From the NCBI RefSeq assembly GCF_014694315.1, contig NZ_JAAOXD010000002.1:254561-318560 (forward strand): DNA of 64,000 nucleotides, read 5' to 3'. A model generated the notes under the pieces. That model did not search any database. It worked only from the letters and a program-made list of their open reading frames with translations, and had not been told where the DNA came from. Made by a program: the position numbers and the translations under genes. This DNA comes from Arthrobacter ipis (GTDB taxonomy: Bacteria; Actinomycetota; Actinomycetes; Actinomycetales; Micrococcaceae). This document shows, one piece after another, positions 1 to 64,000 of this stretch; the first letter of the stretch is position 1, and every line of letters starts with the position of its first letter.

Positions 1-1
1 A

Positions 2-622
2 GACGAAGGCGTCTGGCTCTACGCCGAAACGGTCCGCAAGATCCACGAACTGAACCCCGGCACCGGCGTCGAACTCCTCATCCCGGACTTCTCCGGCAAA
101 CCCGAGCACATCGCCGCGATCTGCGACTCCAAACCCGAGGTCTTCGCGCACAACGTCGAAACCGTGCCCCGGATCTTCAAACGCATCCGGCCCGCGTTCC
201 GCTACGAACGCTCCCTGGACGTCATCACCCAGGGCCGGAACCTGGGCATGGTCACCAAATCCAACCTGATCCTGGGGATGGGCGAAACCCGCGAAGAGAT
301 CTCCGAGGCCCTCCGCGACCTCCACGCCGCCGGCTGCGATCTGATCACGATCACCCAGTACCTGCGCCCCTCCGAACGGCACCTCCCCGTGGACCGCTGG
401 GTCAAGCCGCAGGAATTCGTGGACCTCCAGCAGGAAGCCGAGGAAATCGGATTCCTCGGCGTCATGTCCGGCCCCCTGGTCCGCTCCTCCTACCGCGCCG
501 GCCGGCTCTGGGCCACCGCGATGCGCAAAAAAGGCTGGGAAATCCCCGCCGAACTCGCCCACATCGAATCCTCCGGATCCACCCGCCAGGAAGCCAGCTC
601 CCTGCTCGCGCGGCCGGCCTGA
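2..622 (+). CDS. lipA: lipoyl synthase LipA, C-terminal part (5' truncated by window edge)
   Basis: LipA is a radical-SAM enzyme that inserts two sulfurs into protein-bound octanoyl groups to make lipoyl cofactors. The reading frame is open from base 2 to a TGA at 620-622, giving 206 residues. What remains is the C-terminal part of the barrel and the tail. It has the family signatures [40 protein letters not shown] and [12 protein letters not shown]. The Fe-S cysteine motifs would lie upstream, outside the window. The family is recognised with very high certainty. Usual length is about 330 residues, so roughly a third is missing at the left edge. Confidence 0.96.
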
Positions 623-653
623 TCTCCATCCCGACCGGGTCCCGACCGGGGTA

Positions 654-659
654 TAGCGT
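654..659 (+). promoter_or_regulatory. -10 element of an apparently leaderless promoter (MOSC gene)
   Basis: TAGCGT (654-659) ends 6 bases before the ATG at 666, and no Shine-Dalgarno sequence lies between. Transcription starting 6-8 bases after a -10 would begin at or next to the start codon, the usual leaderless arrangement in Actinobacteria. Confidence 0.45.
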
Positions 660-665
660 TATTGG

Positions 666-1238
666 ATGACGGCAACCTACCGGTACGACGTGGACGTCCT
701 GCATCTGCTCGTTTCGCCGGCGCACGCCTATTTCGGCCGCGCGCGCGACGGGGCCGCTGACGTGCCGACGGCGGATGCCAGCCAAGTGGAGATCGTGGCC
801 GGAAAGGGCATCGTCGGGGACCGGTTCTTCGGCAAGGCTGCGCACATGGACGCGGCGGTCACGCTGTTCGCCGTCGAGGCACTCGAGGCCATGGCTGCGG
901 AGCTGGGCGCCGGCCCCTTCGACCCGCTCCTGACCCGGCGCAACGTGATCCTCCGGGGCGCACACCTGGCCCCGCTCCTGGGTCAGGACTTCGCGCTGGA
1001 ATCGCAGGGCGACGTGGTGCGATTCAAGGGCGGGCGGCCGGCCCACCCCTGCGCGTGGATGGACCGGATGCTCGCGCCCGGCGCGCATGCCGCCATGCGC
1101 GGGCGCGGGGGCATGCGCTGCCGGCCGCTGTCCGACGGGGTGCTGCACCGCGGGCCTGCGGTGCTGGTCAGCCCGGTGCTACTTGAGCCCGGACAGGCGG
1201 GCGTTCCGAGCGTGCTGCGGCCGAGCCGGCTGCCGTAG
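666..1238 (+). CDS. MOSC domain-containing protein
   Basis: This 190-residue protein resembles the MOSC (molybdenum cofactor sulfurase C-terminal) superfamily. These proteins act as stand-alone metal-sulfur carriers or oxidoreductase partners. Typical features are the early GKGIVGDRFFG stretch, the TLFAVEALEAM segment, the LTRRNVILRGAHL motif and a cysteine in HPCAWMD near residue 120 where the family has its conserved Cys. The ATG at 666 is the only reasonable start and appears leaderless. It stands between lipA and the convergent dehydrogenase gene. The partner or substrate cannot be told from the sequence. Confidence 0.85.
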   Translation: MTATYRYDVDVLHLLVSPAHAYFGRARDGAADVPTADASQVEIVAGKGIVGDRFFGKAAHMDAAVTLFAVEALEAMAAELGAGPFDPLLTRRNVILRGAHLAPLLGQDFALESQGDVVRFKGGRPAHPCAWMDRMLAPGAHAAMRGRGGMRCRPLSDGVLHRGPAVLVSPVLLEPGQAGVPSVLRPSRLP

Positions 1239-1265
1239 GGCGGCCAGTGCCTTGCGGTTAGCGGC

Positions 1266-2231
1266 CTACAGGCCCGGCGCCCGGCCCAGCTCGGCGCGCA
1301 GCTGCGAGAGCCGGGCGTAGGCGCTGTCCCGGTAGGCAACAAGGCTCTCCCTGCTGGCCTGGTCCACGTCCAGGAAGCCCTGGCCGGATTTCAGGCCCAG
1401 GTTGCCCTCCTCCACCGTGGCCGTCAGCGCGGCGGGCGGGGCGAACCGTTCACCGTAGGCCTTTTCCAGGGTCCGGAACGACGACTCGTAGACATCCAGG
1501 CCAGCCATGTCTCCAATGGCGAACGGGCCGAACAGCGCAAGGCGGAACCCGAAGGTGTTACTGACGACGTCGTCGATCTGGGAGGGGTTTGCGACGCCCT
1601 CTTCAACGATCCGGGACGCCTCCTTGTACAGCGCGAACTGTAGCCTGTTGGCGACGAATCCCGGTGTGTCGGCAACCCTCGCGGGCGTCTTGCCAAGGGT
1701 CCGGATGAGCTCCTCGGCAAGGTCCACAACGGAAGGCAAGGTCTCGGGCCCCGGGATGAGTTCGACGCCGGGGATGAAGGGTGCCGGGTTCATCCAGTGG
1801 ACGCCGAGGAACCGCTCCGGGCCGGTGACGGACGCGGCCAACTCCCCGATCGGAATGGCGGAGGTGTTCGTACCGATGACTGCATCCGCCGGGGCCGCTG
1901 CGGAAATGCGCCTGAGAATATCCGCCTTGATCACCGGGTCCTCCGGGACCGCCTCGGCGACATAGTCCGACGTCGCCACAGCATCCTCGATGCTGGCCGC
2001 AGCCGTGAGGTTGTCCGCGATCATGTCCGCTGCGCCTGCAGGCAGCAGCCCCTGGGCCTCGAAAGCCCTGGCCTGGTCCACGAGGCGGACGCGGGCACGC
2101 TCGGCGATTCGGCCGTCGACGTCGCCGAGCGCCACCGGGTAACCGTGCAGCGCCAGCACCTGGGCTATGCCGCCGCCCATGTAGCCGGCGCCGACCACTG
2201 CGGTCTTCGAGATGGTCTGCGTGATTTTCAT
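1266..2231 (-). CDS. 3-hydroxyacyl-CoA dehydrogenase-family NAD-dependent dehydrogenase
   Basis: The 321-residue protein has an N-terminal Rossmann fold with GAGYMG at 14-19. The catalytic histidine lies in GVHWMNPAPF, the TNTSAIPI motif of the 3-hydroxyacyl-CoA dehydrogenase family is present, and the C-terminal helical domain contains a GFVANRLQ segment. The family includes 3-hydroxybutyryl-CoA dehydrogenase, L-gulonate 3-dehydrogenase (lambda-crystallin) and L-carnitine dehydrogenase, so the substrate is open. The start is ATG at 2231 with AGGAG upstream. It is the third gene of a leftward operon after a HisD-like dehydrogenase and an SDR, 43 bp behind the SDR. That context favours a small hydroxy acid rather than fatty acid oxidation (inference). 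Confidence 0.85.
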   Translation of the reverse strand: MKITQTISKTAVVGAGYMGGGIAQVLALHGYPVALGDVDGRIAERARVRLVDQARAFEAQGLLPAGAADMIADNLTAAASIEDAVATSDYVAEAVPEDPVIKADILRRISAAAPADAVIGTNTSAIPIGELAASVTGPERFLGVHWMNPAPFIPGVELIPGPETLPSVVDLAEELIRTLGKTPARVADTPGFVANRLQFALYKEASRIVEEGVANPSQIDDVVSNTFGFRLALFGPFAIGDMAGLDVYESSFRTLEKAYGERFAPPAALTATVEEGNLGLKSGQGFLDVDQASRESLVAYRDSAYARLSQLRAELGRAPGL

Positions 2232-2274
2232 ATTGCTGCTCCTGGGAATGGGCCGCTTCAGACGGATGGACCGT

Positions 2275-3021
2275 TCAGCGGATGGTGTAGCCGCCGTCGA
2301 CGGCGAGAGTGTGGCCGGTGATGAGCGACGCCGCGTCGCTCAGCAGGAACGCCACGGCCCCGGCGACGTCCTCGGGTTCGCCGAAGCGGCCGATCGGGAT
2401 GCGGGACAGCAGTTCTGCTGCCCAGTCCGGCCTGCTGAGGGTCGACGCCGTCAATTCCGTCCGCACGAAGGTCGGGGCAACGGCGTTGACCCGGATCCCC
2501 GCGGCAGCCCATTCCAGGGCCAGGATCTTGGTGAGGTGGATCATTCCTGCCTTGCTGGTGCCGTAGGCCGCCCGTTCCTCGATTGCAACGATCCCCGCCT
2601 GGGAGGCGATGTTGACGATGGCACCAGGGGTACCGGCCGCCACCCAGTGCCGGGCCAGGGCCGTGGTCAGGAAGAAGGTGCCCTTGAGGTTGGTGTCGAA
2701 GACCGTGTCCCAGTCGTCCTCCGTGAGCTCCAGGGCAGGCTTGGGCACGTTTACGCCGGCATTGTTGACGAGCAGGTCAATCCCGCCGCTGGCCTGCTGG
2801 AGTGATTCGGCGAACCCGCCGATGTTGCCGGGGCTGCTAAGGTCCACGGCCAGGGGCGGTGTCCCATACCGTTCGCTGATCTGCTGGGCCGTTGCGGCGT
2901 CCCGGCTGGTTCCGTAGACGGTGGCGCCGGACGCGGCAAGGTCATCTGCGATGGCCTTGCCGAGTCCCCGGCCCGCCCCGGTGACCAGTGCTTTCTTGCC
3001 GTCGAGGCGGAAGTTTGGCAC
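2275..3021 (-). CDS. SDR-family NAD(P)-dependent oxidoreductase
   Basis: This is a classical 248-residue short-chain dehydrogenase. It has the cofactor glycine motif G15-x3-G19-x-G21, NNAG at 86-89, and catalytic N111, S140, Y153 and K157 (YGTSK). The C-terminal region contains RFGEPEDVAGAVAFLLSD and ends with ITGHTLAVDGGY, as in gluconate- and ketoacyl-reductase-like SDRs. The start is GTG at 3021 with AGAGG upstream. It lies 12 bp downstream of the HisD-like gene and is clearly cotranscribed. With the HisD-like partner it could interconvert or epimerise a polyol substrate, as HpsO/HpsP do in dihydroxypropanesulfonate catabolism, but this is inference. Confidence 0.92.
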   Translation of the reverse strand: MPNFRLDGKKALVTGAGRGLGKAIADDLAASGATVYGTSRDAATAQQISERYGTPPLAVDLSSPGNIGGFAESLQQASGGIDLLVNNAGVNVPKPALELTEDDWDTVFDTNLKGTFFLTTALARHWVAAGTPGAIVNIASQAGIVAIEERAAYGTSKAGMIHLTKILALEWAAAGIRVNAVAPTFVRTELTASTLSRPDWAAELLSRIPIGRFGEPEDVAGAVAFLLSDAASLITGHTLAVDGGYTIR

Positions 3022-3033
3022 GTTCCGGACCTC

Positions 3034-4380
3034 TTAGCTATCGAAAGTGTGGTCCGACCAGGGCAATGACGTGCCGCGGTACTTCGCTGCGCGCACGTCG
3101 CCGGACCGTGCATGGCCCTCAAACCGCTCTACCCTGGCTGCGCGTCCGCAGAGCTCACCGAAGAAGGCGCTGGATTCGGTGTTGGTCACTTCCTGGTAGG
3201 TCACGGTGCGCAGGTACTTGCCTACCCAGAGTCCGCCGGTGTAGCGGGCAGCACCGCGGGTGGGCAGGACGTGGTTGGTGCCGATGACCTTGTCGCCGTA
3301 GGAGACGCAGGTTCCCTCCCCGAGGAACAGCGCGCCGTAGTCGTGCATCTTCTCGAGTGCCTCGCGGGGGTTCTGGGTGAGGATCTGCACGTGCTCGTAG
3401 GCGTACTCGTCGCCCAGGGCGTAGGCGTCGTCCAGGGTATCAACCACGTGGACGGCACCCCAGTCGCGCCAGGCCGCCGCGGCGTAATCCCGGGTGGGCA
3501 TGTCGACCAGGATCGTGTCGATGTGCTCAATGACCTTGCGGCCCAGGTCCTCACTGGTCGTAATGAGGACGGCCGGGGAATCGGGTCCATGCTCAGCCTG
3601 GGACAGAAGGTCGACGGCGACAATGAACGGGTCAGCATGCTCATCGGCCACGATCAGGACCTCGGTGGGCCCGGCGAAAAGGTCGATGCCCACCTCGCCG
3701 AAGAGCTGGCGCTTGGCCTCGGCAACGAAGGCGTTGCCCGGGCCGGCCAGCATGTTCACCGGCTTGATGGTCTCGGTGCCGACGGCCAGCGCTGCTACCG
3801 CCTGGATGCCGCCGAGCAGGTAGATCTCATCGGCGCCGGCCAGGTACATCGCGGCCACCGTGGCGTCCGGGACCTCGCCCTGGATCAGCGGGGTGCACGC
3901 CGCGACGCGCTCAACGCCGGCAACTTTGGCAGTAATGATGGTCATATGGGCGCTGGCCAGCAGAGGGTACTTCCCGCCGGGGATATAGGCTCCAGCGGCC
4001 TGGACCGGCACATTCTTCTGCCCGAGGAGCACGCCGGGCATTGTTTCGATTTCGAAGTCGGTGAGGGACTCACGCTGCTTCTGCGCCATGACGCGGACCT
4101 GTTCCTGAACGAACTTGATGTCCTCAATGGTCTGCTCAGGAACGCGCGCCATGATCTCGTCGAGCTGCTCCTGGCTGAGCAGGAAGGACTCGGGGGCGTG
4201 CTTGTCGAACTTGGCGGAGTACTCACGGACAGCCTCGTCGCCGCGCTCCCGGATGTCTGCAATGACGGTTTCCACAGTGGCGCGGACCTCCGGGGTGCTT
4301 CCCCGGGCCACGCTGTTGCGGGCCGGCTCCTTCAGCAATTTGGAATCCGCGGCGGTGCTAAGTGCTGTTGTAACGGTCAT
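3034..4380 (-). CDS. histidinol dehydrogenase-like (HpsN-type) NAD-dependent alcohol dehydrogenase
   Basis: The 448-residue protein belongs to the histidinol dehydrogenase superfamily. Zinc and catalytic motifs are present: SQAEHGPDS (zinc Gln and His), YEHVQI (the general base pair in place of PEHLEI), GDKVIGTNHVLPT and the C-terminal EGHARSGD histidine. The YEHVQ form and the catabolic context separate it from biosynthetic HisD and place it nearer to HpsN, the sulfopropanediol 3-dehydrogenase (family knowledge). The start is ATG at 4380 with GGAAAGG 8 bases upstream. A longer in-frame extension to 4530 would run through the operators and is rejected. It is the first gene of the leftward operon. 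No sulfolactate-processing gene is nearby, so the substrate is unknown. Confidence 0.85.
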   Translation of the reverse strand: MTVTTALSTAADSKLLKEPARNSVARGSTPEVRATVETVIADIRERGDEAVREYSAKFDKHAPESFLLSQEQLDEIMARVPEQTIEDIKFVQEQVRVMAQKQRESLTDFEIETMPGVLLGQKNVPVQAAGAYIPGGKYPLLASAHMTIITAKVAGVERVAACTPLIQGEVPDATVAAMYLAGADEIYLLGGIQAVAALAVGTETIKPVNMLAGPGNAFVAEAKRQLFGEVGIDLFAGPTEVLIVADEHADPFIVAVDLLSQAEHGPDSPAVLITTSEDLGRKVIEHIDTILVDMPTRDYAAAAWRDWGAVHVVDTLDDAYALGDEYAYEHVQILTQNPREALEKMHDYGALFLGEGTCVSYGDKVIGTNHVLPTRGAARYTGGLWVGKYLRTVTYQEVTNTESSAFFGELCGRAARVERFEGHARSGDVRAAKYRGTSLPWSDHTFDS

Positions 4381-4460
4381 CAGGATTACCTTTCCATCTT
4401 CATCGATGGGCGACGTATGGAGCGCCCGGACCAGTCCCGCAGGACCGGATGATGATCGAG

Positions 4461-4474
4461 TGTATACGTATACA
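4461..4474. promoter_or_regulatory. operator O1 (perfect 14-bp palindrome, LacI type)
   Basis: TGTATACGTATACA is perfectly palindromic with the TG-N4-CG-N4-CA layout of LacI-family operators. It is centred 45 bp from O2 and lies on the side nearest the HisD-like gene. A leftward -10 (TATACA or TACACT) would fall inside it. The likely ligand is the LacI-family protein at 6085-7110. Confidence 0.7.
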
Positions 4475-4505
4475 TTTTTTGGCACAAGGGGTTGTTTCTG
4501 CTTTT

Positions 4506-4519
4506 TGCATACGTATACA
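4506..4519. promoter_or_regulatory. operator O2 (near-perfect 14-bp palindrome, LacI type)
   Basis: TGCATACGTATACA differs from O1 by one base. It lies on the transporter side of the divergent promoter region. A rightward -10 hexamer (TATACA, 4514-4519) would be embedded in it, with TTGTTT at 4492-4497 as a possible -35. Confidence 0.68.
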
Positions 4520-4585
4520 CTGCTAGTCACGAGCCAGCCGGTGTGGCTGGGCTCACTGTCCGGACGAAGACAAAGGAGTCTCTAC

Positions 4586-5938
4586 ATGAGCGCCCCCGTG
4601 ACAACACCGGCACCGCCGGCAATCGATCCGAAGATGCGCCGGAAGGCGCTGATTTCCTCAGTGCTTGGCAGCTGCATCGAGTGGTACGACTTCTACGTCT
4701 ACGGCGTAGCGGCCGCCATCATCCTCAACAGCCAGTTCTTCCCCCAGGCGAGTCCGTTCGTTGGGATCCTGCTCTCCTTCAGCACCTATGCCATCGGCTT
4801 CGCGGCGCGCCCCATCGGGGGCGTCATCTTTGCCCACTTCGGTGACCGCCTGGGCCGGAAGAAAATGCTCATGGCCACGCTGGGCCTGATGGGCGGCGGC
4901 ACGTTCCTCATCGGCTGCCTGCCAAACTTCGCCACAATCGGTATCGCGGCACCGATCCTGCTGGTCCTCCTGCGCATCGTGCAGGGCATCGGGGTCGGCG
5001 GCGAGTGGGGCGGGGCCGCCCTGATGGCAACAGAATTTGCCCCGGCCAAACGACGGGGGTTCTTCGGCTCCTGGCCGCAGATCGGCGTACCAGCGGGAAC
5101 ACTGCTGGCCAACGGAGCTTTCTACGTCATGGGTTACCTGATCTCGCCCGAGGCTTTTGTGGCCTGGGGATGGCGCATCCCGTTCCTTGTCTCCATCCTG
5201 CTGGTGGTGCTCTCCTTCTACATCCGCAGCAAGGTGGATGAATCCCCTGCATTCGAAGAAATCAAGCGCAAGGGTGAGATTGAGAAGATGCCGGTGGTTA
5301 AGGTCATCAAGACCCGCCCGCTGACCATCCTCAAAGTCATCATGATGCGGTTTGCCGAGAACGCGAACTACTACATCTACACCACCTTCCTGCTCGCGTA
5401 CGGTCCCGCAGTACTGCTGGAAAAGAACAGCATTCTGTTGGCAACCATGATCATGGCAGGCCTGGGCATCTTCTCCATCCCGTTCTGGGGCTGGGTTTCG
5501 GACCGTTGGGGGCGCCGCTACACGGTCCTCGCGGGAGCTACCACCATGCTCCTGATGGCATTCCCCTTCTTCTGGGCGGTGCAGACCGGTGACTTCCTGA
5601 TGCTTTTGCTCGTGCTCATCCTGACCTGCAACGTCGGCCGCGACCTCTGCTACTCCGTGGAACCCGCCTACTTCACCGAACTCTTCGAGCCCAAGCTCCG
5701 CTACTCGGGAGCATCGGTTGGCCCGCAGGTTGCCGCCGTCTTCGCCGGTGGCTTCGCACCACTGATCGCCACCGCGCTGATCGGCCCGGACTTCGACCGG
5801 TACTGGCTGGTTGCGCTGTACATGATCGCGACGTCGGTCATCACCATCGTCGGTGCGCTTTGGTCTCCGGAAACGGCGCCCCGCGTCCGGCTACGCCGCG
5901 GCCTGAGCGCCGAGCACGATCCCACAACAGGCCGGTAG
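4586..5938 (+). CDS. MFS transporter, metabolite:H+ symporter (ShiA-like) family
   Basis: This is a 450-residue 12-helix major facilitator. The start has the MHS-family signature GSCIEWYDFYVYG. The loop 2-3 motif GDRLGRKKML, the PIGGVIFAHFGDR segment and GVGGEWGGAALMATE also match this subfamily, which moves organic acids such as shikimate, alpha-ketoglutarate and related anions with protons. The start at 4586 has AAAGGAG at 4572-4578. It is divergent from the dehydrogenase operon across the twin operators, and the LacI gene follows 146 bp downstream. It is therefore probably the importer of the acid that the island degrades (inference). Confidence 0.92.
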   Translation: MSAPVTTPAPPAIDPKMRRKALISSVLGSCIEWYDFYVYGVAAAIILNSQFFPQASPFVGILLSFSTYAIGFAARPIGGVIFAHFGDRLGRKKMLMATLGLMGGGTFLIGCLPNFATIGIAAPILLVLLRIVQGIGVGGEWGGAALMATEFAPAKRRGFFGSWPQIGVPAGTLLANGAFYVMGYLISPEAFVAWGWRIPFLVSILLVVLSFYIRSKVDESPAFEEIKRKGEIEKMPVVKVIKTRPLTILKVIMMRFAENANYYIYTTFLLAYGPAVLLEKNSILLATMIMAGLGIFSIPFWGWVSDRWGRRYTVLAGATTMLLMAFPFFWAVQTGDFLMLLLVLILTCNVGRDLCYSVEPAYFTELFEPKLRYSGASVGPQVAAVFAGGFAPLIATALIGPDFDRYWLVALYMIATSVITIVGALWSPETAPRVRLRRGLSAEHDPTTGR

Positions 5939-6084
5939 CCATCTCTTCCCCTGTGCCGCCGGTGACCTGCATTCCGCAGGGACCGGCGGTGCAGGCTTGG
6001 GACATTGGCTAGTCTGAAACAACAAGCTGAAGCATCTGCAACACACCGGCGCCAGGCGCGCCAGATAGCAAGGAGAACGCCCTG

Positions 6085-7110
6085 ATGGTCACAAGCCGCG
6101 ACGTGGCAGAACTGGCGGGCGTATCGCAGGCCACGGTGTCCCGGGTGATGTCCTCCCCTGCAAAGCTGTCCCCTGCCACCCGCGCCCGGGTCCAGGCGGC
6201 CATGGAAACGCTGGGCTATGTGCCCCATGCCGGCGCGCAAGCCATGAAGACAAGGCGGACCAACACCATCGGCGTGGTGGTCGCCGACCTGACCAACCCG
6301 TTCTACCCGGAGGTTCTCGATGAACTTAGCCGGGAACTGGACACCGCGGGCTTCCGTGTCGTGATCTGGAACGCCGGCGGCGGCAGCCACCACGATGCGC
6401 TCAAAGCCATCCGGGAACACGCAGTCGACGGCGTCATCTTTACGACGGCGACGGAAGACTCCGTCGAGCTGCAGGCAGCCATTGAGAAGAAGAGCCCGAT
6501 CGTTCTCATCAACCGCGTGGTGGAGGGTCTGCTCTGTGACCAGGTCACCAGCAGCAACACCGAGGGGGGCGCCGCCGTCGCCGACTACCTCCTGGATAAC
6601 AGCAGGACCCGGGTGGCCTTCATTGGCGGTGCCGAAAACGCCAGCACGTCGCGTGAGCGCGCCAAGGGCTTCCTGGACAGGATGGCCGAGCGGGGCCACG
6701 GCGTTCCGGAACACTTCCGCTTCCGTGGCGGGTTCTCCCACGACGTCAGCGCGCAGGTCATGAACCGCCTGCTTGCCCGCGCCGACAAGCCCCAGGCCGT
6801 CTTTTGCGCCAACGATCTGATGGCCTTCGGCGCCCTCGACGCGCTGCGGGCCAACCGGATCCCGGGGCAGGATTGCTGGGTCATCGGGTACGACGACGTC
6901 GACATGGCGGCTTGGGATTCGTTCAGCCTCACCACCGTGCGCCAGCCCAGCCGCGAAATGGCACGGGTGGGAGCTCGGATGCTGCTGGAGCGCATCCATG
7001 CGCCCGGGGAGCCGCCGCGCAGGGTGAATTTTCCATGCGACTTGATCGTCCGCGGCAGCACCGGACTCGCCGAGGCGGCTGCGCGACCTATTGATTTTGT
7101 TGCAGATTGA
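6085..7110 (+). CDS. LacI-family transcriptional regulator of the HisD-like island
   Basis: The 341-residue protein has an N-terminal helix-turn-helix (SRDVAELAGVSQATVSRVM, residues 3-21) and hinge (LGYVPHAGAQAMKT). A periplasmic-binding-protein-like effector domain follows, with VVADLTNPFY, FCANDLMAFGALDAL and VIGYDDVDMAAW. The start ATG at 6085 has AAGGAG upstream. It is the closest regulator to the two TGTATACGTATACA-type operators at 4461-4519, which have the even spacing and central CG expected for this family. Repression of both divergent units until the substrate appears is the likely mode (inference). Confidence 0.93.
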   Translation: MVTSRDVAELAGVSQATVSRVMSSPAKLSPATRARVQAAMETLGYVPHAGAQAMKTRRTNTIGVVVADLTNPFYPEVLDELSRELDTAGFRVVIWNAGGGSHHDALKAIREHAVDGVIFTTATEDSVELQAAIEKKSPIVLINRVVEGLLCDQVTSSNTEGGAAVADYLLDNSRTRVAFIGGAENASTSRERAKGFLDRMAERGHGVPEHFRFRGGFSHDVSAQVMNRLLARADKPQAVFCANDLMAFGALDALRANRIPGQDCWVIGYDDVDMAAWDSFSLTTVRQPSREMARVGARMLLERIHAPGEPPRRVNFPCDLIVRGSTGLAEAAARPIDFVAD

Positions 7111-7166
7111 AGTAACGTCGCCCACGTGGACATGGATTTTCCTCACCCTCTGGAAGGAAGAACGCA

Positions 7167-7814
7167 ATGGCTGACGTCACCATCATCGGAACAGGCAACA
7201 TGGCCCGCGGACTCGCAACCCGCGCACTCGCAGGCCGCAAGACCGTCCAGTTGCTGGCGCATGACGACAAAGCCAAGGCCGATGCCCTCGCGGCCGAGCT
7301 TGGGGGCCACGTGACCCCCGGCGTGGTGGGCGATGAGATCAGCGGTGCCATCGTGATTCCCGCCGTTTACTACGATCCCGCCAAGGACGTCGTCGCCAAA
7401 TACGGCAACGCGCTGGACGGCAAGGTGTACGTGGACATCACCAACCCGGTAGACACGTCCACCTACGAAGGCCTCAGCGTCCCCGATGGCAGCTCCGCGG
7501 CCGAAGAGCTCCAGAAATCCACCGGGGCCAGGGTGGTGAAGGCCTTTAACACCACCTTCGCCGGAACGCTTGTCGCCGGTGACGTGGCCGGCCAGCAGCT
7601 CGACGTCCTCATCGCGGGCGACGATGAGGACGCAGTGCGGGCCGTGGCGGACTTCGCCTCGGCAGGCGGCCTCCGGCCGATCGTCGTCGGACCCCAGCGC
7701 CGCGCCCGGCAGTTGGAGCAGGCGGGATTCCTCCACATACTGCTCTCGGCCAACGACCAGTTGCCGGAGTTCCAGTGGAACTCCGCACTCAAGGTGGTTC
7801 CGGCGGGCAGTTAG
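7167..7814 (+). CDS. NADPH-dependent F420 reductase-like NAD(P)-binding protein
   Basis: The 215-residue protein has a Rossmann N-terminus (TIIGTGNMARGLA). Motifs of the F420H2:NADP oxidoreductase (Fno-like) family follow, including VDITNPVD, VKAFNTTFAGTL and GPQRRARQLEQAGFLH. Fno proteins exchange hydride between NADPH and coenzyme F420. Many actinobacterial homologues of this length are annotated that way without biochemical proof, so the cofactor partner is uncertain. The start ATG at 7167 has GGAAGGAAG upstream. It is monocistronic, 56 bp after the LacI gene, and faces the next gene across a long inverted repeat. Confidence 0.82.
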   Translation: MADVTIIGTGNMARGLATRALAGRKTVQLLAHDDKAKADALAAELGGHVTPGVVGDEISGAIVIPAVYYDPAKDVVAKYGNALDGKVYVDITNPVDTSTYEGLSVPDGSSAAEELQKSTGARVVKAFNTTFAGTLVAGDVAGQQLDVLIAGDDEDAVRAVADFASAGGLRPIVVGPQRRARQLEQAGFLHILLSANDQLPEFQWNSALKVVPAGS

Positions 7815-7820
7815 AAACCC

Positions 7821-7880
7821 ATCGACTGCTCCGCAACTGCCGTTTTCGGGCCTGATAAGGGCAGTTGCGGAGCAATCGAT
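7821..7880. terminator. bidirectional hairpin between convergent genes
   Basis: Arms of 21 bases (7821-7841 and 7860-7880) pair with one mismatch around an 18-base loop. The sequence lies exactly between the stop codons of two convergent genes. There is no strong T-tract. Confidence 0.6.
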
Positions 7881-7888
7881 TCCGGGGT

Positions 7889-8923
7889 TTAGCTCTTGGG
7901 CAGCCCTGCCGGGTTAAGTTCCGACTTGGCCACGGCTTCCGCCGACAGGCCCCAGCGGTCCAGGATCTTGCCGTAGGTGCCGTCCTCGATCAGGTGGTTC
8001 AGCCCTGCCTCCGCAGCTGCGGCGAAGCCATTGCCCTTCTTGGTGGTGGCGGCGATGCTCGCCTTCAGCGGCCAGCCGCCGTCCACGAGGCCCACCAGCT
8101 TGATCTTCTCGTCTGTGGCGGCCTTGTAGGCGGCCGTGGCATTCGGCCCGAACGTCAGATCCGCGCGGCCGGACTGCAGCGCCAGGTTCGAGGCGGAGTC
8201 GTCGTCATAGTACTGGAACTCGACCGGCTTCAGTCCCTTGGCCTTGTTCTCCTCGTCCCAGCGCAGCAGGATCGACTCCTGGTTGGTGCCCGAACCGACA
8301 ATCACGCGCTTGCCGGCCACGTCCGGGGCGGATTCGACCTTGGTGATGTCGCTGCCGCTCTTGGCGTAGAAGCCGAGCTTGTCGTCCCGGTAGCTGGCGA
8401 AATCGAACTTGAGCTTGCGCTCCTCCGTGACGGTGACGTTGGAGAGGACAGCCTCGTACTTGCCCGATTCGACGCCGAGGGGCCAGTCCGCCCAGGCGGT
8501 GGGAACGATCTCGGCTTCCAGCCCCAGCGTCTGGGCCAGTGCGACGGCGATGTCCACCTCGTTGCCCACCGGCGTCTTGTTATCGGTTGCGTAAACCGCC
8601 AGCGGCGGTGCGAACGGGCTGACCGCCACCGTCAGCTTTCCGTCCTTCTTGATCGACTCGGGAACCAGCGCCGCAGCGGCCTCGTCAACAGTGACGGGAA
8701 ACCGGTCCTGCTCGGGCGTCAGGTTGAAGGTCTTGGCTGATGACGTGGCGGTGTTGGTGGCGGCCGGCGCGTCCGCGGACGCCGCAGCCCCGGGATCGGA
8801 GCAGGCGGAAAGCGCCAGCAGGCTGGTCGCGGCGAGGGCCAGGCCCACCGCCGGCTTGAGTGCCGGTTTGAGCGCGCCCCCACGGGACTTGGGAGTGCGT
8901 GACTTAAGAGACTGACGGACCAT
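7889..8923 (-). CDS. family 3 amino-acid-type ABC transporter substrate-binding lipoprotein
   Basis: This is a 344-residue solute-binding protein. It has an arginine/lysine-rich N-terminus, a hydrophobic stretch and the lipobox LSAC, so it should be lipid-anchored outside the membrane. The mature part has family 3 (polar amino acid type) motifs: GKLTVAVSPFAPP, GNEVDIAVALAQTLG, SGKYEAVLSNVTVTEER and LNHLIEDGTYGKILDRWG. The start ATG at 8923 has AAGGGG upstream. No permease or ATPase gene is next to it, so the rest of the importer must be encoded elsewhere. The ligand is unknown. Confidence 0.9.
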   Translation of the reverse strand: MVRQSLKSRTPKSRGGALKPALKPAVGLALAATSLLALSACSDPGAAASADAPAATNTATSSAKTFNLTPEQDRFPVTVDEAAAALVPESIKKDGKLTVAVSPFAPPLAVYATDNKTPVGNEVDIAVALAQTLGLEAEIVPTAWADWPLGVESGKYEAVLSNVTVTEERKLKFDFASYRDDKLGFYAKSGSDITKVESAPDVAGKRVIVGSGTNQESILLRWDEENKAKGLKPVEFQYYDDDSASNLALQSGRADLTFGPNATAAYKAATDEKIKLVGLVDGGWPLKASIAATTKKGNGFAAAAEAGLNHLIEDGTYGKILDRWGLSAEAVAKSELNPAGLPKS

Positions 8924-9112
8924 GGTTGCCCCTTGGAAAGTAGCGATGGAAGGAGTTGATGCGAAGGTTGTGGCAGCAACTATCCGGCAGCAAAAAAGCG
9001 GCGGTCAAAGCGCGGGGAAACCGGAGGATATACGGCGTAACCGCGATTCATACGGCGTTCGAAGGCGTCATTCGGCCTGCCCAACAGCCCAGTACCGCGG
9101 CTAGCATCGAGT

Positions 9113-9727
9113 ATGAGCGATCAATTCACCACCGAACGTGACAGCTACGGCAGGCTCCTGGCAGACCGCGAAGTATGGCGGCAGGCGGGCACCCTCGCCG
9201 CCGCCGGGGAGCTGACCGCGCGGTGGCTTGAGGGCACCAGCGAATACCAGCCCGGAACCCTGGCCCCGCGCTTCGACGACGAGACCCTGCCCATCGCCGG
9301 CCAACTGGCTGAGCTCAACCGCAGCGGACTGTTCACGAAGGAATCCCAGCCCGGCCTCGGCCCCGAGGCCGGCCATGCCCAGCGCGAGTACGTCACCGGC
9401 TTCTGCTCCGCAGAGTCGGCGGCCCTCCTGCTGCGGCTGTCCGCCGAGACGGAACTCATTGCCATCGTCCACGCCCCGGGGGAGGTCAGCCAGGCCTCCG
9501 TTCCGGTCACGCTGCACGACGGCGAAGTGGTCACTGTCCTGGGAAGCAGCGAAAGCCCGGTCGAATCGGAGCAGATCCAGGACTGGGCTCGCGAGAGCAG
9601 CGAAACCCTCGCCCTCCTGCTGTCCGATTCCTGGTACGTCGAGCTCCTCGACCCGGTCTGGGGCCGGCAGCAGCACCTTTTGCCCGCCGTCCTGGAAACC
9701 CTGAAGTCCGCCCCGGACGAGCTGTAG
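9113..9727 (+). CDS. conserved hypothetical protein (DUF6919-like), leaderless
   Basis: This is a 204-residue acidic soluble protein without signal peptide or membrane segment. The middle part (LAELNRSGLFTKESQPGLG) resembles the actinobacterial DUF6919 family, a suggestion from memory only. No catalytic motif is evident. The ATG at 9113 has no ribosome-binding site, but TAGCAT at 9102-9107 sits at -10 distance, so the transcript is probably leaderless. It lies between two binding-protein genes on opposite strands and shares no obvious operon. Function is unknown. Confidence 0.75.
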   Translation: MSDQFTTERDSYGRLLADREVWRQAGTLAAAGELTARWLEGTSEYQPGTLAPRFDDETLPIAGQLAELNRSGLFTKESQPGLGPEAGHAQREYVTGFCSAESAALLLRLSAETELIAIVHAPGEVSQASVPVTLHDGEVVTVLGSSESPVESEQIQDWARESSETLALLLSDSWYVELLDPVWGRQQHLLPAVLETLKSAPDEL

Positions 9728-9907
9728 GCCCCCGATTTTTGACGTTCCGCGACTCCTGATGAAGCTCTGAGTCGCCCAGCATGAACGTTTACGACGCCGG
9801 GTGAACGCCTGCGTCGACAGCCATTGTGGCCGCCGGAGGCGCCTCCGTAATCTCAATCCAACGCGCAGCGCCATCCCCTCCGCTCCATCATCCAAAAGGA
9901 AAACGTC

Positions 9908-11071
9908 ATGTCTTCGTCAAACGAAAACCCGGGCTCCACCCGGATCGCCGCGGGCCAGACCGCCGGCCGGAAACGCCCCAGCGGGCTCAAGATCGGCATC
10001 GCCGCCGGCATCCTTGCCGTGCTCGGCGCAGGCGTCGCCGTCGCCACTACGGCGGCCAACAGCTCCGCCCCGGGTTCCGCCCCCGCGGCCGCTGCCACCA
10101 GCCCCGCTACCGAACTGAAACTGGGCTACTTCGGGAACATCACCCACGCCACCGCGCTGGTGGGCGTCCAGAAGGGCTTCATCGGGAAGGAGCTCGGCGA
10201 CACCAAATTGACCACGCAGGTGTTCAACGCCGGCCCTGCCGCCATCGAGGCGCTGAACGCCGGCGCGATCGACGCCACTTACATCGGCCCGAACCCGGCC
10301 ATCAATTCGTTCGTCAAGAGCAAGGGCGAGTCCGTCAGCGTCATCGCCGGGGCGGCTTCGGGCGGGGCGCAGCTGGTGGTCAAGCCGGAGATCAAGACCG
10401 CCGCTGACCTCAAAGGCAAGACCCTGGCCTCCCCGCAGCTCGGCGGCACCCAGGACGTGGCGCTGCGCGCCTGGCTCGGGAAGCAGGGCTACAAGACCAA
10501 CACCGACGGCGGCGGGGACGTTGCCATCAACCCCACCGAAAACGCCCAGACGCTGAAACTGTTCCAGAACGGCAAGCTCGACGGCGCGTGGCTGCCCGAG
10601 CCGTGGGCCTCCCGTCTGGTGCTCCAGGCCGGAGCGAAGGTCCTGGTGGATGAGAAGGACCTGTGGGACGGGTCGCTGACGGGCAAGCCCGGCGAGTTCC
10701 CCACCACCATCCTCATCGTGAACAAGAAGTTCGCCGCAGAGCACCCACAGACCGTCGAGGCCCTGCTCAAGGGGCACGTCGAGGCCGTGAAGTGGCTCAA
10801 CGACACCCCGGCCGCGGAGAAGGCCACGGAGGTGAACGCAGCCCTGAAGGAAGCTGCCGGCAAGGCACTCCCGCAGGAGGTCATTGACCGTTCCCTGAAG
10901 AACATCGTGTTCACGGTGGACCCGCTGGCCGGAGCGTTCAAGAAGCTGCTGCAGGACGGTGTGGACGCAGGCACCACCAAGCAGGCTGATATCAACGGCA
11001 TATTCGACCTGGCCAAGCTGAACGAGGTCACCGGCGGCAAGACGTCTGCCGCAGGGCTGGGCAAGGAGTAA
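9908..11071 (+). CDS. sulfonate/nitrate/taurine-type ABC substrate-binding protein (SsuA-like)
   Basis: The 387-residue protein has a cytoplasmic N-terminus of about 26 residues and one hydrophobic segment (about 27-49). An SsuA/NMT1-type binding domain begins near LKLGYFGNITHA. Typical motifs are GFIGKELG, GPAAIEALNAGAIDATYIGP and QTLKLFQNGKLDGAWLPEPW. There is no lipobox cysteine, so it is either released or anchored by the uncleaved segment, which is unusual beside the lipoprotein at 7889. No ssuB or ssuC gene adjoins it. The SBP-less permease/ATPase pair at 42.9-44.7 kb is of the same transporter class and could be its partner (inference). A strong terminator follows. Confidence 0.9.
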   Translation: MSSSNENPGSTRIAAGQTAGRKRPSGLKIGIAAGILAVLGAGVAVATTAANSSAPGSAPAAAATSPATELKLGYFGNITHATALVGVQKGFIGKELGDTKLTTQVFNAGPAAIEALNAGAIDATYIGPNPAINSFVKSKGESVSVIAGAASGGAQLVVKPEIKTAADLKGKTLASPQLGGTQDVALRAWLGKQGYKTNTDGGGDVAINPTENAQTLKLFQNGKLDGAWLPEPWASRLVLQAGAKVLVDEKDLWDGSLTGKPGEFPTTILIVNKKFAAEHPQTVEALLKGHVEAVKWLNDTPAAEKATEVNAALKEAAGKALPQEVIDRSLKNIVFTVDPLAGAFKKLLQDGVDAGTTKQADINGIFDLAKLNEVTGGKTSAAGLGKE

Positions 11072-11087
11072 CCGAGCAAGGCACGCA

Positions 11088-11130
11088 AGAGGATCCGGTG
11101 GGAACATTCCCGCCGGATCCTCTTGGTTTT
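11088..11130 (+). terminator. rho-independent terminator after SsuA-like gene
   Basis: A 15-bp stem (11088-11102 with 11109-11123, one G-U pair) has a 6-base loop and is followed by TGGTTTT. Confidence 0.85.
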
Positions 11131-11170
11131 AAGTCGTAGCCCCTAGACAGCGCGACGGCGCCGGTCCTAG

Positions 11171-11653
11171 TTACAGCGCCGTGGAATAGTCCGCAGAATA
11201 TTCGGGCACGGCCGAGTACTCCGGCACCGCCGAATACTCGGGCACGGCGTCAGGGCCCTCCGTATTTTTCAGGGCGTAGTGAAAGACCATACCGGCCGGG
11301 CTCTCCTGGCTTCCGACATACTCGGCGGCAGCCCATTCCCCGCCGGCCACGGCCCCTGCCCAGGCATGGGCCTCCTCCCAGTGGACGGCGGAGGCCACCC
11401 GGCCGGGCTGCAGGCTCAGGGACACGGCCACCCGCACCGAAGGCGCGCCGCCGGAGGACCGCGGGCAGGTGAAGCCGACGATGTCCACGGAAACTCCCGG
11501 GGTGGCAAGGCACGCCCGCCGGGCCATGGTGGTGGCTGCCGCGTCCAGGCCGGAACCGATGTCCTGCCGCGCCAGTGCGTGCATCTGGCTGCGGAAGGTG
11601 CTCAGTTCCGCGCTGCACTGCGTCCTGATCCTGTGAACCAAAGCTGTGATCAT
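11171..11653 (-). CDS. hypothetical protein with C-terminal VPEYSA tandem repeat
   Basis: This 160-residue protein is not recognised. The start ATG at 11653 has GAGGGGG just upstream. The body looks soluble, with a YVGSQESPAGMVFHY segment. The C-terminus carries three consecutive copies of VPEYSA followed by a degenerate copy (DYSTAL), encoded by 18-bp tandem units between about 11180 and 11245. A longer in-frame extension up to 12151 is only a shadow of the GntR gene. It stands between the SsuA-like gene and the N-acetylglucosamine locus and is transcribed alone. Confidence 0.6.
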   Translation of the reverse strand: MITALVHRIRTQCSAELSTFRSQMHALARQDIGSGLDAAATTMARRACLATPGVSVDIVGFTCPRSSGGAPSVRVAVSLSLQPGRVASAVHWEEAHAWAGAVAGGEWAAAEYVGSQESPAGMVFHYALKNTEGPDAVPEYSAVPEYSAVPEYSADYSTAL

Positions 11654-11834
11654 GTCCCCCTCGATCCAGGGAGGGCGTTGCGCCGCCCCGTCGCTGATTA
11701 TGGACTTACACAACCACCGGGTAACTTGCTTCACAACGCTTGGCGACACCCGCCGTCGTGCAACGCAACAGTGCTTCACTTTCCGCAGTGGGGCGTAATA
11801 AAGGGAAGCGCTGAACGCAAGAGACGCGCCCCCG

Positions 11835-12551
11835 TCAGACGTGCATCCGCGCCACGAAGCGGAACCTGTCCCCCCGGAACACCGACTCGGTCCACTCCAC
11901 GGGCTGCCCGTCCGGGGTGAACCCAAGCCGGTGGACCAACAGCATGGGGGCGCCCATTTCGACGTCGAGAAGCTGCACCTCGGCCGGCCCGGCCAGTTTC
12001 GTCTCGACGGTATCCTCCACCTCGGCGATCCGGATTCCGTAGTCCTCGCGCAGGGCAGCGTACAGGGAGCCTCGCTCCGCCACGGTCCTCGCCAGGTCCG
12101 GCAGCGGCCCCGCAAGGAACGCAACCTCATGCGCCAGCGGCTCGCCGTCAACCAGCCTGATGCGCTCCACCCGGTGAATGTCCGTTCCCGGCTCCACCGC
12201 CAGGCGCCGTGCCGTGGCAGGGTCGGCCGGGAGCACGCTCACGTCCACGATCCGGGCCGCAGCCGTGAGGCCCTGGCTCGCGGCGTCGTCTGTAAAGGAC
12301 GTGAGCTGGCGGACGTGCGTCACCTTCGGGGGCGCCACGTAGGTCCCCCGCCCCTGTGTCCGGTCCAGGCGGCCCTCTGCCACCAGCTCGCCGATTGCCT
12401 GCCGGACGGTGGTGCGGGATGTTCCGTACTGCTCAGCGAGCGCGCGTTCGGTGGGGATCAGCGTCCCGGGCGCCGCGTCCTCGATGAGGGTGAGGATCTG
12501 CTCCTTGAGTACGTAGTACTTGGGCAGGGCAGCGGCCGCGGAGGTTTCCAT
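11835..12551 (-). CDS. GntR/UTRA-family regulator of N-acetylglucosamine genes (DasR/NagR-like)
   Basis: The 238-residue protein has an N-terminal winged helix (PTERALAEQYGTSRTTVRQAI, residues about 31-51, then GRLDRTQGRGTYVA) and a C-terminal UTRA ligand domain (MLLVHRLGFTPDGQPVEWTE). This is the DasR/NagR/YvoA architecture, whose members bind glucosamine-6-phosphate or GlcNAc-6-phosphate. The start is ATG at 12551. The gene is divergent from the nag operon. Two dre-like palindromes lie between them, matching the DasR site TGGTCTAGACCA closely, so it very likely represses the importer, kinase, deaminase and NagA genes and perhaps itself. Confidence 0.93.
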   Translation of the reverse strand: METSAAAALPKYYVLKEQILTLIEDAAPGTLIPTERALAEQYGTSRTTVRQAIGELVAEGRLDRTQGRGTYVAPPKVTHVRQLTSFTDDAASQGLTAAARIVDVSVLPADPATARRLAVEPGTDIHRVERIRLVDGEPLAHEVAFLAGPLPDLARTVAERGSLYAALREDYGIRIAEVEDTVETKLAGPAEVQLLDVEMGAPMLLVHRLGFTPDGQPVEWTESVFRGDRFRFVARMHV

Positions 12552-12568
12552 GAATCTGATGGTACCTA

Positions 12569-12597
12569 TTGACACGAAAATTGGTCTAGGCCAAAAT
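12569..12597 (+). promoter_or_regulatory. predicted promoter of the nag operon
   Basis: TTGACA (12569-12574) and CAAAAT (12592-12597) are separated by 17 bp. The first dre-like site lies between them, so bound repressor would cover the promoter. Confidence 0.6.
12581..12594. promoter_or_regulatory. dre-like operator 1 (DasR/NagR type)
   Basis: TTGGTCTAGGCCAA contains TGGTCTAGGCCA, one base from the DasR consensus core TGGTCTAGACCA. Confidence 0.8.
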
Positions 12598-12603
12598 AAT
12601 GGA

Positions 12604-12621
12604 AATTGGTTTACACCAATT
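12604..12621. promoter_or_regulatory. dre-like operator 2 (DasR/NagR type)
   Basis: AATTGGTTTACACCAATT is an inverted repeat with 8-bp arms, centred 25 bp downstream of site 1 and just after the predicted -10. Confidence 0.75.
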
Positions 12622-12678
12622 CCGGTTTGAAACAGTTCCAGACCACCAAATCCCCCTCCCACTTCCAAGGACCCAAAG

Positions 12679-14097
12679 ATGTCGTTCCTGCAAGACCTGC
12701 GCCAGACGCCCCGCCTCGGCCTCCTGGTGGGCGGCACAGCCGCCACCATCGGCATAATCTACGGCTACGATCTGTCCAATATCGCCGGCGCCCTGCTGTT
12801 CATCACCAAGGAGTTCCAGCTCTCCACCAGCCAACAGGAGCTGGTGACCACCGCCGTCGTCGTCGGTGAAGTGCTGGGCGCCGTCCTGGGCGGCTGGCTC
12901 GCCAACAAAGTGGGCCGCAAGGCCTGCATGGTGGGCGTGGCCGGAGCGTATGCCGCGTTCGCCGTGCTCAGCGCCCTCGCCGCTGGCGTGCCCATGCTGC
13001 TCGTGGCCCGCCTGCTCCTGGGCCTTACCATCGGCATTTCCGTGGTGGTGGTCCCCGTCTTCGTGGCGGAGTCAGCACCGCCCAAGGTGCGCGGCGCCCT
13101 GCTCGTCGCCTACCAGGTGGCCACCGTCATCGGCATCATCATCGGCTACCTGGCCGCCTACGTCCTGTCCGCCACCGAAAACTGGCGGCTGATGCTGGGC
13201 CTCGCCGCCGTCCCCGCCCTCGCGGTCCTCGCTGTCACCTTCCGCCTCCCGGACACCGCCCGCTGGTACATGATGCGCGGACGCACCGAAGAGGCCCGCC
13301 GCACCCTCAGCTCGATCGAGCCGGATGCCGACGTCGACGCCGACCTGGCGGACATGCGCCAGGCCATCAGCGAAGAGCGCGGCGGCGGCCTGCGCGAGAT
13401 GCTCCGCTCGCCGTACCTGAAGGCGACCGTATTCGTCGTCGGCCTCGGCTTCTTCATCCAGATCACCGGCATCAACGCCGTGGTCTATTACAGCCCCCGC
13501 ATCTTCGAGGCCATGGGCTTCACGGGCAACGCCGCCCTCCTGCTACTGCCCGCGCTGGTCCAGGCCGCTTCCCTGGTGGCCGTGTTCGTCTCACTGTCCC
13601 TGGTGGACCGGGTGGGCCGGCGCCCCATCCTGCTCGGTGGCATCGGCATGATGATCGCGGCCAACGCCATCCTGGTGGGCGTCTTTCTGGCCGGACGCGA
13701 CTTCGGCGGAATCCTGACCGTGGTCGGCTTCCTCGGAGTGCTGCTGTTCACCGTGGGCTTCACGTTCGGCTTCGGCGCGCTGGTGTGGGTCTACGCAGGT
13801 GAGTCGTTCCCCGCACGGCTGCGTTCCCTGGGCGCCAGCGCCATGCTGACCTCGGACCTCGTGGCCAACGTGATCGTCGCGGCGTTCTTCCTGACCATGC
13901 TGCAGCGGCTCGGCGGTGCCGGCACGTTTGCGGTGTTCGGTGCGCTGGCCATCGCCGGCTTCGTCTTCGTCCACCGCCTGGCCCCCGAAACCAAGGGCCG
14001 GAACCTCGAGGAAATCCGCCACTACTGGGAAAACGGTGCCCGCTGGCCGGAAGCCACCGGCAACAATGACAGCAGCAGCACGCCGGCGGCCAAGTGA
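12679..14097 (+). CDS. sugar-porter MFS transporter, probable N-acetylglucosamine importer
   Basis: This is a 472-residue major facilitator of the sugar porter family with 12 predicted helices. It has the start motif IIYGYDLSNIAGAL, LANKVGRKA in the first conserved loop, QITGINAVVYYSPRIF in helix 7, DRVGRRPILL in the symmetric loop and the C-terminal APETKGRNLEEI. It is the first gene of the nag operon directly behind both dre-like sites. Uptake by a facilitator would deliver unphosphorylated sugar, which fits the downstream kinase. GlcNAc as substrate is inferred from context. The next gene overlaps its stop by one base. Confidence 0.93.
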   Translation: MSFLQDLRQTPRLGLLVGGTAATIGIIYGYDLSNIAGALLFITKEFQLSTSQQELVTTAVVVGEVLGAVLGGWLANKVGRKACMVGVAGAYAAFAVLSALAAGVPMLLVARLLLGLTIGISVVVVPVFVAESAPPKVRGALLVAYQVATVIGIIIGYLAAYVLSATENWRLMLGLAAVPALAVLAVTFRLPDTARWYMMRGRTEEARRTLSSIEPDADVDADLADMRQAISEERGGGLREMLRSPYLKATVFVVGLGFFIQITGINAVVYYSPRIFEAMGFTGNAALLLLPALVQAASLVAVFVSLSLVDRVGRRPILLGGIGMMIAANAILVGVFLAGRDFGGILTVVGFLGVLLFTVGFTFGFGALVWVYAGESFPARLRSLGASAMLTSDLVANVIVAAFFLTMLQRLGGAGTFAVFGALAIAGFVFVHRLAPETKGRNLEEIRHYWENGARWPEATGNNDSSSTPAAK

Positions 14098-15080
14098 TGC
14101 GGCTCATCCTCGGCTTGGACCGTGTCCTTGGTTTGGACATCGGCGGCTCCAAGACGCACGCCATTCTGGCGGAGATTGAAGGGACAGACGACGGCGGGAC
14201 AACAGTTCCCCGGCAGCTCGCCGAATGCACGGTGGGCAGCGCAAACATCGCCTCGGTCGGGCCTGACGAAGCCGCAGCGTCGCTCGATGACCTCGCCGCG
14301 CGGCTGGGCATCGGTGACCCTGTGAACCACGGAATACACACCGTGTTCGCCGGGGCCGCGGGAGCAGACACACCCGCGGCCCGGAAACGGCTGGCCGGCC
14401 TCCTCTCCCGACGCTTCCCCGGAGCCCGGATCCAGGTAGATCACGACACCCGCATCATCCTCGCCGCCGGTGGCCTGACGGCAGGCACCGTCCTCATCTC
14501 CGGCACCGGCTCCGCCGCGTGGGCGAAGTCCGCCGACGGCCGGGAAGCCCGGGCCGGCGGCTGGGGCTACCTGCTCGGCGACGAAGGAAGCGGCTACGCC
14601 GTGGCCCGCAGCGCGGTCCGTAACGCCCTGCAGGACTCCGACGACGGCCTGCCCGCCGGGCCGCTGACGTCTCAGCTGCTGGCGCAGACCGGAGCCGCGG
14701 AACCCGCTGAGCTCCTGGATTTGTTCTACCGCAGGCCGGAGCGCCGGTACTGGGCCGGGCTGGCCGGAACCGTATTCGACCTCGCCGCCTCGGACGCTGC
14801 GAGCGCAGCCATCGCCGACGACGCCGCCCGGCAGCTCGCCCGCCTGGCCCTGACGGTGAACCGACGGCTGCGCACCATTCCGGAAAATGCGCCGGTGCTG
14901 CTGGCCGGCGGCATGCTGGTGAACCAGCCGGCGCTGGCTGTGCGGGTGCTTGAGCTGCTGGCAACCGGCGGCCTCACCGAAGTCCGAGTGCTGGACCGTT
15001 CCCCCGCCTGGGGCGCCGTGGAGCTGGCCAGCCCGCTTGCCGGCGCACCAACCCGGCCTGCCGCCACAATTTCCGCCTGA
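14097..15080 (+). CDS. BadF/BadG-type N-acetylglucosamine kinase
   Basis: The 327-residue ATPase has the hexokinase/actin fold phosphate motif LGLDIGGSKTHA at the N-terminus, GAAGADT, the adenosine region ISGTGSAAWAKS and a late LAGGMLVNQPAL. These are features of the BadF/BadG/BcrA family, which includes GlcNAc kinases. The start ATG at 14097 shares its A with the TGA of the transporter (14095-14097), so translation is probably coupled. It should make GlcNAc-6-phosphate from the imported sugar for NagA. Confidence 0.88.
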   Translation: MRLILGLDRVLGLDIGGSKTHAILAEIEGTDDGGTTVPRQLAECTVGSANIASVGPDEAAASLDDLAARLGIGDPVNHGIHTVFAGAAGADTPAARKRLAGLLSRRFPGARIQVDHDTRIILAAGGLTAGTVLISGTGSAAWAKSADGREARAGGWGYLLGDEGSGYAVARSAVRNALQDSDDGLPAGPLTSQLLAQTGAAEPAELLDLFYRRPERRYWAGLAGTVFDLAASDAASAAIADDAARQLARLALTVNRRLRTIPENAPVLLAGGMLVNQPALAVRVLELLATGGLTEVRVLDRSPAWGAVELASPLAGAPTRPAATISA

Positions 15081-15136
15081 CCGGCGCCGCACAATTTCCC
15101 TTTGTCCCTGACCCACTGATCCCCCCAAGGAGACCC

Positions 15137-16204
15137 ATGACCGCCCAGCGCACCGAAATCACCGCCACCTCACCCGTTCCCGGTTCCCTGATGGCCGCCG
15201 AAATCCTGGAACAGCCGGAGGCGCTCGCCCGGCAGCTTGAGCGGGGGCGCCCTGTCATCACCCGGCTGGCCGCCACCCTCCGGGACGCAAACATCAAGTA
15301 CGTGCTCCTGGCCGCGCGCGGCACCAGCGACCACGCGGCCCTCTACGCGAAGTACCTCATCGAGACGGTGCTGGGGCTCCCGGCGGGGCTGGCATCGCCG
15401 TCGAGCCTTACGGTGTACGGCGCCGAACCGAAGATGGACGGGGTGCTGTGGCTGGCGGTCAGCCAGTCCGGCGGCTCCCCGGACCTGGTGGACTCCACCG
15501 CCGCTGCCGCCCGGGGAGGTGCCCTTACCGTGGCCGTCACAAACGCGCCGTCCTCACCGCTGGCGGCTGCCGCCCGGCACCACCTGGACATCCTGGCCGG
15601 GCCGGAGCGCGCCGTGGCCGCCACCAAGAGCTACACCTCGCAGCTGCTGGCGCTGTGGCTGCTGGTTGACGCGTGGGCAGGAGGGAACGGCGCGGAAGCG
15701 GCGGACCTGCCGCGTCTCGCTGCCGATGTCCTGGCCCGGCCGGAGATACTGGAGGTGGCAGACCGCTACCGCTTCGTGAACCACATCGTCACCACGGGAC
15801 GCGGCTTCTCCTATCCCACCGCACGGGAGGCGGCACTGAAACTGATGGAAACGTCCTACCTGGCCGCTCACGCCTTCTCCGGCGCCGACCTGCTGCACGG
15901 GCCCTTCGCCCTGATCGACGCCGACCGGCCGGTCATCGCCGTCGCCTCCCCCGGCGCCGGCGGCCGCGCCCTGCATCCCGCTCTGGACCGGCTGGCCGAA
16001 CGGGGCGCGGATGTCTGCCTCGTGGGCGACCCCGGTGCCGCCCGTCCGCGGAACCATGTGGTGCCGCTGCCCGCAGTCCATCAGCAGCTCTCCCCGATCC
16101 TGGAGATCATGCCCCTGCAGCGGCTGGCGCATGCGATGGCGTCAGCCCGCCACCTGGACCCGGACGCTCCCCGGGGCCTGCGCAAGATCACGGAAACCTG
16201 GTGA
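15137..16204 (+). CDS. double SIS-domain glucosamine-6-phosphate deaminase-like protein (NagB-II type)
   Basis: The 355-residue protein has two sugar-isomerase (SIS) domains and no glutaminase domain, so it is not full GlmS. Recognisable segments are AARGTSDHAALYAKYLIE, AVSQSGGSPDLVD, AATKSYTSQLLALWLL and GRGFSYPTAREAALKLMETS. Proteins of this type replace NagB by converting glucosamine-6-phosphate to fructose-6-phosphate and ammonia. The start ATG at 15137 has AAGGAG upstream. It fills the only missing step of the operon. Its stop overlaps the NagA start by 4 bp. Confidence 0.9.
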   Translation: MTAQRTEITATSPVPGSLMAAEILEQPEALARQLERGRPVITRLAATLRDANIKYVLLAARGTSDHAALYAKYLIETVLGLPAGLASPSSLTVYGAEPKMDGVLWLAVSQSGGSPDLVDSTAAAARGGALTVAVTNAPSSPLAAAARHHLDILAGPERAVAATKSYTSQLLALWLLVDAWAGGNGAEAADLPRLAADVLARPEILEVADRYRFVNHIVTTGRGFSYPTAREAALKLMETSYLAAHAFSGADLLHGPFALIDADRPVIAVASPGAGGRALHPALDRLAERGADVCLVGDPGAARPRNHVVPLPAVHQQLSPILEIMPLQRLAHAMASARHLDPDAPRGLRKITETW

Positions 16205-17349
16205 GTCCGACGCTCATTGCTGCTTCCCGGGTCATCCTGCCCAGTGACGCTAAAACCAGTGCTGTGCTGGAGCCCGGCTGGGTCGAGACCGACGGCGGCC
16301 GGATCGCCGCGGCGGGTCCCGGGCTGCCCGCCCGGGAGCCCGACGCCGATTTTCCCGACGCCACCCTCGCCCCGGGCTTTGTGGACGCCCACATCCACGG
16401 CGGCGGCGGCTCCAGCTTCAACGACGCCGACCCCGCTGCCGCCGCGGTCCGGATCGCCGGGGTGCACCGTTCCCACGGCACCACGACCCTGATGGCCAGC
16501 CTGGTCACCGCCCCGCTCACCCAGCTTGAGAAGGCGGTGGCCGCGCTTGCCCCCCTTGTGGAGGAAGGCGTTCTGGCCGGGATCCATCTGGAGGGCCCCT
16601 GGCTCAGCCCCGACCACCGGGGCGCCCACGCTGAGGATCTTCTGCTTTCCCCGGAACCGGTGGCCGTCGACCGGCTGATGCTGGCCGGGCGGGGCACCGT
16701 CCGGATGGTCACCATCGCGCCGGAACTGGAAGGCGGCCTGGCCGCCGTCCGGCAGATCACCGGCTACGGTGCCGTCGCGGCCATCGGCCACACGGGCGCC
16801 GGCTACGACCTGGCGCGGCAGGCGATCGCGGCCGGGGCCACCGCCGGTACGCACGTGTTCAATGCGATGCGGCCGCTGCACCACCGGGAACCCGGCCCCG
16901 CACTGGCGCTGCTGGAGGATCCCGCGGTGTTTGCCGAGGTGATAGCGGACGGCGTCCACCTCCACCCCGCGCTGGTCCGCTTCATTGCCGCCAGCCCGGC
17001 GCGCGCCGTCCTCGTCACCGACGCCATGGCGGCGGCCTGCGCGCAGGAGGGCAGGTACCGGCTGGGCGGGCTGGACGTCCAGGTGTCCGACGGCGAGGCG
17101 CGCCTGGTCAGCGACGGCACCATCGCCGGCAGCCTCCTCACGCTGGATGCGGCGGTGCGGCACGCTGTCCACGACGCCGGCATCCCGCTCGCCGATGCCG
17201 TCCGCGCGGCCAGCCAGAATCCGGCGGACATGCTGGGGCTGTCCGACGTCGGACGCATCGAAGCCGGCCGGAAGGCGGACCTGGTGGTCCTCACGCCGGA
17301 TCTGAAGGTGGCCGCCGTGATGAAGGCAGGCGAATGGCTCGCTGGCTGA
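16201..17349 (+). CDS. nagA: N-acetylglucosamine-6-phosphate deacetylase
   Basis: The 382-residue amidohydrolase removes acetate from GlcNAc-6-phosphate. The metal and substrate motifs of NagA are visible in order: GFVDAHIHGGGG, GIHLEGPWLSPDHRGAH, IGHTGAGYD, GTHVFNAMRPLHHREPG, VLVTDAMAAA (catalytic Asp) and the C-terminal GRIEAGRKADLVVL. Start choice: GTG at 16201 overlaps the preceding stop as GTGA, which gives the usual NagA length. An open extension to 15673 lies inside the SIS gene and is rejected. It completes the GlcNAc to fructose-6-phosphate pathway in one operon. Confidence 0.95.
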   Translation: MSPTLIAASRVILPSDAKTSAVLEPGWVETDGGRIAAAGPGLPAREPDADFPDATLAPGFVDAHIHGGGGSSFNDADPAAAAVRIAGVHRSHGTTTLMASLVTAPLTQLEKAVAALAPLVEEGVLAGIHLEGPWLSPDHRGAHAEDLLLSPEPVAVDRLMLAGRGTVRMVTIAPELEGGLAAVRQITGYGAVAAIGHTGAGYDLARQAIAAGATAGTHVFNAMRPLHHREPGPALALLEDPAVFAEVIADGVHLHPALVRFIAASPARAVLVTDAMAAACAQEGRYRLGGLDVQVSDGEARLVSDGTIAGSLLTLDAAVRHAVHDAGIPLADAVRAASQNPADMLGLSDVGRIEAGRKADLVVLTPDLKVAAVMKAGEWLAG

Positions 17350-17395
17350 GCCCTGCTGCTGGTTGAGCGGCGGTGGGGTTGAGCGGCGCTGGTCG

Positions 17396-17722
17396 TTAGT
17401 CCTCCGCGCTCTGGTTCAGCACCTGGAAGTTGGGGCCGATGTTGACTTCCACCTCGGACCCGTCGCTCTTGCGGATCTCGACCTCGTAGGAGGAACCGGC
17501 GTCGTCGCCCCGTTCGACCTCGGTGACCTGTCCGGGGCCCACTTTGGCCATTGCGGCGTCGACGGCTTTGTCGCGGTCGGTCTGATTCAGCGGCTGCTGG
17601 GTGCCCCCGTTGCCCGTTGTGTCATCATCGAAGGGGTTCACGGAAGCCGCAGCCACCGACGCGCCCCCCAAAGCCGCCACAGCGACCGCCGCTCCGATGA
17701 TCCACGCTGTTCTCTTGCGCAC
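17396..17722 (-). CDS. PepSY-domain exported small protein
   Basis: The 108-residue protein has a basic N-terminus, one hydrophobic segment (TAWIIGAAVAVAALGGASV) that is a signal peptide or anchor, a short Asp/Gly-rich linker and a C-terminal PepSY-like unit (DKAVDAAMAKVG to DGSEVEVNIGPNFQVL). PepSY domains often act as protease inhibitors or signal modulators outside the membrane. GTG at 17722 is chosen because AAAGGAG lies 7 bases upstream. The in-frame ATG at 17740 has no ribosome-binding site. It is convergent with nagA and divergent from the NUDIX gene. Confidence 0.8.
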   Translation of the reverse strand: MRKRTAWIIGAAVAVAALGGASVAAASVNPFDDDTTGNGGTQQPLNQTDRDKAVDAAMAKVGPGQVTEVERGDDAGSSYEVEIRKSDGSEVEVNIGPNFQVLNQSAED

Positions 17723-17878
17723 GGCAGACTCCTTTCTCATCGTTTTTTCCAGTGTCCCCCTGCGAAGGGAACCGGACAAGGAGCGTTGGTCTCGCTCGGC
17801 GGACCCGGCAGGAGCCGGTCCTTGCGGGCGCCGCTCTTTGCCGGCGGCCCGGGGGTAGCCTAGGGGCAGGAGGGCAAC

Positions 17879-18346
17879 ATGGCGGTCAGGAGTGCAGGCC
17901 TTCTGCTGTATCGGCAGAACAGCGGGGCGGAAGTGGAAGTGTGGATCGCCCACATGGGCGGCCCCTTCTGGGAGCGCAAGGATGAGCGCGCCTGGTCGAT
18001 TCCGAAGGGCGAGTACCCCGAAGGGGAGGATCCGCTGGCCGCGGCACAGCGTGAGTTCGCCGAGGAAATGGGAGTCCCGGCGCCGGCCGCGGATTACGTG
18101 CTGCTCGGCACCTTCCGGCAGCCCTCGGGCAAGCTCATCACGGCGTTCACGGCGGAATCCGCCTTCAAGCCCGAAAAAATCCTGAGCAACACGTTTCCGC
18201 TGGAATGGCCCAAGGGCTCAGGAACGGTCCAGCACTTCCCCGAGATCGACCGCGCCGAGTGGATCGGTGAATCCGAAGCACGAATAAAGCTCGTCAAGGG
18301 CCAGCTGCCAATCCTCGACGCGCTGCTCGAGCACCTCGGGGCATGA
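17879..18346 (+). CDS. NUDIX hydrolase
   Basis: The 155-residue protein has a perfect NUDIX box: G-x5-E-x7-REFAEEMGV starting with GEYPEG near residue 43. Such enzymes cleave nucleoside diphosphates linked to another group, and the substrate cannot be predicted here. The SAGLLLYR start and the AWSIPKGE segment are typical of the bis-phosphate hydrolase-like subgroup. The start ATG at 17879 has GGAGGG upstream. The downstream hypothetical gene overlaps its stop (ATGA), so the pair is cotranscribed. Confidence 0.93.
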   Translation: MAVRSAGLLLYRQNSGAEVEVWIAHMGGPFWERKDERAWSIPKGEYPEGEDPLAAAQREFAEEMGVPAPAADYVLLGTFRQPSGKLITAFTAESAFKPEKILSNTFPLEWPKGSGTVQHFPEIDRAEWIGESEARIKLVKGQLPILDALLEHLGA

Positions 18347-18729
18347 CGCCGTTGAGATCGGCATACCTGCATCTGGCCACGGTCGCCATGGACGCCGCCC
18401 AGGACGGCATGCGAGCCCCCGATGTTGCCGCCCTCGGCGCGGCGGTCACCCGCGAGCTGTGCGGAAGCTGGGACCACCCGCCGCCCTGCCCGCTCGCGCC
18501 GCACCATACCCGGCCTGAGCAAAAAGGTGACACCGTCACGCTGCGGATCATCTTCGCCACCGAACCGGCGAATGAGGCCCTGGTCCGCAGCCGGATAGAC
18601 GGCGCCCTCCGCCAGGGAAGCCTTGCCGGCCCGGATGGGCGTACCAGCCATTGGACGTTCCTGGGCGGCGGCCCGGGCGAACTCGAATACTCCGAGGCCG
18701 AGCACGCGCGGCGCCTTACCGACTCCTGA
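18343..18729 (+). CDS. hypothetical protein cotranscribed with NUDIX gene
   Basis: This is a 128-residue soluble protein. The ATG at 18343 overlaps the NUDIX stop codon, which supports it as real and translationally coupled. The C-terminal half (TLRIIFATEPANEALVR, then HWTFLGGGPGELEYSEAEHA) looks like a compact alpha/beta fold. The first half is rich in Ala and Pro. I do not recognise the family and assign no function. Confidence 0.7.
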   Translation: MTPLRSAYLHLATVAMDAAQDGMRAPDVAALGAAVTRELCGSWDHPPPCPLAPHHTRPEQKGDTVTLRIIFATEPANEALVRSRIDGALRQGSLAGPDGRTSHWTFLGGGPGELEYSEAEHARRLTDS

Positions 18730-18761
18730 GACGCCGCTAGCCTGCCGCCACCCTGACTGGC

Positions 18762-19697
18762 CTATCCTGGCTGCCCCAGGACCGTCCGGTAGATCCCCGT
18801 GTGGTCCAGGTCGCCGTCGCCTGCGTCCACCATGAGCTCGAAGGCGCTGCGGACGCTGGCGGAGAGAGGCAGCTTCAGCCCGCTGTCCTTGGCGATCTCG
18901 GCGATGAAGTTCAGGTCCTTCAGCTGGTTTTTCGCGGACCCGCCGCCCTCGAAGTCCCCGTCGATCCAGCGCTGCCCCTTCTGCCGGAGGACTTCCGAAT
19001 TCGCCAGGCCGCCGGCCAGGATGGACTGTACCTTCCCAAGGTCCAGCCCGGTGGCGGTCGCCACGGCCATCGCCTCGGCCAGCGCCGTGACCGTGGCGGA
19101 CACGACGATCTGGTTGCAGGCCTTGACCGTGGACCCCGCACCCGCTTCGCCGAACCAGACCACCGTGGAACTGTAGAGCTCGAAGAGCGGCAGGAGGCGC
19201 CGCACTGTCTCGCGCGGCCCTCCGGCCATGGTGCTCAGCCGGCCCTCCTCGGCTCCGATGGTTCCGCCGCTGAGCGGCGCGTCCACCACCGTAACCCCGT
19301 ACCGGCTCCGGCACTCCTCGGCGAACCGGGCCACGGCCACCGGGGACACTGTTCCGTGGATGACCAGGACAGGGTCCTCGATGCCGGCCGCCTTCCATCC
19401 GGCCAGCAGCCCGTCTTCGCCGGCCAGAAGGCCGGCGACCTGCGGCAGGTCCGGCAGGACGGTCAGGACGACGCCGGCCGCAGCCTCCGCCGGGGTGCCG
19501 GCCACCTGTCCCCCGCCGATGGCCCTGGCCTTTTCCGCGGTGCGGTTCCAGAGCGTGAGGGGAACACCGGCGGCCAGGATGTTGCGGGCGATCGGGGCGC
19601 CCATTGGGCCCGTGCCCAGCAGGGCGACGGACATCGGAACCCCGGGCTTCAACTCATTCTGTGTGCCTGCCACTGCTTTGTCTGTCACTGTGCTCAC
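18762..19697 (-). CDS. beta-hydroxyacid dehydrogenase (3-hydroxyisobutyrate/tartronate semialdehyde reductase family)
   Basis: The 311-residue protein has the Rossmann motif LLGTGPMGAPIARN, the substrate loop DAPLSGGTIGAEEG and the catalytic-lysine segment GSTVKACNQI, diagnostic of beta-hydroxyacid dehydrogenases such as GlxR, GarR, 3-hydroxyisobutyrate and threonate dehydrogenases. The GTG at 19697 is 4 bases after the TRAP permease stop. It has no clear ribosome-binding site, and ATG at 19634 (MSVALLG) is an alternative. As last gene of the TRAP operon it probably oxidises or reduces a C3-C4 sugar acid (inference). Confidence 0.88.
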   Translation of the reverse strand: MSTVTDKAVAGTQNELKPGVPMSVALLGTGPMGAPIARNILAAGVPLTLWNRTAEKARAIGGGQVAGTPAEAAAGVVLTVLPDLPQVAGLLAGEDGLLAGWKAAGIEDPVLVIHGTVSPVAVARFAEECRSRYGVTVVDAPLSGGTIGAEEGRLSTMAGGPRETVRRLLPLFELYSSTVVWFGEAGAGSTVKACNQIVVSATVTALAEAMAVATATGLDLGKVQSILAGGLANSEVLRQKGQRWIDGDFEGGGSAKNQLKDLNFIAEIAKDSGLKLPLSASVRSAFELMVDAGDGDLDHTGIYRTVLGQPG

Positions 19698-19701
19698 GTC
19701 G

Positions 19702-21639
19702 TTAGAAGGGGATCAGGCCGGCCATGGCGGGCAGGAAGGTGCTGAACCACGGAACGGCGGCAAGCACCAGCAGCCCGATGAACACCGCGATGAGGTAGGG
19801 CCAGAAGTGTTTGAGGCTCTTTTCCACGGTCTCGAGGCCGGTTGCGCACGCCACGTAGAAGCCGACACCGGCCGGCGGAGCGAACGAACCGATGCCCATG
19901 GAAATGATCAGCACCATGGCGTACTGCACCGGGTTGACGCCGAATTCGGTGGCGATGGGCAGAAGCAGCGGCGCGAAGATCAGGACCGCGGGCAGGCCTT
20001 CGAGCAGCTGGCCCATGATGATCAGCAGCACGATAGTGAACAGCATGAAGAGCAGCGGTGAGTCGCCCAGGCCGGACATGAGGTCATGGATCTGCTGGGA
20101 TACCCCGGCCAGGGCAAGCGTCTGGGCGAGCGGTGAAGCTGCCGCGATGATGAACAGAACCATGCCCGCCGTCGTCGTGGTTTCCCGCAGGGTATCGCCC
20201 AGCAGCCGCTTGCTGCCGCGCCGGTAGGCGGCCGCGAGAACGAAGGCGTAGGCGACGGCGACCGAGGACACCTCGGTGGGGGTGGCGAAGCCGCTGAGGA
20301 TGCCCACCACCATGCCGACCGGAAGCAGCAGCGTGGGGATGGCGAAGAACGTGGCCGAGCCGCGCGCACGCCAGGTGGCCTTGGGGCTGGCAACGCCGCC
20401 TTGCTTCTTTGCGCGAAGGAAGACGAGCGCCATGACCACGAGGGCCAGGAAGGCAGCCGGAACGAAGCCGGCGAGGAACAGCGTGGTGGTGGAAATCGTG
20501 GTGATGGAGCCCATGATGAGCAGGACGATGCTTGGCGGGATGGTCTCACCCATGATGGCCGAGGCGGACAGCACCGCCACCACCTCGCCGCGCGGGTACT
20601 TTCGTTCCTCAAGCATGCCGCGCATGGTGGTGCCCACGGCGGCGACGTCCGCAACCTTGGAGCCGGAGATGCCCGAGAAGATGTACATGGTCACGACAAC
20701 CACCTGCAGCAGGCCGCCCCGCAGGTGCCCGATGAGCGCGTCCACCAGCTTGGCGAGCGGCAGGGTCAGGCCGGCAGAGTTCATGACGGTTCCCGCGAGG
20801 ATGAAGAACGGGATGGCCAGCAGCACGAAGCCCTTGGCCCCCGACGCCATGCCGATCGGGATGGCGCTGACCTCGGAGATACCACCGAGGTAGAGGTAGA
20901 TGCCCGAAGCCAGCGCGAGGACAAACGCGATGGGCAGGCCAAGGAACAGCAGGGCGAACAGGGCAACCAGAACCACGCCGAGGAGGAGGTTGGGCGAGGC
21001 GGTGTAGAACAGCGGCTGGGACAGGACAACGACGGCGGCCAGGGCTGCGGTGATCCCCGCGCCGACCAGAACGGCGCGGCGCGGCTGGCGCCAGAGCTTC
21101 AGGACGGCAAACCAGGCGATCAGCACCATGCCGATGGAGAAGGGCAGCGATACCCAGAACACCGGCAGCTGGAGGATCGGGGTCTTTTCCTCGAGCTGCT
21201 GGACCAGGGTGGGAACGAAGAGCGCAAAGGCGCCCGCACTCATGACGAAGACGAGGCAGTCGACGAGGGCCGCCAGATACGGCTTCCAGTGTGCCGGAAG
21301 CCGCATGATCAGGGCCTGGACGGCCATGTGCGCACCCTTGGGATAGGCGATCGCACCGCCGATGAAGGCGATGGTCAGGAGCGCAATTTCAGACACTTCC
21401 TGGGTCCAGAGCACAGAGTCGCCCGTGACGACCCTGACCGCGATGTTCAGCAGGATCACGACGAGCTCGGCGAGGATCGCCGCGCCTACTGTCCATTCCA
21501 GTGCCTTGTCCAGCCAGACCGCTCCGCTCCAGCGCGGTGCGACGTGCCCGTGGTGAAGGATCTCTTCCGCATCAGACGGAAGGACCTCTTCGAGTTCCTT
21601 GAGGGCGAGTGTATGTTCCATGTTTTTCCAGACTGTCAT
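19702..21639 (-). CDS. TRAP transporter fused permease (DctQ-DctM)
   Basis: The 645-residue membrane protein joins both TRAP permease subunits. Residues about 40-180 form the small 4-helix DctQ-like part (WTQEVSEIALLTIAFIGGA, YPKGAHMAVQAL). The rest is a 12-helix DctM subunit with SGISGSKVADVAAVGT, GETIPPSIVLLIMGS and FAPPAGVGFYVACA. TRAP importers use Na+ or H+ gradients and a binding protein to take up organic acids. Start ATG 21639 or the in-frame ATG 21621 are both possible. It follows the binding-protein gene across a strong hairpin and precedes the dehydrogenase by 4 bases. Confidence 0.93.
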   Translation of the reverse strand: MTVWKNMEHTLALKELEEVLPSDAEEILHHGHVAPRWSGAVWLDKALEWTVGAAILAELVVILLNIAVRVVTGDSVLWTQEVSEIALLTIAFIGGAIAYPKGAHMAVQALIMRLPAHWKPYLAALVDCLVFVMSAGAFALFVPTLVQQLEEKTPILQLPVFWVSLPFSIGMVLIAWFAVLKLWRQPRRAVLVGAGITAALAAVVVLSQPLFYTASPNLLLGVVLVALFALLFLGLPIAFVLALASGIYLYLGGISEVSAIPIGMASGAKGFVLLAIPFFILAGTVMNSAGLTLPLAKLVDALIGHLRGGLLQVVVVTMYIFSGISGSKVADVAAVGTTMRGMLEERKYPRGEVVAVLSASAIMGETIPPSIVLLIMGSITTISTTTLFLAGFVPAAFLALVVMALVFLRAKKQGGVASPKATWRARGSATFFAIPTLLLPVGMVVGILSGFATPTEVSSVAVAYAFVLAAAYRRGSKRLLGDTLRETTTTAGMVLFIIAAASPLAQTLALAGVSQQIHDLMSGLGDSPLLFMLFTIVLLIIMGQLLEGLPAVLIFAPLLLPIATEFGVNPVQYAMVLIISMGIGSFAPPAGVGFYVACATGLETVEKSLKHFWPYLIAVFIGLLVLAAVPWFSTFLPAMAGLIPF

Positions 21640-21688
21640 CGTTGAAAGCGGGATGCTGAGTGCGGGGATGCTGTTCGGGGGAATGCTG

Positions 21689-21728
21689 TTTGAGGGCCGG
21701 GGCGCCGGAGGGCGCTCCGGCCCTCAAA
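21689..21728 (-). terminator. intercistronic hairpin between TRAP binding protein and permease genes
   Basis: An 18-bp stem (21689-21706 with 21711-21728, one non-Watson-Crick position) has a 4-base loop and lies 5 bases after the DctP-like stop. It has no T-tract within the operon, which suits an mRNA-stabilising or attenuating structure that gives more binding protein than permease. Confidence 0.7.
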
Positions 21729-21733
21729 GGGGC

Positions 21734-22756
21734 TTACTTGGCTGCGGCGATCGCCTGGTCGAAGAATTCCTTGCCGATCAGCTTCGAGAAGTCCGGGTAG
21801 AGGCTCTTTGAAACGGCCTTGAACTGCTCAAGCCCGGCGGCGGTCGGCTCGTTGGCCTTCATGCCCTTGGCGGTGAGCTCGTCGAGCTGCTTTCGGGACT
21901 GCTCCTCGTCGTAACCGGTCTTGAAGGTGGCCGTCTCAGCCGAGGCGTCCGTCAGGATCTTCTTCTGGTCCTCGTTCAGCGAGTCCCACTTCTTGGAGGA
22001 CAGGGCCAGGACCCAGGCGTCGTTGATGTGGTGCGTCAGCGAGACGTACTTCTGGACCTCCGAGAACTTGTTGGTCCACGGCACCTCGATCGGGTTTTCC
22101 TGTCCGTCGATGGTTCCGGTCTGCAGGCCGGTGAAGACCTCCGAGAATGCCATGGTGGTGGGGCTGGCGCCCAGCTTGCCGAAGAAGTCGGTCCACAGCG
22201 GGTTGCCCGGGACGCGGATCTTCAGGCCCTTCAGGTCCGAGGGCTGTTCGATGGGGCGTTCGGAGTTGGTGATCTGGCGGCCGGTCCGGGTGAGGAAGGA
22301 CAGGGCAACGGTGTTCTTTTCCTTGAGCTTTTCCTTCAGGACGTCGCCCGGCTTGCCCGCCAGGAACGCAGCCTCTTCCTTCGTGTCATCGAAGAGGTAG
22401 GGGATGCTGATCGCGTTCATTTCCGGCACCACCGACGCGTACACCGACGTCGACAGGATCAGCGCGTCCAGCGACCCGCCCTGCAGCCTCGTGACGGCGG
22501 CGTTCTGGTCCCCGCTGAAGCTCGTACCGTTCGGCACCACCGTGACAACCACCGAGCCGTTGGAGGTCTTCTTCACCTGGTCGGCGAAGTGCTGGGCCGA
22601 GACACCCACCGAGGAGGTCAGCGGGTCCGGGATGGACAGCTGGATCTTGGCCACCGGCGAGCCACCGCCGGGCGCCCCGGAGGCGCAGCCGGCGAGGACG
22701 GAGGCGGCGAGGGTGCATGCCAGCACTCCGGTGAGGGCGCGGGTCTTCGATTTCAT
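21734..22756 (-). CDS. TRAP transporter substrate-binding lipoprotein (DctP family)
   Basis: The 340-residue protein has a lipobox (VLAGC) after a short signal sequence, so it is membrane-anchored outside the cell. DctP-family motifs include HFADQVKKTSNG, LKGLKIRVPGNPLW, GKLGASPTTMAFSEVFTGLQTG and DGQENPIEVPW. The Arg in KIRVPG normally binds the carboxylate of the ligand, so an organic acid is expected. ATG 22756 has GAAAGG upstream and gives a proper signal peptide, whereas an upstream ATG at 22804 does not. It is the second gene of the operon. Confidence 0.93.
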   Translation of the reverse strand: MKSKTRALTGVLACTLAASVLAGCASGAPGGGSPVAKIQLSIPDPLTSSVGVSAQHFADQVKKTSNGSVVVTVVPNGTSFSGDQNAAVTRLQGGSLDALILSTSVYASVVPEMNAISIPYLFDDTKEEAAFLAGKPGDVLKEKLKEKNTVALSFLTRTGRQITNSERPIEQPSDLKGLKIRVPGNPLWTDFFGKLGASPTTMAFSEVFTGLQTGTIDGQENPIEVPWTNKFSEVQKYVSLTHHINDAWVLALSSKKWDSLNEDQKKILTDASAETATFKTGYDEEQSRKQLDELTAKGMKANEPTAAGLEQFKAVSKSLYPDFSKLIGKEFFDQAIAAAK

Positions 22757-22804
22757 GTGATGCCTTTCTTCATTGGAAGGAGTCTTGTGAATTGCTGGAT
22801 GCAA

Positions 22805-24157
22805 TTAGGAGGTCAGGGCGGCTTCGGTAACAAGCGCCTCGGTTTCGCGGCGCAGCTCGAGGGCCTGGGCGAGCGAGTCGTCCATGATGACGTCTTCCCA
22901 GCGGACGGTGGCACCCTTGGCGACGTCGGCACGCAGCTCGACGTGGTGTGCCAGGGCTACCGGCAGGGCGCCGATGGCCACGGAGTGCTTGGCCGAGACG
23001 AGCTTGCCCCAAACGGTGAAGCCGCCCTCGCCGTCGAGGAATTCGCCGGCCTTCAGGTCCTTCTTGGCGGTGGCGACGACGTCACCGAAGAAGCCGACGG
23101 GCGAGCCTGTTGCAATGCCGCGGAGGGCTGCGTTGGCAATCGACATGTTCAGCTCGAGGCCCACGTAGTGGTACGGGCGGTACAGGGCTGCGTACTGGCC
23201 GGTGGGGTCCGGGTGCCACGGGTATTCATTGAAGCAGCCGGAGACGTAGCCGTTGGTGGCCTTGACCACGACGAAGACGCCTTCCTGGGTGTTGTGGCTG
23301 ATCCAGCTGCCGTCGCGGTTGACGCTGGACATGACGTCCACGCTTCCCTCGTGCGCCAGGGCACCCCCGACGTCGGCCGGGCGGCAGATGGTGGCAATTT
23401 CCTCCACGTCACCGGGCGTGAAGCTCAGCCCGTTGTCAGAGGGCACCAGGCCGGCACCGTTGGCGACGGCTGCCATCTCGATGGATGCCTTGGTGCCGTC
23501 ACGGAAGGAGGTGTGCATGTACGGGTTGAGCTGGCCGGAGTCGGTGAGCTCCTTGGAGAACTCCCAGTTTTCCCAGACGTTGTCCGGGTTCATCTCGTGG
23601 TAGTGCTCGAGGTACTTGGCACCCTTGCCGGCACATACGACGTCGAAGCCGCTGGTCCGGGCCCAGTCCACCAGTTCCATGATGAGCGCGGGCTGGTCGC
23701 CGTACGCCATGGAATAGACGACGCCGGCCTCTTCCGCGCGCTTGGCGAGGGCAGGACCCGCAAGGGCGTCGGCCTCGACCGTGACCATGATGATGTGCTT
23801 CTTGGTTTCGATCGCCCGCAGCGCGTGCTTGACGCCGACGATCGGGTTGCCGGTGGCTTCAACGATGACGTCGATGTCGACGTCGAACAGCTCGTCAGCG
23901 TTTGCCACGATAGTGGTGGAGCGGTTCTCCAATGCGGTGGCGATGTCCGGAGCGATCTGGTTCTGGGGCCAGCCGACCAGTTCGAAGGCGCCCTCAGCCC
24001 GCTTCACGTTGATGTCAGCGATGGCCACAACATGGATGCCCGGGATGTTGTTTGCCTGGGCCAGGTACATGGTGCCGTACCGTCCGGCCCCGATGAGGCC
24101 CACTCGAATGGGACGGCCCTGGTTCTCGCGGTCGCTAAGAAGCTTGTGAAGGTTCAT
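22805..24157 (-). CDS. homoserine dehydrogenase-like/SAF-domain NAD(P)-dependent oxidoreductase
   Basis: The 450-residue protein begins with a Rossmann fold (VGLIGAGRYGTMYLAQ), has IDVIVEATGNPIVG and KKHIIMVTVEADAL typical of homoserine dehydrogenase-like enzymes, and ends with a SAF-type domain (KDLKAGEFLDGEGG to LRADVAKGATV). Proteins of this architecture occur in sugar-acid catabolic operons but I know of no certain reaction. The start ATG 24157 gives a normal N-terminus. It is the first gene of the LacI-controlled TRAP operon, so it probably performs the first intracellular step on the imported acid (inference). Confidence 0.82.
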   Translation of the reverse strand: MNLHKLLSDRENQGRPIRVGLIGAGRYGTMYLAQANNIPGIHVVAIADINVKRAEGAFELVGWPQNQIAPDIATALENRSTTIVANADELFDVDIDVIVEATGNPIVGVKHALRAIETKKHIIMVTVEADALAGPALAKRAEEAGVVYSMAYGDQPALIMELVDWARTSGFDVVCAGKGAKYLEHYHEMNPDNVWENWEFSKELTDSGQLNPYMHTSFRDGTKASIEMAAVANGAGLVPSDNGLSFTPGDVEEIATICRPADVGGALAHEGSVDVMSSVNRDGSWISHNTQEGVFVVVKATNGYVSGCFNEYPWHPDPTGQYAALYRPYHYVGLELNMSIANAALRGIATGSPVGFFGDVVATAKKDLKAGEFLDGEGGFTVWGKLVSAKHSVAIGALPVALAHHVELRADVAKGATVRWEDVIMDDSLAQALELRRETEALVTEAALTS

Positions 24158-24256
24158 GGGGATCTCTCTGATTGATGTCTGACCGAAGAGAGACAACCTC
24201 CACCGTGGGGCCGGTGGAGCAGCTCTTCGGCGTTGCTGCTGTGATTTGGGTTACCG

Positions 24257-24274
24257 AGTGGAACCGGTTCCACT
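24257..24274. promoter_or_regulatory. LacI-type operator, 18-bp perfect palindrome
   Basis: AGTGGAACCGGTTCCACT is a perfect palindrome with the TG-N4-CG-N4-CA core. It begins directly after the -10 of the leftward promoter and lies 68 bp before the start of the divergent LacI gene. Confidence 0.85.
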
Positions 24275-24304
24275 TTTGTACCAGTCGGTGTTAGGCTGTG
24301 TCAA
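24275..24304 (-). promoter_or_regulatory. predicted promoter of the TRAP operon
   Basis: On the minus strand TTGACA (24304-24299) and TACAAA (24280-24275) are separated by 18 bp. The palindromic operator abuts the -10. Confidence 0.65.
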
Positions 24305-24342
24305 CAGATGTCGGTGAAGACCACCGGTTGCAAGGAGGAGCA

Positions 24343-25392
24343 TTGAAGAAGGCGCCCACTATCCGCGATGTGGCGGCAGCGGCGGGGGTCTCCGTATCCG
24401 TAGTCTCGCGGGTGCTGAACCCGGACTCCGGCCCGGTCGCCCCGGCCAAGCGCGAACAGGTCCTGAACGTCATCAGTGAACTCGGGTACCGTCCCCGCGC
24501 TGCGGCGCGTGAACTCAGCGCGGGCCACGCACTCACCGTCGGCCTGGTGGTCACGGACCTCGCCAACCCGTTCTTCGCCCAACTGGCGGACCGTGTTGTG
24601 TGGGAAGCCCGCAGCCACGGTGTGCAGGTGGTGGTCATGACCACGCAGGAGGACCCGCACCTTGAGGCGGAATCCCTGGACACGCTCCTCGACCGTTCGG
24701 TGGGCGGCGTCATCGCCACGCCAACGGGCGGAAACGTCGAGAAATGGGACCGCCTACGGGACCTCGGGGTACACGTGGTTTTCGTGGACCGCGCCATTGC
24801 GGAGCTCAGCGACGTCGACGTCGTCAGCATCGAAAACTCCGACTCGGCCAGGCGCGCAACCGATCACCTTATCGCCCTCGGCCACGAGCGGATCGCCCTC
24901 ATCACCGGCCCCGCCAGCACGTCCACCGGCCGTTCCCGGATCGGCGGCTACCGGGCGGCCCTCGAAAGCGCTTCGCTTAGCCTCGATCCCATGCTGGTCA
25001 GGGACGTTCCCTTCCGCGGAGACGGCGGGGGTGACGCCGTCGGGTCCCTCCTTGCGTCCCCGGACGCCCCCACCGGATTGATCGTCGCCAACACCGCCCA
25101 GGTGCAGAGCTCGGTCCGGCGCCTCGTCCAGATGGGCGTCCGGATACCCGACGACCTCTCGGTTATCGTCTTCGACGACAACCCGTGGACCGAACTGACA
25201 AGCCCGCCGCTCAGCGTGATCCGGCAGCCGATCGGCATGCTGGCGGTGCATTCCCTCGAACTCGTCCTCGGCCGAATGCAGGGCCGGCTCCCCGCGGGTG
25301 CCAGGACCATCGAAGTCAAGGCGGATTTTGTGCCGCGCAGCAGCTGCGTTGCACCGGTCGGCCTCGTCGCCAGCAAGTCCGTAACCGGGTAA
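24343..25392 (+). CDS. LacI-family regulator of the TRAP locus, TTG start
   Basis: The 349-residue repressor has the helix-turn-helix TIRDVAAAAGVSVSVVSRVL (about residues 5-24), hinge LGYRPRAAARELS and the effector domain with LVVTDLANPFFAQL and DDLSVIVFDDNPWTEL. TTG at 24343 is chosen because AAGGAGG lies at the right distance, and starting there puts the HTH at the N-terminus. No ATG or GTG in frame does this. It is divergent from the TRAP operon with the 18-bp palindrome between them, so it is the evident local repressor. A monooxygenase-like gene follows 15 bp downstream. Confidence 0.92.
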   Translation: MKKAPTIRDVAAAAGVSVSVVSRVLNPDSGPVAPAKREQVLNVISELGYRPRAAARELSAGHALTVGLVVTDLANPFFAQLADRVVWEARSHGVQVVVMTTQEDPHLEAESLDTLLDRSVGGVIATPTGGNVEKWDRLRDLGVHVVFVDRAIAELSDVDVVSIENSDSARRATDHLIALGHERIALITGPASTSTGRSRIGGYRAALESASLSLDPMLVRDVPFRGDGGGDAVGSLLASPDAPTGLIVANTAQVQSSVRRLVQMGVRIPDDLSVIVFDDNPWTELTSPPLSVIRQPIGMLAVHSLELVLGRMQGRLPAGARTIEVKADFVPRSSCVAPVGLVASKSVTG

Positions 25393-25407
25393 GGAAAAGG
25401 AAAACCC

Positions 25408-25719
25408 ATGACCGTAGTTGTCACCGCCATGTTCACACCCAAGGAAGGCGCCTTCGACGACGTCGTGGCCGCCCTCTCCCCCGCCATCGCGGAGGTCCAC
25501 GAGGAGCCGGGCTGCGAACTGTACGCCATCCACGAAGCCCCGAACGGCCAGATCGTCATGATCGAAAAGTGGGAAAGCGCCGAACTCCTCGATGCCCACG
25601 GCGCCGGCGACCCCGTCAAACGCCTTAACGCCTCCCTTGAGGGGCTCCTGGCGGAGCCGGTGGAGGTGACGCGGCTGGCCGCAATCCCCGCCGGCACCAG
25701 CGCGCAGGGCGCACTCTGA
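25408..25719 (+). CDS. antibiotic biosynthesis monooxygenase (ABM)-like small protein
   Basis: The 103-residue protein has a dimeric alpha/beta-barrel ABM fold signature (AMFTPKEGAFDDVVAAL, EEPGCELYAIHEAPNGQIVMIEKWES). Relatives include the quinol monooxygenase YgiN and many uncharacterised cofactor-free proteins. It has a strong start (GGAAAA before ATG 25408) and follows the LacI gene closely, so the two are probably cotranscribed. Its part in sugar-acid metabolism is unclear. Confidence 0.88.
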   Translation: MTVVVTAMFTPKEGAFDDVVAALSPAIAEVHEEPGCELYAIHEAPNGQIVMIEKWESAELLDAHGAGDPVKRLNASLEGLLAEPVEVTRLAAIPAGTSAQGAL

Positions 25720-25769
25720 TCTGAAGGCTTACGCCTGAAGAAACGACGGCAGCCCCTTGCCTGCGCAGG

Positions 25770-26792
25770 TCAGGCGGGGGCCGCCGTCGATCCCCTGACC
25801 ACCAGCTCGGGGTCCACGAGCTCCGTCCGGACCGGCAGTCCCGGATCCTTCATGCGGTCCAGCAGTGCCTTCGCAGCCCCGGCACCCACCTCGCCGTTGC
25901 GGCCGTCGATGGTGGTCAGGCGCAGAAGGTTCGCCGACGCGAGCGGCGAATTGTCGTAGCCGATCAGGGAAAGCTCCTCCGGGATGCGCCGCCCCCGGTC
26001 CCGCGCCGCGGCCGCCACACCCATCGCCATCACGTCGTTGGCCGCGAAAATCGCCGTGATCGCCGGGTACTGGTCCAGCAGCCTCAGCGCACCCTCGTAG
26101 CCGTCCGGCTCCATCGTCTGCCCGTGGCCCTGCACCGTGTGCGGCTGCAGCCCGTGGTCGCGAATCGCGGCCTCAAACCCCTTCGCCCGCAGACGGGCGG
26201 CGCCGCCCCCGCCGGTCACATGCCCGATTTCCCGGTGCCCGAGCCCGATCAGGTGCTCGGTGGCCAAGCGGCCGCCGGCCTCGTCGTCGTTGGCGACGAT
26301 ATCCGCCCCCGGGACCACGACGTCCCGGTTGCCCGCCACCACCGCGGGAACGTCGACGGCGGCGAACATCTCCTGCGTGGGTTCGGTCGCGATCACTATG
26401 CCGTCCACCCGCAACGACATGAGGCCGTCCACCGGCGTCCGGTCCAGGTGGGCGTTGAACGACGGGTCGGCGACGGCCACGCGGAAGCCGAGCGGTGCAA
26501 GTTCGTCGTGCAGCCCGCCCAGCAGGCTGACGAACCAGAGGTTCCGGTAGTCGTCCAGAACGACGCCGATTGTCCGGGACCGGTTGCCGGCCAGGGTCGC
26601 TGCCGCCCGGCTCGGGCGGTAGTTCAGCCTTTCGATGGCCTCCTCGACGGCAGCCCGGCGGGCGGCCGAGACGCCGGGCGCGCCGCGCAGGACCAGCGAG
26701 ACCAGGGATTTCGACACCCCGGCCGCGGAAGCGACGTCGTAAATGTTCGGGCGTTTTCCGGTCTCCTGGGTCACTCTGCCATTGTCGCCCAT
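25770..26792 (-). CDS. LacI-family regulator of the Gfo/TIM-barrel island
   Basis: The 340-residue repressor has the HTH IYDVASAAGVSKSLVSLVL (about residues 17-35), hinge LNYRPSRAAATLAG and an effector domain with IGVVLDDYRNLWFVSL, FAANDVMAMGVAAAA and LIGYDNSPLASA. ATG 26792 has AAGG 7 bases upstream, and an internal GTG would also leave the HTH intact. It is divergent from the Gfo gene. The palindrome ATGGAGCGCTCCAT lies in the shared intergenic region, and a second copy of its core lies 4 kb away ahead of the ribose-type binding protein. The 3' end overlaps a GC-rich inverted repeat shared with the convergent ABM-like gene. Confidence 0.93.
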   Translation of the reverse strand: MGDNGRVTQETGKRPNIYDVASAAGVSKSLVSLVLRGAPGVSAARRAAVEEAIERLNYRPSRAAATLAGNRSRTIGVVLDDYRNLWFVSLLGGLHDELAPLGFRVAVADPSFNAHLDRTPVDGLMSLRVDGIVIATEPTQEMFAAVDVPAVVAGNRDVVVPGADIVANDDEAGGRLATEHLIGLGHREIGHVTGGGGAARLRAKGFEAAIRDHGLQPHTVQGHGQTMEPDGYEGALRLLDQYPAITAIFAANDVMAMGVAAAARDRGRRIPEELSLIGYDNSPLASANLLRLTTIDGRNGEVGAGAAKALLDRMKDPGLPVRTELVDPELVVRGSTAAPA

Positions 26793-26812
26793 GCACTGAC
26801 CTTATAGGGATA

Positions 26813-26841
26813 TTGACAGGACAAAGTTCCGCCCCTATCGT
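26813..26841 (+). promoter_or_regulatory. predicted promoter of the Gfo/isomerase operon
   Basis: TTGACA (26813-26818) and TATCGT (26836-26841) are separated by exactly 17 bp. The -35 continues as TTGACAGGACAAA, identical to the promoter at 31031-31059. Confidence 0.75.
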
Positions 26842-26845
26842 GTTT

Positions 26846-26859
26846 ATGGAGCGCTCCAT
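26846..26859. promoter_or_regulatory. LacI-type operator, copy 1
   Basis: ATGGAGCGCTCCAT is a perfect 14-bp palindrome with a central CG, 4 bases after the -10. Confidence 0.85.
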
Positions 26860-26918
26860 TTTGCGTCCCACGTCACAGCGGTCGAGTCCCGCAAAGCCCG
26901 TTTCAAAGGAGAAAACCA

Positions 26919-28097
26919 ATGCCCACAGATCTCGGCGTAGCCGTCATCGGGGCGGGCATGGCCGGCAAGGCCCACGCCGCCGCCTTCCGCACCGCATCCG
27001 CCCTGTACAACCCCGTCCTGCCGCCGATCCGGCTCGTTTCCGTCGGAGACGTTAACCCGGAGTTCGGTTCCCTCGCGGCACGGCGCTTCGGCTACGAGCG
27101 CAATGACACCTCATGGCAGGCCATCGCCGAGGCCGATGACATCGACGTCGTCAGCGTTGTCATCGCCAACTCGCTGCACCGGGAAGTGGTGGAGGGCCTC
27201 CTGGCCGCCGGCAAGCACGTATTGTGCGAGAAGCCGCTGAGCGACACCCTGGAGGATGCCCGGGCCATGGCCGACGCCGCCCGCAGCGCCTCCTCGATCG
27301 CCCGCATCGGGTTCACCTTCCGCCGCACCCCGGGCATCGCCTACATCCGCGACCTCATCCGGAACGGGACCCTGGGCAGGGTGCTGCACTTCAGCGGCCG
27401 CTACTGGACGGACTACGGCTTCAGCCCGGATGCGCCCATGAGCTGGCGCTACAAGGGCGGCCCCGGCTCCGGCGCGCTGGCCGACGTCGGAAGCCACCTC
27501 GCGTACGTGTCGGAGTTCCTCTGCGGCGACATCAAGTCCATCAGCGGCGGCCGCCTCAGCACGGCGATCGACAAGCGGCCCCTGCCGCTGGGCGCCGTCA
27601 TCGGACATGACCACGCCGCCGTCAGCGACACCTACGAGGCCGTGGAGAACGACGACTACGCAGCCTTCTCCGCCGAGTTCGAAAACGGCGCCGGCAGCTT
27701 CGAAGTCTCCCGCGTGGCAGCCGGCCATGCCAACAGCCTCAACTTCGAGGTCTTCTGCGAGAACGGCTCCGCGAAGTTCGACCAGCGCCGCCCCGGCGAG
27801 GTCCAGCTCTTTCTCAATGACGGCTCCGGCCACGAGAGCGGCTACCGCCAGGTCATCCTCGGCCCGGGCCACCCCTACATCGCCGGCGGCCTTGCCATGG
27901 ACGCCCCCGAGGTCGGTTTCGGCCAGAACGACGCGTTCGCCTACCAGTCGCGTGCGTTCCTCGAAGAGGTAGCCGGCCTCAGCGAAGCGGAATCCCTGCC
28001 GCGCTGCGCTACCTTCGACGAAGGCGTCCGCAACATGGAACTGCTCGCCGCCGTCACCGAATCAGCCCTGAACAACGGAAAGATGATCACGCTATGA
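26919..28097 (+). CDS. Gfo/Idh/MocA-family oxidoreductase
   Basis: The 392-residue dehydrogenase has the N-terminal Rossmann motif VIGAGMAGKAHAAAF, the family EKPLS motif (KHVLCEKPLSDTLEDA) with its catalytic lysine, and the substrate domain with GALADVGSHLAYVSEFLCG, which places the usual catalytic Asp and His. Such enzymes oxidise inositols, sugars or their derivatives with NAD(P). The start ATG 26919 has AAAGGAG upstream. It is the first gene after the operator and overlaps the isomerase gene by ATGA. The likely role is the first oxidation of a sugar or cyclitol (inference). Confidence 0.94.
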   Translation: MPTDLGVAVIGAGMAGKAHAAAFRTASALYNPVLPPIRLVSVGDVNPEFGSLAARRFGYERNDTSWQAIAEADDIDVVSVVIANSLHREVVEGLLAAGKHVLCEKPLSDTLEDARAMADAARSASSIARIGFTFRRTPGIAYIRDLIRNGTLGRVLHFSGRYWTDYGFSPDAPMSWRYKGGPGSGALADVGSHLAYVSEFLCGDIKSISGGRLSTAIDKRPLPLGAVIGHDHAAVSDTYEAVENDDYAAFSAEFENGAGSFEVSRVAAGHANSLNFEVFCENGSAKFDQRRPGEVQLFLNDGSGHESGYRQVILGPGHPYIAGGLAMDAPEVGFGQNDAFAYQSRAFLEEVAGLSEAESLPRCATFDEGVRNMELLAAVTESALNNGKMITL

Positions 28098-29110
28098 AGC
28101 TCGGCGTCTACAACGCAATCCTGCACGACCGCCCGCTGCCCGAGGCCCTGAAGGTCGTCGCAGACCTGGGCCTGACCGGCATCGAAATCAACTCCGGCGG
28201 GTTCCTGCCGGCGGTGCACGTTCCCACCTTCGACGACATCCTCGAAAGTGACGCCGCGCGCGATGACTACCTCGCGATCTTCGAGGGCACCGGCGTCTCC
28301 ATCGCGGGACTGAACTGCAACGGCAACCCGCTGCACCCCAACCGCGCCATCGGCGACAAGCACGCCGAGGACATCCGCCGCTCCATCCGCCTGGCCCACC
28401 GCCTCGGACAGAACCGCGTGGTCACCATGTCAGGCCTCCCCGGCGGGGAACCCGGCGCCACCGTGCCGAACTGGATCGTCAATGCCTGGAACTCCGCGGC
28501 GCTGGACGTCCTGGACTACCAGTGGGGCGTCGCCGCCAAGTTCTGGAAGGAAACCGACCGGCTCGCCGCCGACCACGACGTCAAGGTCGCCCTGGAACTG
28601 CACCCGCAGAACCTCGTCTTCAACCCCGCCGACGTGTACAAGCTGGTCGAACTGACCGGCGCCACCCACGTGGGCGTCGAGCTCGACGCCTCCCACCTGT
28701 TCTGGCAGCAGATGGACCCGGTGGCCGTGGTCCGTGAACTTGGCCCGCTGGTCTTCCACGCAGCCGCCAAGGACGTGCGCGTCAACAAAGACACCGCCGC
28801 GGTTTATGGTGTCCTCGACAACCGCTTCCGCCGGCTTTCCCCCGAGGAGAACCGCACCAACCTCGGCGGCGACGAATGGGCCAACGAATGGCCCAAGCCC
28901 GCCGCCTGGGACTTCGTCGCTCTCGGCAAAGGCCACGACACCGCCTACTGGACCGAGTTCCTGCGCGCCCTCCACGAGGTGGACCCCGACATGCTCGTCA
29001 ACATCGAACACGAAGACGTCGAACTCGGCCGCATCGAAGGCCTCGAAGTCGCCGCCAAGGTCCTGAAGGACGCGGACGCAGCTTTGGCTGCCTCGCTGGT
29101 CAACCACTAA
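28094..29110 (+). CDS. sugar phosphate isomerase/epimerase-like TIM-barrel protein
   Basis: The 338-residue protein is of the xylose-isomerase-like TIM-barrel superfamily (AP endonuclease 2 family). It has LKVVADLGLTGIEINSGG, the metal-ligand strands VALELHPQNLVF and GVELDASHLFWQQMDP, and VNIEHEDVELGRIEG. These enzymes isomerise or dehydrate keto sugars, for example IolE and IolI. The start overlaps the Gfo stop (ATGA). Together the pair resembles inositol-type catabolism, but no other iol genes are present in the window. Confidence 0.92.
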   Translation: MKLGVYNAILHDRPLPEALKVVADLGLTGIEINSGGFLPAVHVPTFDDILESDAARDDYLAIFEGTGVSIAGLNCNGNPLHPNRAIGDKHAEDIRRSIRLAHRLGQNRVVTMSGLPGGEPGATVPNWIVNAWNSAALDVLDYQWGVAAKFWKETDRLAADHDVKVALELHPQNLVFNPADVYKLVELTGATHVGVELDASHLFWQQMDPVAVVRELGPLVFHAAAKDVRVNKDTAAVYGVLDNRFRRLSPEENRTNLGGDEWANEWPKPAAWDFVALGKGHDTAYWTEFLRALHEVDPDMLVNIEHEDVELGRIEGLEVAAKVLKDADAALAASLVNH

Positions 29111-29138
29111 CCGCAACCCGCAACACACACACCACCAC

Positions 29139-29177
29139 GGAAGCCTGCCGGCACCAGCCGGCAGGCTTCCGCTTTGT
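29139..29177 (+). terminator. terminator of the Gfo/isomerase operon
   Basis: A perfect 13-bp stem GGAAGCCTGCCGG/CCGGCAGGCTTCC (29139-29151, 29158-29170) has a 6-base loop and is followed by GCTTTGT. Confidence 0.85.
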
Positions 29178-29298
29178 CCGGAGCCGCACGGCCCGCGGGT
29201 ATCGTAGTTTTGACTTCGCTGCCACAGGTTCAACGGCCTGCCGCACCTCGGAAATCTCGCACCTGCCTTAGCCCCCGCAGGCCGCTGCCTGCAATATT

Positions 29299-29610
29299 GT
29301 GTCTGGGCTCGTGTCGGTGCTGCAAGCATTCGGTTCCGGCTGCTGGCGCTGGATTCTGCTCGCCGCCGCCGCGCTGGTCACCGTCGTCATGCTCATGATT
29401 GTGGGCTGCTTCGTGACGTTTCGCGGTGCGGTTCGGCTCGCCTTCTGGGGCACCGGTCCCACCATGCTCGTCGCTGCGGTTTTGACCGCCGTCGGATTCC
29501 TCGTCTGCGTGTTCACGGCCGAGGAAACCAAGGGCATGACGCTGGCCCAGGCCGGCGGCGAGCCGGAATCCGCAACCAGTAACGATGAGCAGTCGCTCCA
29601 GACAGACTAG
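29299..29610 (+). pseudogene. probable C-terminal remnant of an MFS transporter
   Basis: The reading frame encodes about 103 residues with two hydrophobic helices and the sequence LVCVFTAEETKGMTLAQAG, the usual end of major facilitator transporters after the last helix. The first ten helices are absent, and nothing upstream to the terminator at 29177 restores them. It opens at a GTG without a ribosome-binding site. A good terminator (29628-29678) still follows it. A decayed transporter of the neighbouring catabolic island is the simplest reading. A genuine two-helix small protein cannot be excluded. Confidence 0.45.
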
Positions 29611-29627
29611 CGGCGCGAACTAGTCGC

Positions 29628-29678
29628 AACAAAGGCGTGCCGTTCAGGTTTCCCACCTGGGCGGCACGCCTTTGTTTT
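29628..29678 (+). terminator. rho-independent terminator after MFS remnant
   Basis: A perfect 15-bp stem (29628-29642 with 29662-29676) is followed by TTCC within TTTGTTTTCC. Confidence 0.8.
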
Positions 29679-29878
29679 CCCGGCCGGACGGCGGTCGAAG
29701 TCCATAGTCTCCGCGGAAATCGCCCAGCAACTGGCGCCGGCCCAAGAGCGCCGACCTGCGGGACCTGATGACCTGGCGGCAGCCACGGCAGCCACGGCCG
29801 GCTCAGAGGCGCGGCTGGCTTCCAGTCGCTCCGATGAGCAGGACGTGCGGCGTCTTTTGAAGCTCGCCCAAGGGTTGG

Positions 29879-29923
29879 CCCCGCTGGTTGAGCCTGTGGT
29901 TTCGGCAGGCTCAACCAGCGGGG
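29879..29923. repeat. perfect 18-bp inverted repeat (GGTTGAGCCTG family), terminator of the binding-protein gene
   Basis: Arms 29879-29896 and 29906-29923 pair perfectly around TGGTTTCGG, directly beside the stop codon of the leftward binding-protein gene. The GGTTGAGCCTG core resembles short intergenic palindromes common in Arthrobacter genomes (recalled, not searched). A related GGTTGAGCGGCG unit occurs twice near 17361-17390. Confidence 0.7.
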
Positions 29924-29924
29924 G

Positions 29925-30920
29925 CTAGCGGATGCCCTGGTCGGAGAATTTCACGACGTCCGCCGCGTTGGACTTGTCAACGATGGTGGGCCCGGTGAGC
30001 ACCGGCTGCCCGCCGCCGAGCTTGAAGCCGCCCCGCTTGGCCTGCCACAGGGCGTCCACGGAACCGTAACCCTGGAGCCAGGGCTGCTGGTCCACCGTGA
30101 ACAGCACGGTGCCGTCCGCGATCTTCTGGGCAAGCTCCTTGTTCAGGTCAAAGGAGGCGACCTTCGCCGAGCTGCCCGCAGTTGCGACGGATTTCAGCAG
30201 GGTGAGCGTGACGGGTGCCCCCAGGCCGATGATGACGTCGGCGTCTTTGGCTGCCTGCAGCTTGGCCGTTGCCGTCGATTCCACGGACGTCATGTCGGCG
30301 CCGTTCACGTACAAGATCTCGGTTCCCGGGACCTTGGACTTCACACCGGCGCAGCGCGCTTCCAGCCCCACGTGCCCCTGGGCCTGGATAACGCAGATGG
30401 GGTGCTTGAAGTTCTCAGCCGCCAGCTTCTCACCCACCGCCTGGCCGGCGAGCTGTTCGTTGGAGCCGAAGTGCGTGAAGGCCCCGAGCTCCTTGGAGAC
30501 GTCCTCACCGGCGTTCAGGCTGACGATGGGGATGCCAGCGTCAGAGGCCTTCTTGAGGGAATCCTTCAGCGCACCGGGCGTGGCCAGGGTGACGGCGATT
30601 CCGTCCACCTTCTGATCCACAGCCTGCTGGATCAGCTGCGCCTGCCGGCCCGCCTCGGGATCGTTGGTGTAGAGAAGCTCCACGTTGTCCTTTGCCGCGG
30701 CCTCCTCGGCGCCCTTCCGGACGGTGTCCCAGAAGGTGTCGCCCGCCGGAGCGTGCGTGATCAGCGCAATCTTCATGCGCGGAGTCGAGGCAGCCTGGCC
30801 CCCGCCGCCCCCGCTGTTGGATTCCGGCGCCCGTCCGCCCTGACTGGAGCATGCCGTCAAAGCCAGCATCGGGATTGCAACCGCGGCCACCGCTGCGCGG
30901 CGCCAAAAAAACTTCTTCAC
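29925..30920 (-). CDS. ribose-type sugar ABC substrate-binding lipoprotein
   Basis: The 331-residue protein has a lipobox (LALTAC) and a Ser/Gly-rich spacer. The type I periplasmic binding fold includes ALITHAPAGDTFWDTVRKGAEEAA, QAVDQKVDGIAVTLATPGAL and GIPIVSLNAGED. GTG at 30920 is chosen because AAGGAG precedes it and it begins a proper signal peptide. The longer frame to 31010 would cross the 5' leader. No permease or ATPase adjoins it. Its promoter carries the same operator as the Gfo operon, so it belongs to the same LacI regulon and probably binds the island's sugar. Confidence 0.93.
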   Translation of the reverse strand: MKKFFWRRAAVAAVAIPMLALTACSSQGGRAPESNSGGGGGQAASTPRMKIALITHAPAGDTFWDTVRKGAEEAAAKDNVELLYTNDPEAGRQAQLIQQAVDQKVDGIAVTLATPGALKDSLKKASDAGIPIVSLNAGEDVSKELGAFTHFGSNEQLAGQAVGEKLAAENFKHPICVIQAQGHVGLEARCAGVKSKVPGTEILYVNGADMTSVESTATAKLQAAKDADVIIGLGAPVTLTLLKSVATAGSSAKVASFDLNKELAQKIADGTVLFTVDQQPWLQGYGSVDALWQAKRGGFKLGGGQPVLTGPTIVDKSNAADVVKFSDQGIR

Positions 30921-31011
30921 TGGTGATCTCCTTCGATCGTGTCCGGAAGACTGGGGGAACAACACCACTGCATCTTCCCAGCCGGAGAAGAGGGGTGTGA
31001 CCGAGCGCATT

Positions 31012-31023
31012 TGGAGCGCTCCA
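31012..31023. promoter_or_regulatory. LacI-type operator, copy 2
   Basis: TGGAGCGCTCCA repeats the palindromic core of copy 1 (26847-26858). It lies 7 bases after the -10 of the leftward promoter, in the 5' leader of the binding-protein gene. Confidence 0.85.
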
Positions 31024-31030
31024 TTACTCG

Positions 31031-31059
31031 AGAATAGAAGCAGGAGTTTGTCCTGTCAA
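31031..31059 (-). promoter_or_regulatory. predicted promoter of the ribose-type binding protein gene
   Basis: On the minus strand TTGACA (31059-31054) and TATTCT (31036-31031) are separated by 17 bp. TTGACAGGACAAA is identical to the promoter at 26813. Confidence 0.78.
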
Positions 31060-31097
31060 TAGTTCTATTCGGCCGGTATGGGCAGCGGCAGCCGCCC

Positions 31098-31628
31098 TCA
31101 GCGCTGGTAGACGCCGGTCAGCGCTGCCGTGCCCAGCAGGTGACGGGCGAGGTCGGATCCCAGGCCTGCGGGCTTCGCCCCTGTCCCTCCCGGCAGTTCC
31201 TCCACGTCCAGCGCATAGACCGTGACGATGTAGCGGTGCCGGCCGTGCCCGGGCGGCGGGGCCGCCCCCAGGTAGCCGCGGAAGCCGCCGTCGTTCTTCA
31301 GCTGCACCGCGCCGGGCGGGAGCTGCGGGCCGCCCTCGGCCCCGGCGCCCTCCGCCAGCGACGTGACATCTGCCGGGATGTTGAGGACCGCCCAGTGCCA
31401 GAACCCGCCGGCGCCCGGCGCGTCCGGGTCAAACACGGTCACGGCGTAGCTCCTGGTCCCATCCGGCGCCCCGGTCCAGCTCAGCTGCGGGGACTCATCC
31501 GCGCCGCCGGCATGCATCCTGCCGCTGCGCTGCGGCGGCGGCAGGGTCCCGCCATCCTCGAAGGACCGGCTGGTGAGCCCGAACGCGGGGACGTCCGGCA
31601 GGTTTGAAAACGGGCCCGGCGATGTCAT
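31098..31628 (-). CDS. YbhB/YbcL-family (PEBP/Raf kinase inhibitor-like) protein
   Basis: This 176-residue PEBP-fold protein has the family motifs ESPQLSWTGAPDGTRSYAVTVFDPDAP, GGFWHWAVLNIP and RYIVTVYALDVEEL. Bacterial members bind small anionic ligands but their role is unknown. The start ATG 31628 has GAGGAG upstream. It follows the PfkB-type kinase gene by 9 bases, so the two are cotranscribed. Confidence 0.93.
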   Translation of the reverse strand: MTSPGPFSNLPDVPAFGLTSRSFEDGGTLPPPQRSGRMHAGGADESPQLSWTGAPDGTRSYAVTVFDPDAPGAGGFWHWAVLNIPADVTSLAEGAGAEGGPQLPPGAVQLKNDGGFRGYLGAAPPPGHGRHRYIVTVYALDVEELPGGTGAKPAGLGSDLARHLLGTAALTGVYQR

Positions 31629-31637
31629 GGCTGCTCC

Positions 31638-32609
31638 TCAGGTGGTGGGAACTTCGGCTTCCTCTGCTGCTGCTTCGACGTGATTGAGCTCAGCCCGGGT
31701 GGGCGGATTGGCACCGGCACGGGACACGGTGACTGCTGCCGCGCGGGAGGCGTGCGCCAGGAGGGCGGTGAGCCCCTCGGCCGGGAGCGCCCGCAGGTCT
31801 GCACGGTTCTGGGCGCCGGCCAGGCCGCGGTCCACCACCCCGGAAAGCAGCGCGGCCATGAAGGAATCCCCGGCGCCAACGGTGTCCGCCACCTCCACGC
31901 GGGGCGCGGCGAACTCTGCTTCGCCCGCGGCGGTAATCCCCCACGGCCCGGCAGCGCCGCGCGTCACCACCACCATGGCCGGCCCCTCGGCGCCACCCAG
32001 CTGCAGCCAGCGCCGCGCGGACTCCAGCGGGTCCACACCGGGGTAGAGCCAGGCGAGGTCCTCGTCGGAGGCCTTGACGATGTCCGAGAGGACCACAAAC
32101 TTTTCCGCCTGCCGGCGGGCGTATTCGGCGTCCGTGATGATGCTGGGACGGCAGTTGGGGTCAAAACTGATGGTCGCCGCCGGGTGGGCATGTTCGACGG
32201 CGGCCAGCACCTCTGCTGCGCCCGGCGCCAGCATGGTGGCGATGGAGCCGGTGTGCAGCAGCGTGGTCCCCTGGAGCATGAATGGCAGTCGTTCCGCCAA
32301 GCCGGGGAGCTCCCAGGCGAGGTCGAACGTGTAGGTGGCGGCGCCGTCGTCGTCCACCTGCGCGGTGGCCACGCTGGTGGGCAGCCCATCCGGGGCCTGC
32401 GGGAGCATGACGGAACTCGCCCGCAGGTGGGCGGCCACCGACTCACCGTAGGCGTCCCGGCCGTACCGGCCGACGAACTGCACCGGATGCCCCAGGCGGG
32501 CGAGCCCGACGGCGACGTTGAGCGGGCTGCCGCCCACATGGGCTTCGATTCCGGAGCTGCGCTGGACCACGTCAACGAGGCCCTCGCCGATAACAGTGAG
32601 CATGGTCAT
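31638..32609 (-). CDS. PfkB-family carbohydrate kinase (fructokinase-like)
   Basis: The 323-residue ribokinase-fold enzyme has HVGGSPLNVAVGLARLG near the N-terminus and the C-terminal anion-hole signature DTVGAGDSFMAALLSG containing the catalytic Asp. Length and the PLNVAVGLARLG form resemble bacterial fructokinases. The start is ATG 32609 or the second ATG at 32603. It lies close to the sugar island but on the other side of the binding-protein promoter and without the LacI operator. A role in phosphorylating the island's sugar is possible but not shown. Confidence 0.92.
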   Translation of the reverse strand: MTMLTVIGEGLVDVVQRSSGIEAHVGGSPLNVAVGLARLGHPVQFVGRYGRDAYGESVAAHLRASSVMLPQAPDGLPTSVATAQVDDDGAATYTFDLAWELPGLAERLPFMLQGTTLLHTGSIATMLAPGAAEVLAAVEHAHPAATISFDPNCRPSIITDAEYARRQAEKFVVLSDIVKASDEDLAWLYPGVDPLESARRWLQLGGAEGPAMVVVTRGAAGPWGITAAGEAEFAAPRVEVADTVGAGDSFMAALLSGVVDRGLAGAQNRADLRALPAEGLTALLAHASRAAAVTVSRAGANPPTRAELNHVEAAAEEAEVPTT

Positions 32610-32667
32610 ACTCTGCCAGAGAACGCCGCCAGGCGCCCGGGTCCTTCCAAAGGAAGTTGTCCTGAAG

Positions 32668-33858
32668 CTAAGCCTTCTTCCCCGGCAGCGCGAGCTTGAA
32701 GACCTTCGCCCACGAGGATCCCACCTGCTTCAGCAGCGGCCCGGTGGTGTACGGCAGGCCGTAGCGCCGGCAGATTTCCTGCACTTTGGGTGCAACCTCC
32801 CCGTACCGGTTGGAAGGCAGGTCCGGGAACAGGTGGTGCTCGATTTGGTGGGACAGGTTTCCGGTCATGATGTGCATGAACTTGGAGCCGGAGATGTTGG
32901 CGGAGCCGATCATCTGGCGGACGTACCAGTCGCCGCGGGTCTCGCCCTCCACCATTTCCTCGGTGAAGGTGTCCGTTCCTTCCGGGAAGTGTCCGCAGAA
33001 GATCACGGCGTGGGCCCACACGTTGCGTACCGCGTTGGCGGTGAGCGTGCCGAAGAGGGCCTGCTTGCCCGAGCCCGTGAGCATGGCAACGGCCGGGGTG
33101 GCGGCGTAGTCCTTGGTGAACTGCTTGAGGGCCTTGACGCCGAGGGCCTTGAGGTCCCGGACCATGGCCTCCTTGGACTTCTTGCCCTCCTGGTATTCGA
33201 CGAGCTCCAGGTCGTAGACCGCGATGCCCCATTCGAAAATCGGGGCGAGGATCGCGTTGTACAGCGGATTGCCCAGGGCGCGGGGGGTCCAGGGCTGGTC
33301 CTCGTCCATGCGCAGCAGGTTGTATCCGACGTCGTTGTCCTTGCCCACCACGTTGGTCCAGCGGTGGTGCAGGTCGTTGTGGGTGTGCTGCCATGAACGT
33401 GCGGGGGTCACGAAGTCCCATTCCCACGTGGTGGAGTGGATGTCCGGATCGCGCATCCAGTCCCACTGGCCGTGGAGGATGTTGTGGCCGATCTCCATGT
33501 TTTCCAGGATCTTGGCCAGGCTGAGCAGGCTGGTTCCCGTGACCCAGGCGGCCTTGTTCCGGCTCACCAGCAGCGTGGCGCGTCCCGCGATCTCCAGCGC
33601 GCGCTGGATCTTGATCACCCGCCGGATGTAGGCGGCGTCGGAGGCTCCGCGCTTGGCGAGGATCTCATCCTTGATGGCGTCCAGCTCGCGGCCGAGCTCT
33701 GCCACCTGCTCGTCGGTCAGGTGTGCGGCGGCGGGCGGGCGCACTGTGGGCCGGCCAGAGGCGGCCAGTGCCCCGGGCCGCGGTTTGGTAACCGGCTTGT
33801 CCGTGGAGTCGCTGGCGGTGGACTTCGTCGCGGCTGTGCGATCGGATATTGCAGTCAT
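32668..33858 (-). CDS. membrane fatty acid desaturase
   Basis: The 396-residue di-iron desaturase has the three histidine boxes HNILH (125-129), HNDLHH (160-165) and HQIEHH (337-342), and two pairs of hydrophobic segments. It inserts a cis double bond in acyl chains using O2 and electrons from the adjacent ferredoxin reductase. The N-terminal 45 residues are Thr/Pro/Ala-rich and poorly ordered. It lies 14 bp downstream of the reductase gene. The pair resembles mycobacterial DesA3 (Rv3229c) with Rv3230c. Confidence 0.95.
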   Translation of the reverse strand: MTAISDRTAATKSTASDSTDKPVTKPRPGALAASGRPTVRPPAAAHLTDEQVAELGRELDAIKDEILAKRGASDAAYIRRVIKIQRALEIAGRATLLVSRNKAAWVTGTSLLSLAKILENMEIGHNILHGQWDWMRDPDIHSTTWEWDFVTPARSWQHTHNDLHHRWTNVVGKDNDVGYNLLRMDEDQPWTPRALGNPLYNAILAPIFEWGIAVYDLELVEYQEGKKSKEAMVRDLKALGVKALKQFTKDYAATPAVAMLTGSGKQALFGTLTANAVRNVWAHAVIFCGHFPEGTDTFTEEMVEGETRGDWYVRQMIGSANISGSKFMHIMTGNLSHQIEHHLFPDLPSNRYGEVAPKVQEICRRYGLPYTTGPLLKQVGSSWAKVFKLALPGKKA

Positions 33859-33872
33859 TCTTGTGATGCTCC

Positions 33873-34991
33873 TCAGATGTCGAGGTTAACGGGTCCGGCG
33901 GCTGCCGAAACGCACGTCTGGATTAGTTGGCCCGGATCACCGTGGACTTCGCCGGTGCGCAGGTCCCGGACCTGCCCTGCACGCAGGGGCAGCAGGCAGC
34001 TGTGGCAGATGCCCATGCGGCAGCCGCTGGGCATGAGGACCCCGGCGTCCTCGCCGACGTCAAGAAGGGGGGTATCGCCGTCGGCCTCAACCTCGCGGTC
34101 GGAGGCCTCAAAGGTGACCAGACCGCCGTCGTGCCCAGCGCCTGCCAGCAGGCTGGTGTTGAAGCGTTCGATGATGAGGTTGACGGGGTCCGCCGCGAAG
34201 GGGCCTGTGGCCCCTTCTGCGCGGGCCGACTTGGAGTTCTTGGGATGGGCGGCCGCTTCGGCGGCCCACAGGGCTTCTGCGTCATCGAGGAATCCTTCCG
34301 GGCCGCAGGCGTAGGCAGCGCGGCGGCGCCAGTCGGGGCACAGGCTGTCCAGTCCGGCGGCCGAGCCGAAGTCCATCCGGCCACGCTCACCGGTGAACCA
34401 GTGGGTGACGCGGAAGTTGGGGAACTGGTCCGCGAGCTCGGAAAGTTCCTCGCGGAAAATGCTGTCCTCCGGCCTGCGGGCGGAATGGATCAGCACCACA
34501 TCGGCGTCGGGGCGGTGCGGCACCAGCGTGCGGACCATGGACATCACGGGGGTGATGCCGCTACCGGCGGTGAGCATCAGGAGAGGCCTCGGATGTTCGG
34601 GGAGGACAAAGTCGCCCTGTGGCGGCGCCAGGAACAGGACGTCCCCGGGCCGGGTGTTGCGGACCAGGACCCCGGACACGGCACCCATGTCGCTCACGGT
34701 GATGGCGGGATCCTCCCCTGCGGGAGCGCTGAGCGAATAGGACCGCCAGTGCCGGACGCCGTCGAGCTCCACGCCGATCCGTGCCCACTGGCCGGCCTTA
34801 TGGGCCTTCCAGCCGCGGCCGGGCCGGAAATGGATGGTGGCTGAGTCCGGCGTTTCGGGGACAACTTTGGTGACCACCCCGCGCAGCTGCCGGGCGGAGA
34901 ACACTGGGTCAAAGAGCGCCAGGATGTCTTCCGGCGCAAGGGGGGTGGTCAGAACGGACGCCGCGCGCGCCAATTTGCGGAGCCGGATCAT
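33873..34991 (-). CDS. ferredoxin reductase with C-terminal 2Fe-2S domain (desaturase electron donor)
   Basis: The 372-residue flavoprotein has an FAD-binding RSYSLS motif (about residues 83-88) and the NAD(P)-binding AGSGITPVMSM. The C-terminal plant-type 2Fe-2S ferredoxin domain has cysteines in GCRMGICHSC and a later QTCVSA. It is the first gene of the two-gene desaturase unit and should pass electrons from NAD(P)H to the di-iron centre. The order of domains (reductase then ferredoxin) is that of Rv3230c-like proteins. Confidence 0.93.
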   Translation of the reverse strand: MIRLRKLARAASVLTTPLAPEDILALFDPVFSARQLRGVVTKVVPETPDSATIHFRPGRGWKAHKAGQWARIGVELDGVRHWRSYSLSAPAGEDPAITVSDMGAVSGVLVRNTRPGDVLFLAPPQGDFVLPEHPRPLLMLTAGSGITPVMSMVRTLVPHRPDADVVLIHSARRPEDSIFREELSELADQFPNFRVTHWFTGERGRMDFGSAAGLDSLCPDWRRRAAYACGPEGFLDDAEALWAAEAAAHPKNSKSARAEGATGPFAADPVNLIIERFNTSLLAGAGHDGGLVTFEASDREVEADGDTPLLDVGEDAGVLMPSGCRMGICHSCLLPLRAGQVRDLRTGEVHGDPGQLIQTCVSAAAGPVNLDI

Positions 34992-35294
34992 GCTGTCCGC
35001 TTCCTGCCGGGCTCACCCATGTGTATCTCCTAGTGAAACCCATGATCGAAATATGTTGACTATCCCCCGACTACAAGAGTCCCCCATGCCGGTGCCGCTA
35101 GCAACCGGCGTCCGCATCGCGGGGCGCTGGACCACGCGGGACAGGCGTGGCAAGTTGCGGGCCATGTTCAATATTCCTCCGTTGCGACGTCTGCGAGCTT
35201 TTGCGGTAGATGATAAGCATACTTACCGCCGGAGTGCATGCACTCCCTGAGCCCACGTCAAAGCAACGAACGGACGCCGGAGTAGTTCCCGCCC
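34992..35294. other. intergenic region with a perfect 16-bp palindrome
   Basis: This is a 303-bp region between the start of the reductase gene and the end of the hydrolase gene. It holds TAAGCATACTTA (35214-35225) and the perfect palindrome GGAGTGCATGCACTCC (35231-35246). I see no convincing gene. The palindrome lies just downstream of the hydrolase stop and may be a terminator or operator. Confidence 0.5.
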
Positions 35295-36116
35295 CTAAAG
35301 CAGCAGCAGCTCCTGGACCAGCTCGCGGCACTTTCGGTAGGACGGCGCCTTCGGGTCGATCAGCGCGAAGTGGTCGCCAGGGACCTTGACCACCTGGACC
35401 GGGGCTCCGGCTGCGCGGGCGGCCGTGGCGTAGGCCTCGGACTGGCTCACCGGCACGGTGTCGTCCTCAAGCCCGTGGACCGCGTAGACCGGGATGGTGA
35501 GCGGCACGGCGCTCATGGGATCGGCGTACTTGTGGCGCTTGGGGTACCTCTCGGCGGAGCCGCCCAGGAAGTTGCTGACCGCACCGTTGCTAAGGTCGTG
35601 CCACTCGGCCTGCGCCAGGTTGAGCAGCCCGGACTGGCTGACGACGCCGGTCAGGTGGACGGCCTCGCCGTTGAGGTTCCTGGCTACCTGCCGGTCGGCG
35701 TCGGCCGCGCCGAGTCCGGCAAGCCGGTCCCGGCCGGCCGCCCAGACGGCCAGGTGCCCGCCGGCGGAGTGGCCCAGCGCCACCACGCGGTTCAGGTCGA
35801 GGTCGTGCTCGCGGGCCAGCTCACGGAGCTTGTCGATCCCGGCGAGGACATCCTCGAACGTCCGCGGCCACCCGCCGCCGTTGCCCGCCCGGCGGTACTC
35901 CAGGTTCCAGGCCACGATGCCGTGTGCCGCGAGGTCTTTTGCCAGCGGTTCACCCAGTTCAGCGCCGTACTGTGAGCGCCAGTAGCCGCCATGGATCACC
36001 ACAACGACGCCGCGCGTCGATGGCTGCTTGCCGTTGCGTGAGGCGGATGTTTCCGGCAGGAAGAGCTCGCCCCACTGGCTGGGGTGGTCACCGTAGTGGT
36101 ACTTCTGCCGCTTCAC
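35295..36116 (-). CDS. alpha/beta hydrolase (kynurenine formamidase-like esterase)
   Basis: This 273-residue serine hydrolase has the oxyanion motif HGGYW near residue 42, the nucleophile elbow GHSAGG, the acid in HGLEDDTVP and the histidine in GDHFALIDP. The HGGYW form is shared with kynurenine formamidase-like and small-ester hydrolases. The substrate is not predictable and no tryptophan-degradation genes are nearby. GTG 36116 has AGGAGG 5 bases upstream. It is divergent from the RelA/SpoT-like gene. Confidence 0.9.
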   Translation of the reverse strand: MKRQKYHYGDHPSQWGELFLPETSASRNGKQPSTRGVVVVIHGGYWRSQYGAELGEPLAKDLAAHGIVAWNLEYRRAGNGGGWPRTFEDVLAGIDKLRELAREHDLDLNRVVALGHSAGGHLAVWAAGRDRLAGLGAADADRQVARNLNGEAVHLTGVVSQSGLLNLAQAEWHDLSNGAVSNFLGGSAERYPKRHKYADPMSAVPLTIPVYAVHGLEDDTVPVSQSEAYATAARAAGAPVQVVKVPGDHFALIDPKAPSYRKCRELVQELLLL

Positions 36117-36321
36117 CGCATCCTCCTAGGATCCTTCGAACGGGGCGCCGGGCCCCTCCTTGCCGCCTCCCGCGCGCCCGGGGTCCGGAGTAGCAGGGCA
36201 CAGCGGCGCACAACAGCCATGCTCCGAGCCTACATGGACGCCGCTCCCGTGGGGCAGAAGGGGCTGCAGTGGCGGGGGTGTCACCCTCCCCGCTGTCGCA
36301 CCGCCTTGATAGTTTGGATCC

Positions 36322-37428
36322 ATGGCAAGCAATTGGGATCGCCTGGACGTCACTCAGCGCGGCTCCGTGCAGGAAGACGTGGAACTCTATGAGCGCGTCC
36401 GGCCTGCCCTGAAGCTTGTCACCCGGGAAGTCCTGCAAATACTGCGGACCATGCTCAAGGACACCGAGGTCACGCCGCTGTTCGTGACCGGCCGCACCAA
36501 ATCTGTGGACTCCTTCCGGGAAAAGATCTCCCGGACCGAGGAACCGCTGGAAGAGGGCGGTCAGCGGCTCCTGAAGTTCCCGGACCCGTTCCGCACCCTC
36601 AACGACATGGTGGGCGTGCGCGTCATCACCAAGCTGCCGGCGGAGAACGCACTGGTGGCCAATCTGATCAAGCGCCAGCGGCACCTCTTCGACTGCCGCG
36701 GAGACCGCGAAAAGGACATCGGCTCGATCGAGTCCGGAACCTACGGCTACTCCAGCCGGCACCTCATTCTGCGCACCATCCAGAACGACGTCGTCAAGAA
36801 CTACCAGCAGGTCTTCAACGCCGAAGTCCCGCCCAACGGCAGCTACTTCTTCGAATGCCAGATCCGCACCGTGTTCGCGCACGCGTGGAGCGAGATCGAG
36901 CACGACATCCGGTTCAAGGCCGAGGACCCGCGGGCGTGGACGCCGCACTTCGACCGCCAGTTCACCGCAACCGCCGCCATGCTGGAGACAGTTGAGACCG
37001 CCTTCGCCGACCTGCATGAACGCTACGAGGAGGTCCGCAGCTACTGGGACGTGGACGGAGAGGGGGCGGCGCAGCTCACCCCCAACCGCATCCGGGACGT
37101 GTGGCGCACCCTGCTCCCGCATGTAGACCGTAAAGTAGATGACGACTGGGGATGGGCAGCCGAACTCCTTGCGGCCCACGGACTCAAGCAGACGGTCCAG
37201 CTCGCCGGACTGCTCAGCGCCAACCGGATCACCGAGGTCCGCAGGGCCCTGGACCACCGCTACTCCCCCGGCCCGGACCGCCTGCTGGATGACCTCCTGC
37301 TGTGGCAGTACGGAACCAAGCACATTGACCTCACCGCCGAGGCGCCCGACGCCGTCCCCCACCCGCGGCGCGACAGCCTCCTGCGGCGGCTGAAGCAGAT
37401 CGAGCGCTACCGCCAGACGAAGAAATAG
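36322..37428 (+). CDS. RelA/SpoT synthetase-domain protein (small alarmone synthetase-like), leaderless
   Basis: The 368-residue protein has a (p)ppGpp synthetase-type domain at about residues 50-200: GRTKSVDSFREK (57-68), NDMVGVR (94-100), YSSRH (143-147), ECQIRT (178-183) and HAWSEIEHD (187-195). It lacks the HD hydrolase, TGS and ACT domains of long RSH proteins. A helical C-terminal part of about 150 residues has no recognised fold and is longer than in RelQ/RelP. TAGTTT at 36310-36315 and no ribosome-binding site point to a leaderless transcript. It may make alarmone or a related nucleotide. The C-terminal part could equally be a ligand or toxin-like module. Confidence 0.85.
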   Translation: MASNWDRLDVTQRGSVQEDVELYERVRPALKLVTREVLQILRTMLKDTEVTPLFVTGRTKSVDSFREKISRTEEPLEEGGQRLLKFPDPFRTLNDMVGVRVITKLPAENALVANLIKRQRHLFDCRGDREKDIGSIESGTYGYSSRHLILRTIQNDVVKNYQQVFNAEVPPNGSYFFECQIRTVFAHAWSEIEHDIRFKAEDPRAWTPHFDRQFTATAAMLETVETAFADLHERYEEVRSYWDVDGEGAAQLTPNRIRDVWRTLLPHVDRKVDDDWGWAAELLAAHGLKQTVQLAGLLSANRITEVRRALDHRYSPGPDRLLDDLLLWQYGTKHIDLTAEAPDAVPHPRRDSLLRRLKQIERYRQTKK

Positions 37429-37437
37429 AGTTTTCAT

Positions 37438-37827
37438 GAAGCCCGAACAGCTCCAGTCCGGAACTGATCGGGGTTCCTTGGCCGTGTATCCGCTGGTCGC
37501 GGCCGGCCTGCTGATCGTCATCGGCTTCCGCCGGATCACGACGGCGGTGCCGTCACCTTCGTCCTCCTGACGGTCCTCGCCGTGGCCGCCTCCTCCAACG
37601 CCCCCTACACGCAGTTCAACTACGCCCCCGACGCCGAGCCTGATATCGACGTGGCGGTGATCGATCTGGACGCCTCACACCTGTGGGATGCCTCCCCTGT
37701 CGCCGTGCTGGACGCGGTCACGGAGAAGTACCGAAGGCACGGCCGTGAGGTGGAACTGATTGGCTTCAACTCAGCCAGCATCCAGATGCGGGAACGTCCG
37801 GCCGGGAGGCTCAACGCCGGAGAGTGA
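37438..37827 (+). pseudogene. relic of a SulP-family sulfate permease (STAS end)
   Basis: Frame 37582-37827 encodes IDLDASHLWDASPVAVLDAV and IGFNSASIQMRER, the core of a SulP STAS domain. The same frame continues upstream without a start into a hydrophobic piece (VTFVLLTVLAVAASSN) that resembles the last SulP helix fused directly to SSN of the STAS lead-in. Another frame from ATG 37438 gives a short hydrophobic peptide ending at a TGA near 37570. Almost all of the usual roughly 500-residue permease is missing. This is a deletion derivative, with or without a frameshift. Confidence 0.7.
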
Positions 37828-37965
37828 GCATTATCACTTCACGCCGCCTTTAGCCCTTACCTGACGCGGATCGACATGTCGGGAAGCGACACGGCCCCGT
37901 TACCCTAATGTGACATTCGGAAAAGCCTCCCGTACGGTGGAAAACGTGCCTTCTTCACCGACGAG

Positions 37966-38168
37966 GCACTCCCGCGCTGATTGCCTAACTCTGCCGCAGC
38001 CCGAGGAACCATTCAAAGACCCATGTCCGGCAGAGACGGGGAAACCACTTTTCGGCCCGCTTGAAGCGGGCCTTGGGGTGAAGCCGCACAGTTCCTGACC
38101 ATGCTCAGGACCGCGGCCGGGTGCTCCCATCCGAATCCGACAGCTCACCTCGCAGGCATCGGGAGAGG
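37966..38168 (+). ncRNA. c-di-AMP (ydaO-yuaA) riboswitch
   Basis: The 200-base leader ahead of the NlpC/P60-like gene carries the conserved elements of the ydaO class in order: the GCCTAACTCTG start, GGGGAAACCA (38038-38047), TTGGGGTGAA (38073-38082) and CCGAATCCGACAGCTCACC continuing to TCGCAGGC (38131-38157). This class binds c-di-AMP and usually turns expression off. In Actinobacteria it typically precedes resuscitation factor or NlpC/P60 cell-wall genes, as here. The assignment is by eye. Boundaries are approximate. Confidence 0.88.
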
Positions 38169-38175
38169 CTTCTTC

Positions 38176-38916
38176 ATGTCGTTCCGCTTTATTTCTGGCC
38201 GCCGTGCTGCGGTCATCCTTGCAGCATCCGGACTGGCCTTCACCGGCAGCGTCGCAGCCAACGCGGCCAACGCTCCGGCCCAGCCGGCCAAGGCTCCCGC
38301 CGCCGCCCCCGCGACGGCTGGACAGGTCCAGGCTCCCCTGAGCGCCGCCTCCAGCGTCAAGATCGCTTTTGAGCGCCCCGTGGTCAAGTCGGCCCCGGCT
38401 CCGGTGGCAGCGGCACCCGTCGTCGTCGAAAAGCCGGTTGTGAAGAAGGCTGCGGCCCGTGCCGCCGCCCCTGTCACCGCCGCCCCGGCTGCTGCGCCCG
38501 CCAAGGCTGCAGCCGCTCCGGCCGCCCCCGCGCCCGCACCGAAGGTCACCGTCAAGGCTGCGGCTCCCGCACCGAAGGCCCCCGTCAAGGCCGCCGCAGG
38601 CGTCAACGCCACCATGCTGGCGTCCGCCTACGCCCAGATCGGCATCACGCAGGACTGCACCGCCATGGTGGAGAAGGCCCTCGGTGCCGCCGGCATCCAC
38701 GTGGGTGACCTCGCGCCGATGCAGTTCCTGAGCCACGGCAGGGTCGTCTCCACCCCGCAGCCCGGCGACATGATTGTGCAGTCCGGCCACGTGGCCATCT
38801 ACGCCGGCGGCGGCAAGGCCATCAGCGGCGGCATGAACGGCATCAACGCCACCATGGCCCACCCGCTGTCCTGGCTCACGGCCACCGGTCCCGTCACGTT
38901 CGTGCGCGCGGCCTAG
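38176..38916 (+). CDS. secreted NlpC/P60-like protein with Ala/Pro-rich linker
   Basis: The 246-residue protein has a signal peptide ending near AANAANA, an Ala/Pro/Lys-rich linker (about residues 35-145) and a short C-terminal NlpC/P60-type domain. C161 (QDCTAM) is the likely nucleophile and H205 (SGHVAIY) its partner, followed by GGGKAISGG. It should cut peptidoglycan stem peptides, though the domain is shorter than usual. ATG 38176 has GAGAGG upstream. The riboswitch directly before it ties its expression to c-di-AMP and cell-wall or osmotic state (family knowledge). Confidence 0.86.
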   Translation: MSFRFISGRRAAVILAASGLAFTGSVAANAANAPAQPAKAPAAAPATAGQVQAPLSAASSVKIAFERPVVKSAPAPVAAAPVVVEKPVVKKAAARAAAPVTAAPAAAPAKAAAAPAAPAPAPKVTVKAAAPAPKAPVKAAAGVNATMLASAYAQIGITQDCTAMVEKALGAAGIHVGDLAPMQFLSHGRVVSTPQPGDMIVQSGHVAIYAGGGKAISGGMNGINATMAHPLSWLTATGPVTFVRAA

Positions 38917-38932
38917 CAGAGCTGAGAAACCG

Positions 38933-38967
38933 CCGTGTTCCGCTGCCTTGGGGGCGGCGGAACACGG
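38933..38967 (+). terminator. hairpin terminator after NlpC/P60-like gene
   Basis: A 15-bp stem (38933-38947 with 38953-38967, one G-U pair) has a 5-base loop and begins 16 bases after the stop. There is no T-tract. Confidence 0.65.
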
Positions 38968-39161
38968 CCATCCCCCAAGGTGTTCCCACCTTTCTACAAG
39001 GAGTAGGGAACACACTGGCTATGCCTGATGAAAGACCGCAGACTCCGGCTGCGAGTCAGGATCGCCGGGTCCGGATTGTCCCCCATGCATTCCGGATCCG
39101 GTGCCTGCGTTAAGATCCGGTCCCTGCTTTAAGAGGGCAGAAGTTCCGCGGCATCTCCGCT

Positions 39162-40301
39162 TCAGCCCCTGACTGTGCGGTTCCGCCCCTGTGATTTGGC
39201 CTCATAAAGAGCGACGTCGGCGGCCGCGATCACCTCGTCGAGGTCAGCGGTTGTCGCGTTGTAGGTGGAAATGCCGTAACTGACGGTCGGCATCCGCAGC
39301 AGTTCGGGGATGTGCTGCTCTGCCAGCCTCCTGCTGATTTCACTCGCAATGATTTCCGCGCTCTTGGGGCCTGCGCCAGGAAGCAGGAGGATAAACTCCT
39401 CGCCGCCGTAGCGCCCGGCAAGGTCCGTGGACCGGACCGATGCGCTGCACGCCTGGGCAAAGGCCCGCAGTGCAAGGTCGCCTGCAGCGTGACCGAACGT
39501 GTCGTTGACTGACTTGAAGTGGTCCAGGTCTGCCAGGATCAGCGAGCCGCCCCTGTTGGCAGCCTTGCTGCGTTCCAGTTCCTCGGCCGCCGCCTCCAGG
39601 AAAGCACCGCGGTTCAGGAGGCCGGTCAGCCCGTCCTGGGTGGCGACTGTGCGCAGCGCCCGGGTCTGCTGCTCGGTGCTCAGCCCCGCCATGCTGAAGG
39701 AAACCACCACCAGCAGCACCATCGTGACCATCGTCGTCACCGCGGACCCGAAGTAGGTCGCAAAGACGGGACCGTTTGGCCCTTCGATGAGGAACACCGC
39801 CAGACGGCATAAGTAGAAAAATGCCACTCCGCCTGCCGCGATTGCCATGGGGATCCTGACCCGGGAGTACCCGGGTTCCAGCCGCCACAGCTCATGCGAA
39901 GCCAAGCCAATCAGCACAGCCATGGACGCCAGGAAGACGGCACCGCCGGCCCACGTATTGGACCCCGGATTGTCGACCGCGGCGGCGGCGCCCACGATCA
40001 CCGGCAGCGCGGCGGACAGCCAGATATTGTGCTTCAGGTTCCGGAGGGAACGCGCGCCGGCCCAGACCCCTGCCGCGCCGGACACGAGCAGGACGTCCCC
40101 CAGCGGATTGGCCCAGACCTGCTGCGGTGTGCCGTTGAGGAGGAAGGCCGCCGAGCCGAAAAGGAACAGGAGCAGGGCGGCGCACCACCAGGCACTGTAG
40201 GGCGAGCGGGTGCTGCGGAAGGTTGAAAAGTAGAACAGCAGCGCCAAAATCAGGGCCATCGCCGCGAAGGCAACCCGCAGTGTTGCCGTGTCTAGGATCA
40301 T
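39162..40301 (-). CDS. membrane-bound diguanylate cyclase (GGDEF)
   Basis: The 379-residue protein has about six hydrophobic helices in the first 210 residues and a C-terminal GGDEF domain (GLTGLLNRGAF start). The active-site motif is intact as GGEEF (299-303). The inhibitory I-site RxxD (RSTD, 290-293) lies the standard five residues before it, so product inhibition is expected. It makes c-di-GMP in response to an unknown membrane signal. ATG 40301 has AAGGGG upstream. The frame stays open far upstream to 41405 but that part is antisense to the BASS transporter gene. Confidence 0.94.
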   Translation of the reverse strand: MILDTATLRVAFAAMALILALLFYFSTFRSTRSPYSAWWCAALLLFLFGSAAFLLNGTPQQVWANPLGDVLLVSGAAGVWAGARSLRNLKHNIWLSAALPVIVGAAAAVDNPGSNTWAGGAVFLASMAVLIGLASHELWRLEPGYSRVRIPMAIAAGGVAFFYLCRLAVFLIEGPNGPVFATYFGSAVTTMVTMVLLVVVSFSMAGLSTEQQTRALRTVATQDGLTGLLNRGAFLEAAAEELERSKAANRGGSLILADLDHFKSVNDTFGHAAGDLALRAFAQACSASVRSTDLAGRYGGEEFILLLPGAGPKSAEIIASEISRRLAEQHIPELLRMPTVSYGISTYNATTADLDEVIAAADVALYEAKSQGRNRTVRG

Positions 40302-40454
40302 TCCGTCCCCTTGAATCCGATCCAGTGCAATCCAGTATCGCACCGGGAGCGCCCGGGATCCCGCTGTGCCACAGAGAATTTTCCAAGTACGACACATTTG
40401 TCTGACATCAGTCATGAATTGGCCGTCCCGGCCGTACGGTGCCAGCATTATTGA

Positions 40455-41492
40455 ATGCTTGAGGCAACAAAAGACCCCGTATCCGCTCCCTCGGCCACGG
40501 AGGCCGGCGCTGCACCCCTGAACCCGGCCCTCGCAGCGGAAGCGAAAATTGCGCGCGTCGCGGTGACCGTGTTCCCCCTTCTGGTGCTCGCAGCCGGCAT
40601 CGCCGGGTTCCTGCTTCCAGGCGCCTTCAAACCGCTCGGCCCAGCGGTCCCGTACCTGCTGGGAATCATCATGTTCTGCATGGGCCTGACGCTGACGCCG
40701 CCGGACTTCACCGCGGTTGCCCGCAGGCCCTGGGCCGTGGTGCTGGGCATCGTGGCCCACTACGTGATCATGCCCGGGGCCGGCTGGGCGATCGCCACCC
40801 TTCTTCATCTGGAGCCTGCGCTGGCAGTTGGCCTGATCCTCGTGGGCTGCGCGCCCTCCGGCACCGCCTCCAACGTGATGGCGTTCCTGGCCAAGGGCGA
40901 TGTGGCCCTGTCCGTCGCCGTCGCCAGCGTATCCACGCTCATCGCCCCGGTGGTCACTCCCGTCCTGGTGCTGTTTCTGGCCGGTTCCTTCCTCACCATC
41001 GACGCCGGCGGCATGGTGCTGGACATCGTCAAGACCGTGCTGCTCCCGGTGATCGCGGGCCTGCTGGCCCGGCTGTTCCTCAAGAAGCTCGTCGCGAAGG
41101 CGCTGCCGGCGCTCCCCTGGGCATCCGCCGTCGTTATTTCCCTCATCGTGGCGGTAGTGGTGGCCGGAAGCGCCAGCAAGATCCTGGCGGCCGGCGGCAT
41201 CGTGTTCCTGGCCGTGGTGCTGCACAACGGATTCGGCCTCGGCCTCGGCTACCTCGCCGGCAAGCTCGGCCGCCTGGACGACAAGGCACGCAGGGCCCTT
41301 GCGTTCGAGGTCGGCATGCAGAACTCCGGCCTCGCGGCAACCCTGGCCACCGCCCACTTCACCCCGCTGGCGGCCCTGCCCTCCGCCGTCTTCTCGCTCT
41401 GGCACAACATCTCCGGCGCAATTGTCGCCGCCTGGCTGGCCCGGAAGCCCCTGCAGGAACAGAAGCCCCTCCAGGAGAAGCAGGAAGCCTAA
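40455..41492 (+). CDS. bile acid:sodium symporter (BASS) family transporter
   Basis: This is a 345-residue transporter with about ten helices. BASS motifs GCAPSGTASNVMAFLAKGDVALSVAVASVST and the second crossover ALAFEVGMQNSGLAATLA are clear when read in parts. Bacterial members move organic anions, pantoate or keto acids with Na+. The C-terminus carries a doubled KPLQEQ/KPLQEK. Its stop codon overlaps the stop of the convergent monooxygenase gene. Confidence 0.93.
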   Translation: MLEATKDPVSAPSATEAGAAPLNPALAAEAKIARVAVTVFPLLVLAAGIAGFLLPGAFKPLGPAVPYLLGIIMFCMGLTLTPPDFTAVARRPWAVVLGIVAHYVIMPGAGWAIATLLHLEPALAVGLILVGCAPSGTASNVMAFLAKGDVALSVAVASVSTLIAPVVTPVLVLFLAGSFLTIDAGGMVLDIVKTVLLPVIAGLLARLFLKKLVAKALPALPWASAVVISLIVAVVVAGSASKILAAGGIVFLAVVLHNGFGLGLGYLAGKLGRLDDKARRALAFEVGMQNSGLAATLATAHFTPLAALPSAVFSLWHNISGAIVAAWLARKPLQEQKPLQEKQEA

Positions 41493-42889
41493 ACCGCAGC
41501 GTTCACCGCGAGTTCCCCGTCGGCCGGTTCAGCGGCGTCAGCAGGGGCAAATCCGCTCGCGGGCCGGGGCAGCCCGTAGTGCTCACGCAGGGTGCGCCCC
41601 GTGTACTGCTGACGGAACAGTCCGCGGGACCGCAGGATCGGGATGACGTGGTCCACGAAGGCGTCCAGGCCCGACGGCAGCACCGGCGGCATGATGTTGA
41701 AGCCGTCCGCCGCGCCCTTCTCGAACCACTCCTGGATGGCATCCGCCACCTGCTCCGGCGTCCCGGAGAAGGTGCGGTGCCCGCGGCCGCCGCCGAGCCT
41801 GCCGATGAGCTGCCGGACGGTGAGCCGCTCGCGCCGGGCGAGCTCCACGATCAAGGTGTACCGGCTCTTGGCCCCCTCGATCGCATCCTCCGAGGGGAGG
41901 TCCTCGGGCAGTTGCGCATCAAGTGGCAGGGATTCGGGTGAGACCCGAAGGACGCCGGCCAGCTGCTTCCGTGCGTGCTCGGGATGGATGAGCTCATCGA
42001 GCTGCTTCTCCAGCCGCCGCGCCTCGTGCTCGGTGGAGCCGATGACCGGAACAATGCCCGGCAGGATCTTGATGTGTTCCGGGTTGCGGCCCACGGCTGC
42101 CGTCTTGCGCTTCAGGTCGGCATAGAAGCGCTGCGCCTCGGCCAGTGTCTGCTGCGCGGTGAATACCGCCTCGGCGTAGCGGGCGGCGAAGTCCTTGCCG
42201 TCTTCGGACGAGCCTGCCTGCACGATCACGGGATGGCCCTGGGGCGAACGCGGCACGTCCAGCGGACCCTGGATCCGGAAGTAGCGGCCGGTGTGGTTGA
42301 CGGCGTGGACGCGTGAGCTGTCCCCCCAGACCCCGGCCGCCTTGTCCCCCACCGCGGCGTCGTCTTCCCAGCTGTCCCAGAGCTTCCTGGCTGCGTCCAG
42401 GAACTCGGCGGCGCGCTCGTAACGGCGCCAGTGCGCGGGCTGGTCCTCCAGCGAGAAGTTCCGCGCCGCGGCCTCGCCGGCCGTTGTCACCACGTTCCAG
42501 CCGGCCCGGCCCCCGCTGATGTGGTCCAGCGAGGCGAACCTGCGTGCCAAATTGTAGGGATCGTTGTAGGTGGTGGAGGCGGTGCCGATCAGCCCGATGC
42601 GTTTGGTCACGGCGGCGATGGCACTGAGCAGGACCGTCGGCTCGAGCGTCCCGTAGGGGCGCTGGCGTACGTCGCCGTGCAGCACGGGCGAGTCGGCGAA
42701 GAAAATCGAGTCGAAGGTGCCGCGTTCCGCGGTACGGGCAAGCTGCTGGAAGTGGGCCGCCTGCGTTCCGGCAAAGCTGTCGCTTTCGGGCAGCCGCCAG
42801 GACGCCTCATGGTGTCCGGTGCTCATCAGGAAGGCATTCAGGTGGAGCTGGCGTGCGCCGCCGGCTTTGGCAGTGGTGCGTTCAGGCAT
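41489..42889 (-). CDS. flavin-dependent monooxygenase of NtaA/SnaA/DszA family (LLM class)
   Basis: The 466-residue protein is of the bacterial luciferase-like superfamily, NtaA/SnaA/SoxA subgroup. It has LNAFLMSTGHHEASWR at the N-terminus, TFDSIFFADSP, SGGRAGWNVVTT and HPVIVQAGSSEDGKDFAAR. Members use FMNH2 from a separate reductase to oxidise nitrilotriacetate, dibenzothiophene sulfone, dimethyl sulfone or similar compounds. It is the third gene of a leftward operon after the ABC ATPase and permease, so it probably acts on the imported compound, perhaps an organosulfur source (inference). No flavin reductase gene is nearby. Confidence 0.93.
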   Translation of the reverse strand: MPERTTAKAGGARQLHLNAFLMSTGHHEASWRLPESDSFAGTQAAHFQQLARTAERGTFDSIFFADSPVLHGDVRQRPYGTLEPTVLLSAIAAVTKRIGLIGTASTTYNDPYNLARRFASLDHISGGRAGWNVVTTAGEAAARNFSLEDQPAHWRRYERAAEFLDAARKLWDSWEDDAAVGDKAAGVWGDSSRVHAVNHTGRYFRIQGPLDVPRSPQGHPVIVQAGSSEDGKDFAARYAEAVFTAQQTLAEAQRFYADLKRKTAAVGRNPEHIKILPGIVPVIGSTEHEARRLEKQLDELIHPEHARKQLAGVLRVSPESLPLDAQLPEDLPSEDAIEGAKSRYTLIVELARRERLTVRQLIGRLGGGRGHRTFSGTPEQVADAIQEWFEKGAADGFNIMPPVLPSGLDAFVDHVIPILRSRGLFRQQYTGRTLREHYGLPRPASGFAPADAAEPADGELAVNAAV

Positions 42890-42922
42890 GATCTTGTTCC
42901 TTGGGTTGGGAGGGCGGGCGGT

Positions 42923-43840
42923 TCAGGCGGTCCGGGATCCGACGGCGGTCCGCCAGCGGGAGAAGTGACGTTCGACGCCGACCAGCAGGTAGTTGACCAG
43001 CAGGCCGAGCAGGGACACGGTCAGGATGCCCGCGTACATGTCCGGGATCAGGAAGCTCATCTGCGAATTGACGATCAGGTAGCCCAGGCCGGCCTTGGCA
43101 CCGACCATCTCGGCGGCGATCAGGACGAGGATGGAGGATGTGCCGGCCATCCGGATGCCCGTGAAGATGGTGGGCACCGCGGACGGAAGGATCACTTTCT
43201 GGAACAGCTGGAAGTTGGACAGCCCCAGGGAGCGGGCGGCCCGGATCAGCAGCGGGTCAACGGTCCGGACGCCGGCGATGGTGTTCAGCAGCACCGGGAA
43301 GAATGCCGCGTAGGCCACGATGCTGATCTTCGAGGTCTCCCCGATGCCGAGCAGCAGCGTGAACACGGGGAGCAGGGCCAGCGCCGCCGTGTTCCTGAAG
43401 ACCTCCAGCAGCGGGTTGAGGAAGCGGTCGAGGGCGCCGTACCAGGCTACGAGCAGGCCGAGGGCCACGGCCGTCACGACGGCGATGCCGAAGCCGCTGG
43501 CGGACCGGCTCAGGCTGGCTGCGAGATGGTTTTGCAGCTGGCCGTTTCCGATGAGTGTGCCCAAGGCCTCGAGCACTTCGTGAAGGGGTGGAAGGAAAAC
43601 CCGCGTCGATGCCGGAGCAAGGTAGGTGGGTCCCAGTTCCCAGAGCAGCAGGAACAGGATGATCGCACCGGCACCCCACACAGCTCTGCCGCCCTGCAGG
43701 GCGTACCGGCGTAGCGTGGCCGCCGGGGTCTTGCCGGGACCCGGACTCAGCGCCGGATTTCGCTCCGTCGTTGCCTCCCCGGCCGCCGCCGCGGGACCGG
43801 CCTGCGTTTGCGTTTCCTGGGTCAGTGTTGGCGTGCTCAT
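42923..43840 (-). CDS. ABC transporter permease, sulfonate/nitrate/taurine type (SsuC-like)
   Basis: The 305-residue permease has six predicted helices after a charged N-terminal 45 residues. The EAA loop (TVDPLLIRAARSLGLSNFQLFQKVILPSAVP) matches the SsuC/TauC/NrtB subfamily when read in parts. It overlaps the ATPase gene by ATGA and is followed by the monooxygenase gene at 33 bp. Confidence 0.94.
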   Translation of the reverse strand: MSTPTLTQETQTQAGPAAAAGEATTERNPALSPGPGKTPAATLRRYALQGGRAVWGAGAIILFLLLWELGPTYLAPASTRVFLPPLHEVLEALGTLIGNGQLQNHLAASLSRSASGFGIAVVTAVALGLLVAWYGALDRFLNPLLEVFRNTAALALLPVFTLLLGIGETSKISIVAYAAFFPVLLNTIAGVRTVDPLLIRAARSLGLSNFQLFQKVILPSAVPTIFTGIRMAGTSSILVLIAAEMVGAKAGLGYLIVNSQMSFLIPDMYAGILTVSLLGLLVNYLLVGVERHFSRWRTAVGSRTA

Positions 43841-44748
43841 CAGGCTGCCTTTCCGGTTGCGATGGTCCTGGTCTCGTCCGGCGCCGTTCCGTCGGGCTGG
43901 ATCTTCGCGTGGCCGGCTTCCTGGGCACGGCGCACCTCGTCATGCAGCAGCGACCAAACCTTGTGCCGGTGTTCAACGAAGGCAGGGTCGGAGCGTACGT
44001 CCTCGTCGCCGGAGCGGTCACCGAGGTCGATGTCCACGATTTCCTTAAGCCGTCCCGGCCGGGAGCTGAGCACGGCCACCCGCTGGCCGAGGTACACGGC
44101 CTCGTCGATGCCGTGGGTAATGAAGATGATGGTCTTGCCCGTGGTGGCCCAGATCCGGAGCAGTTCGGTCTGGAGCTGCTCGCGCGTTTGGGCGTCCAGT
44201 GCGGCGAACGGTTCATCCATCAGCAGGATGTCCGGCTCGTAGGCCAGGCTGCGGGCGATGGCCACGCGCTGCTTCATGCCGCCGGACAGCTCGTGGGGGT
44301 AGCGGTCTTCAAATCCGCCGAGGCCCACAAGCTCAAGGTATTCGCGTGCTTTCCCGGCCCGTTCCCTGCGGCTGTAGCGCTTCCCGTCGCTGCCCACGCC
44401 TTCCAGTCCGAAGGACACGTTGGCGGCGGCCGTGCGCCAGGGGAACAGCGCATACTGCTGGAAAACGACGGCGCGGTCCCGCCCCGGGCCTGCCACTTCC
44501 CGGCCGTCCACCAGCACCTGGCCGGTGTCCGGCTTGGTGAGGCCGGCCAGGAGGTCCAGCAGGGTGGTCTTGCCGGAGCCGCTGGGGCCCACCAGGGTGA
44601 TGAATTCGCCCGCGGAGACGTCAAGGGAGATGCCGTCCAAAGCGGTCAGGACCGCCCCTTCCGGGTTGTCCTTGCTGGGCCGCACCGTGAACTTCTTGGT
44701 GATGTTTTGGAGGCTGATTTTCGGTATCGGCCCGGTTCCGGAGGTCAT
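43840..44748 (-). CDS. ABC transporter ATP-binding protein, sulfonate/nitrate/taurine type (SsuB-like)
   Basis: The 302-residue ATPase has Walker A GPSGSGKTT, Q-loop VVFQQYALFPW, signature LSGGMKQRVAIARSL, Walker B ILLMDEPFAALD and H-loop THGIDEA. The N-terminal THGIDEAVYLGQ context and length match SsuB/TauB. The start ATG 44748 follows AAGGGAAG. It is the first gene of the operon. No binding-protein gene is adjacent, and the class-matched orphan at 9908-11071 is a candidate partner. The frame stays open upstream to 46143, but that is antisense or non-coding. Confidence 0.95.
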   Translation of the reverse strand: MTSGTGPIPKISLQNITKKFTVRPSKDNPEGAVLTALDGISLDVSAGEFITLVGPSGSGKTTLLDLLAGLTKPDTGQVLVDGREVAGPGRDRAVVFQQYALFPWRTAAANVSFGLEGVGSDGKRYSRRERAGKAREYLELVGLGGFEDRYPHELSGGMKQRVAIARSLAYEPDILLMDEPFAALDAQTREQLQTELLRIWATTGKTIIFITHGIDEAVYLGQRVAVLSSRPGRLKEIVDIDLGDRSGDEDVRSDPAFVEHRHKVWSLLHDEVRRAQEAGHAKIQPDGTAPDETRTIATGKAA

Positions 44749-45107
44749 GGTGTGCTTCCCTTCAGCAGGTCGTTCAAGGCGTTTGTTGTCCACCATGAGA
44801 GCAGAGATGGACCACCGCCTGAAGGGCGCGGTCACGAGGGGAAACGGGGCGTAACCTGCCGGCGGGGGCCGCGCGTGGCGGCGCCGGGACGCGCAGAGAC
44901 TCGTTAGGAAACAGTGCGTAACCGCGGGCGTCTTCCGGTGACATCGGATGACGCATGGCGGCAGGAACGGACCGTGGAGGCGGCTGATGTTGCGGCTGGC
45001 TACGGACCATGACGTGCCGGCGTCGTCCGTACCGTGCATGGTAGGCGGGCAGCGGCCCGGCTGATTGTTACGCCGCTGCCGGTAGCCGGTTCTGGATCCC
45101 TTGGTTC
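44749..45107. other. long leader of the ABC/monooxygenase operon, nothing identified
   Basis: This is 359 bp between the ATPase start and the end of the short LacI-like gene. I looked for S-box-like riboswitch cores, palindromic operators and small genes and see none that I can support. The regulator site for the operon is therefore not identified. Confidence 0.5.
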
Positions 45108-45746
45108 CTAGAAGACGGGGATCTGCTCGGCAAAAATTCCGGCGGCGGACAACACCTCGTTCAGCAGCAGCGCGCCGTAGCCAAAGAGGGCATTCCCGCT
45201 GAGCCGCTTCCACGGGGCCGGCTGGCCGGCGGCCTGGGCGTAGCCGGCGATCCGGTCCATGAGCAGCGCAACCGCCTGTTCGGCCCTCACCGATTCGGAG
45301 ACGACCACCTGCGCGATGCCGCGCCTGGCCAGTTCCGCGATGGCCTGGTCCTCTTCCTCGGAGATGGGGAGGACGCGCACGATGACGCCGTCGGCACCGC
45401 CGGCCAGCATGAACTGCCGCCACGACTGGCCAAGCAGAATGACCGGCTGGTAGCCGTGCCGTGGAAGTATCGCGGCGGCGGCTGCGGCGAGCGCACGGTC
45501 CGGCGGCCATTCCAGGTCCTCGATGGCGATGGCCACCAGATCCGTCCGGCCGCGGCGCATGCCCCGCGCTGCCTGGTTGGGCACGTAGCCAAGATCGTCG
45601 ACGGCGGCCATGACGCGCTCCTGCGTAGTCCGACTGATCCGCGTGGTGCCTCCGCTCCTGCCGGACAGCACGTAGGACACTGTCGTCAGTGAGACCCCGG
45701 CCCGTTGGGCAACGTCCCGGATGGTGGGGCCGGACATGCTTCTCAC
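45108..45746 (-). CDS. short LacI-like regulator (HTH plus partial effector domain)
   Basis: The 212-residue protein has an intact LacI HTH (TIRDVAQRAGVSLTTVSYVL) and hinge (LGYVPNQAARGM). It is only about 60% of the usual 330-350 residues. The first lobe of the effector domain is partly present (VAIAIEDLEWPP, ADGVIVRVLP, AQVVVSES). The C-terminal lobe with the usual FxxND and GYDD motifs is absent and replaced by an unrelated segment (WKRLSGNALFGYGALLLNEVL). GTG 45746 is chosen because AGGAGG lies 5 bases before it. It may be a functional repressor without ligand control or a decaying gene. Confidence 0.78.
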   Translation of the reverse strand: MRSMSGPTIRDVAQRAGVSLTTVSYVLSGRSGGTTRISRTTQERVMAAVDDLGYVPNQAARGMRRGRTDLVAIAIEDLEWPPDRALAAAAAAILPRHGYQPVILLGQSWRQFMLAGGADGVIVRVLPISEEEDQAIAELARRGIAQVVVSESVRAEQAVALLMDRIAGYAQAAGQPAPWKRLSGNALFGYGALLLNEVLSAAGIFAEQIPVF

Positions 45747-45796
45747 TGTTCCTCCTATCGTTGCACTGCGGGTAACTTCTATTTGGAAGCGGTGCA

Positions 45797-46621
45797 TCAC
45801 TCCGTGTGCGGATGTATTGCCTGGCCTTCGAGCTGCTCCGCGTCCCACGGCGGTTCGGCGGCCATGTCCACGCCGGTTCCGGACGCGGACCTGGGCCCGA
45901 CGCCCACGTCGGCGGCGGGAATGTGCGCCGGCCGGCTGATGCCCTCGCGGACACTCTCGACAGTTTCGTCGCCGAGCAGGGGGCCCGTGTAACTGATGCT
46001 GAGCTGTCCGCCCCGTACCTGAGTGCTGTAGTTCCCGAGCGCGTCGGAGACGATGCCTTCCCGGTCCACCGCGGCGGAAACGGCTGCGGGGTCCGCCGTG
46101 GCAACGTTGAAGCGCAGGTCATGCACCAGGACGGGCAAGACATAAAAGTTCTTCACGCCGAGCTTGCCGGTATCCTCCTCGGTGACTGCCCGCACAATGG
46201 TGCGTCCGTCGTCGGGAGTGGCAGTTGACGGAAGGGCCACGACGACCTCGGGGACCATCTGCTGCAGCACGGCGGGTTCGAGCACATCGGGCGAGACGGC
46301 GGACAGGTCGGTGCCCCGTGCCGCGGCGGCAGCGCCGAGCCGCTTGCGGATAGCGGCGACGTCGGCATCCAGCCCGGTGTGCACCGCGATCACCACCCTG
46401 CGCCGGACCATGAGGCCGTCATAGCTGACGGTGGGCCGGCCGTTGCCCAGATCCTGCCCTTCCTCGGCCTGCGCGAGGACCCGGTCCGCAGCGTTGGCGG
46501 AGCTGCTTGCAGGCGGGGCCGGTGCCGGGTTGGCTGCCGGAGTGGCCTGGCCGCCGCCGGTGCAGCCGGCCAGGGAGAAGGCCAGCAGCACCGCCGGTGC
46601 GATCAGTAGCGACCTTTTCAT
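45797..46621 (-). CDS. hypothetical lipoprotein cotranscribed with multicopper oxidase
   Basis: The 274-residue protein starts with MKRSLLIAPAVLLAFSLAGC, a signal sequence and lipobox, followed by an Ala/Pro-rich spacer. The rest contains no motif I recognise. ATG 46621 lies one base after the multicopper oxidase TGA (46625-46623), so translation is coupled. A role as extracellular partner of the oxidase is inferred from that only. Confidence 0.78.
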   Translation of the reverse strand: MKRSLLIAPAVLLAFSLAGCTGGGQATPAANPAPAPPASSSANAADRVLAQAEEGQDLGNGRPTVSYDGLMVRRRVVIAVHTGLDADVAAIRKRLGAAAAARGTDLSAVSPDVLEPAVLQQMVPEVVVALPSTATPDDGRTIVRAVTEEDTGKLGVKNFYVLPVLVHDLRFNVATADPAAVSAAVDREGIVSDALGNYSTQVRGGQLSISYTGPLLGDETVESVREGISRPAHIPAADVGVGPRSASGTGVDMAAEPPWDAEQLEGQAIHPHTE

Positions 46622-46622
46622 G

Positions 46623-48359
46623 TCATGTCCCCGCCGGGTAGGCCAGCTTGTACTTCGACGCGTAGTACCCCTCGGGCCGGGTTTCCAGCACGGGCTTGTC
46701 CGCGTTGATGGGGTCATTGTTCCGCAGGTCGCCCACGGAGAACTGGACCATCATGTCGTGGTCCTCGTGGACGAGGTTGTGGCAGTGGACCATATACCGG
46801 CCGCCAACGTGCTTGCCGGTGTCAAACTGCATGAGGACCGTGACCGACTCGTCCTCGCCCGCATAGAAGACGTCCTTCGGGCCGCCTTCCCAGGCGAACG
46901 GTTTGCCGCCGTTGGTGTTCCGGCCAATGATCTTGCCGTCGATCAGGTGAATGTGGACCGGATGGAACCAGCCGCCGGACTCGTTGACGATGGTCCACTG
47001 CTCCACCTGGTTACGCTGCGGGTTGCCGAAGCAACGGGTGAAGTTGGATTTCTCCACGTCGTCCCAGGTTTCACCGTTGATGGTCCATTCCCCGCCCTGC
47101 CGCTGGACCCGGAGGATCCTCTTGGCGACGGCCATGTCCGGGGTCAGGGCCATGGTGTCCAGCCCGCCGTTGGCCCGGCTGGGGTGCGGGCCGGGGTCCA
47201 GCGTGGTGGGGATGGCGGAAATTGAGCGGGACCCTGGCTGGGCTGCGGAATCGGCCACCACCTCGAACTTCATGACCTTCCCGGTGTTGGCGAAGTTCAC
47301 GTTGTTCTTGTTGCTCAGGTTCCGCAGCTCTACAGACTGGCCCGGCTTGTACTTCCGGAAGTCGATCAGCACCTCGTAGCGTTCGGCTGTCCCCTGCCGC
47401 CAGGACGACACGGCCTGCACCTTTGGGGTCATTCCGGCGTCGGTGCCCACCACGTGGAACGGGTCACCATTGGACAAAGCAAAGCGGTAGGAACGGGTGA
47501 TCGAGCCGACCAGGAACCGGAACCGGTAAATCCGCGGCTTGACCTTCATGGTGGGCCACGGAACCCCGTTGACCATGATGATGTCACCCCACAGCCCCGC
47601 GTGGCCGTTGTCGTTGTAGCCAAGGGACCCGTCGGCGTTCAGCATCACATCCGAGACCAGGATGGGCACGTCGAACTCGCCCTGCGGCAGCTGCGCGCGC
47701 TCCTGTTCGTTGGTAATGACGTACGTGGAGGCGAGGCCCGAGTAGACGCCCTGCGCCGTCAGCATGTGGTTGTGGTCGTGGTACCAGAGCGTCCGCGCCG
47801 CCTGCCAGTTCGGATAGTGGTAGTTCTTCACCCTGCCCGGTGCGGTGCGGTCGTTGGCGTACCCGTCGTACTGGGGCAGCGACGCCGAGCCGTGCAGGTG
47901 GGTGACGGTGTTGAAGGTGTTCGGGTAGAGCAGGCCCGTTGCGGGCAGGCGGTTGCTGATCCGCAGCTCCGTCCGGGTGCCCTGCTGCACGCGGATGGTG
48001 GGGCCCGGAAAAACGCCGTTGTACCCCGCCAGGGTGGTGCTGAGCCCGCGTGCGATCTGGGCTTTGCCCAGTTTCTGGTTCAGGGCATACTTCGCAAACG
48101 GTGTGCCGTCGCGGTCCCGGCCCGTGGCGTAAGGAAGCAGTTGCGGCGGCCGCCGGAAGACAGCGGTGAACGGAACCGGCATGTTCGCCGGGGCGAGCCT
48201 GCTTGGCGTGACAACCGTCGTCTCATTGTCGTCTGCACCCCGCCGGCCAGGCACACTGCCCGGAACACCCGCGATGGCCGGCCCTGCGGTTGATGCTGTG
48301 GCGGCGACAGCGCCGCCCAACAGGCTTAGTTTCAACACGTCCCTCCGTGTTGCTGCCAT
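46623..48359 (-). CDS. Tat-exported multicopper oxidase
   Basis: The 578-residue protein has a twin-arginine signal (RRDVLKLSLLGG). All copper motifs are present: HLHG (154-157), WYHDHNH (192-198), HPVHIHL (466-472) and HCHNLVHEDHDMM (525-537), giving type 1, 2 and 3 sites. The Met after the last motif suggests a CotA/CueO-like or bilirubin-oxidase-like type 1 centre. It may oxidise metal ions or phenolics outside the membrane. ATG 48359 has GGGAGG upstream. The open frame beyond 48359 lacks coding character. Confidence 0.95.
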   Translation of the reverse strand: MAATRRDVLKLSLLGGAVAATASTAGPAIAGVPGSVPGRRGADDNETTVVTPSRLAPANMPVPFTAVFRRPPQLLPYATGRDRDGTPFAKYALNQKLGKAQIARGLSTTLAGYNGVFPGPTIRVQQGTRTELRISNRLPATGLLYPNTFNTVTHLHGSASLPQYDGYANDRTAPGRVKNYHYPNWQAARTLWYHDHNHMLTAQGVYSGLASTYVITNEQERAQLPQGEFDVPILVSDVMLNADGSLGYNDNGHAGLWGDIIMVNGVPWPTMKVKPRIYRFRFLVGSITRSYRFALSNGDPFHVVGTDAGMTPKVQAVSSWRQGTAERYEVLIDFRKYKPGQSVELRNLSNKNNVNFANTGKVMKFEVVADSAAQPGSRSISAIPTTLDPGPHPSRANGGLDTMALTPDMAVAKRILRVQRQGGEWTINGETWDDVEKSNFTRCFGNPQRNQVEQWTIVNESGGWFHPVHIHLIDGKIIGRNTNGGKPFAWEGGPKDVFYAGEDESVTVLMQFDTGKHVGGRYMVHCHNLVHEDHDMMVQFSVGDLRNNDPINADKPVLETRPEGYYASKYKLAYPAGT

Positions 48360-48805
48360 GACGTCCTCCCAGCTGGTTGTGATGGCCTCAGCGACAGCGT
48401 TGGCGCTGGCCATGTGTGGAAACACAGTCATGGTGCGCCGCGGGACTCCAGAAAACCTTGGGAAGCAGCGCCCGCGGGGGTCTGTCCCACCTGAATAGGT
48501 GGGAGGGCCGCAGTCGCAAGGGTGCCGCCGGGCCCGGCAGTAACAGGGGGTGCGCTGCCGGGCCCGGCGGCCTGGCCGGCTGTTGGCTGGGAGTCCGGCC
48601 GGCCAGGTGCCATCACTGTCCCAAGACGCCCCTGCGGAAAGCACGGGCTACCCGGTGGCGGCACCCTCAAATCGGTTCCCGCAGCCACCCACGGGGGCGG
48701 GACCCCCTAAGTATGGCCGCCGCAGGCGCCGCGGATCCGGCCCGCCCCCGGCTATTCCCAACGGCCCGGCGGCAGACTACCAGCAGAAGTAAGGAGCGTG
48801 GTCCC
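48360..48805. other. intergenic region ahead of the multicopper oxidase, with a short hairpin
   Basis: In this 446-bp divergent region a perfect inverted repeat TCCCACCT-GAAT-AGGTGGGA occupies 48485-48504. It could be an operator for a metal sensor or an RNA hairpin. No gene is supported here. Confidence 0.5.
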
Positions 48806-49018
48806 ATGCAGGAGGAAGGTCTTCGGCGCCAGATCATGGGCGTGATCAGCCACGTCCTCACTGACGAGGGCACGGACTTGGACGTCCGGATGGCGCTGCT
48901 GCGGCATCTTGGCGAGAACCCCGGAAGCCCGGAACGGGCCCTGCTGGCACACCTCCGGGACTCCAGGCGACCGAGCGCGGGCCCCGATCAGGGATCAGCC
49001 GTTGCAGGTCCTGTGTAA
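48806..49018 (+). CDS. small hypothetical protein
   Basis: This is a 70-residue protein: MQEEGLRRQIMGVISHVL, then an acidic and helical middle (DVRMALLRHLGENPGSPERA) and a Pro/Gly-rich tail. ATG 48806 has AAGGAG about 9 bases upstream. It ends 7 bases before the stop of the convergent LysR-like gene. It is not recognised. Confidence 0.6.
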   Translation: MQEEGLRRQIMGVISHVLTDEGTDLDVRMALLRHLGENPGSPERALLAHLRDSRRPSAGPDQGSAVAGPV

Positions 49019-49025
49019 GCAGCAG

Positions 49026-49766
49026 TTAGCGCTTGCCCTTCTTCCGCGAACCGCGGCCCCGCCCCTTGTCCGGGTTGGGTGCGTAACGCTGAGCGACTTT
49101 CGCCTTCTTTGCCCCGGACCCGGTGCCGCGAAGGTCCGGCTTGGGTGCCTTCTTCGGCTTCTCCTGCTGGGCGGACGGCTGCCGCGAGCTTTGCGCGGTG
49201 CGGCCGCGGACAATGCCGATGAACTCCTCGATGACCTCGTCCGTGGCGTCGCTGGGCCAGGCGAGCGCGATCTCTGTCGCCGGCGCCCCCGTGAGGCGGC
49301 GGGCCACGGTGTCCTTGGTATTGAAATGCCGCGCCACGGACATGGGAAGTATCAGCAGGCCCGCGCCGGACGCCACCACTTGCAGGGCCATTTCCGGCCC
49401 GCCCAGTTCATCGGCATCGAGGAAGTTTTCCTCGGCAAGGTCCTCCAGCGCCACGTCCTCGAACACGCTGATTTCGTGTCCCTTGGGCGCCACCACCACG
49501 GGCTGCTCCTCATAAAGAGGGATAACGTTCAACCCTTCGCGCTCCACCGGCAGGCGGACAAAGCTAAGGTCCGCCGAACCGTCGCGCAGCACCGAAAGCT
49601 GTGTGCCGCCGTCGGACATGAACGACCGCAGGGGCACGTGCGGCATCCGTTCCTCCCAGCGCCGGATCCACTTCCCCGGCGTCACGCCGGGGACGTAGGC
49701 AAAGCGGAGCTCTCGCGGGGATTCCGGCGGAGCCGGGTCCAGGGTGGGTTCATCTTCAGCGGGCAC
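49026..49766 (-). CDS. LysR-type effector (substrate-binding) domain protein without HTH, basic tail
   Basis: The frame encodes a LysR substrate-binding domain only (LRFAYVPGVTPGKWIRRW, SADLSFVRLPVEREGLNVIPLYEE, VVASGAGLLILPMSVAR). No N-terminal winged helix exists upstream. It ends in about 45 residues rich in Lys, Arg and Gly (KKAPKPDLRG to GRGRGSRKKGKR), which could bind nucleic acid. Start is uncertain: GTG 49766 with GAAGG close by, or ATG 49820 without a ribosome-binding site. It is divergent from the DUF5997 gene. The pair appears to be a standard actinobacterial neighbourhood (recalled). Confidence 0.82.
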   Translation of the reverse strand: MPAEDEPTLDPAPPESPRELRFAYVPGVTPGKWIRRWEERMPHVPLRSFMSDGGTQLSVLRDGSADLSFVRLPVEREGLNVIPLYEEQPVVVAPKGHEISVFEDVALEDLAEENFLDADELGGPEMALQVVASGAGLLILPMSVARHFNTKDTVARRLTGAPATEIALAWPSDATDEVIEEFIGIVRGRTAQSSRQPSAQQEKPKKAPKPDLRGTGSGAKKAKVAQRYAPNPDKGRGRGSRKKGKR

Positions 49767-49861
49767 ACCTTCACAGTACTGCGGACACCCTTGACTGCGG
49801 ACATCCTTGACTGAAGGCATCCTTGGTCAGGGGAGGCGGCGCAGCCGGATACCCTTAATAC

Positions 49862-50260
49862 ATGACCTCCGCTAACTCCCAGTCCATGAAGCCGGCCACC
49901 GTTGCCAAGAAGCTTGGCATCTACCTCCCGGCGACGCCCCAGGAGTTCCAGGATTCAACCATCACGCGCGCGGAGTTCGCCGAGCTGCAGTCCAACCCGC
50001 CGGAGTGGCTGGCCGAACTGCGCCGCAACGGCCCGCACCCCCGCCCGGTAGTGGCACAGAAGCTCAACGTCTCCATCAGCGGTCTGGCCCGCGGCGGGGT
50101 CGAAGAGGCGCTGACGACGGCGGAAATCACCGCGCTGCTGCAGGCTCCCCCCGCGTGGCTGGTCGCCGAGCGCGCCACGCAGGCAGCCGTCCGCACCGAG
50201 GCGCAGCGGGTCAAGGACGAGGCCGCCAAGAAGGCAGAAAAAAAGGCCCGCCAGGGCTGA
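49862..50260 (+). CDS. DUF5997 family protein, leaderless
   Basis: The 132-residue protein matches the actinobacterial DUF5997 family (SMKPATVAKKLGIYLPATP start, FAELQSNPPEWLAELRRNGPHPRPVVAQKL middle when read in parts). VAQKLNVSISGLARGGV resembles a helix-turn-helix. The C-terminus is a charged helix. TACCCT at 49850-49855 precedes the ATG at leaderless distance and there is no ribosome-binding site. It is divergent from the LysR effector-domain gene, so the two may form one functional unit (inference). Confidence 0.82.
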   Translation: MTSANSQSMKPATVAKKLGIYLPATPQEFQDSTITRAEFAELQSNPPEWLAELRRNGPHPRPVVAQKLNVSISGLARGGVEEALTTAEITALLQAPPAWLVAERATQAAVRTEAQRVKDEAAKKAEKKARQG

Positions 50261-50567
50261 TTTCCGGCCCCGCCCTTGGGGAAAACCGGAATTCCCAGCC
50301 CCCAGCTATGGGGGCAATGGGGGGTGTGCACCCCTCTGCGTGGCACACGTCCCCCTCACGGCTGACCACCGGAAAATGCCAGCGCTGACATGGGCAAATC
50401 TCCTGCTTCCCCGTCACAGGCCCCTCCGTGTGGGGGCCCAAAAGGTGCTGCCAAATCGGTGCCGCGGGGCGTCTGTGCAAGCCGAATCGCACAGCGTTTC
50501 CCCAAGGGGACTTATTGATTCTGTGATTGTGCGTGAAGGTCGCGCACCTCGGATCGATGAGGTCATC
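50261..50567. other. long leader of the FN3-protein gene
   Basis: This is 307 bp, G-run rich at its start, with a short GGGGTG/CACCCC inverted repeat near 50310. No riboswitch class or gene is recognised. The long leader suggests post-transcriptional control but nothing specific is visible. Confidence 0.4.
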
Positions 50568-52856
50568 ATGAAATCAGCACGAAGCGAGCCGGGAGCGCAC
50601 ACTTCTCGCCTTCCCGGTGCCCGCAGGGCCGGAGTCTTCGCCACCGTCTCGGCGGTTATCTGCTCAACCTCCATGTTCGCCATTCCCGCCGCCAACGCGG
50701 CCGTACCCAGCTTCCCGGACAACATCGTTGTCTTCCCCAACCGTGACTTCGTCACCGTCGAGGGCTACCAGAACCACATCGGAGAGACCGGCACCCTTGA
50801 GGTGCGCCGCGCCGGCAAGGTGATCGGCTCAGCCCAGGGCGTGGTCGCGGCCGGCGACGTTGCCTTCGAAGTCAACCACCCCGGCGGCTACTGCTGGGGC
50901 GCAGGAACCGGCTTGAACATCACCCCGGACATCCTCCCCGGCGATGTCGTCTCCATCAAGTTCGGCGCCACCGACGGCGGCGAAACCACCGTCCAGGACG
51001 CCTATGTCACCGGCGACGCCACGCTCAGCGGCACCACCCTCACCGTCAAGGGACACATTGGAGCGGGCGTGAACCCCGCCCAGCTGGAACAGCGCATCAT
51101 TGAGCCGGCGCTGCGGGACACCACGGTGGCACGCCGTGACATCCGCGCCGTCCCCGGCGCGCTCACCCCGGCCCCCAAGGGCGGCTACTCCTCCGCCCTT
51201 GAAGTCACGGCCGACACCTTCACCGCCACCTACAACTTCGACGACGCCGCCACCGCTGAAATCGCCGCCAACGCCGGCCTCGGCGAGCGCGCCATGGCCT
51301 GGCAGTTCGAAGACGCCGACGCCAACCGGCAGGGCCTGACCATCGCCGAGTACGGCGAGCCCGGGGGACCGGGCATGGGCGGCTGCCCCAACGGCCCGCT
51401 GCAGTCCGGTCCCCCCGCGCCGTCGGGCATCACCGCCGCCAAGGTTTCGGGCGGCCTGAAGCTGAACTGGACGCCGGCCGAAGCCATCCCCGGTACCCCG
51501 GCCATCACCGGCTACCGTGCCGTTGCAGTCGGCAGGACCGTGACCGGCAACGAGCAGGTGGAGATCGGCAAGCGCATCTCCGGCCCGGCGGCCAGCGGCA
51601 CCACCCTCACCGGCCTCTCCGCCACCGAGGACTATGATGTTTACGTCGTCGCCGTCAGCAGCGTCGGCGAGACCTACCCTGCCGCCCACGCCATTCCGGT
51701 CACGGACAGCACTCCGCCGACCGTATCTGCGACGCCCAACGGCGGAACCTCCCCGGTCGCCCAGCGGGTCACGCTGACGGCCAACGAGGCGGGCAGCGAC
51801 ATCTACTACACCACCGACGGTACCGATCCGGTCCTTTCCGGCGGAGTGCTGGGGGCGACGGCGGTCCGCTACACCGCCCCGATGGACATCGCCACCAACA
51901 CCACGCTCAGGTTTGCGGCGTTCGATCCGTCAGGCAACGTCTCCACCATCAGCGAGTCCGTCTTCAAGGTAACCAACGATCCGGTTCCCGCCACTCCCGC
52001 GTTCTCAGGGGCACCCGTGGTGGGCCAGGGCACGGCCACACTGACCTGGACGGCCCCGGACCCGGGCGCTGCGGGCCTGACCATCACCGGCTACTCCGTC
52101 CAGGCTTACACCACTGACGGCACACCATTTGGTGCACCCAAGACGGCAGCCGGCACCGCAACGTCCATGGTCTACGGCGGACTCGCGGGCGACACTGCCT
52201 ACCAGTTCACGATCAAGGCCAGCAACGCCAACGGCAGCAGCCCCGAATCGGCCAAGACCGCCGCCGTCACCTCACAGGGCGCCGTCGTAGCTGTGGCCGG
52301 CCCGGACCAGAACATTGTCCGCCGCACCACGGCCACCACAGTCACCCTGGACGGCACAGGATCCACTGCTGCCGGCGCCACCTACCAGTGGACGCAGCTC
52401 CTGACCGGGCCAACCGATCCGGACAAGGTCACGCTCACCGGGGCCAAGACGCTCAAGCCGACGTTCAGCCTTCCAGTCTTCCAGTCCCCGATGACCAACA
52501 GCCCCCTCACGTTCAAGCTGACGGTCACTGTTGGCACAACCGTCAAAACGGATGAGGTCCAGGTTGTACCGGTTACGGACCGGGTAACCATCGGCGTTTC
52601 ACAGTGGAGGACCGGTGACCTCAGGATTGACGGCACCAGCTCGGTGGTCGGCGGAACCGTCACCGTCCGGGTGGGCGGCGCGACGGGCAGGATCCTGGGC
52701 CAGGCAGCCGTCACCGCAGCTGCCGCACCGGCAACGGGCGGCGTTTACAGCCTGCGGCTCCGCAACGCGGCAGCCGGCACCACCAACCCGGGCACCGTGT
52801 GGATTGAATCCACGCTCGGCGGCACCGCAGGTCCCAAGGCGGTAGCCAACAAGTAA
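50568..52856 (+). CDS. secreted multidomain FN3/chitobiase-C-terminal-like protein
   Basis: The 762-residue protein has a Sec signal peptide ending near PAANAA. An N-terminal domain of about 240 residues is not recognised. Then follow FN3 (about 284-370), a chitobiase/beta-hexosaminidase C-terminal-type domain (about 384-470, DIYYTTDGTDPVLSGG), a second FN3 (about 474-575), a PKD-like domain (about 572-670, AGPDQNIVRRTTATTVTLDG, YQWTQLLTG) and a beta-rich tail. No LPXTG anchor or catalytic domain is seen. It is probably a surface or matrix adhesin. ATG 50568 has GAGG upstream. Confidence 0.85.
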   Translation: MKSARSEPGAHTSRLPGARRAGVFATVSAVICSTSMFAIPAANAAVPSFPDNIVVFPNRDFVTVEGYQNHIGETGTLEVRRAGKVIGSAQGVVAAGDVAFEVNHPGGYCWGAGTGLNITPDILPGDVVSIKFGATDGGETTVQDAYVTGDATLSGTTLTVKGHIGAGVNPAQLEQRIIEPALRDTTVARRDIRAVPGALTPAPKGGYSSALEVTADTFTATYNFDDAATAEIAANAGLGERAMAWQFEDADANRQGLTIAEYGEPGGPGMGGCPNGPLQSGPPAPSGITAAKVSGGLKLNWTPAEAIPGTPAITGYRAVAVGRTVTGNEQVEIGKRISGPAASGTTLTGLSATEDYDVYVVAVSSVGETYPAAHAIPVTDSTPPTVSATPNGGTSPVAQRVTLTANEAGSDIYYTTDGTDPVLSGGVLGATAVRYTAPMDIATNTTLRFAAFDPSGNVSTISESVFKVTNDPVPATPAFSGAPVVGQGTATLTWTAPDPGAAGLTITGYSVQAYTTDGTPFGAPKTAAGTATSMVYGGLAGDTAYQFTIKASNANGSSPESAKTAAVTSQGAVVAVAGPDQNIVRRTTATTVTLDGTGSTAAGATYQWTQLLTGPTDPDKVTLTGAKTLKPTFSLPVFQSPMTNSPLTFKLTVTVGTTVKTDEVQVVPVTDRVTIGVSQWRTGDLRIDGTSSVVGGTVTVRVGGATGRILGQAAVTAAAAPATGGVYSLRLRNAAAGTTNPGTVWIESTLGGTAGPKAVANK

Positions 52857-52870
52857 GTCCTTAACCACCG

Positions 52871-52916
52871 AAGTCCGGTGGCCGGCGGCATCAGCCGCCA
52901 GCCGCCGGACTTCGTT
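52871..52916 (+). terminator. terminator after FN3-protein gene
   Basis: A 19-base arm pair (52871-52889 with 52894-52912, one mismatch and one G-U) has a 4-base loop and is followed by CGTTGTGTT. Confidence 0.7.
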
Positions 52917-52946
52917 GTGTTCGGGCTTCGCTTGTTTCCGGGTGGC

Positions 52947-53990
52947 CTAAGGGCTGCTGGTGGCGTCCTGCACCTCGCCCACCAACTCCTCGATGATGTC
53001 CTCGAGGAACAGCACACCGGTGGTGTTGCCCCGCGCGTCGAAGACCCTGGCAACGTGGGCACCGGTGCGGCGCATCGTCGCGAGGGCGTCCTCAAGCTCG
53101 CTGCCGCGGAACGTCGAGGCCAGGCGGCGGATGCGTTTCTCCGGCACACGCCGGGTGAACTTCTCCGCTGTGGTGAGGTCCATGACGTCCTTCAGGTGCA
53201 GGTAACCGGAGGGGTCGCCGTCGTCGTCGGTCAGGATGTACCGGGAGTAGCCGTGCTCGGCCACAGCCCGCTGGATGTCTGCCGGCGTCGCAGACGCCGG
53301 CAGCAGCACCATCTCGGCGATGGGAACCTCGACGTCGGCCACGGTCTTTTCGGTGAACTCGAAGGCCGCGGTGAGGGCCCCGGTGTTGTCGGTCAGGACG
53401 CCTTCCCTGGTGGACTGCTCCACGATGTTTGCCACCTCGTCCAGGGTGTAGGCGCTGGTGGCCTCGTCCTTGGGCTGCACGCGGAACAGGCGGAGGATCG
53501 AGTTGGCGATGCCGTTCAGGGTCCAGATGACCGGCTTGAAGATGCGCGCCACCATCACCAGCGGCGGGGCAAGGATGAGCGCCGCGCGGGTGGGCACCGA
53601 GAACGAGATGTTCTTGGGGACCATCTCGCCCAGGACCACATGTAGGAAGGTCACCAGCAGCAGCGCCGCCACGAAGGCGATGATTCCGATCGCTTCCCCG
53701 GACAGGGCGGTCAGGCCCAGCGGGACCTCCAGCAGGTGGTGGATCGCCGGTTCGGAGACGTTCAGGATCACCAGCGAGCAGACGGTGATGCCCAACTGGC
53801 TGGTGGCCAGCATGAGCGTGGCATGCTCCATCGCCCACAGGGTGGTTTTCGCCGCCTTGCTGCCCGCCTCCGCTTTCGGCTCGATCTGAGACCGGCGGGC
53901 GGAGATGACGGCGAACTCGGCGCCGACAAAGAAGCCGTTGACCACCAGCAGGACGGCAAGCCAGATGATGCCCGGAAGGTACTCACTCAT
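52947..53990 (-). CDS. CNNM/CorC-like (hemolysin-family) membrane protein with CBS domains
   Basis: The 347-residue protein has a DUF21/CNNM membrane domain (VNGFFVGAEFAVISARRSQI, HVVLGEMVPKNISF) followed by a CBS pair (DIQRAVAEHGYSRYILTDDDGDPSGYLHLKDVM when read in parts). Family members are linked to Mg2+ or Co2+ transport and its regulation. It overlaps its upstream paralogue by 8 bp, so both are translated from one message. The C-terminal CorC-HlyC domain is missing, unlike its partner. Confidence 0.93.
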   Translation of the reverse strand: MSEYLPGIIWLAVLLVVNGFFVGAEFAVISARRSQIEPKAEAGSKAAKTTLWAMEHATLMLATSQLGITVCSLVILNVSEPAIHHLLEVPLGLTALSGEAIGIIAFVAALLLVTFLHVVLGEMVPKNISFSVPTRAALILAPPLVMVARIFKPVIWTLNGIANSILRLFRVQPKDEATSAYTLDEVANIVEQSTREGVLTDNTGALTAAFEFTEKTVADVEVPIAEMVLLPASATPADIQRAVAEHGYSRYILTDDDGDPSGYLHLKDVMDLTTAEKFTRRVPEKRIRRLASTFRGSELEDALATMRRTGAHVARVFDARGNTTGVLFLEDIIEELVGEVQDATSSP

Positions 53991-55344
53991 GGGTCAGCTC
54001 CTGCGTGAGGGTGTCGATGATGCTGTCATGCGCGCTCTTGGGCGGCTCTGCCGATTCCTCCGGCGTGAATTTCAGGCGCCCGACGTGGGTGCCGGCCACC
54101 CGCTCCACACGGAGCGTGCCGCCGTCGACGGCTACCTCGTCACCGAGTTCCGGGATCCGGTCCAGCCGGTCAGCGACGTAACCGGCCACGGTGTCGTAAT
54201 CCTCGCCGTCGGGGACGGCGATGCCGGTCCGGTCCAGGAGCTCATCGGGGCGCAGCGAGGCGTCGAAGGTGATGGACCGCCCGGTCCGGACCACGCCCAC
54301 CCGGGCACGGTCGTGCTCATCCTCCAGTTCGCCGACGATCTCCTCCACCAGGTCTTCCAAGGTGACGATGCCGGCCGTTCCGCCGTGCTCGTCGGAGACG
54401 ATGGCCACCTGGAGGCCCTGCTTACGCAGCAGCACCAGAAGGGAGTCGACGCCCATGGACTCGGGGACCATGAGCGGTTCGATCATCAGGTCCGCCGCGA
54501 GGACGCTGGCTCGTTCCTCAAGGGCCACGGCGAAGGCGTGCTTGACGTGGAGCACGCCGAGCACGTCGTCCCGGTCGCGGCCGATGACGGGAAAGCGCGA
54601 ATAGCCGGTTGAGCTGGCCAGCGCAATGATCTGCTCGGCCGTGTCATCGGTGTTCACGGCGGTCATCCGCACGCGCGGGGTCATGACATCCGCCGCGCTG
54701 TGCTCGGAGAAGCGCAGCGTCCGGTGCAGCAGGGCGGCGTGGTCCATGTCGAGGACGCCTTCCAGCGCAGAGCGGCGCACCAGCGAACTCAGTTCCTCAG
54801 CGCTGCGGGCGCCCGAGAGTTCCTCCTTGGGCTCGATGCCGAAGGACCTGATGATGGCGTTCGCCGTGTTGTTGAACAGGAGGATGACAGGCTTGAACAC
54901 CGCAGTGAACAGGGCCTGGAACGGAACCACCACCTTGGCGGTGGCCAGTGGCAGCGCCAGCGCGAAGTTCTTGGGAACCAGCTCGCCGATCACCATCGAG
55001 AAGATGGTGGCGATGAAAATCGCGACGACGGCGCCCACCCCGGGCACAAGGCCTTCCGGGAACCCGGACGCCGTCAGCGGACCGCTCAGCAGCTTGCTGA
55101 TGGCAGGTTCGAAGGTGTAACCGGTCAGGAGGGTGGTGAGGGTGATGCCCAGTTGCGCACCGGAAAGGTGCGTCGAGGTGATCTTCAGGGCGTTGATGGT
55201 GGGGGCAAGGCGTTTCTCACCCCGGGCCTGGCGCGATTCCAGGTCGTTGCGGTCAAGATTGACCAGGGCAAACTCGGATGCGACGAAGAATCCGGTGCCG
55301 ACTGTCAGGATCAGGCCGATGCCGATCATGATCCATTCATTCAT
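53983..55344 (-). CDS. CNNM/CorC-like (hemolysin-family) membrane protein with CBS and CorC domains
   Basis: The 453-residue protein has four hydrophobic helices in a DUF21 domain (GTGFFVASEFALVNLDRNDL, GELVPKNFALALPLATAK), two CBS units (VMTPRVRMTAVNTDDT, GTAGIVTLEDLVEEIVGE) and a C-terminal CorC/HlyC domain (YDTVAGYVADRLDRIPE). It is the first gene of a two-paralogue operon. Magnesium or cobalt efflux/regulation is the family role, not shown here. Confidence 0.94.
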   Translation of the reverse strand: MNEWIMIGIGLILTVGTGFFVASEFALVNLDRNDLESRQARGEKRLAPTINALKITSTHLSGAQLGITLTTLLTGYTFEPAISKLLSGPLTASGFPEGLVPGVGAVVAIFIATIFSMVIGELVPKNFALALPLATAKVVVPFQALFTAVFKPVILLFNNTANAIIRSFGIEPKEELSGARSAEELSSLVRRSALEGVLDMDHAALLHRTLRFSEHSAADVMTPRVRMTAVNTDDTAEQIIALASSTGYSRFPVIGRDRDDVLGVLHVKHAFAVALEERASVLAADLMIEPLMVPESMGVDSLLVLLRKQGLQVAIVSDEHGGTAGIVTLEDLVEEIVGELEDEHDRARVGVVRTGRSITFDASLRPDELLDRTGIAVPDGEDYDTVAGYVADRLDRIPELGDEVAVDGGTLRVERVAGTHVGRLKFTPEESAEPPKSAHDSIIDTLTQELTHE

Positions 55345-55529
55345 TGGGGGCGCCCCTCTCCCGCGCTAACCGGCGTGCCGGTCAAATGAGTGAGGGGCCA
55401 GGGCATGTGTGAAGGAGGGTCGTCCATAGTGCACTCAACTATATCGGGTGTTTCCTATAGCCCGTTTCGGCGCGATGGAGACTGCTCGTCACGGCTGGTT
55501 CCTGCTCGCAAGTGGCATGGCCTCCGAGG

Positions 55530-57686
55530 CTAGACCTTTCCATTGGTCTTGGCCTGTTGCGCCAGGTCGGCGGCCCACGGCCGGATGCCGTGGTGGAACA
55601 GCATGCCCTCGGGCAGTCCCTGAACGCTCGCAACGGAATCGGCGATGTCTATGGTGATTTTGGCGTTTGCCATGGGTGCGTTGGTGATATGCAGGTCGCC
55701 ATAGGATTTTGGGAGAACCGGATCCAGCCACAGTCCGCCGCGGGCAACGTCGGCGTAGTAGCCCATGAGACTCTTCACGAGCTGAATGGGGGTGGTTGCG
55801 GCCCAGGCCTGTGGTGAGCAGGCAGTGGGATAGGGGATGGGTTCGTCGAATTGCTCGCGGCTGAACCCGCAGAACAACTCGGGAAGCCGGCCATCGGAGT
55901 ACTCCGCGGCCTCAAAAAGAGCCGTAGAGATGCGCTGCGCCTGCTCGACGAGGCCGTAGCGGAGGAGTCCGGCCGCGATGATCGCATTGTCGTGCGGCCA
56001 CACGGATCCGTTGTGGTAGCTGGCAGGGTTGTAGGCGCCCATGTCGCTGGCCAAGGTTCTTACGCCCCAGCCGCTGAACATTTCCGGGGACATGAGCCGG
56101 TCGGCCACCAGGGGAGCTTTGTCCGCGTCGACGATGCCGAACAACAGGCATTGGCCCATGTTGGATGCGCACGCGTCGACCGGCTGCTTGTTGCCGTCAA
56201 GGGCGACGGCGTAGTAGCCGCGGTCGGGCAGCCAGAACCGTTCGTTGAACTGCTTCTTCAACTGCGCCCCGAGCTTCCGGTACTCGCCCGCCAGTTCCAT
56301 GTTGCCGGCGTCATGGGCTATCCAGGAGCGCGCCATGTACGCGCTGTAGACATAGGCCTGCACCTCGCACAAGGCGATTGGCGGCTCGGCCATCCGGCCG
56401 TCGGCAAAGTTGATGCCGTCCCATGAATCCTTCCAGCCTTGGTTGATGAGTCCGCGGTCGTTGAGTCGCTCATACTCGACAAAGCCGTCGCCGTCCTTGT
56501 CCCCGTAGTGGCGGATCCAGTCCAGCGCCCGGTCGACATGGGGAAGCAGGTCGGAGATAGTTTCTTGCGCGAATCCCCAGCGGCTGATTTCGCCGAACAA
56601 GGCCACGAACAGCGGGGTGGCATCGACGCTACCGAAGTATGCGGATTTCCCGCCCAACGCCAGTCCGCTGGAGACATCGAGCCTGACCTCGTGGAGGATC
56701 TTGCCTGGTTCCTCCTCGCTCATTTCATCCACAACCCGTCCCTGGCGGTCCGCGAGAGTCTGTATGGTGCCGAAAGCCAGCGACGGGTCAACGGGGAGAG
56801 CCATGAGGGACGCCCAGAGCGAATCCCTGCCAAACAGGGCCATGAACCATGGGGCGCCAGCGGCCACCACGATTCGGTCCGGGTGGTCGGGGTCCTCAAT
56901 GCGAAGCGCACCCAGGTCGTCGTAGCTTCGCCGGAGCGTCCGTTCGATGGAAGGGTTGCCCATGTTCAGCACGGGGATCTTGGCCACCCACTCCTGGCGG
57001 CGCTTGTCTCGGGGCGATATTTCGCCTTCATTGGGCCGGACGAAGCGTGCGCCTGAGTCGGTTCCACCGTCGGCAGGGACGACGCTGATGGTGGTGCTCC
57101 ACTGCGCGTGCGGCGGGATCGCGAAGTGGTAGGCCAGCCCCTCCGGGCCGATGTCGGCGCCCTCGGCCGTCACCACTACGCCTTTCCGGACGTGCTCCCA
57201 GGCGGCCCGGATGGTTAGCGAGTCGCCTTGCGCTTTCCGGGACTCTTTCCAGCGGCGCTGGATGCGTGCCTCTTTCACCTCGAAGAGGTCCGCGAAGTCC
57301 GCCTCGACCCTGAGGGTAAGGGCGCACTCGGCAATGGCTGCCGAGTAGTTTTGGACAGTGATCCGCTCCAGGATGCCGGCGCCCACCTCACGGAGGCGTT
57401 CGACGATCAGGGGGCTGTCCGCGTGTCCGTCCGGCCGGGGGACACGGCCGACAAAGACGGCACGGTAGGGTTCCTTCGTCTTCGCCCCGAGCGGCTCCAG
57501 TGGGGCGCCATTAATGAGTACCCGCCAGCAGGACAGTATTCGGGTGTCCTCGACAAAGACGCCGTGGGGGTACTCGGTGCGGATATCGCCGTTCGCCGCA
57601 GAGATGCAAAATGATGAGCCCTCCACCAGTGTGACCGAGCCCGGCCCCGGCGACCCTGCAGCAGTGTCAGCGTTCCATCCAGCCAT
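55530..57686 (-). CDS. amylo-alpha-1,6-glucosidase/glycogen debranching-like enzyme
   Basis: The 718-residue cytoplasmic protein has an N-terminal glycogen-debranching bis-type domain (SFCISAANGDIRTEYPHGVFVEDTRIL when read in parts) and a six-hairpin (alpha/alpha)6 domain with APWFMALFGRDSLWASLMAL, GDGFVEYERLNDRGLINQGWKDS, YNPASYHNGSVWPHDNAI and SPQAWAATTPIQL. This is the arrangement of bacterial amylo-alpha-1,6-glucosidase-like proteins. The GRDSLW, GWKDSWD and WPHDNA segments carry the conserved acids. It is transcribed alone. The exact glucan or glycoside substrate is open. Confidence 0.9.
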   Translation of the reverse strand: MAGWNADTAAGSPGPGSVTLVEGSSFCISAANGDIRTEYPHGVFVEDTRILSCWRVLINGAPLEPLGAKTKEPYRAVFVGRVPRPDGHADSPLIVERLREVGAGILERITVQNYSAAIAECALTLRVEADFADLFEVKEARIQRRWKESRKAQGDSLTIRAAWEHVRKGVVVTAEGADIGPEGLAYHFAIPPHAQWSTTISVVPADGGTDSGARFVRPNEGEISPRDKRRQEWVAKIPVLNMGNPSIERTLRRSYDDLGALRIEDPDHPDRIVVAAGAPWFMALFGRDSLWASLMALPVDPSLAFGTIQTLADRQGRVVDEMSEEEPGKILHEVRLDVSSGLALGGKSAYFGSVDATPLFVALFGEISRWGFAQETISDLLPHVDRALDWIRHYGDKDGDGFVEYERLNDRGLINQGWKDSWDGINFADGRMAEPPIALCEVQAYVYSAYMARSWIAHDAGNMELAGEYRKLGAQLKKQFNERFWLPDRGYYAVALDGNKQPVDACASNMGQCLLFGIVDADKAPLVADRLMSPEMFSGWGVRTLASDMGAYNPASYHNGSVWPHDNAIIAAGLLRYGLVEQAQRISTALFEAAEYSDGRLPELFCGFSREQFDEPIPYPTACSPQAWAATTPIQLVKSLMGYYADVARGGLWLDPVLPKSYGDLHITNAPMANAKITIDIADSVASVQGLPEGMLFHHGIRPWAADLAQQAKTNGKV

Positions 57687-57867
57687 CGGGGCTCCTTCAG
57701 AATCGAGCTGAACGCCACCTCGAAGGGCTACCCGCGCATGGAATCGCTCGGATGCGGTGGCCGGCCCTCGTTCACTGACGCTACGCCGGTGTGCGGCGTG
57801 ATTCCAGCCCTAGTGCCCGCCGCCGTCCTACAATACGAGCGAAGGCACTTAGCGAGCAGGAGCAGTG

Positions 57868-58557
57868 ATGGCCGAGGCAACAATAGAAGCCGTGATGGCC
57901 GAACTGGCCGCACTCGAGGATCCAAAGATGCGCGAAGCGAACCAGAGGCGCGGCGACGACCACGGCGTGAACCTGTCCGCGTTGCGTGCGGTCGCGAAGC
58001 GGCTGAAGACGCAGCACGAGCTGGCCCGTGAATTGTGGGCCACGGATGACACCGCCGCGCGGTTGTTGTCACTGCTGATCTGCCGGCCGAAGGCCTTCGA
58101 GCAGCAGGAACTGGATGCCATGCTGCGCCAGGCCCGGGCACCCAAGGTGCATGACTGGCTGGTGAACTACGTGGTGAAGAAGAGCCCGCATGCCGAAGAG
58201 CTGCGCACCGCCTGGACCGACGACCCGGACCAGGTGGTCGCGAGTGCCGGCTGGGCCCTGACCACGGAGCGGGTCGCAAAGAAGCCCGAGGGCCTGGACC
58301 TGCCAGGGCTGCTGAACACCATCGAGGCGGAAATGAAAGACGCACCTGCCCGGTTGCAGTGGGCGATGAACCACACCCTGGCGCAGATCGGCATCGAGCA
58401 CTCAGACCACCGGGCCCGGGCCATTGACATCGGTGAACGGCTGGAAGTCCTGAAGGATTACCCGACCCCGCCGAACTGCACCTCGCCTTTCGCGCCGAGC
58501 TGGATCAATGAGATGGTGAGCCGGCGGGGCGGAAGGTCGATCAGCTCGGGCAGGTAG
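57868..58557 (+). CDS. DNA alkylation repair protein (AlkD-like)
   Basis: The 229-residue all-helical HEAT-like repeat protein has LRAVAKRLKTQHELARELWATDDTAARLLSLLI and TSPFAPSWINEMV, typical of the AlkD-like alkylation-repair family when read in parts. AlkD removes N3- and N7-alkylpurines without base flipping. ATG 57868 has AGGAG close upstream and TACAAT (57829-57834) as a likely -10. It is monocistronic and followed by a broken ammonium transporter gene. Confidence 0.88.
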   Translation: MAEATIEAVMAELAALEDPKMREANQRRGDDHGVNLSALRAVAKRLKTQHELARELWATDDTAARLLSLLICRPKAFEQQELDAMLRQARAPKVHDWLVNYVVKKSPHAEELRTAWTDDPDQVVASAGWALTTERVAKKPEGLDLPGLLNTIEAEMKDAPARLQWAMNHTLAQIGIEHSDHRARAIDIGERLEVLKDYPTPPNCTSPFAPSWINEMVSRRGGRSISSGR

Positions 58558-58740
58558 AACGTCCATCCCGGCCAGGTAGGCAGTACCTTGCCAAGACGGG
58601 TTAAGGCAGGACCTCCCTCACTTTTGGAATGGCCGTAGCCTGACAGGCTAGTCTCCCGCCGTTCCCGGATCACTCCGGAGCAGGCGGGCCTGGAACCGAG
58701 TGGCGGCCGACGGCGTGTTCCCGGCCTCCGCCGGGAAGAA

Positions 58741-59612
58741 GTGGCACGCCTCGCCGGCGTCAGCGTTGCCTTCAGCTCGGCGGACGGTTCCGTGACCGGC
58801 GGTTGGATCGTCAATAACCTCAAGGCGGTCGACTTCGCCGGCGGCACGGCCGCGCACATGAACGCCGGCATCGCAGCCCTCGCCCTCGCACTGGTCTTGG
58901 GACGCAGCGCGGGCTGGCCCAAGAGCGAGCACGTCAAGCCGCACAGCCGCCCGCTGGTGCTGGTCGGAGCAGGATTGCTGTGGGCCGGCTGGTTCGGCTT
59001 CAACGCCGGTTCCGCCCTTACCGCCGGACATTCGGCGTCGGTGGTCTTCCTGAACACCGCCGTGGCCGGCGCCGCGGGCCTCGCCTGGGCCGCCGTGGAA
59101 CGCATCAGGCTGGGCAGCGCCAGCAGCATGGGCGCCGCTTCCGGACTGATTTCCGCCCTCGTGGCCATCACGCCGGCGTGCGGTGCCGTGAGCCCGCTCG
59201 GCGCGCTGGCAATCGGACTCATAGCCGGCACCGTCTGCTCCCTGCCGTCGAACTGAAGTTCCGCCTCGGCTTCGACGACTCCGTCGACGTCGTCGGCGTG
59301 CACCTCATCGGCGGCATCATCGGCACCCTGCTGATCGGACTCTTCGCCACCGACGCCGCCCCGAACAAAGTCAACGGGCTCTTCTATGGCGGAGGGTTGG
59401 ACCTGCTCGGCATCCAGACGGTCGCAACGGTGGCCGTGCTGGCCTACTCCTTCGCGGTCACGTGGGTCATCGCCAAGGTCCTGGACATCACCGTGGGCCT
59501 CCGCATCGACGAGGCAGCCGAACTCCGCGGCATCGACATCGCCGCCCACTCGGAATCCGCCTACTTAATGGATGAGGAGCCCGTGGAACTGGGCTCCCCG
59601 CACCGGGTCTGA
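58741..59612 (+). pseudogene. amt: ammonium transporter (Amt) pseudogene, 5' deleted and frameshifted
   Basis: Frame 58741-59256 encodes the central Amt region (VDFAGGTAAHMNAGIAALAL, GAGLLWAGWFGFNAGSALTA) and ends prematurely at CSLPSN. The following frame continues with AVELKFRLGFDDSVDVVGVH and the normal C-terminus up to 59612. The join needs one extra base near 59247-59252 (CT-GCC where CTN-GCC is expected), so a 1-bp deletion is present. The first five or so helices are also missing; nothing before 58741 encodes them. Both defects should abolish transport. Confidence 0.88.
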
Positions 59613-59679
59613 AACTACGTCCACATAGGGCCTGCACCGACAGTGCCAGGCCCTACGTGTACGCCGACCCCATTCCGGA

Positions 59680-60438
59680 CTACCCCGTCTGCTCCGCATA
59701 CCCAACAGCCTGCTCGCCCACTTGCTTCAGGTAGGCCTCGGACTGGTTGTAGGACCAGATGGCATCGGTCCAGCCCTGGTCCGTTGTGAGGTCCCGGCCG
59801 CCGGCACACAGGTAGCCGGCAGCGGTGAGGGCGGCGTCGTCGATGTTGTGCGGATCGGCCACCCCGTCACCGTTTGCATCCTTTCCTGCCAGCTTCCACG
59901 TGGAGGGAATGAACTGCATGGGTCCGACGGCACGGTCCCAGAGGGCGTCCCCGTCGAGCGCGCCGTCGTCGGTGTCGGCAATGGCGGCGAAGCCGTCGCC
60001 GTTGAGGCCGGGGCCCACGATCGGACCGCTCACGTCGCCCGAAGCCGTGAGGTGGCCTCCGCCGAGGGCGCCGTGCGCGGATTCGACAAACCCGACGGCG
60101 GCCACCGTGTTCCAGCCGATCCCGCACGCCGGCGCAGCGGCATCCGCCATGCCGGCCGCGGCAACGTACGCCCGAAGAGCCCGTGCAGGAATCCCGGTCT
60201 GCACCGCGGTCCGGGCCAGCCAGCCCGGTTCGACGGTCCTGGTGATGTTCACGGCATGCGAACTGCCACCTGCCAGCGGCACGAACTTCCCAGCCGCCTG
60301 CGGCGGAGCCGGTTGGGCCGCGCGCACTCCGGCGCCGGGCGCGCCCGGACTGGCCATGCCGAGGAACCAGAAGGCAAGGCCGGTGATGGCGCAGAACGCG
60401 AAAAGGCTGAGAACCGCGAGGCGTTTCAGACGAAGCAC
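59680..60438 (-). CDS. lytic murein transglycosylase (MltB/SLT-like), leaderless GTG start
   Basis: The 252-residue exported enzyme has one N-terminal hydrophobic segment (AVLSLFAFCAITGLAFWFLG) as signal or anchor. The catalytic Glu lies in VGFVESAHG, followed by GPMQFIPSTWKLAGKDANGDG and AIWSYNQSEAYLKQV. These match actinobacterial MltB-like lytic transglycosylases, which cut the glycan strand to 1,6-anhydromuramyl ends. The start GTG at 60438 has TAGGCT 5 bases away on the coding strand and no ribosome-binding site. Confidence 0.92.
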   Translation of the reverse strand: MLRLKRLAVLSLFAFCAITGLAFWFLGMASPGAPGAGVRAAQPAPPQAAGKFVPLAGGSSHAVNITRTVEPGWLARTAVQTGIPARALRAYVAAAGMADAAAPACGIGWNTVAAVGFVESAHGALGGGHLTASGDVSGPIVGPGLNGDGFAAIADTDDGALDGDALWDRAVGPMQFIPSTWKLAGKDANGDGVADPHNIDDAALTAAGYLCAGGRDLTTDQGWTDAIWSYNQSEAYLKQVGEQAVGYAEQTG

Positions 60439-60825
60439 GGAACAGCCTAACCCGGCACCCGCGGGTGATTGCCCACCCGGCGTACTAAGGCGACGCGATC
60501 CTGTTGCGCAGGCAGGGCGCAGAGCTGCGGCACGGAGGATTCGCGGAAGCGGTGCGGGAAGGAGTCTAGGGCCCGAGGCTTGACAGACTTTTCACCTCAA
60601 GGTCTAATTTTTGGCAGAGCACCGACATGATGCACGCGATACCGTACGCGTGGACAGGCTTCAATCAGAGCCCGTGGGGGCGGTGCACCAGCGGCCTACA
60701 GGCCGCCCATGCAGGTGTCCGGTAGACGCTGCCTACGCAGCGATCCCGGAGCGCCCCTTGCCGCCGATTCGCTCGCGGCCCAAAACTCTGAACAGCCCGA
60801 GATTTTTACATCCCAAAGGACATCC
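60439..60825. other. long intergenic region with promoter and leader of the small gene at 60826
   Basis: In these 387 bp a good rightward promoter lies at 60580-60608 (see separate entry), giving a 5' leader of about 210 bases. The leader contains GCGGCCT-AC-AGGCCGC near 60694-60709 and is GC-rich. No known riboswitch class is recognised. Confidence 0.5.
60580..60608 (+). promoter_or_regulatory. predicted promoter with long leader
   Basis: TTGACA (60580-60585) and TCTAAT (60603-60608) have a 17-bp spacer. Confidence 0.65.
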
Positions 60826-61032
60826 ATGCCCAGCACCACCACCATCGACATCCACGTAGAAGACCGCCAGATCCTCGACGAAAGGCTCGACGCAGCCGTC
60901 AAGGATCTCCAGGAAGCGGCCATGCTCACCGGAACGCACGGCATCATCGTCACGCGCAACAGGCCCGGGAGCTACACCGCCACGCTTTCCGAGCAGGTTC
61001 CATTCGGCATGACCCGCGAAATTATCCTCTAA
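60826..61032 (+). CDS. small hypothetical protein
   Basis: This is a 68-residue protein with ATG 60826 and AAAGGA 6 bases upstream. The sequence has an N-terminal beta/helix pattern (TTTIDIHVEDRQILDERLD) and a C-terminal beta pair (GIIVTRNRPGSYTATLSEQV). It is not recognised, although similar small proteins occur in Arthrobacter (recalled). It is preceded by a strong promoter and an unusually long leader. Confidence 0.75.
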   Translation: MPSTTTIDIHVEDRQILDERLDAAVKDLQEAAMLTGTHGIIVTRNRPGSYTATLSEQVPFGMTREIIL

Positions 61033-61142
61033 ACTTTGGGGACCTTAACCCGTCCCCGGTTACCGGGAATACCTGGCGGCGCCCATTCGTTGAGTCCTGC
61101 GAAATGTGCGCCGTCCGGCGCGCAGCCGAAGGAGTAAAAACC

Positions 61143-61445
61143 ATGGCAACTGACTACGACGCCCCTCGCGTGGCCCAAGAGGACCAGCCGGCCAACGAAT
61201 CCCTGGAGGCCATCCAGTCCCGGCAGGGCGGATCCCAGACTGCCCTGCTTGATGTCGAAGAGGCCGATACCGCCGAAGGCATCGACCTTCCCGGTGCCGA
61301 CCTCTCGCACGAAGAGCTGCTGATCCAGGTTGTTCCGGTGCAGGAGGACGAGTTCACCTGCATGTCCTGCTTCCTGGTCCACCACCGCAGCCAGCTCGCG
61401 CGGGAAAAGGACGGCAAGAAGTACTGCTCGGAGTGTGAAGGCTAG
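61143..61445 (+). CDS. DUF4193 family zinc-ribbon-like protein
   Basis: This 100-residue actinobacterial protein has an acidic N-terminal half (VEEADTAEGIDLPGADLSHEEL) and a C-terminal CxxC pair, CMSC and CSEC, likely to bind zinc, with FLVHHRSQLA between them. DUF4193 proteins are a lineage marker of Actinobacteria and their function is unknown. ATG 61143 has AAGGAG upstream. Confidence 0.93.
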   Translation: MATDYDAPRVAQEDQPANESLEAIQSRQGGSQTALLDVEEADTAEGIDLPGADLSHEELLIQVVPVQEDEFTCMSCFLVHHRSQLAREKDGKKYCSECEG

Positions 61446-61491
61446 TACCAGAGGGCTAGCTCTGAAGGGCCGGCACTGAGAAGATAGCGCT

Positions 61492-62580
61492 GTGCTGGCC
61501 CGGCTCCGATCGTCCTGGACCGCCGTCGTTCCCGTCGTCGGCCTGATCGTGCTGGCCGTGACCTGGGGAGTTTCTCCCGGGCCGGTATTGGCCACCACCA
61601 TCGCGGTGGTTCTGATGGGAGCCATCCTGGCGGCGGTGCATCACGCCGAAGTGGTGGCTGAGCGCGTCGGCGAGCCCTTCGGTTCGCTCGTGCTTGCGGT
61701 CGCCGTCACCGTCATCGAGGTGGCCCTCATCGTCACGCTGATCGCGTCCGGCGGCGAGGGAAGCCATTCGCTGGCACGGGACACCGTCTTCGCCGCCGTC
61801 ATGATCACGGCCAACGGCATAGTCGGTATTGCCCTGCTGGTGGGCGCCCGCAGATACGGCATCCCCCGGTTCAACCCGGAGGGAGCGGGTGCCGCCCTGG
61901 CCGTGGTCACCACGCTGGCTACTCTGACGCTGGTCCTGCCGACCTTCACGTCGTCTCGGCCCGGACCTGAGTTTTCTCCCCTGCAACTGGGCTTTGCGGC
62001 CGTGGCCTCACTGTCGCTTTACGGCGTGTTTGTGCTGACCCAGACCGTCCGCCACCGCCATTTTTTCCTTCCTGTCCTGTCTCCCGGGGACGGCGACGAC
62101 GGTCTGCACGGCCCCACCCCCACCAACCGGGCCACCTACACAAGCCTGGCGTTGCTGTGCGCGGCGCTGGTCGCCGTCGTCGGACTGGCCAAAACGGTAT
62201 CCCCGGTGATCGAAGCGGGCGTCAGCCGTGCTGGGATTCCGGAGTCCTTCGTGGGCGTGATCATCGCGCTCCTGGTCCTGCTGCCGGAAGGCCTCGCCGC
62301 CTCCCGGGCCGCCTCCCGGAACAGGATCCAGATCAGCCTCAACCTGGCATACGGCTCGGCGATAGCCAGCATCGGCCTGACGATTCCCGCGATCGCCATC
62401 GCCAGCATCTGGCTGCCGGGACCGCTGACGCTGGGGCTCGGCGGCACGCAGATCGTTCTGTTCCTGCTGACTGTCATCGTGGGAACACTCACCGTTGTGC
62501 CAGGGCGCGCCACGCGACTGCAGGGCGCCATCCACCTGGTGCTGTTCGTCGCGTTCCTCTTCCTCGCCATGTTCCCGTAG
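61492..62580 (+). CDS. calcium:proton antiporter (ChaA-like, CaCA family)
   Basis: The 362-residue membrane protein has about eleven helices and two CaCA repeat motifs: AVAVTVIEVALIVTL with the conserved Glu in the first half and IIALLVLLPEGLAASRAASRNRIQ in the second. ChaA-type proteins export Ca2+ or Na+/K+ in exchange for protons. The GTG start at 61492 lies 46 bp after the DUF4193 gene. Confidence 0.92.
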   Translation: MLARLRSSWTAVVPVVGLIVLAVTWGVSPGPVLATTIAVVLMGAILAAVHHAEVVAERVGEPFGSLVLAVAVTVIEVALIVTLIASGGEGSHSLARDTVFAAVMITANGIVGIALLVGARRYGIPRFNPEGAGAALAVVTTLATLTLVLPTFTSSRPGPEFSPLQLGFAAVASLSLYGVFVLTQTVRHRHFFLPVLSPGDGDDGLHGPTPTNRATYTSLALLCAALVAVVGLAKTVSPVIEAGVSRAGIPESFVGVIIALLVLLPEGLAASRAASRNRIQISLNLAYGSAIASIGLTIPAIAIASIWLPGPLTLGLGGTQIVLFLLTVIVGTLTVVPGRATRLQGAIHLVLFVAFLFLAMFP

Positions 62581-62601
62581 GCACTTCGATATCATGGCTT
62601 C

Positions 62602-63093
62602 ATGACTTCCCCTTCAGGGAGCGACGAAGACCTCCTGCTAGAGCGGCAGCTCTGCTTCGCGCTGGCTGTTGCCTCGCGCACCGTCATCGGCGCCTACCGG
62701 CCCGTGCTGCAGGAGCTGAACCTGACCCACCCGCAGTACCTGGTGATGCTCGCGCTGTGGGAAAAGAGCCCGCGATCCGTCAAGGAAATCAGCGACACCC
62801 TCCTCTTGGTCCCGGCCACCCTGTCCCCGCTGCTCAAGCGACTCGAGGCCCTGGGATATGTCACCCGCCGCCGCGTTCCCGGGGATGAACGGTCCCTTGC
62901 CGTTGGGCTGACCCCCGAAGGAGCCGCGCTCCGCGACAAGGCGTTGGGCGTGCCCGGCACCATGCTGGCCAAGCTCGGCCTCACCCGCGCTCAGGCCGAA
63001 GACATCCACGTGGCCATGACGCAGCTCATCGAATCAGCCCAGACGGATCACACGCCTGTTGACCCCGGAGTGGAAGACGAAGCAACGGCCTAA
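62602..63093 (+). CDS. MarR-family regulator, OhrR-like, leaderless
   Basis: The 163-residue winged-helix protein has the OhrR-type N-terminus ERQLCFALAVASRTVIGAYRP, with the peroxide-sensing Cys (LCFAL), followed by LTHPQYLVMLALWE and the wing RRRVPGDERSLAVGLT. OhrR proteins repress organic hydroperoxide resistance genes. No ohr gene lies in the window. TATCAT (62590-62595) ends 6 bases before the ATG and no ribosome-binding site is present, so it is probably leaderless. Confidence 0.9.
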   Translation: MTSPSGSDEDLLLERQLCFALAVASRTVIGAYRPVLQELNLTHPQYLVMLALWEKSPRSVKEISDTLLLVPATLSPLLKRLEALGYVTRRRVPGDERSLAVGLTPEGAALRDKALGVPGTMLAKLGLTRAQAEDIHVAMTQLIESAQTDHTPVDPGVEDEATA

Positions 63094-63209
63094 ACGGGAC
63101 AAAAACTCCCCAGTTGGAGTCCGACGGCGGCCACCGCCTGGTCGCGCATCGTAGGCGCCGCGCCCGGGACCGCCGCAGAATCTTGCACGGCAAAGGTAGA
63201 CTTTCCTGG

Positions 63210-63812
63210 ATGAGGACAGTGGCAGACGACCTTGAAGATCCTGATGATGTCCGCACCCGTATTGTGGTCACCGCCTACAGATTGTTTTCCCACCGCGGAA
63301 TCCGCGACGTCGGGGTCGATGAGCTGATCCGTGCATCGGGCGTCGCCAAGGCGACGTTCTACCGGCATTTCCCGTCGAAGGACGATGTGGCGCTGGCCTT
63401 TCTGAAGCGCCGCGACGAGCTGTGGATGCTCGGATCAGTGGTACCGGAAGCCCGAAGCAGGGCCGATAACCCTGAGGACCAGCGGCTGGCCATCTTCGAC
63501 GTTTACGACCAGTGGTTCCAGGACGATGACTTCGAAGCGTGTTCCTTTGTGAAGGTGCTGCTGGAGATGGGGGCTGAGCATCCCCTGGGACAGGCGAGCA
63601 TCGGGTACCTGGGCAGGATCCGCCAGCAGGTGCGGCTCCTGGCCGAGGAAGCGGGCCTGGATGACTCCGAGGCGTTCGCCCTCTCCTGGCACATCCTCAT
63701 GAAGGGCTCGATCATTGCCGCCGCGGAAGGCGACAAGATGTCCGCCCGCCGCGCCCGGCACATGGCCAGCGGACTGATTGCCGACCACCGGCCCAAGAGC
63801 ATGCCGGCATAA
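63210..63812 (+). CDS. TetR/AcrR-family regulator, leaderless
   Basis: The 200-residue protein has the TetR HTH (FSHRGIRDVGVDELIRASGVAKATFYRHFPSKDDVA when read in parts, residues about 23-58) and a helical ligand domain. ATG 63210 is preceded by TAGACT (63197-63202) without a ribosome-binding site. A longer frame from 63114 has no good start signal. It faces katG across a perfect terminator. Confidence 0.9.
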   Translation: MRTVADDLEDPDDVRTRIVVTAYRLFSHRGIRDVGVDELIRASGVAKATFYRHFPSKDDVALAFLKRRDELWMLGSVVPEARSRADNPEDQRLAIFDVYDQWFQDDDFEACSFVKVLLEMGAEHPLGQASIGYLGRIRQQVRLLAEEAGLDDSEAFALSWHILMKGSIIAAAEGDKMSARRARHMASGLIADHRPKSMPA

Positions 63813-63830
63813 TTTCTTCCTCAGAACCCC

Positions 63831-63870
63831 GACGACGGCCGGTCACCGCAAAAGGTGACCGGCCGTCGTC
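63831..63870. terminator. bidirectional terminator, perfect 17-bp stem
   Basis: GACGACGGCCGGTCACC (63831-63847) pairs perfectly with 63854-63870 around GCAAAA, between the convergent TetR gene and katG. Confidence 0.85.
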
Positions 63871-63920
63871 GTACCCCCTTAGTTCCTCCGGAGTTTTTGT
63901 ACAGATAGCGGGCTCTAAGG

Positions 63921-64000
63921 TCAGCGCAGGTCGAAGCGGTCGAGCTCCATGACCTTCACCCACGCCGCGACGAAGTCGTTCACGAACTTCTCCCTGGCGT
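63921..64000 (-). CDS. katG: catalase-peroxidase KatG, C-terminal end (5' part beyond window)
   Basis: On the minus strand the last 25 codons before the TGA at 63923-63921 read EKFVNDFVAAWVKVMELDRF then DLR. This is the characteristic end of bacterial catalase-peroxidases. Only this fragment is in the window. With the OhrR-like and TetR genes beside it, the right end of the window looks like an oxidative-stress neighbourhood. Confidence 0.88.
   Translation of the reverse strand, partial: AREKFVNDFVAAWVKVMELDRFDLR

Follow-up and report, generated by a model that had tools for sequence, protein, structure and literature searches.

Genes and promoters of the locus

The window analyzed here is a 64,000-nucleotide stretch of the Arthrobacter ipis genome (contig NZ_JAAOXD010000002.1), for which motifs, genomic specificity, conservation, co-occurrence, and covariation were computed. 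The closest named relatives were Arthrobacter sp. AFG20 and A. globiformis. At the locus under study, lacI (25770..26792, minus strand) encodes a LacI-family repressor and is divergent from gfo (26919..28097, plus strand), which encodes a Gfo/Idh/MocA dehydrogenase related to levoglucosan and scyllo-inositol dehydrogenases according to family profiles and similarity. A gene for a TIM-barrel enzyme (AP_endonuc_2; 28094..29110, plus strand), assigned by Pfam and predicted fold, overlaps gfo by 4 bp. Additionally, family profiles identified a CUT2 sugar/inositol-type substrate-binding lipoprotein (SBP; 29925..30920, minus strand).

The promoters of gfo and the SBP gene, located 4 kb apart, are near-copies. 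The gfo promoter (26813..26841, plus strand) comprises TTGACA (26813-26818), a 17-bp spacer, and TATCGT (26836-26841), and the SBP promoter (31031..31059, minus strand) comprises TTGACA (31059-31054), a 17-bp spacer, and TATTCT (31036-31031). Both read TTGACAGGACAAA, spacer, TAT-type -10, and then the palindrome TGGAGCGCTCCA, found at 26847..26858 near the expected +1 of gfo and at 31012..31023 (31023-31012 as read from the SBP promoter). The gap between the -10 and the palindrome was 5 bp in the former and 7 bp in the latter, in agreement with the 4-7 bases given in the initial annotation. These two were the only sigma-70-like matches in a promoter scan of 26700-31200. In the 4.5-Mb genome (17 contigs), exact TTGACAGGACAAA and exact TGGAGCGCTCCA occurred only in these two promoters, with approximately 0.02 and 0.5 copies expected by base composition, respectively; matches to the 13-mer TTGACAGGACAAA with one mismatch were located at C1:795940 and C11:472995. 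The duplication of the -35 region, 17-bp spacing, TAT-type -10, and palindrome was thus confirmed at both positions and is absent elsewhere in the genome.

The SBP gene most likely starts at the GTG at 30920 rather than the ATG at 31010, because the former has a good Shine-Dalgarno sequence and a lipoprotein signal; the operator would therefore fall in the 5' leader of the SBP gene. The SBP had been described as lacking partners, which holds for the window, where no permease or ATPase gene adjoins it, but not for the genome, where both are encoded on contig C1 outside the LacI regulon. The idea of an orphan transporter was therefore rejected: a complete SBP-permease-ATPase operon at C1:252-256 kb includes a second SBP with 80% identity to that of the window (tblastn). 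This operon carries a box of the kind described below (TGTTAGGACA), and no LacI operator of the TGGAGCGCTCCA type was found there. In many relatives, SBP, permease, and ATPase genes adjoin lacI, gfo, and the TIM-barrel gene, so that the arrangement in the window looks like a partly dispersed cluster. The additional SBP may feed the C1 permease.

Predicted function of the dehydrogenase and TIM-barrel pair

Gfo was approximately equally related to levoglucosan dehydrogenase (6a3f) and to scyllo-inositol dehydrogenases. Its assignment as a levoglucosan dehydrogenase was rejected (251 bits against an NCBIfam LevoglcsnDh cutoff of 650), as was that of the TIM-barrel protein as myo-inosose-2 dehydratase IolE (35.6 bits against a TIGR04379 cutoff of 290). 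The nearest fold neighbours of the predicted TIM-barrel structure (mean pLDDT 86) were SCO6571 and 2-hydroxy-3-keto-glucal hydratase (8ro4), followed by IolI, epimerases, and IolE. The protein was 84-95% identical across several genera, and many relatives have the gene pair within or next to the iol cluster, at a distance from iolC of about 10-15 kb in several cases. Our best guess is that the pair oxidizes and then dehydrates, hydrates, or isomerizes an inositol isomer or derivative.

Since 6a3f and 8ro4 are the best named enzyme matches, the pair might instead act on 3-keto-glycosides or levoglucosan-like anhydrosugars and be unrelated to inositol. We regard this as unlikely, given that the similarity to scyllo-inositol dehydrogenase and to IolE/IolI is comparable and that the location in the iol cluster of relatives, the iol-type box, and the rhizopine/inositol-type binding protein all point to inositol. 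An inositol glycoside as substrate would reconcile both readings.

A conserved box at inositol promoters

An IolR-type box, TGACAGGACA, overlaps the gfo -35 (26814..26823, plus strand), and a second copy was found by box pattern match in the SBP promoter (31049..31058, minus strand). The box is invariant in 62 gfo promoters and also occurs at iolC, iolR, and the ABC transporter operon. The pattern TTGACAKKACA had three sites in the 4.5-Mb genome, namely the two window promoters and a site approximately 115 bp upstream of iolC, the first gene of an iolC-aldolase-iolD-mmsA-iolE-iolG cluster, and the LacI palindrome was absent from this iolC promoter. The iolC promoters of this genome and of 29 congeners, 30 loci in total, carried at a fixed position either TTGACAGGACA or a variant differing from it by one base (TTGACAGTACA, TTGACATGACA).

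A wider form of the box, TGWYAGGACAWW, had six matches in the genome, compared with none for the reversed control. All were inositol-related. Besides the two window promoters and iolC, they comprised a tautomerase gene adjacent to iolC, the promoter of a GntR/HutC regulator, and the complete inositol-type ABC transporter. As this pattern was widened from the genome's own sites, 20 other genomes served as the independent test. In the 16 of them bearing iolR/iolC, 62 of 99 matches were located at iolC, iolR, or gfo, or no more than 12 kb away; the remaining matches in these 16 genomes had a density of 0.50/Mb, compared with 0.64/Mb in genomes without iolC/iolR and 0.36/Mb for the reversed control. 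Of 126 boxes at 80 named loci, 114 were located no more than 300 bp upstream of iolC, iolR, or gfo, with 3.4 boxes expected in all.

In the 62 gfo promoters of relatives, the 11-base TTGACAGGACA was 100% identical while the upstream flank was 30-60% identical, and the -35 was followed at 17 bp (56 promoters) or 18 bp (6 promoters) by TANNNT. A bare -35 hexamer would not fix GGACA. The window box deviates from the consensus at a single base, its left half-site reading GA in place of GT, which is perhaps a compromise with TTGACA.

The box is not bound to one place in the promoter. It lies directly upstream of the -35 in the SBP-transporter promoters of relatives and directly downstream of the -10 in iolR promoters, and at Kocuria gfo, where the LacI operator keeps its normal position, it is inverted (TGTCCTGACA) and separated by several bases from a distinct TTGAC -35 that follows it. 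The box can therefore stand apart from the promoter core and behaves as an operator would. The shared promoter start is probably a genus-wide switch of inositol-degradation genes bound by an IolR-like repressor.

A GntR/HutC protein as candidate IolR

A candidate for this repressor is encoded directly upstream of iolB, together with iol genes (C15:285023-285763). The protein has GntR and UTRA domains (PF00392 and PF07702), which place it in the HutC subfamily. The promoter of its own gene carries the box as TGTCCTAACA in this genome and as ATGTCCTATCAA in most relatives. The gene was present in 27 of 31 genomes and co-occurs with iolC: among the four genomes with no GntR match, three also lacked iolC and the fourth (G029) had a partial iolC match. 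In genomes without iolC (G022, G023, G030, and G032), TTGACAGGACAWA was absent and the wider box occurred at background density. HutC-type operators have four bases between GT and AC (PMC4494728), and the inositol box shows this GT-N4-AC geometry both at iol promoters and at the candidate's own promoter. The autoregulatory position, the co-occurrence, and the geometry indicate that this GntR protein may bind the box.

Another regulator, for example a global one, could bind a genuine box, or the box could be activating; its position directly upstream of the -35 in several promoters, including the SBP promoters of relatives and Kocuria gfo, would also fit activation. We consider this improbable in view of the three lines of evidence for the GntR protein and of the lack of TTGACAGGACAWA, with only background levels of the wider box, where iolC is missing.

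The LacI protein and its probable palindromic operator

The product of 25770-26792 contains a LacI helix-turn-helix (PF00356) and a periplasmic-binding-like domain (PF13377, Peripla_BP_3), both above cutoff, with the recognition helix GVSKSLVSLVL. The central-CG palindrome adjoins lacI and covaries with this helix among 66 regulators, comprising 21 of the Lys type and 45 of the Pro/Thr type. TGGAGCGCTCCA was found for 20 of the 21 Lys-type regulators (the remaining locus, L190, had no recognizable site), compared with none of the 45 Pro/Thr-type regulators, every one of which had an operator upstream of gfo with a base change in one or both half-sites (25 TGTAGCGCTACA, 19 hybrid TGTAGCGCTCCA, and 1 TGCAGCGCTCCA). 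The covarying residue is the first of the recognition helix and corresponds by LacI alignment to AA-15 of the published LacI code, and the changed base to NT-4. The pattern agrees with the reported link in the LacI family between the AA-15/AA-16 pair and bases NT-5/NT-4 (PMC2978694). In the LacI tree, the Pro-type regulators group in one clade, apart from the two Thr-type ones, indicating at least two independent helix/operator switches. The covariation thus provides strong evidence, yet rests on only about two independent events.

The adjacent LacI protein very probably uses TGGAGCGCTCCA as its operator, and a repressor bound just past the -10 would block initiation. The covariation across relatives supports the earlier proposal that this protein controls both units through the palindrome. 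The regulon search named beforehand returned no further exact operator in the genome, and the permease and ATPase are not under the LacI palindrome. TGGAGCGCTCCA with one mismatch occurred at 9 further places in the genome, compared with 8 for the reversed control; these matches were therefore regarded as noise. DNA looping between the flanking operators was unsupported as a conserved feature because operator number and spacing vary among relatives, from 4.2 kb in this genome to approximately 7.4 kb in A. globiformis, with a single operator in most.

The initial annotation had also treated TTGACAGGACAAA and its -35 region as part of the LacI regulon mark, the whole promoter having been copied. 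The exact 13-mer and the palindrome do co-occur at these two places only, but this reading has little probability, as the box is common to the promoters of iolC, iolR, and the complete transporter, which have no LacI palindrome, remains constant in relatives whose LacI operator has become TGTAGCGCTACA, and is separate from the -35 in Kocuria. The least probable reading takes TTGACAGGACA not for a regulator site but for a sigma-factor element, extended from a strong -35 into a conserved start of the spacer. In its favor, the 62 box-bearing relatives have a perfect -35 (TTGACA) at 17 or 18 bp from TANNNT; against it, there are just three sites in 4.5 Mb, every one at an inositol promoter, and other inositol promoters have the box in reverse orientation, before the -35, or after the -10.

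Proposed regulatory mechanism

Taken together, these results suggest that both window promoters belong to the inositol-catabolic regulon of Arthrobacter and are composite, answering to two regulators. We consider it likely, from the sequence comparisons, that each is made up of an IolR-type box fused to the -35 and a LacI operator near +1, and we have good confidence in the resulting double control of these inositol-regulon promoters by a GntR/HutC box and a LacI operator. TTGACAGGACA would be the operator (TGWYAGGACA) at which the GntR/HutC protein, as an IolR analogue whose gene lies directly upstream of iolB, regulates inositol catabolism, and TGGAGCGCTCCA that of the local LacI protein.

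With respect to the box-binding protein, repression, AND logic, and ligand, we infer that the most likely arrangement is one of two repressors: the GntR protein, responsive to a general inositol signal, would block the -35, and LacI, responsive to a specific ligand, would block +1. This ligand is probably an isomer or derivative of inositol. Synthesis of the extra SBP and of the dehydrogenase and TIM-barrel enzyme would then require the general inositol signal and the specific ligand to coincide. In the full version of this model, which we favor slightly, an IolR-type operator inside the -35 and a LacI operator at +1 form a two-lock promoter. It would exert AND control over an uncharacterized pathway for an inositol derivative, comprising the dehydrogenase and a keto-sugar hydratase/isomerase; the LacI operator would switch together with its helix while the IolR box stays frozen.

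Two look-alike promoters are thereby turned into a testable regulon, in which one box lists the inositol genes of Arthrobacter and its relatives. In addition, the LacI/operator pair offers naturally switched variants for testing the LacI recognition code, and an uncharacterized oxidize-then-dehydrate/isomerize enzyme pair is tied to inositol catabolism.

Comparison with known systems

The levoglucosan pathway LgdA-LgdB1/B2 (PMC10066097) resembles the window in combining a Gfo/Idh/MocA dehydrogenase, a PF01261 TIM-barrel enzyme, and an ABC transporter. Two differences are that the pair is located with iol genes and that the window Gfo, at 251 bits, stays below the LevoglcsnDh cutoff (650 bits).

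The likeness of the candidate regulator to IolR of C. glutamicum rests on domain architecture and context comparison. The consensus of the latter is reportedly KGWCHTRACA, which is an exact fit to the iolR box TGTCCTAACA and differs from the window box at one position. C. glutamicum IolR is a GntR-family repressor of inositol transport and catabolism genes (PMC9603128). In Arthrobacter, by contrast, the regulator gene neighbors iolB, and two promoters have the box merged with their -35 and carry a LacI-type operator in addition.

The iol operon and iolT of B. subtilis are regulated by IolR, and the LacI-family IolQ has been shown to act at iolX, encoding scyllo-inositol dehydrogenase (PMC5504672). 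The proposed Arthrobacter scheme would likewise pair a general inositol repressor with a LacI-family repressor that acts locally on an inositol dehydrogenase of a side branch; it differs in that both sites lie within one promoter and in that the IolQ site, AGAAARCGCTTKCK, is not the same. The regulation proposed here is of an ordinary kind, for which B. subtilis IolR/IolQ and C. glutamicum IolR are the known precedents.

In the source genome, we identified a small tautomerase gene directly upstream of iolC, the first gene of the inositol-degradation cluster (G000:C15:299573; about 5150-5590 on the minus strand of locus L063), with a perfect TGTCAGGACA box, a putative operator of the candidate GntR/HutC-family IolR-like regulator, immediately ahead of its ribosome-binding site. 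Several relatives also carry the TGTCAGGACA box, at a distance of about 0.6 kb upstream of iolC, and this recurrence indicates a likely role of the tautomerase gene in inositol metabolism.

An additional TGACAGGACA box was found immediately downstream of the TIM-barrel enzyme gene at loci L177, L183, L196, and L226. At L054 (genome G038), the TGACAGGACA box after this gene stands ahead of another Gfo/Idh/MocA dehydrogenase (gfo) gene, which is therefore probably an additional regulon member.

The source genome also harbored a second lacI-gfo cluster (G000:C1, about 249.4-256.7 kb; L161), in the order lacI, gfo, TIM-barrel gene, sugar-binding protein (SBP), permease, ATPase, and gfo, in which an inositol box precedes the SBP gene.

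A distinct catabolic unit at 19702-25392 of the window adjoins the lacI-gfo-TIM region. Along with a second LacI gene, likewise divergent, this unit encodes a TRAP transporter (DctP and fused DctQM) and an oxidoreductase of the DRL_cat type.

In the SBP promoters of relatives (L175, L179, L188, L198, and others), the box lies immediately upstream of TTGACA, possibly an activator position, whereas it overlaps TTGACA in the gfo promoter.
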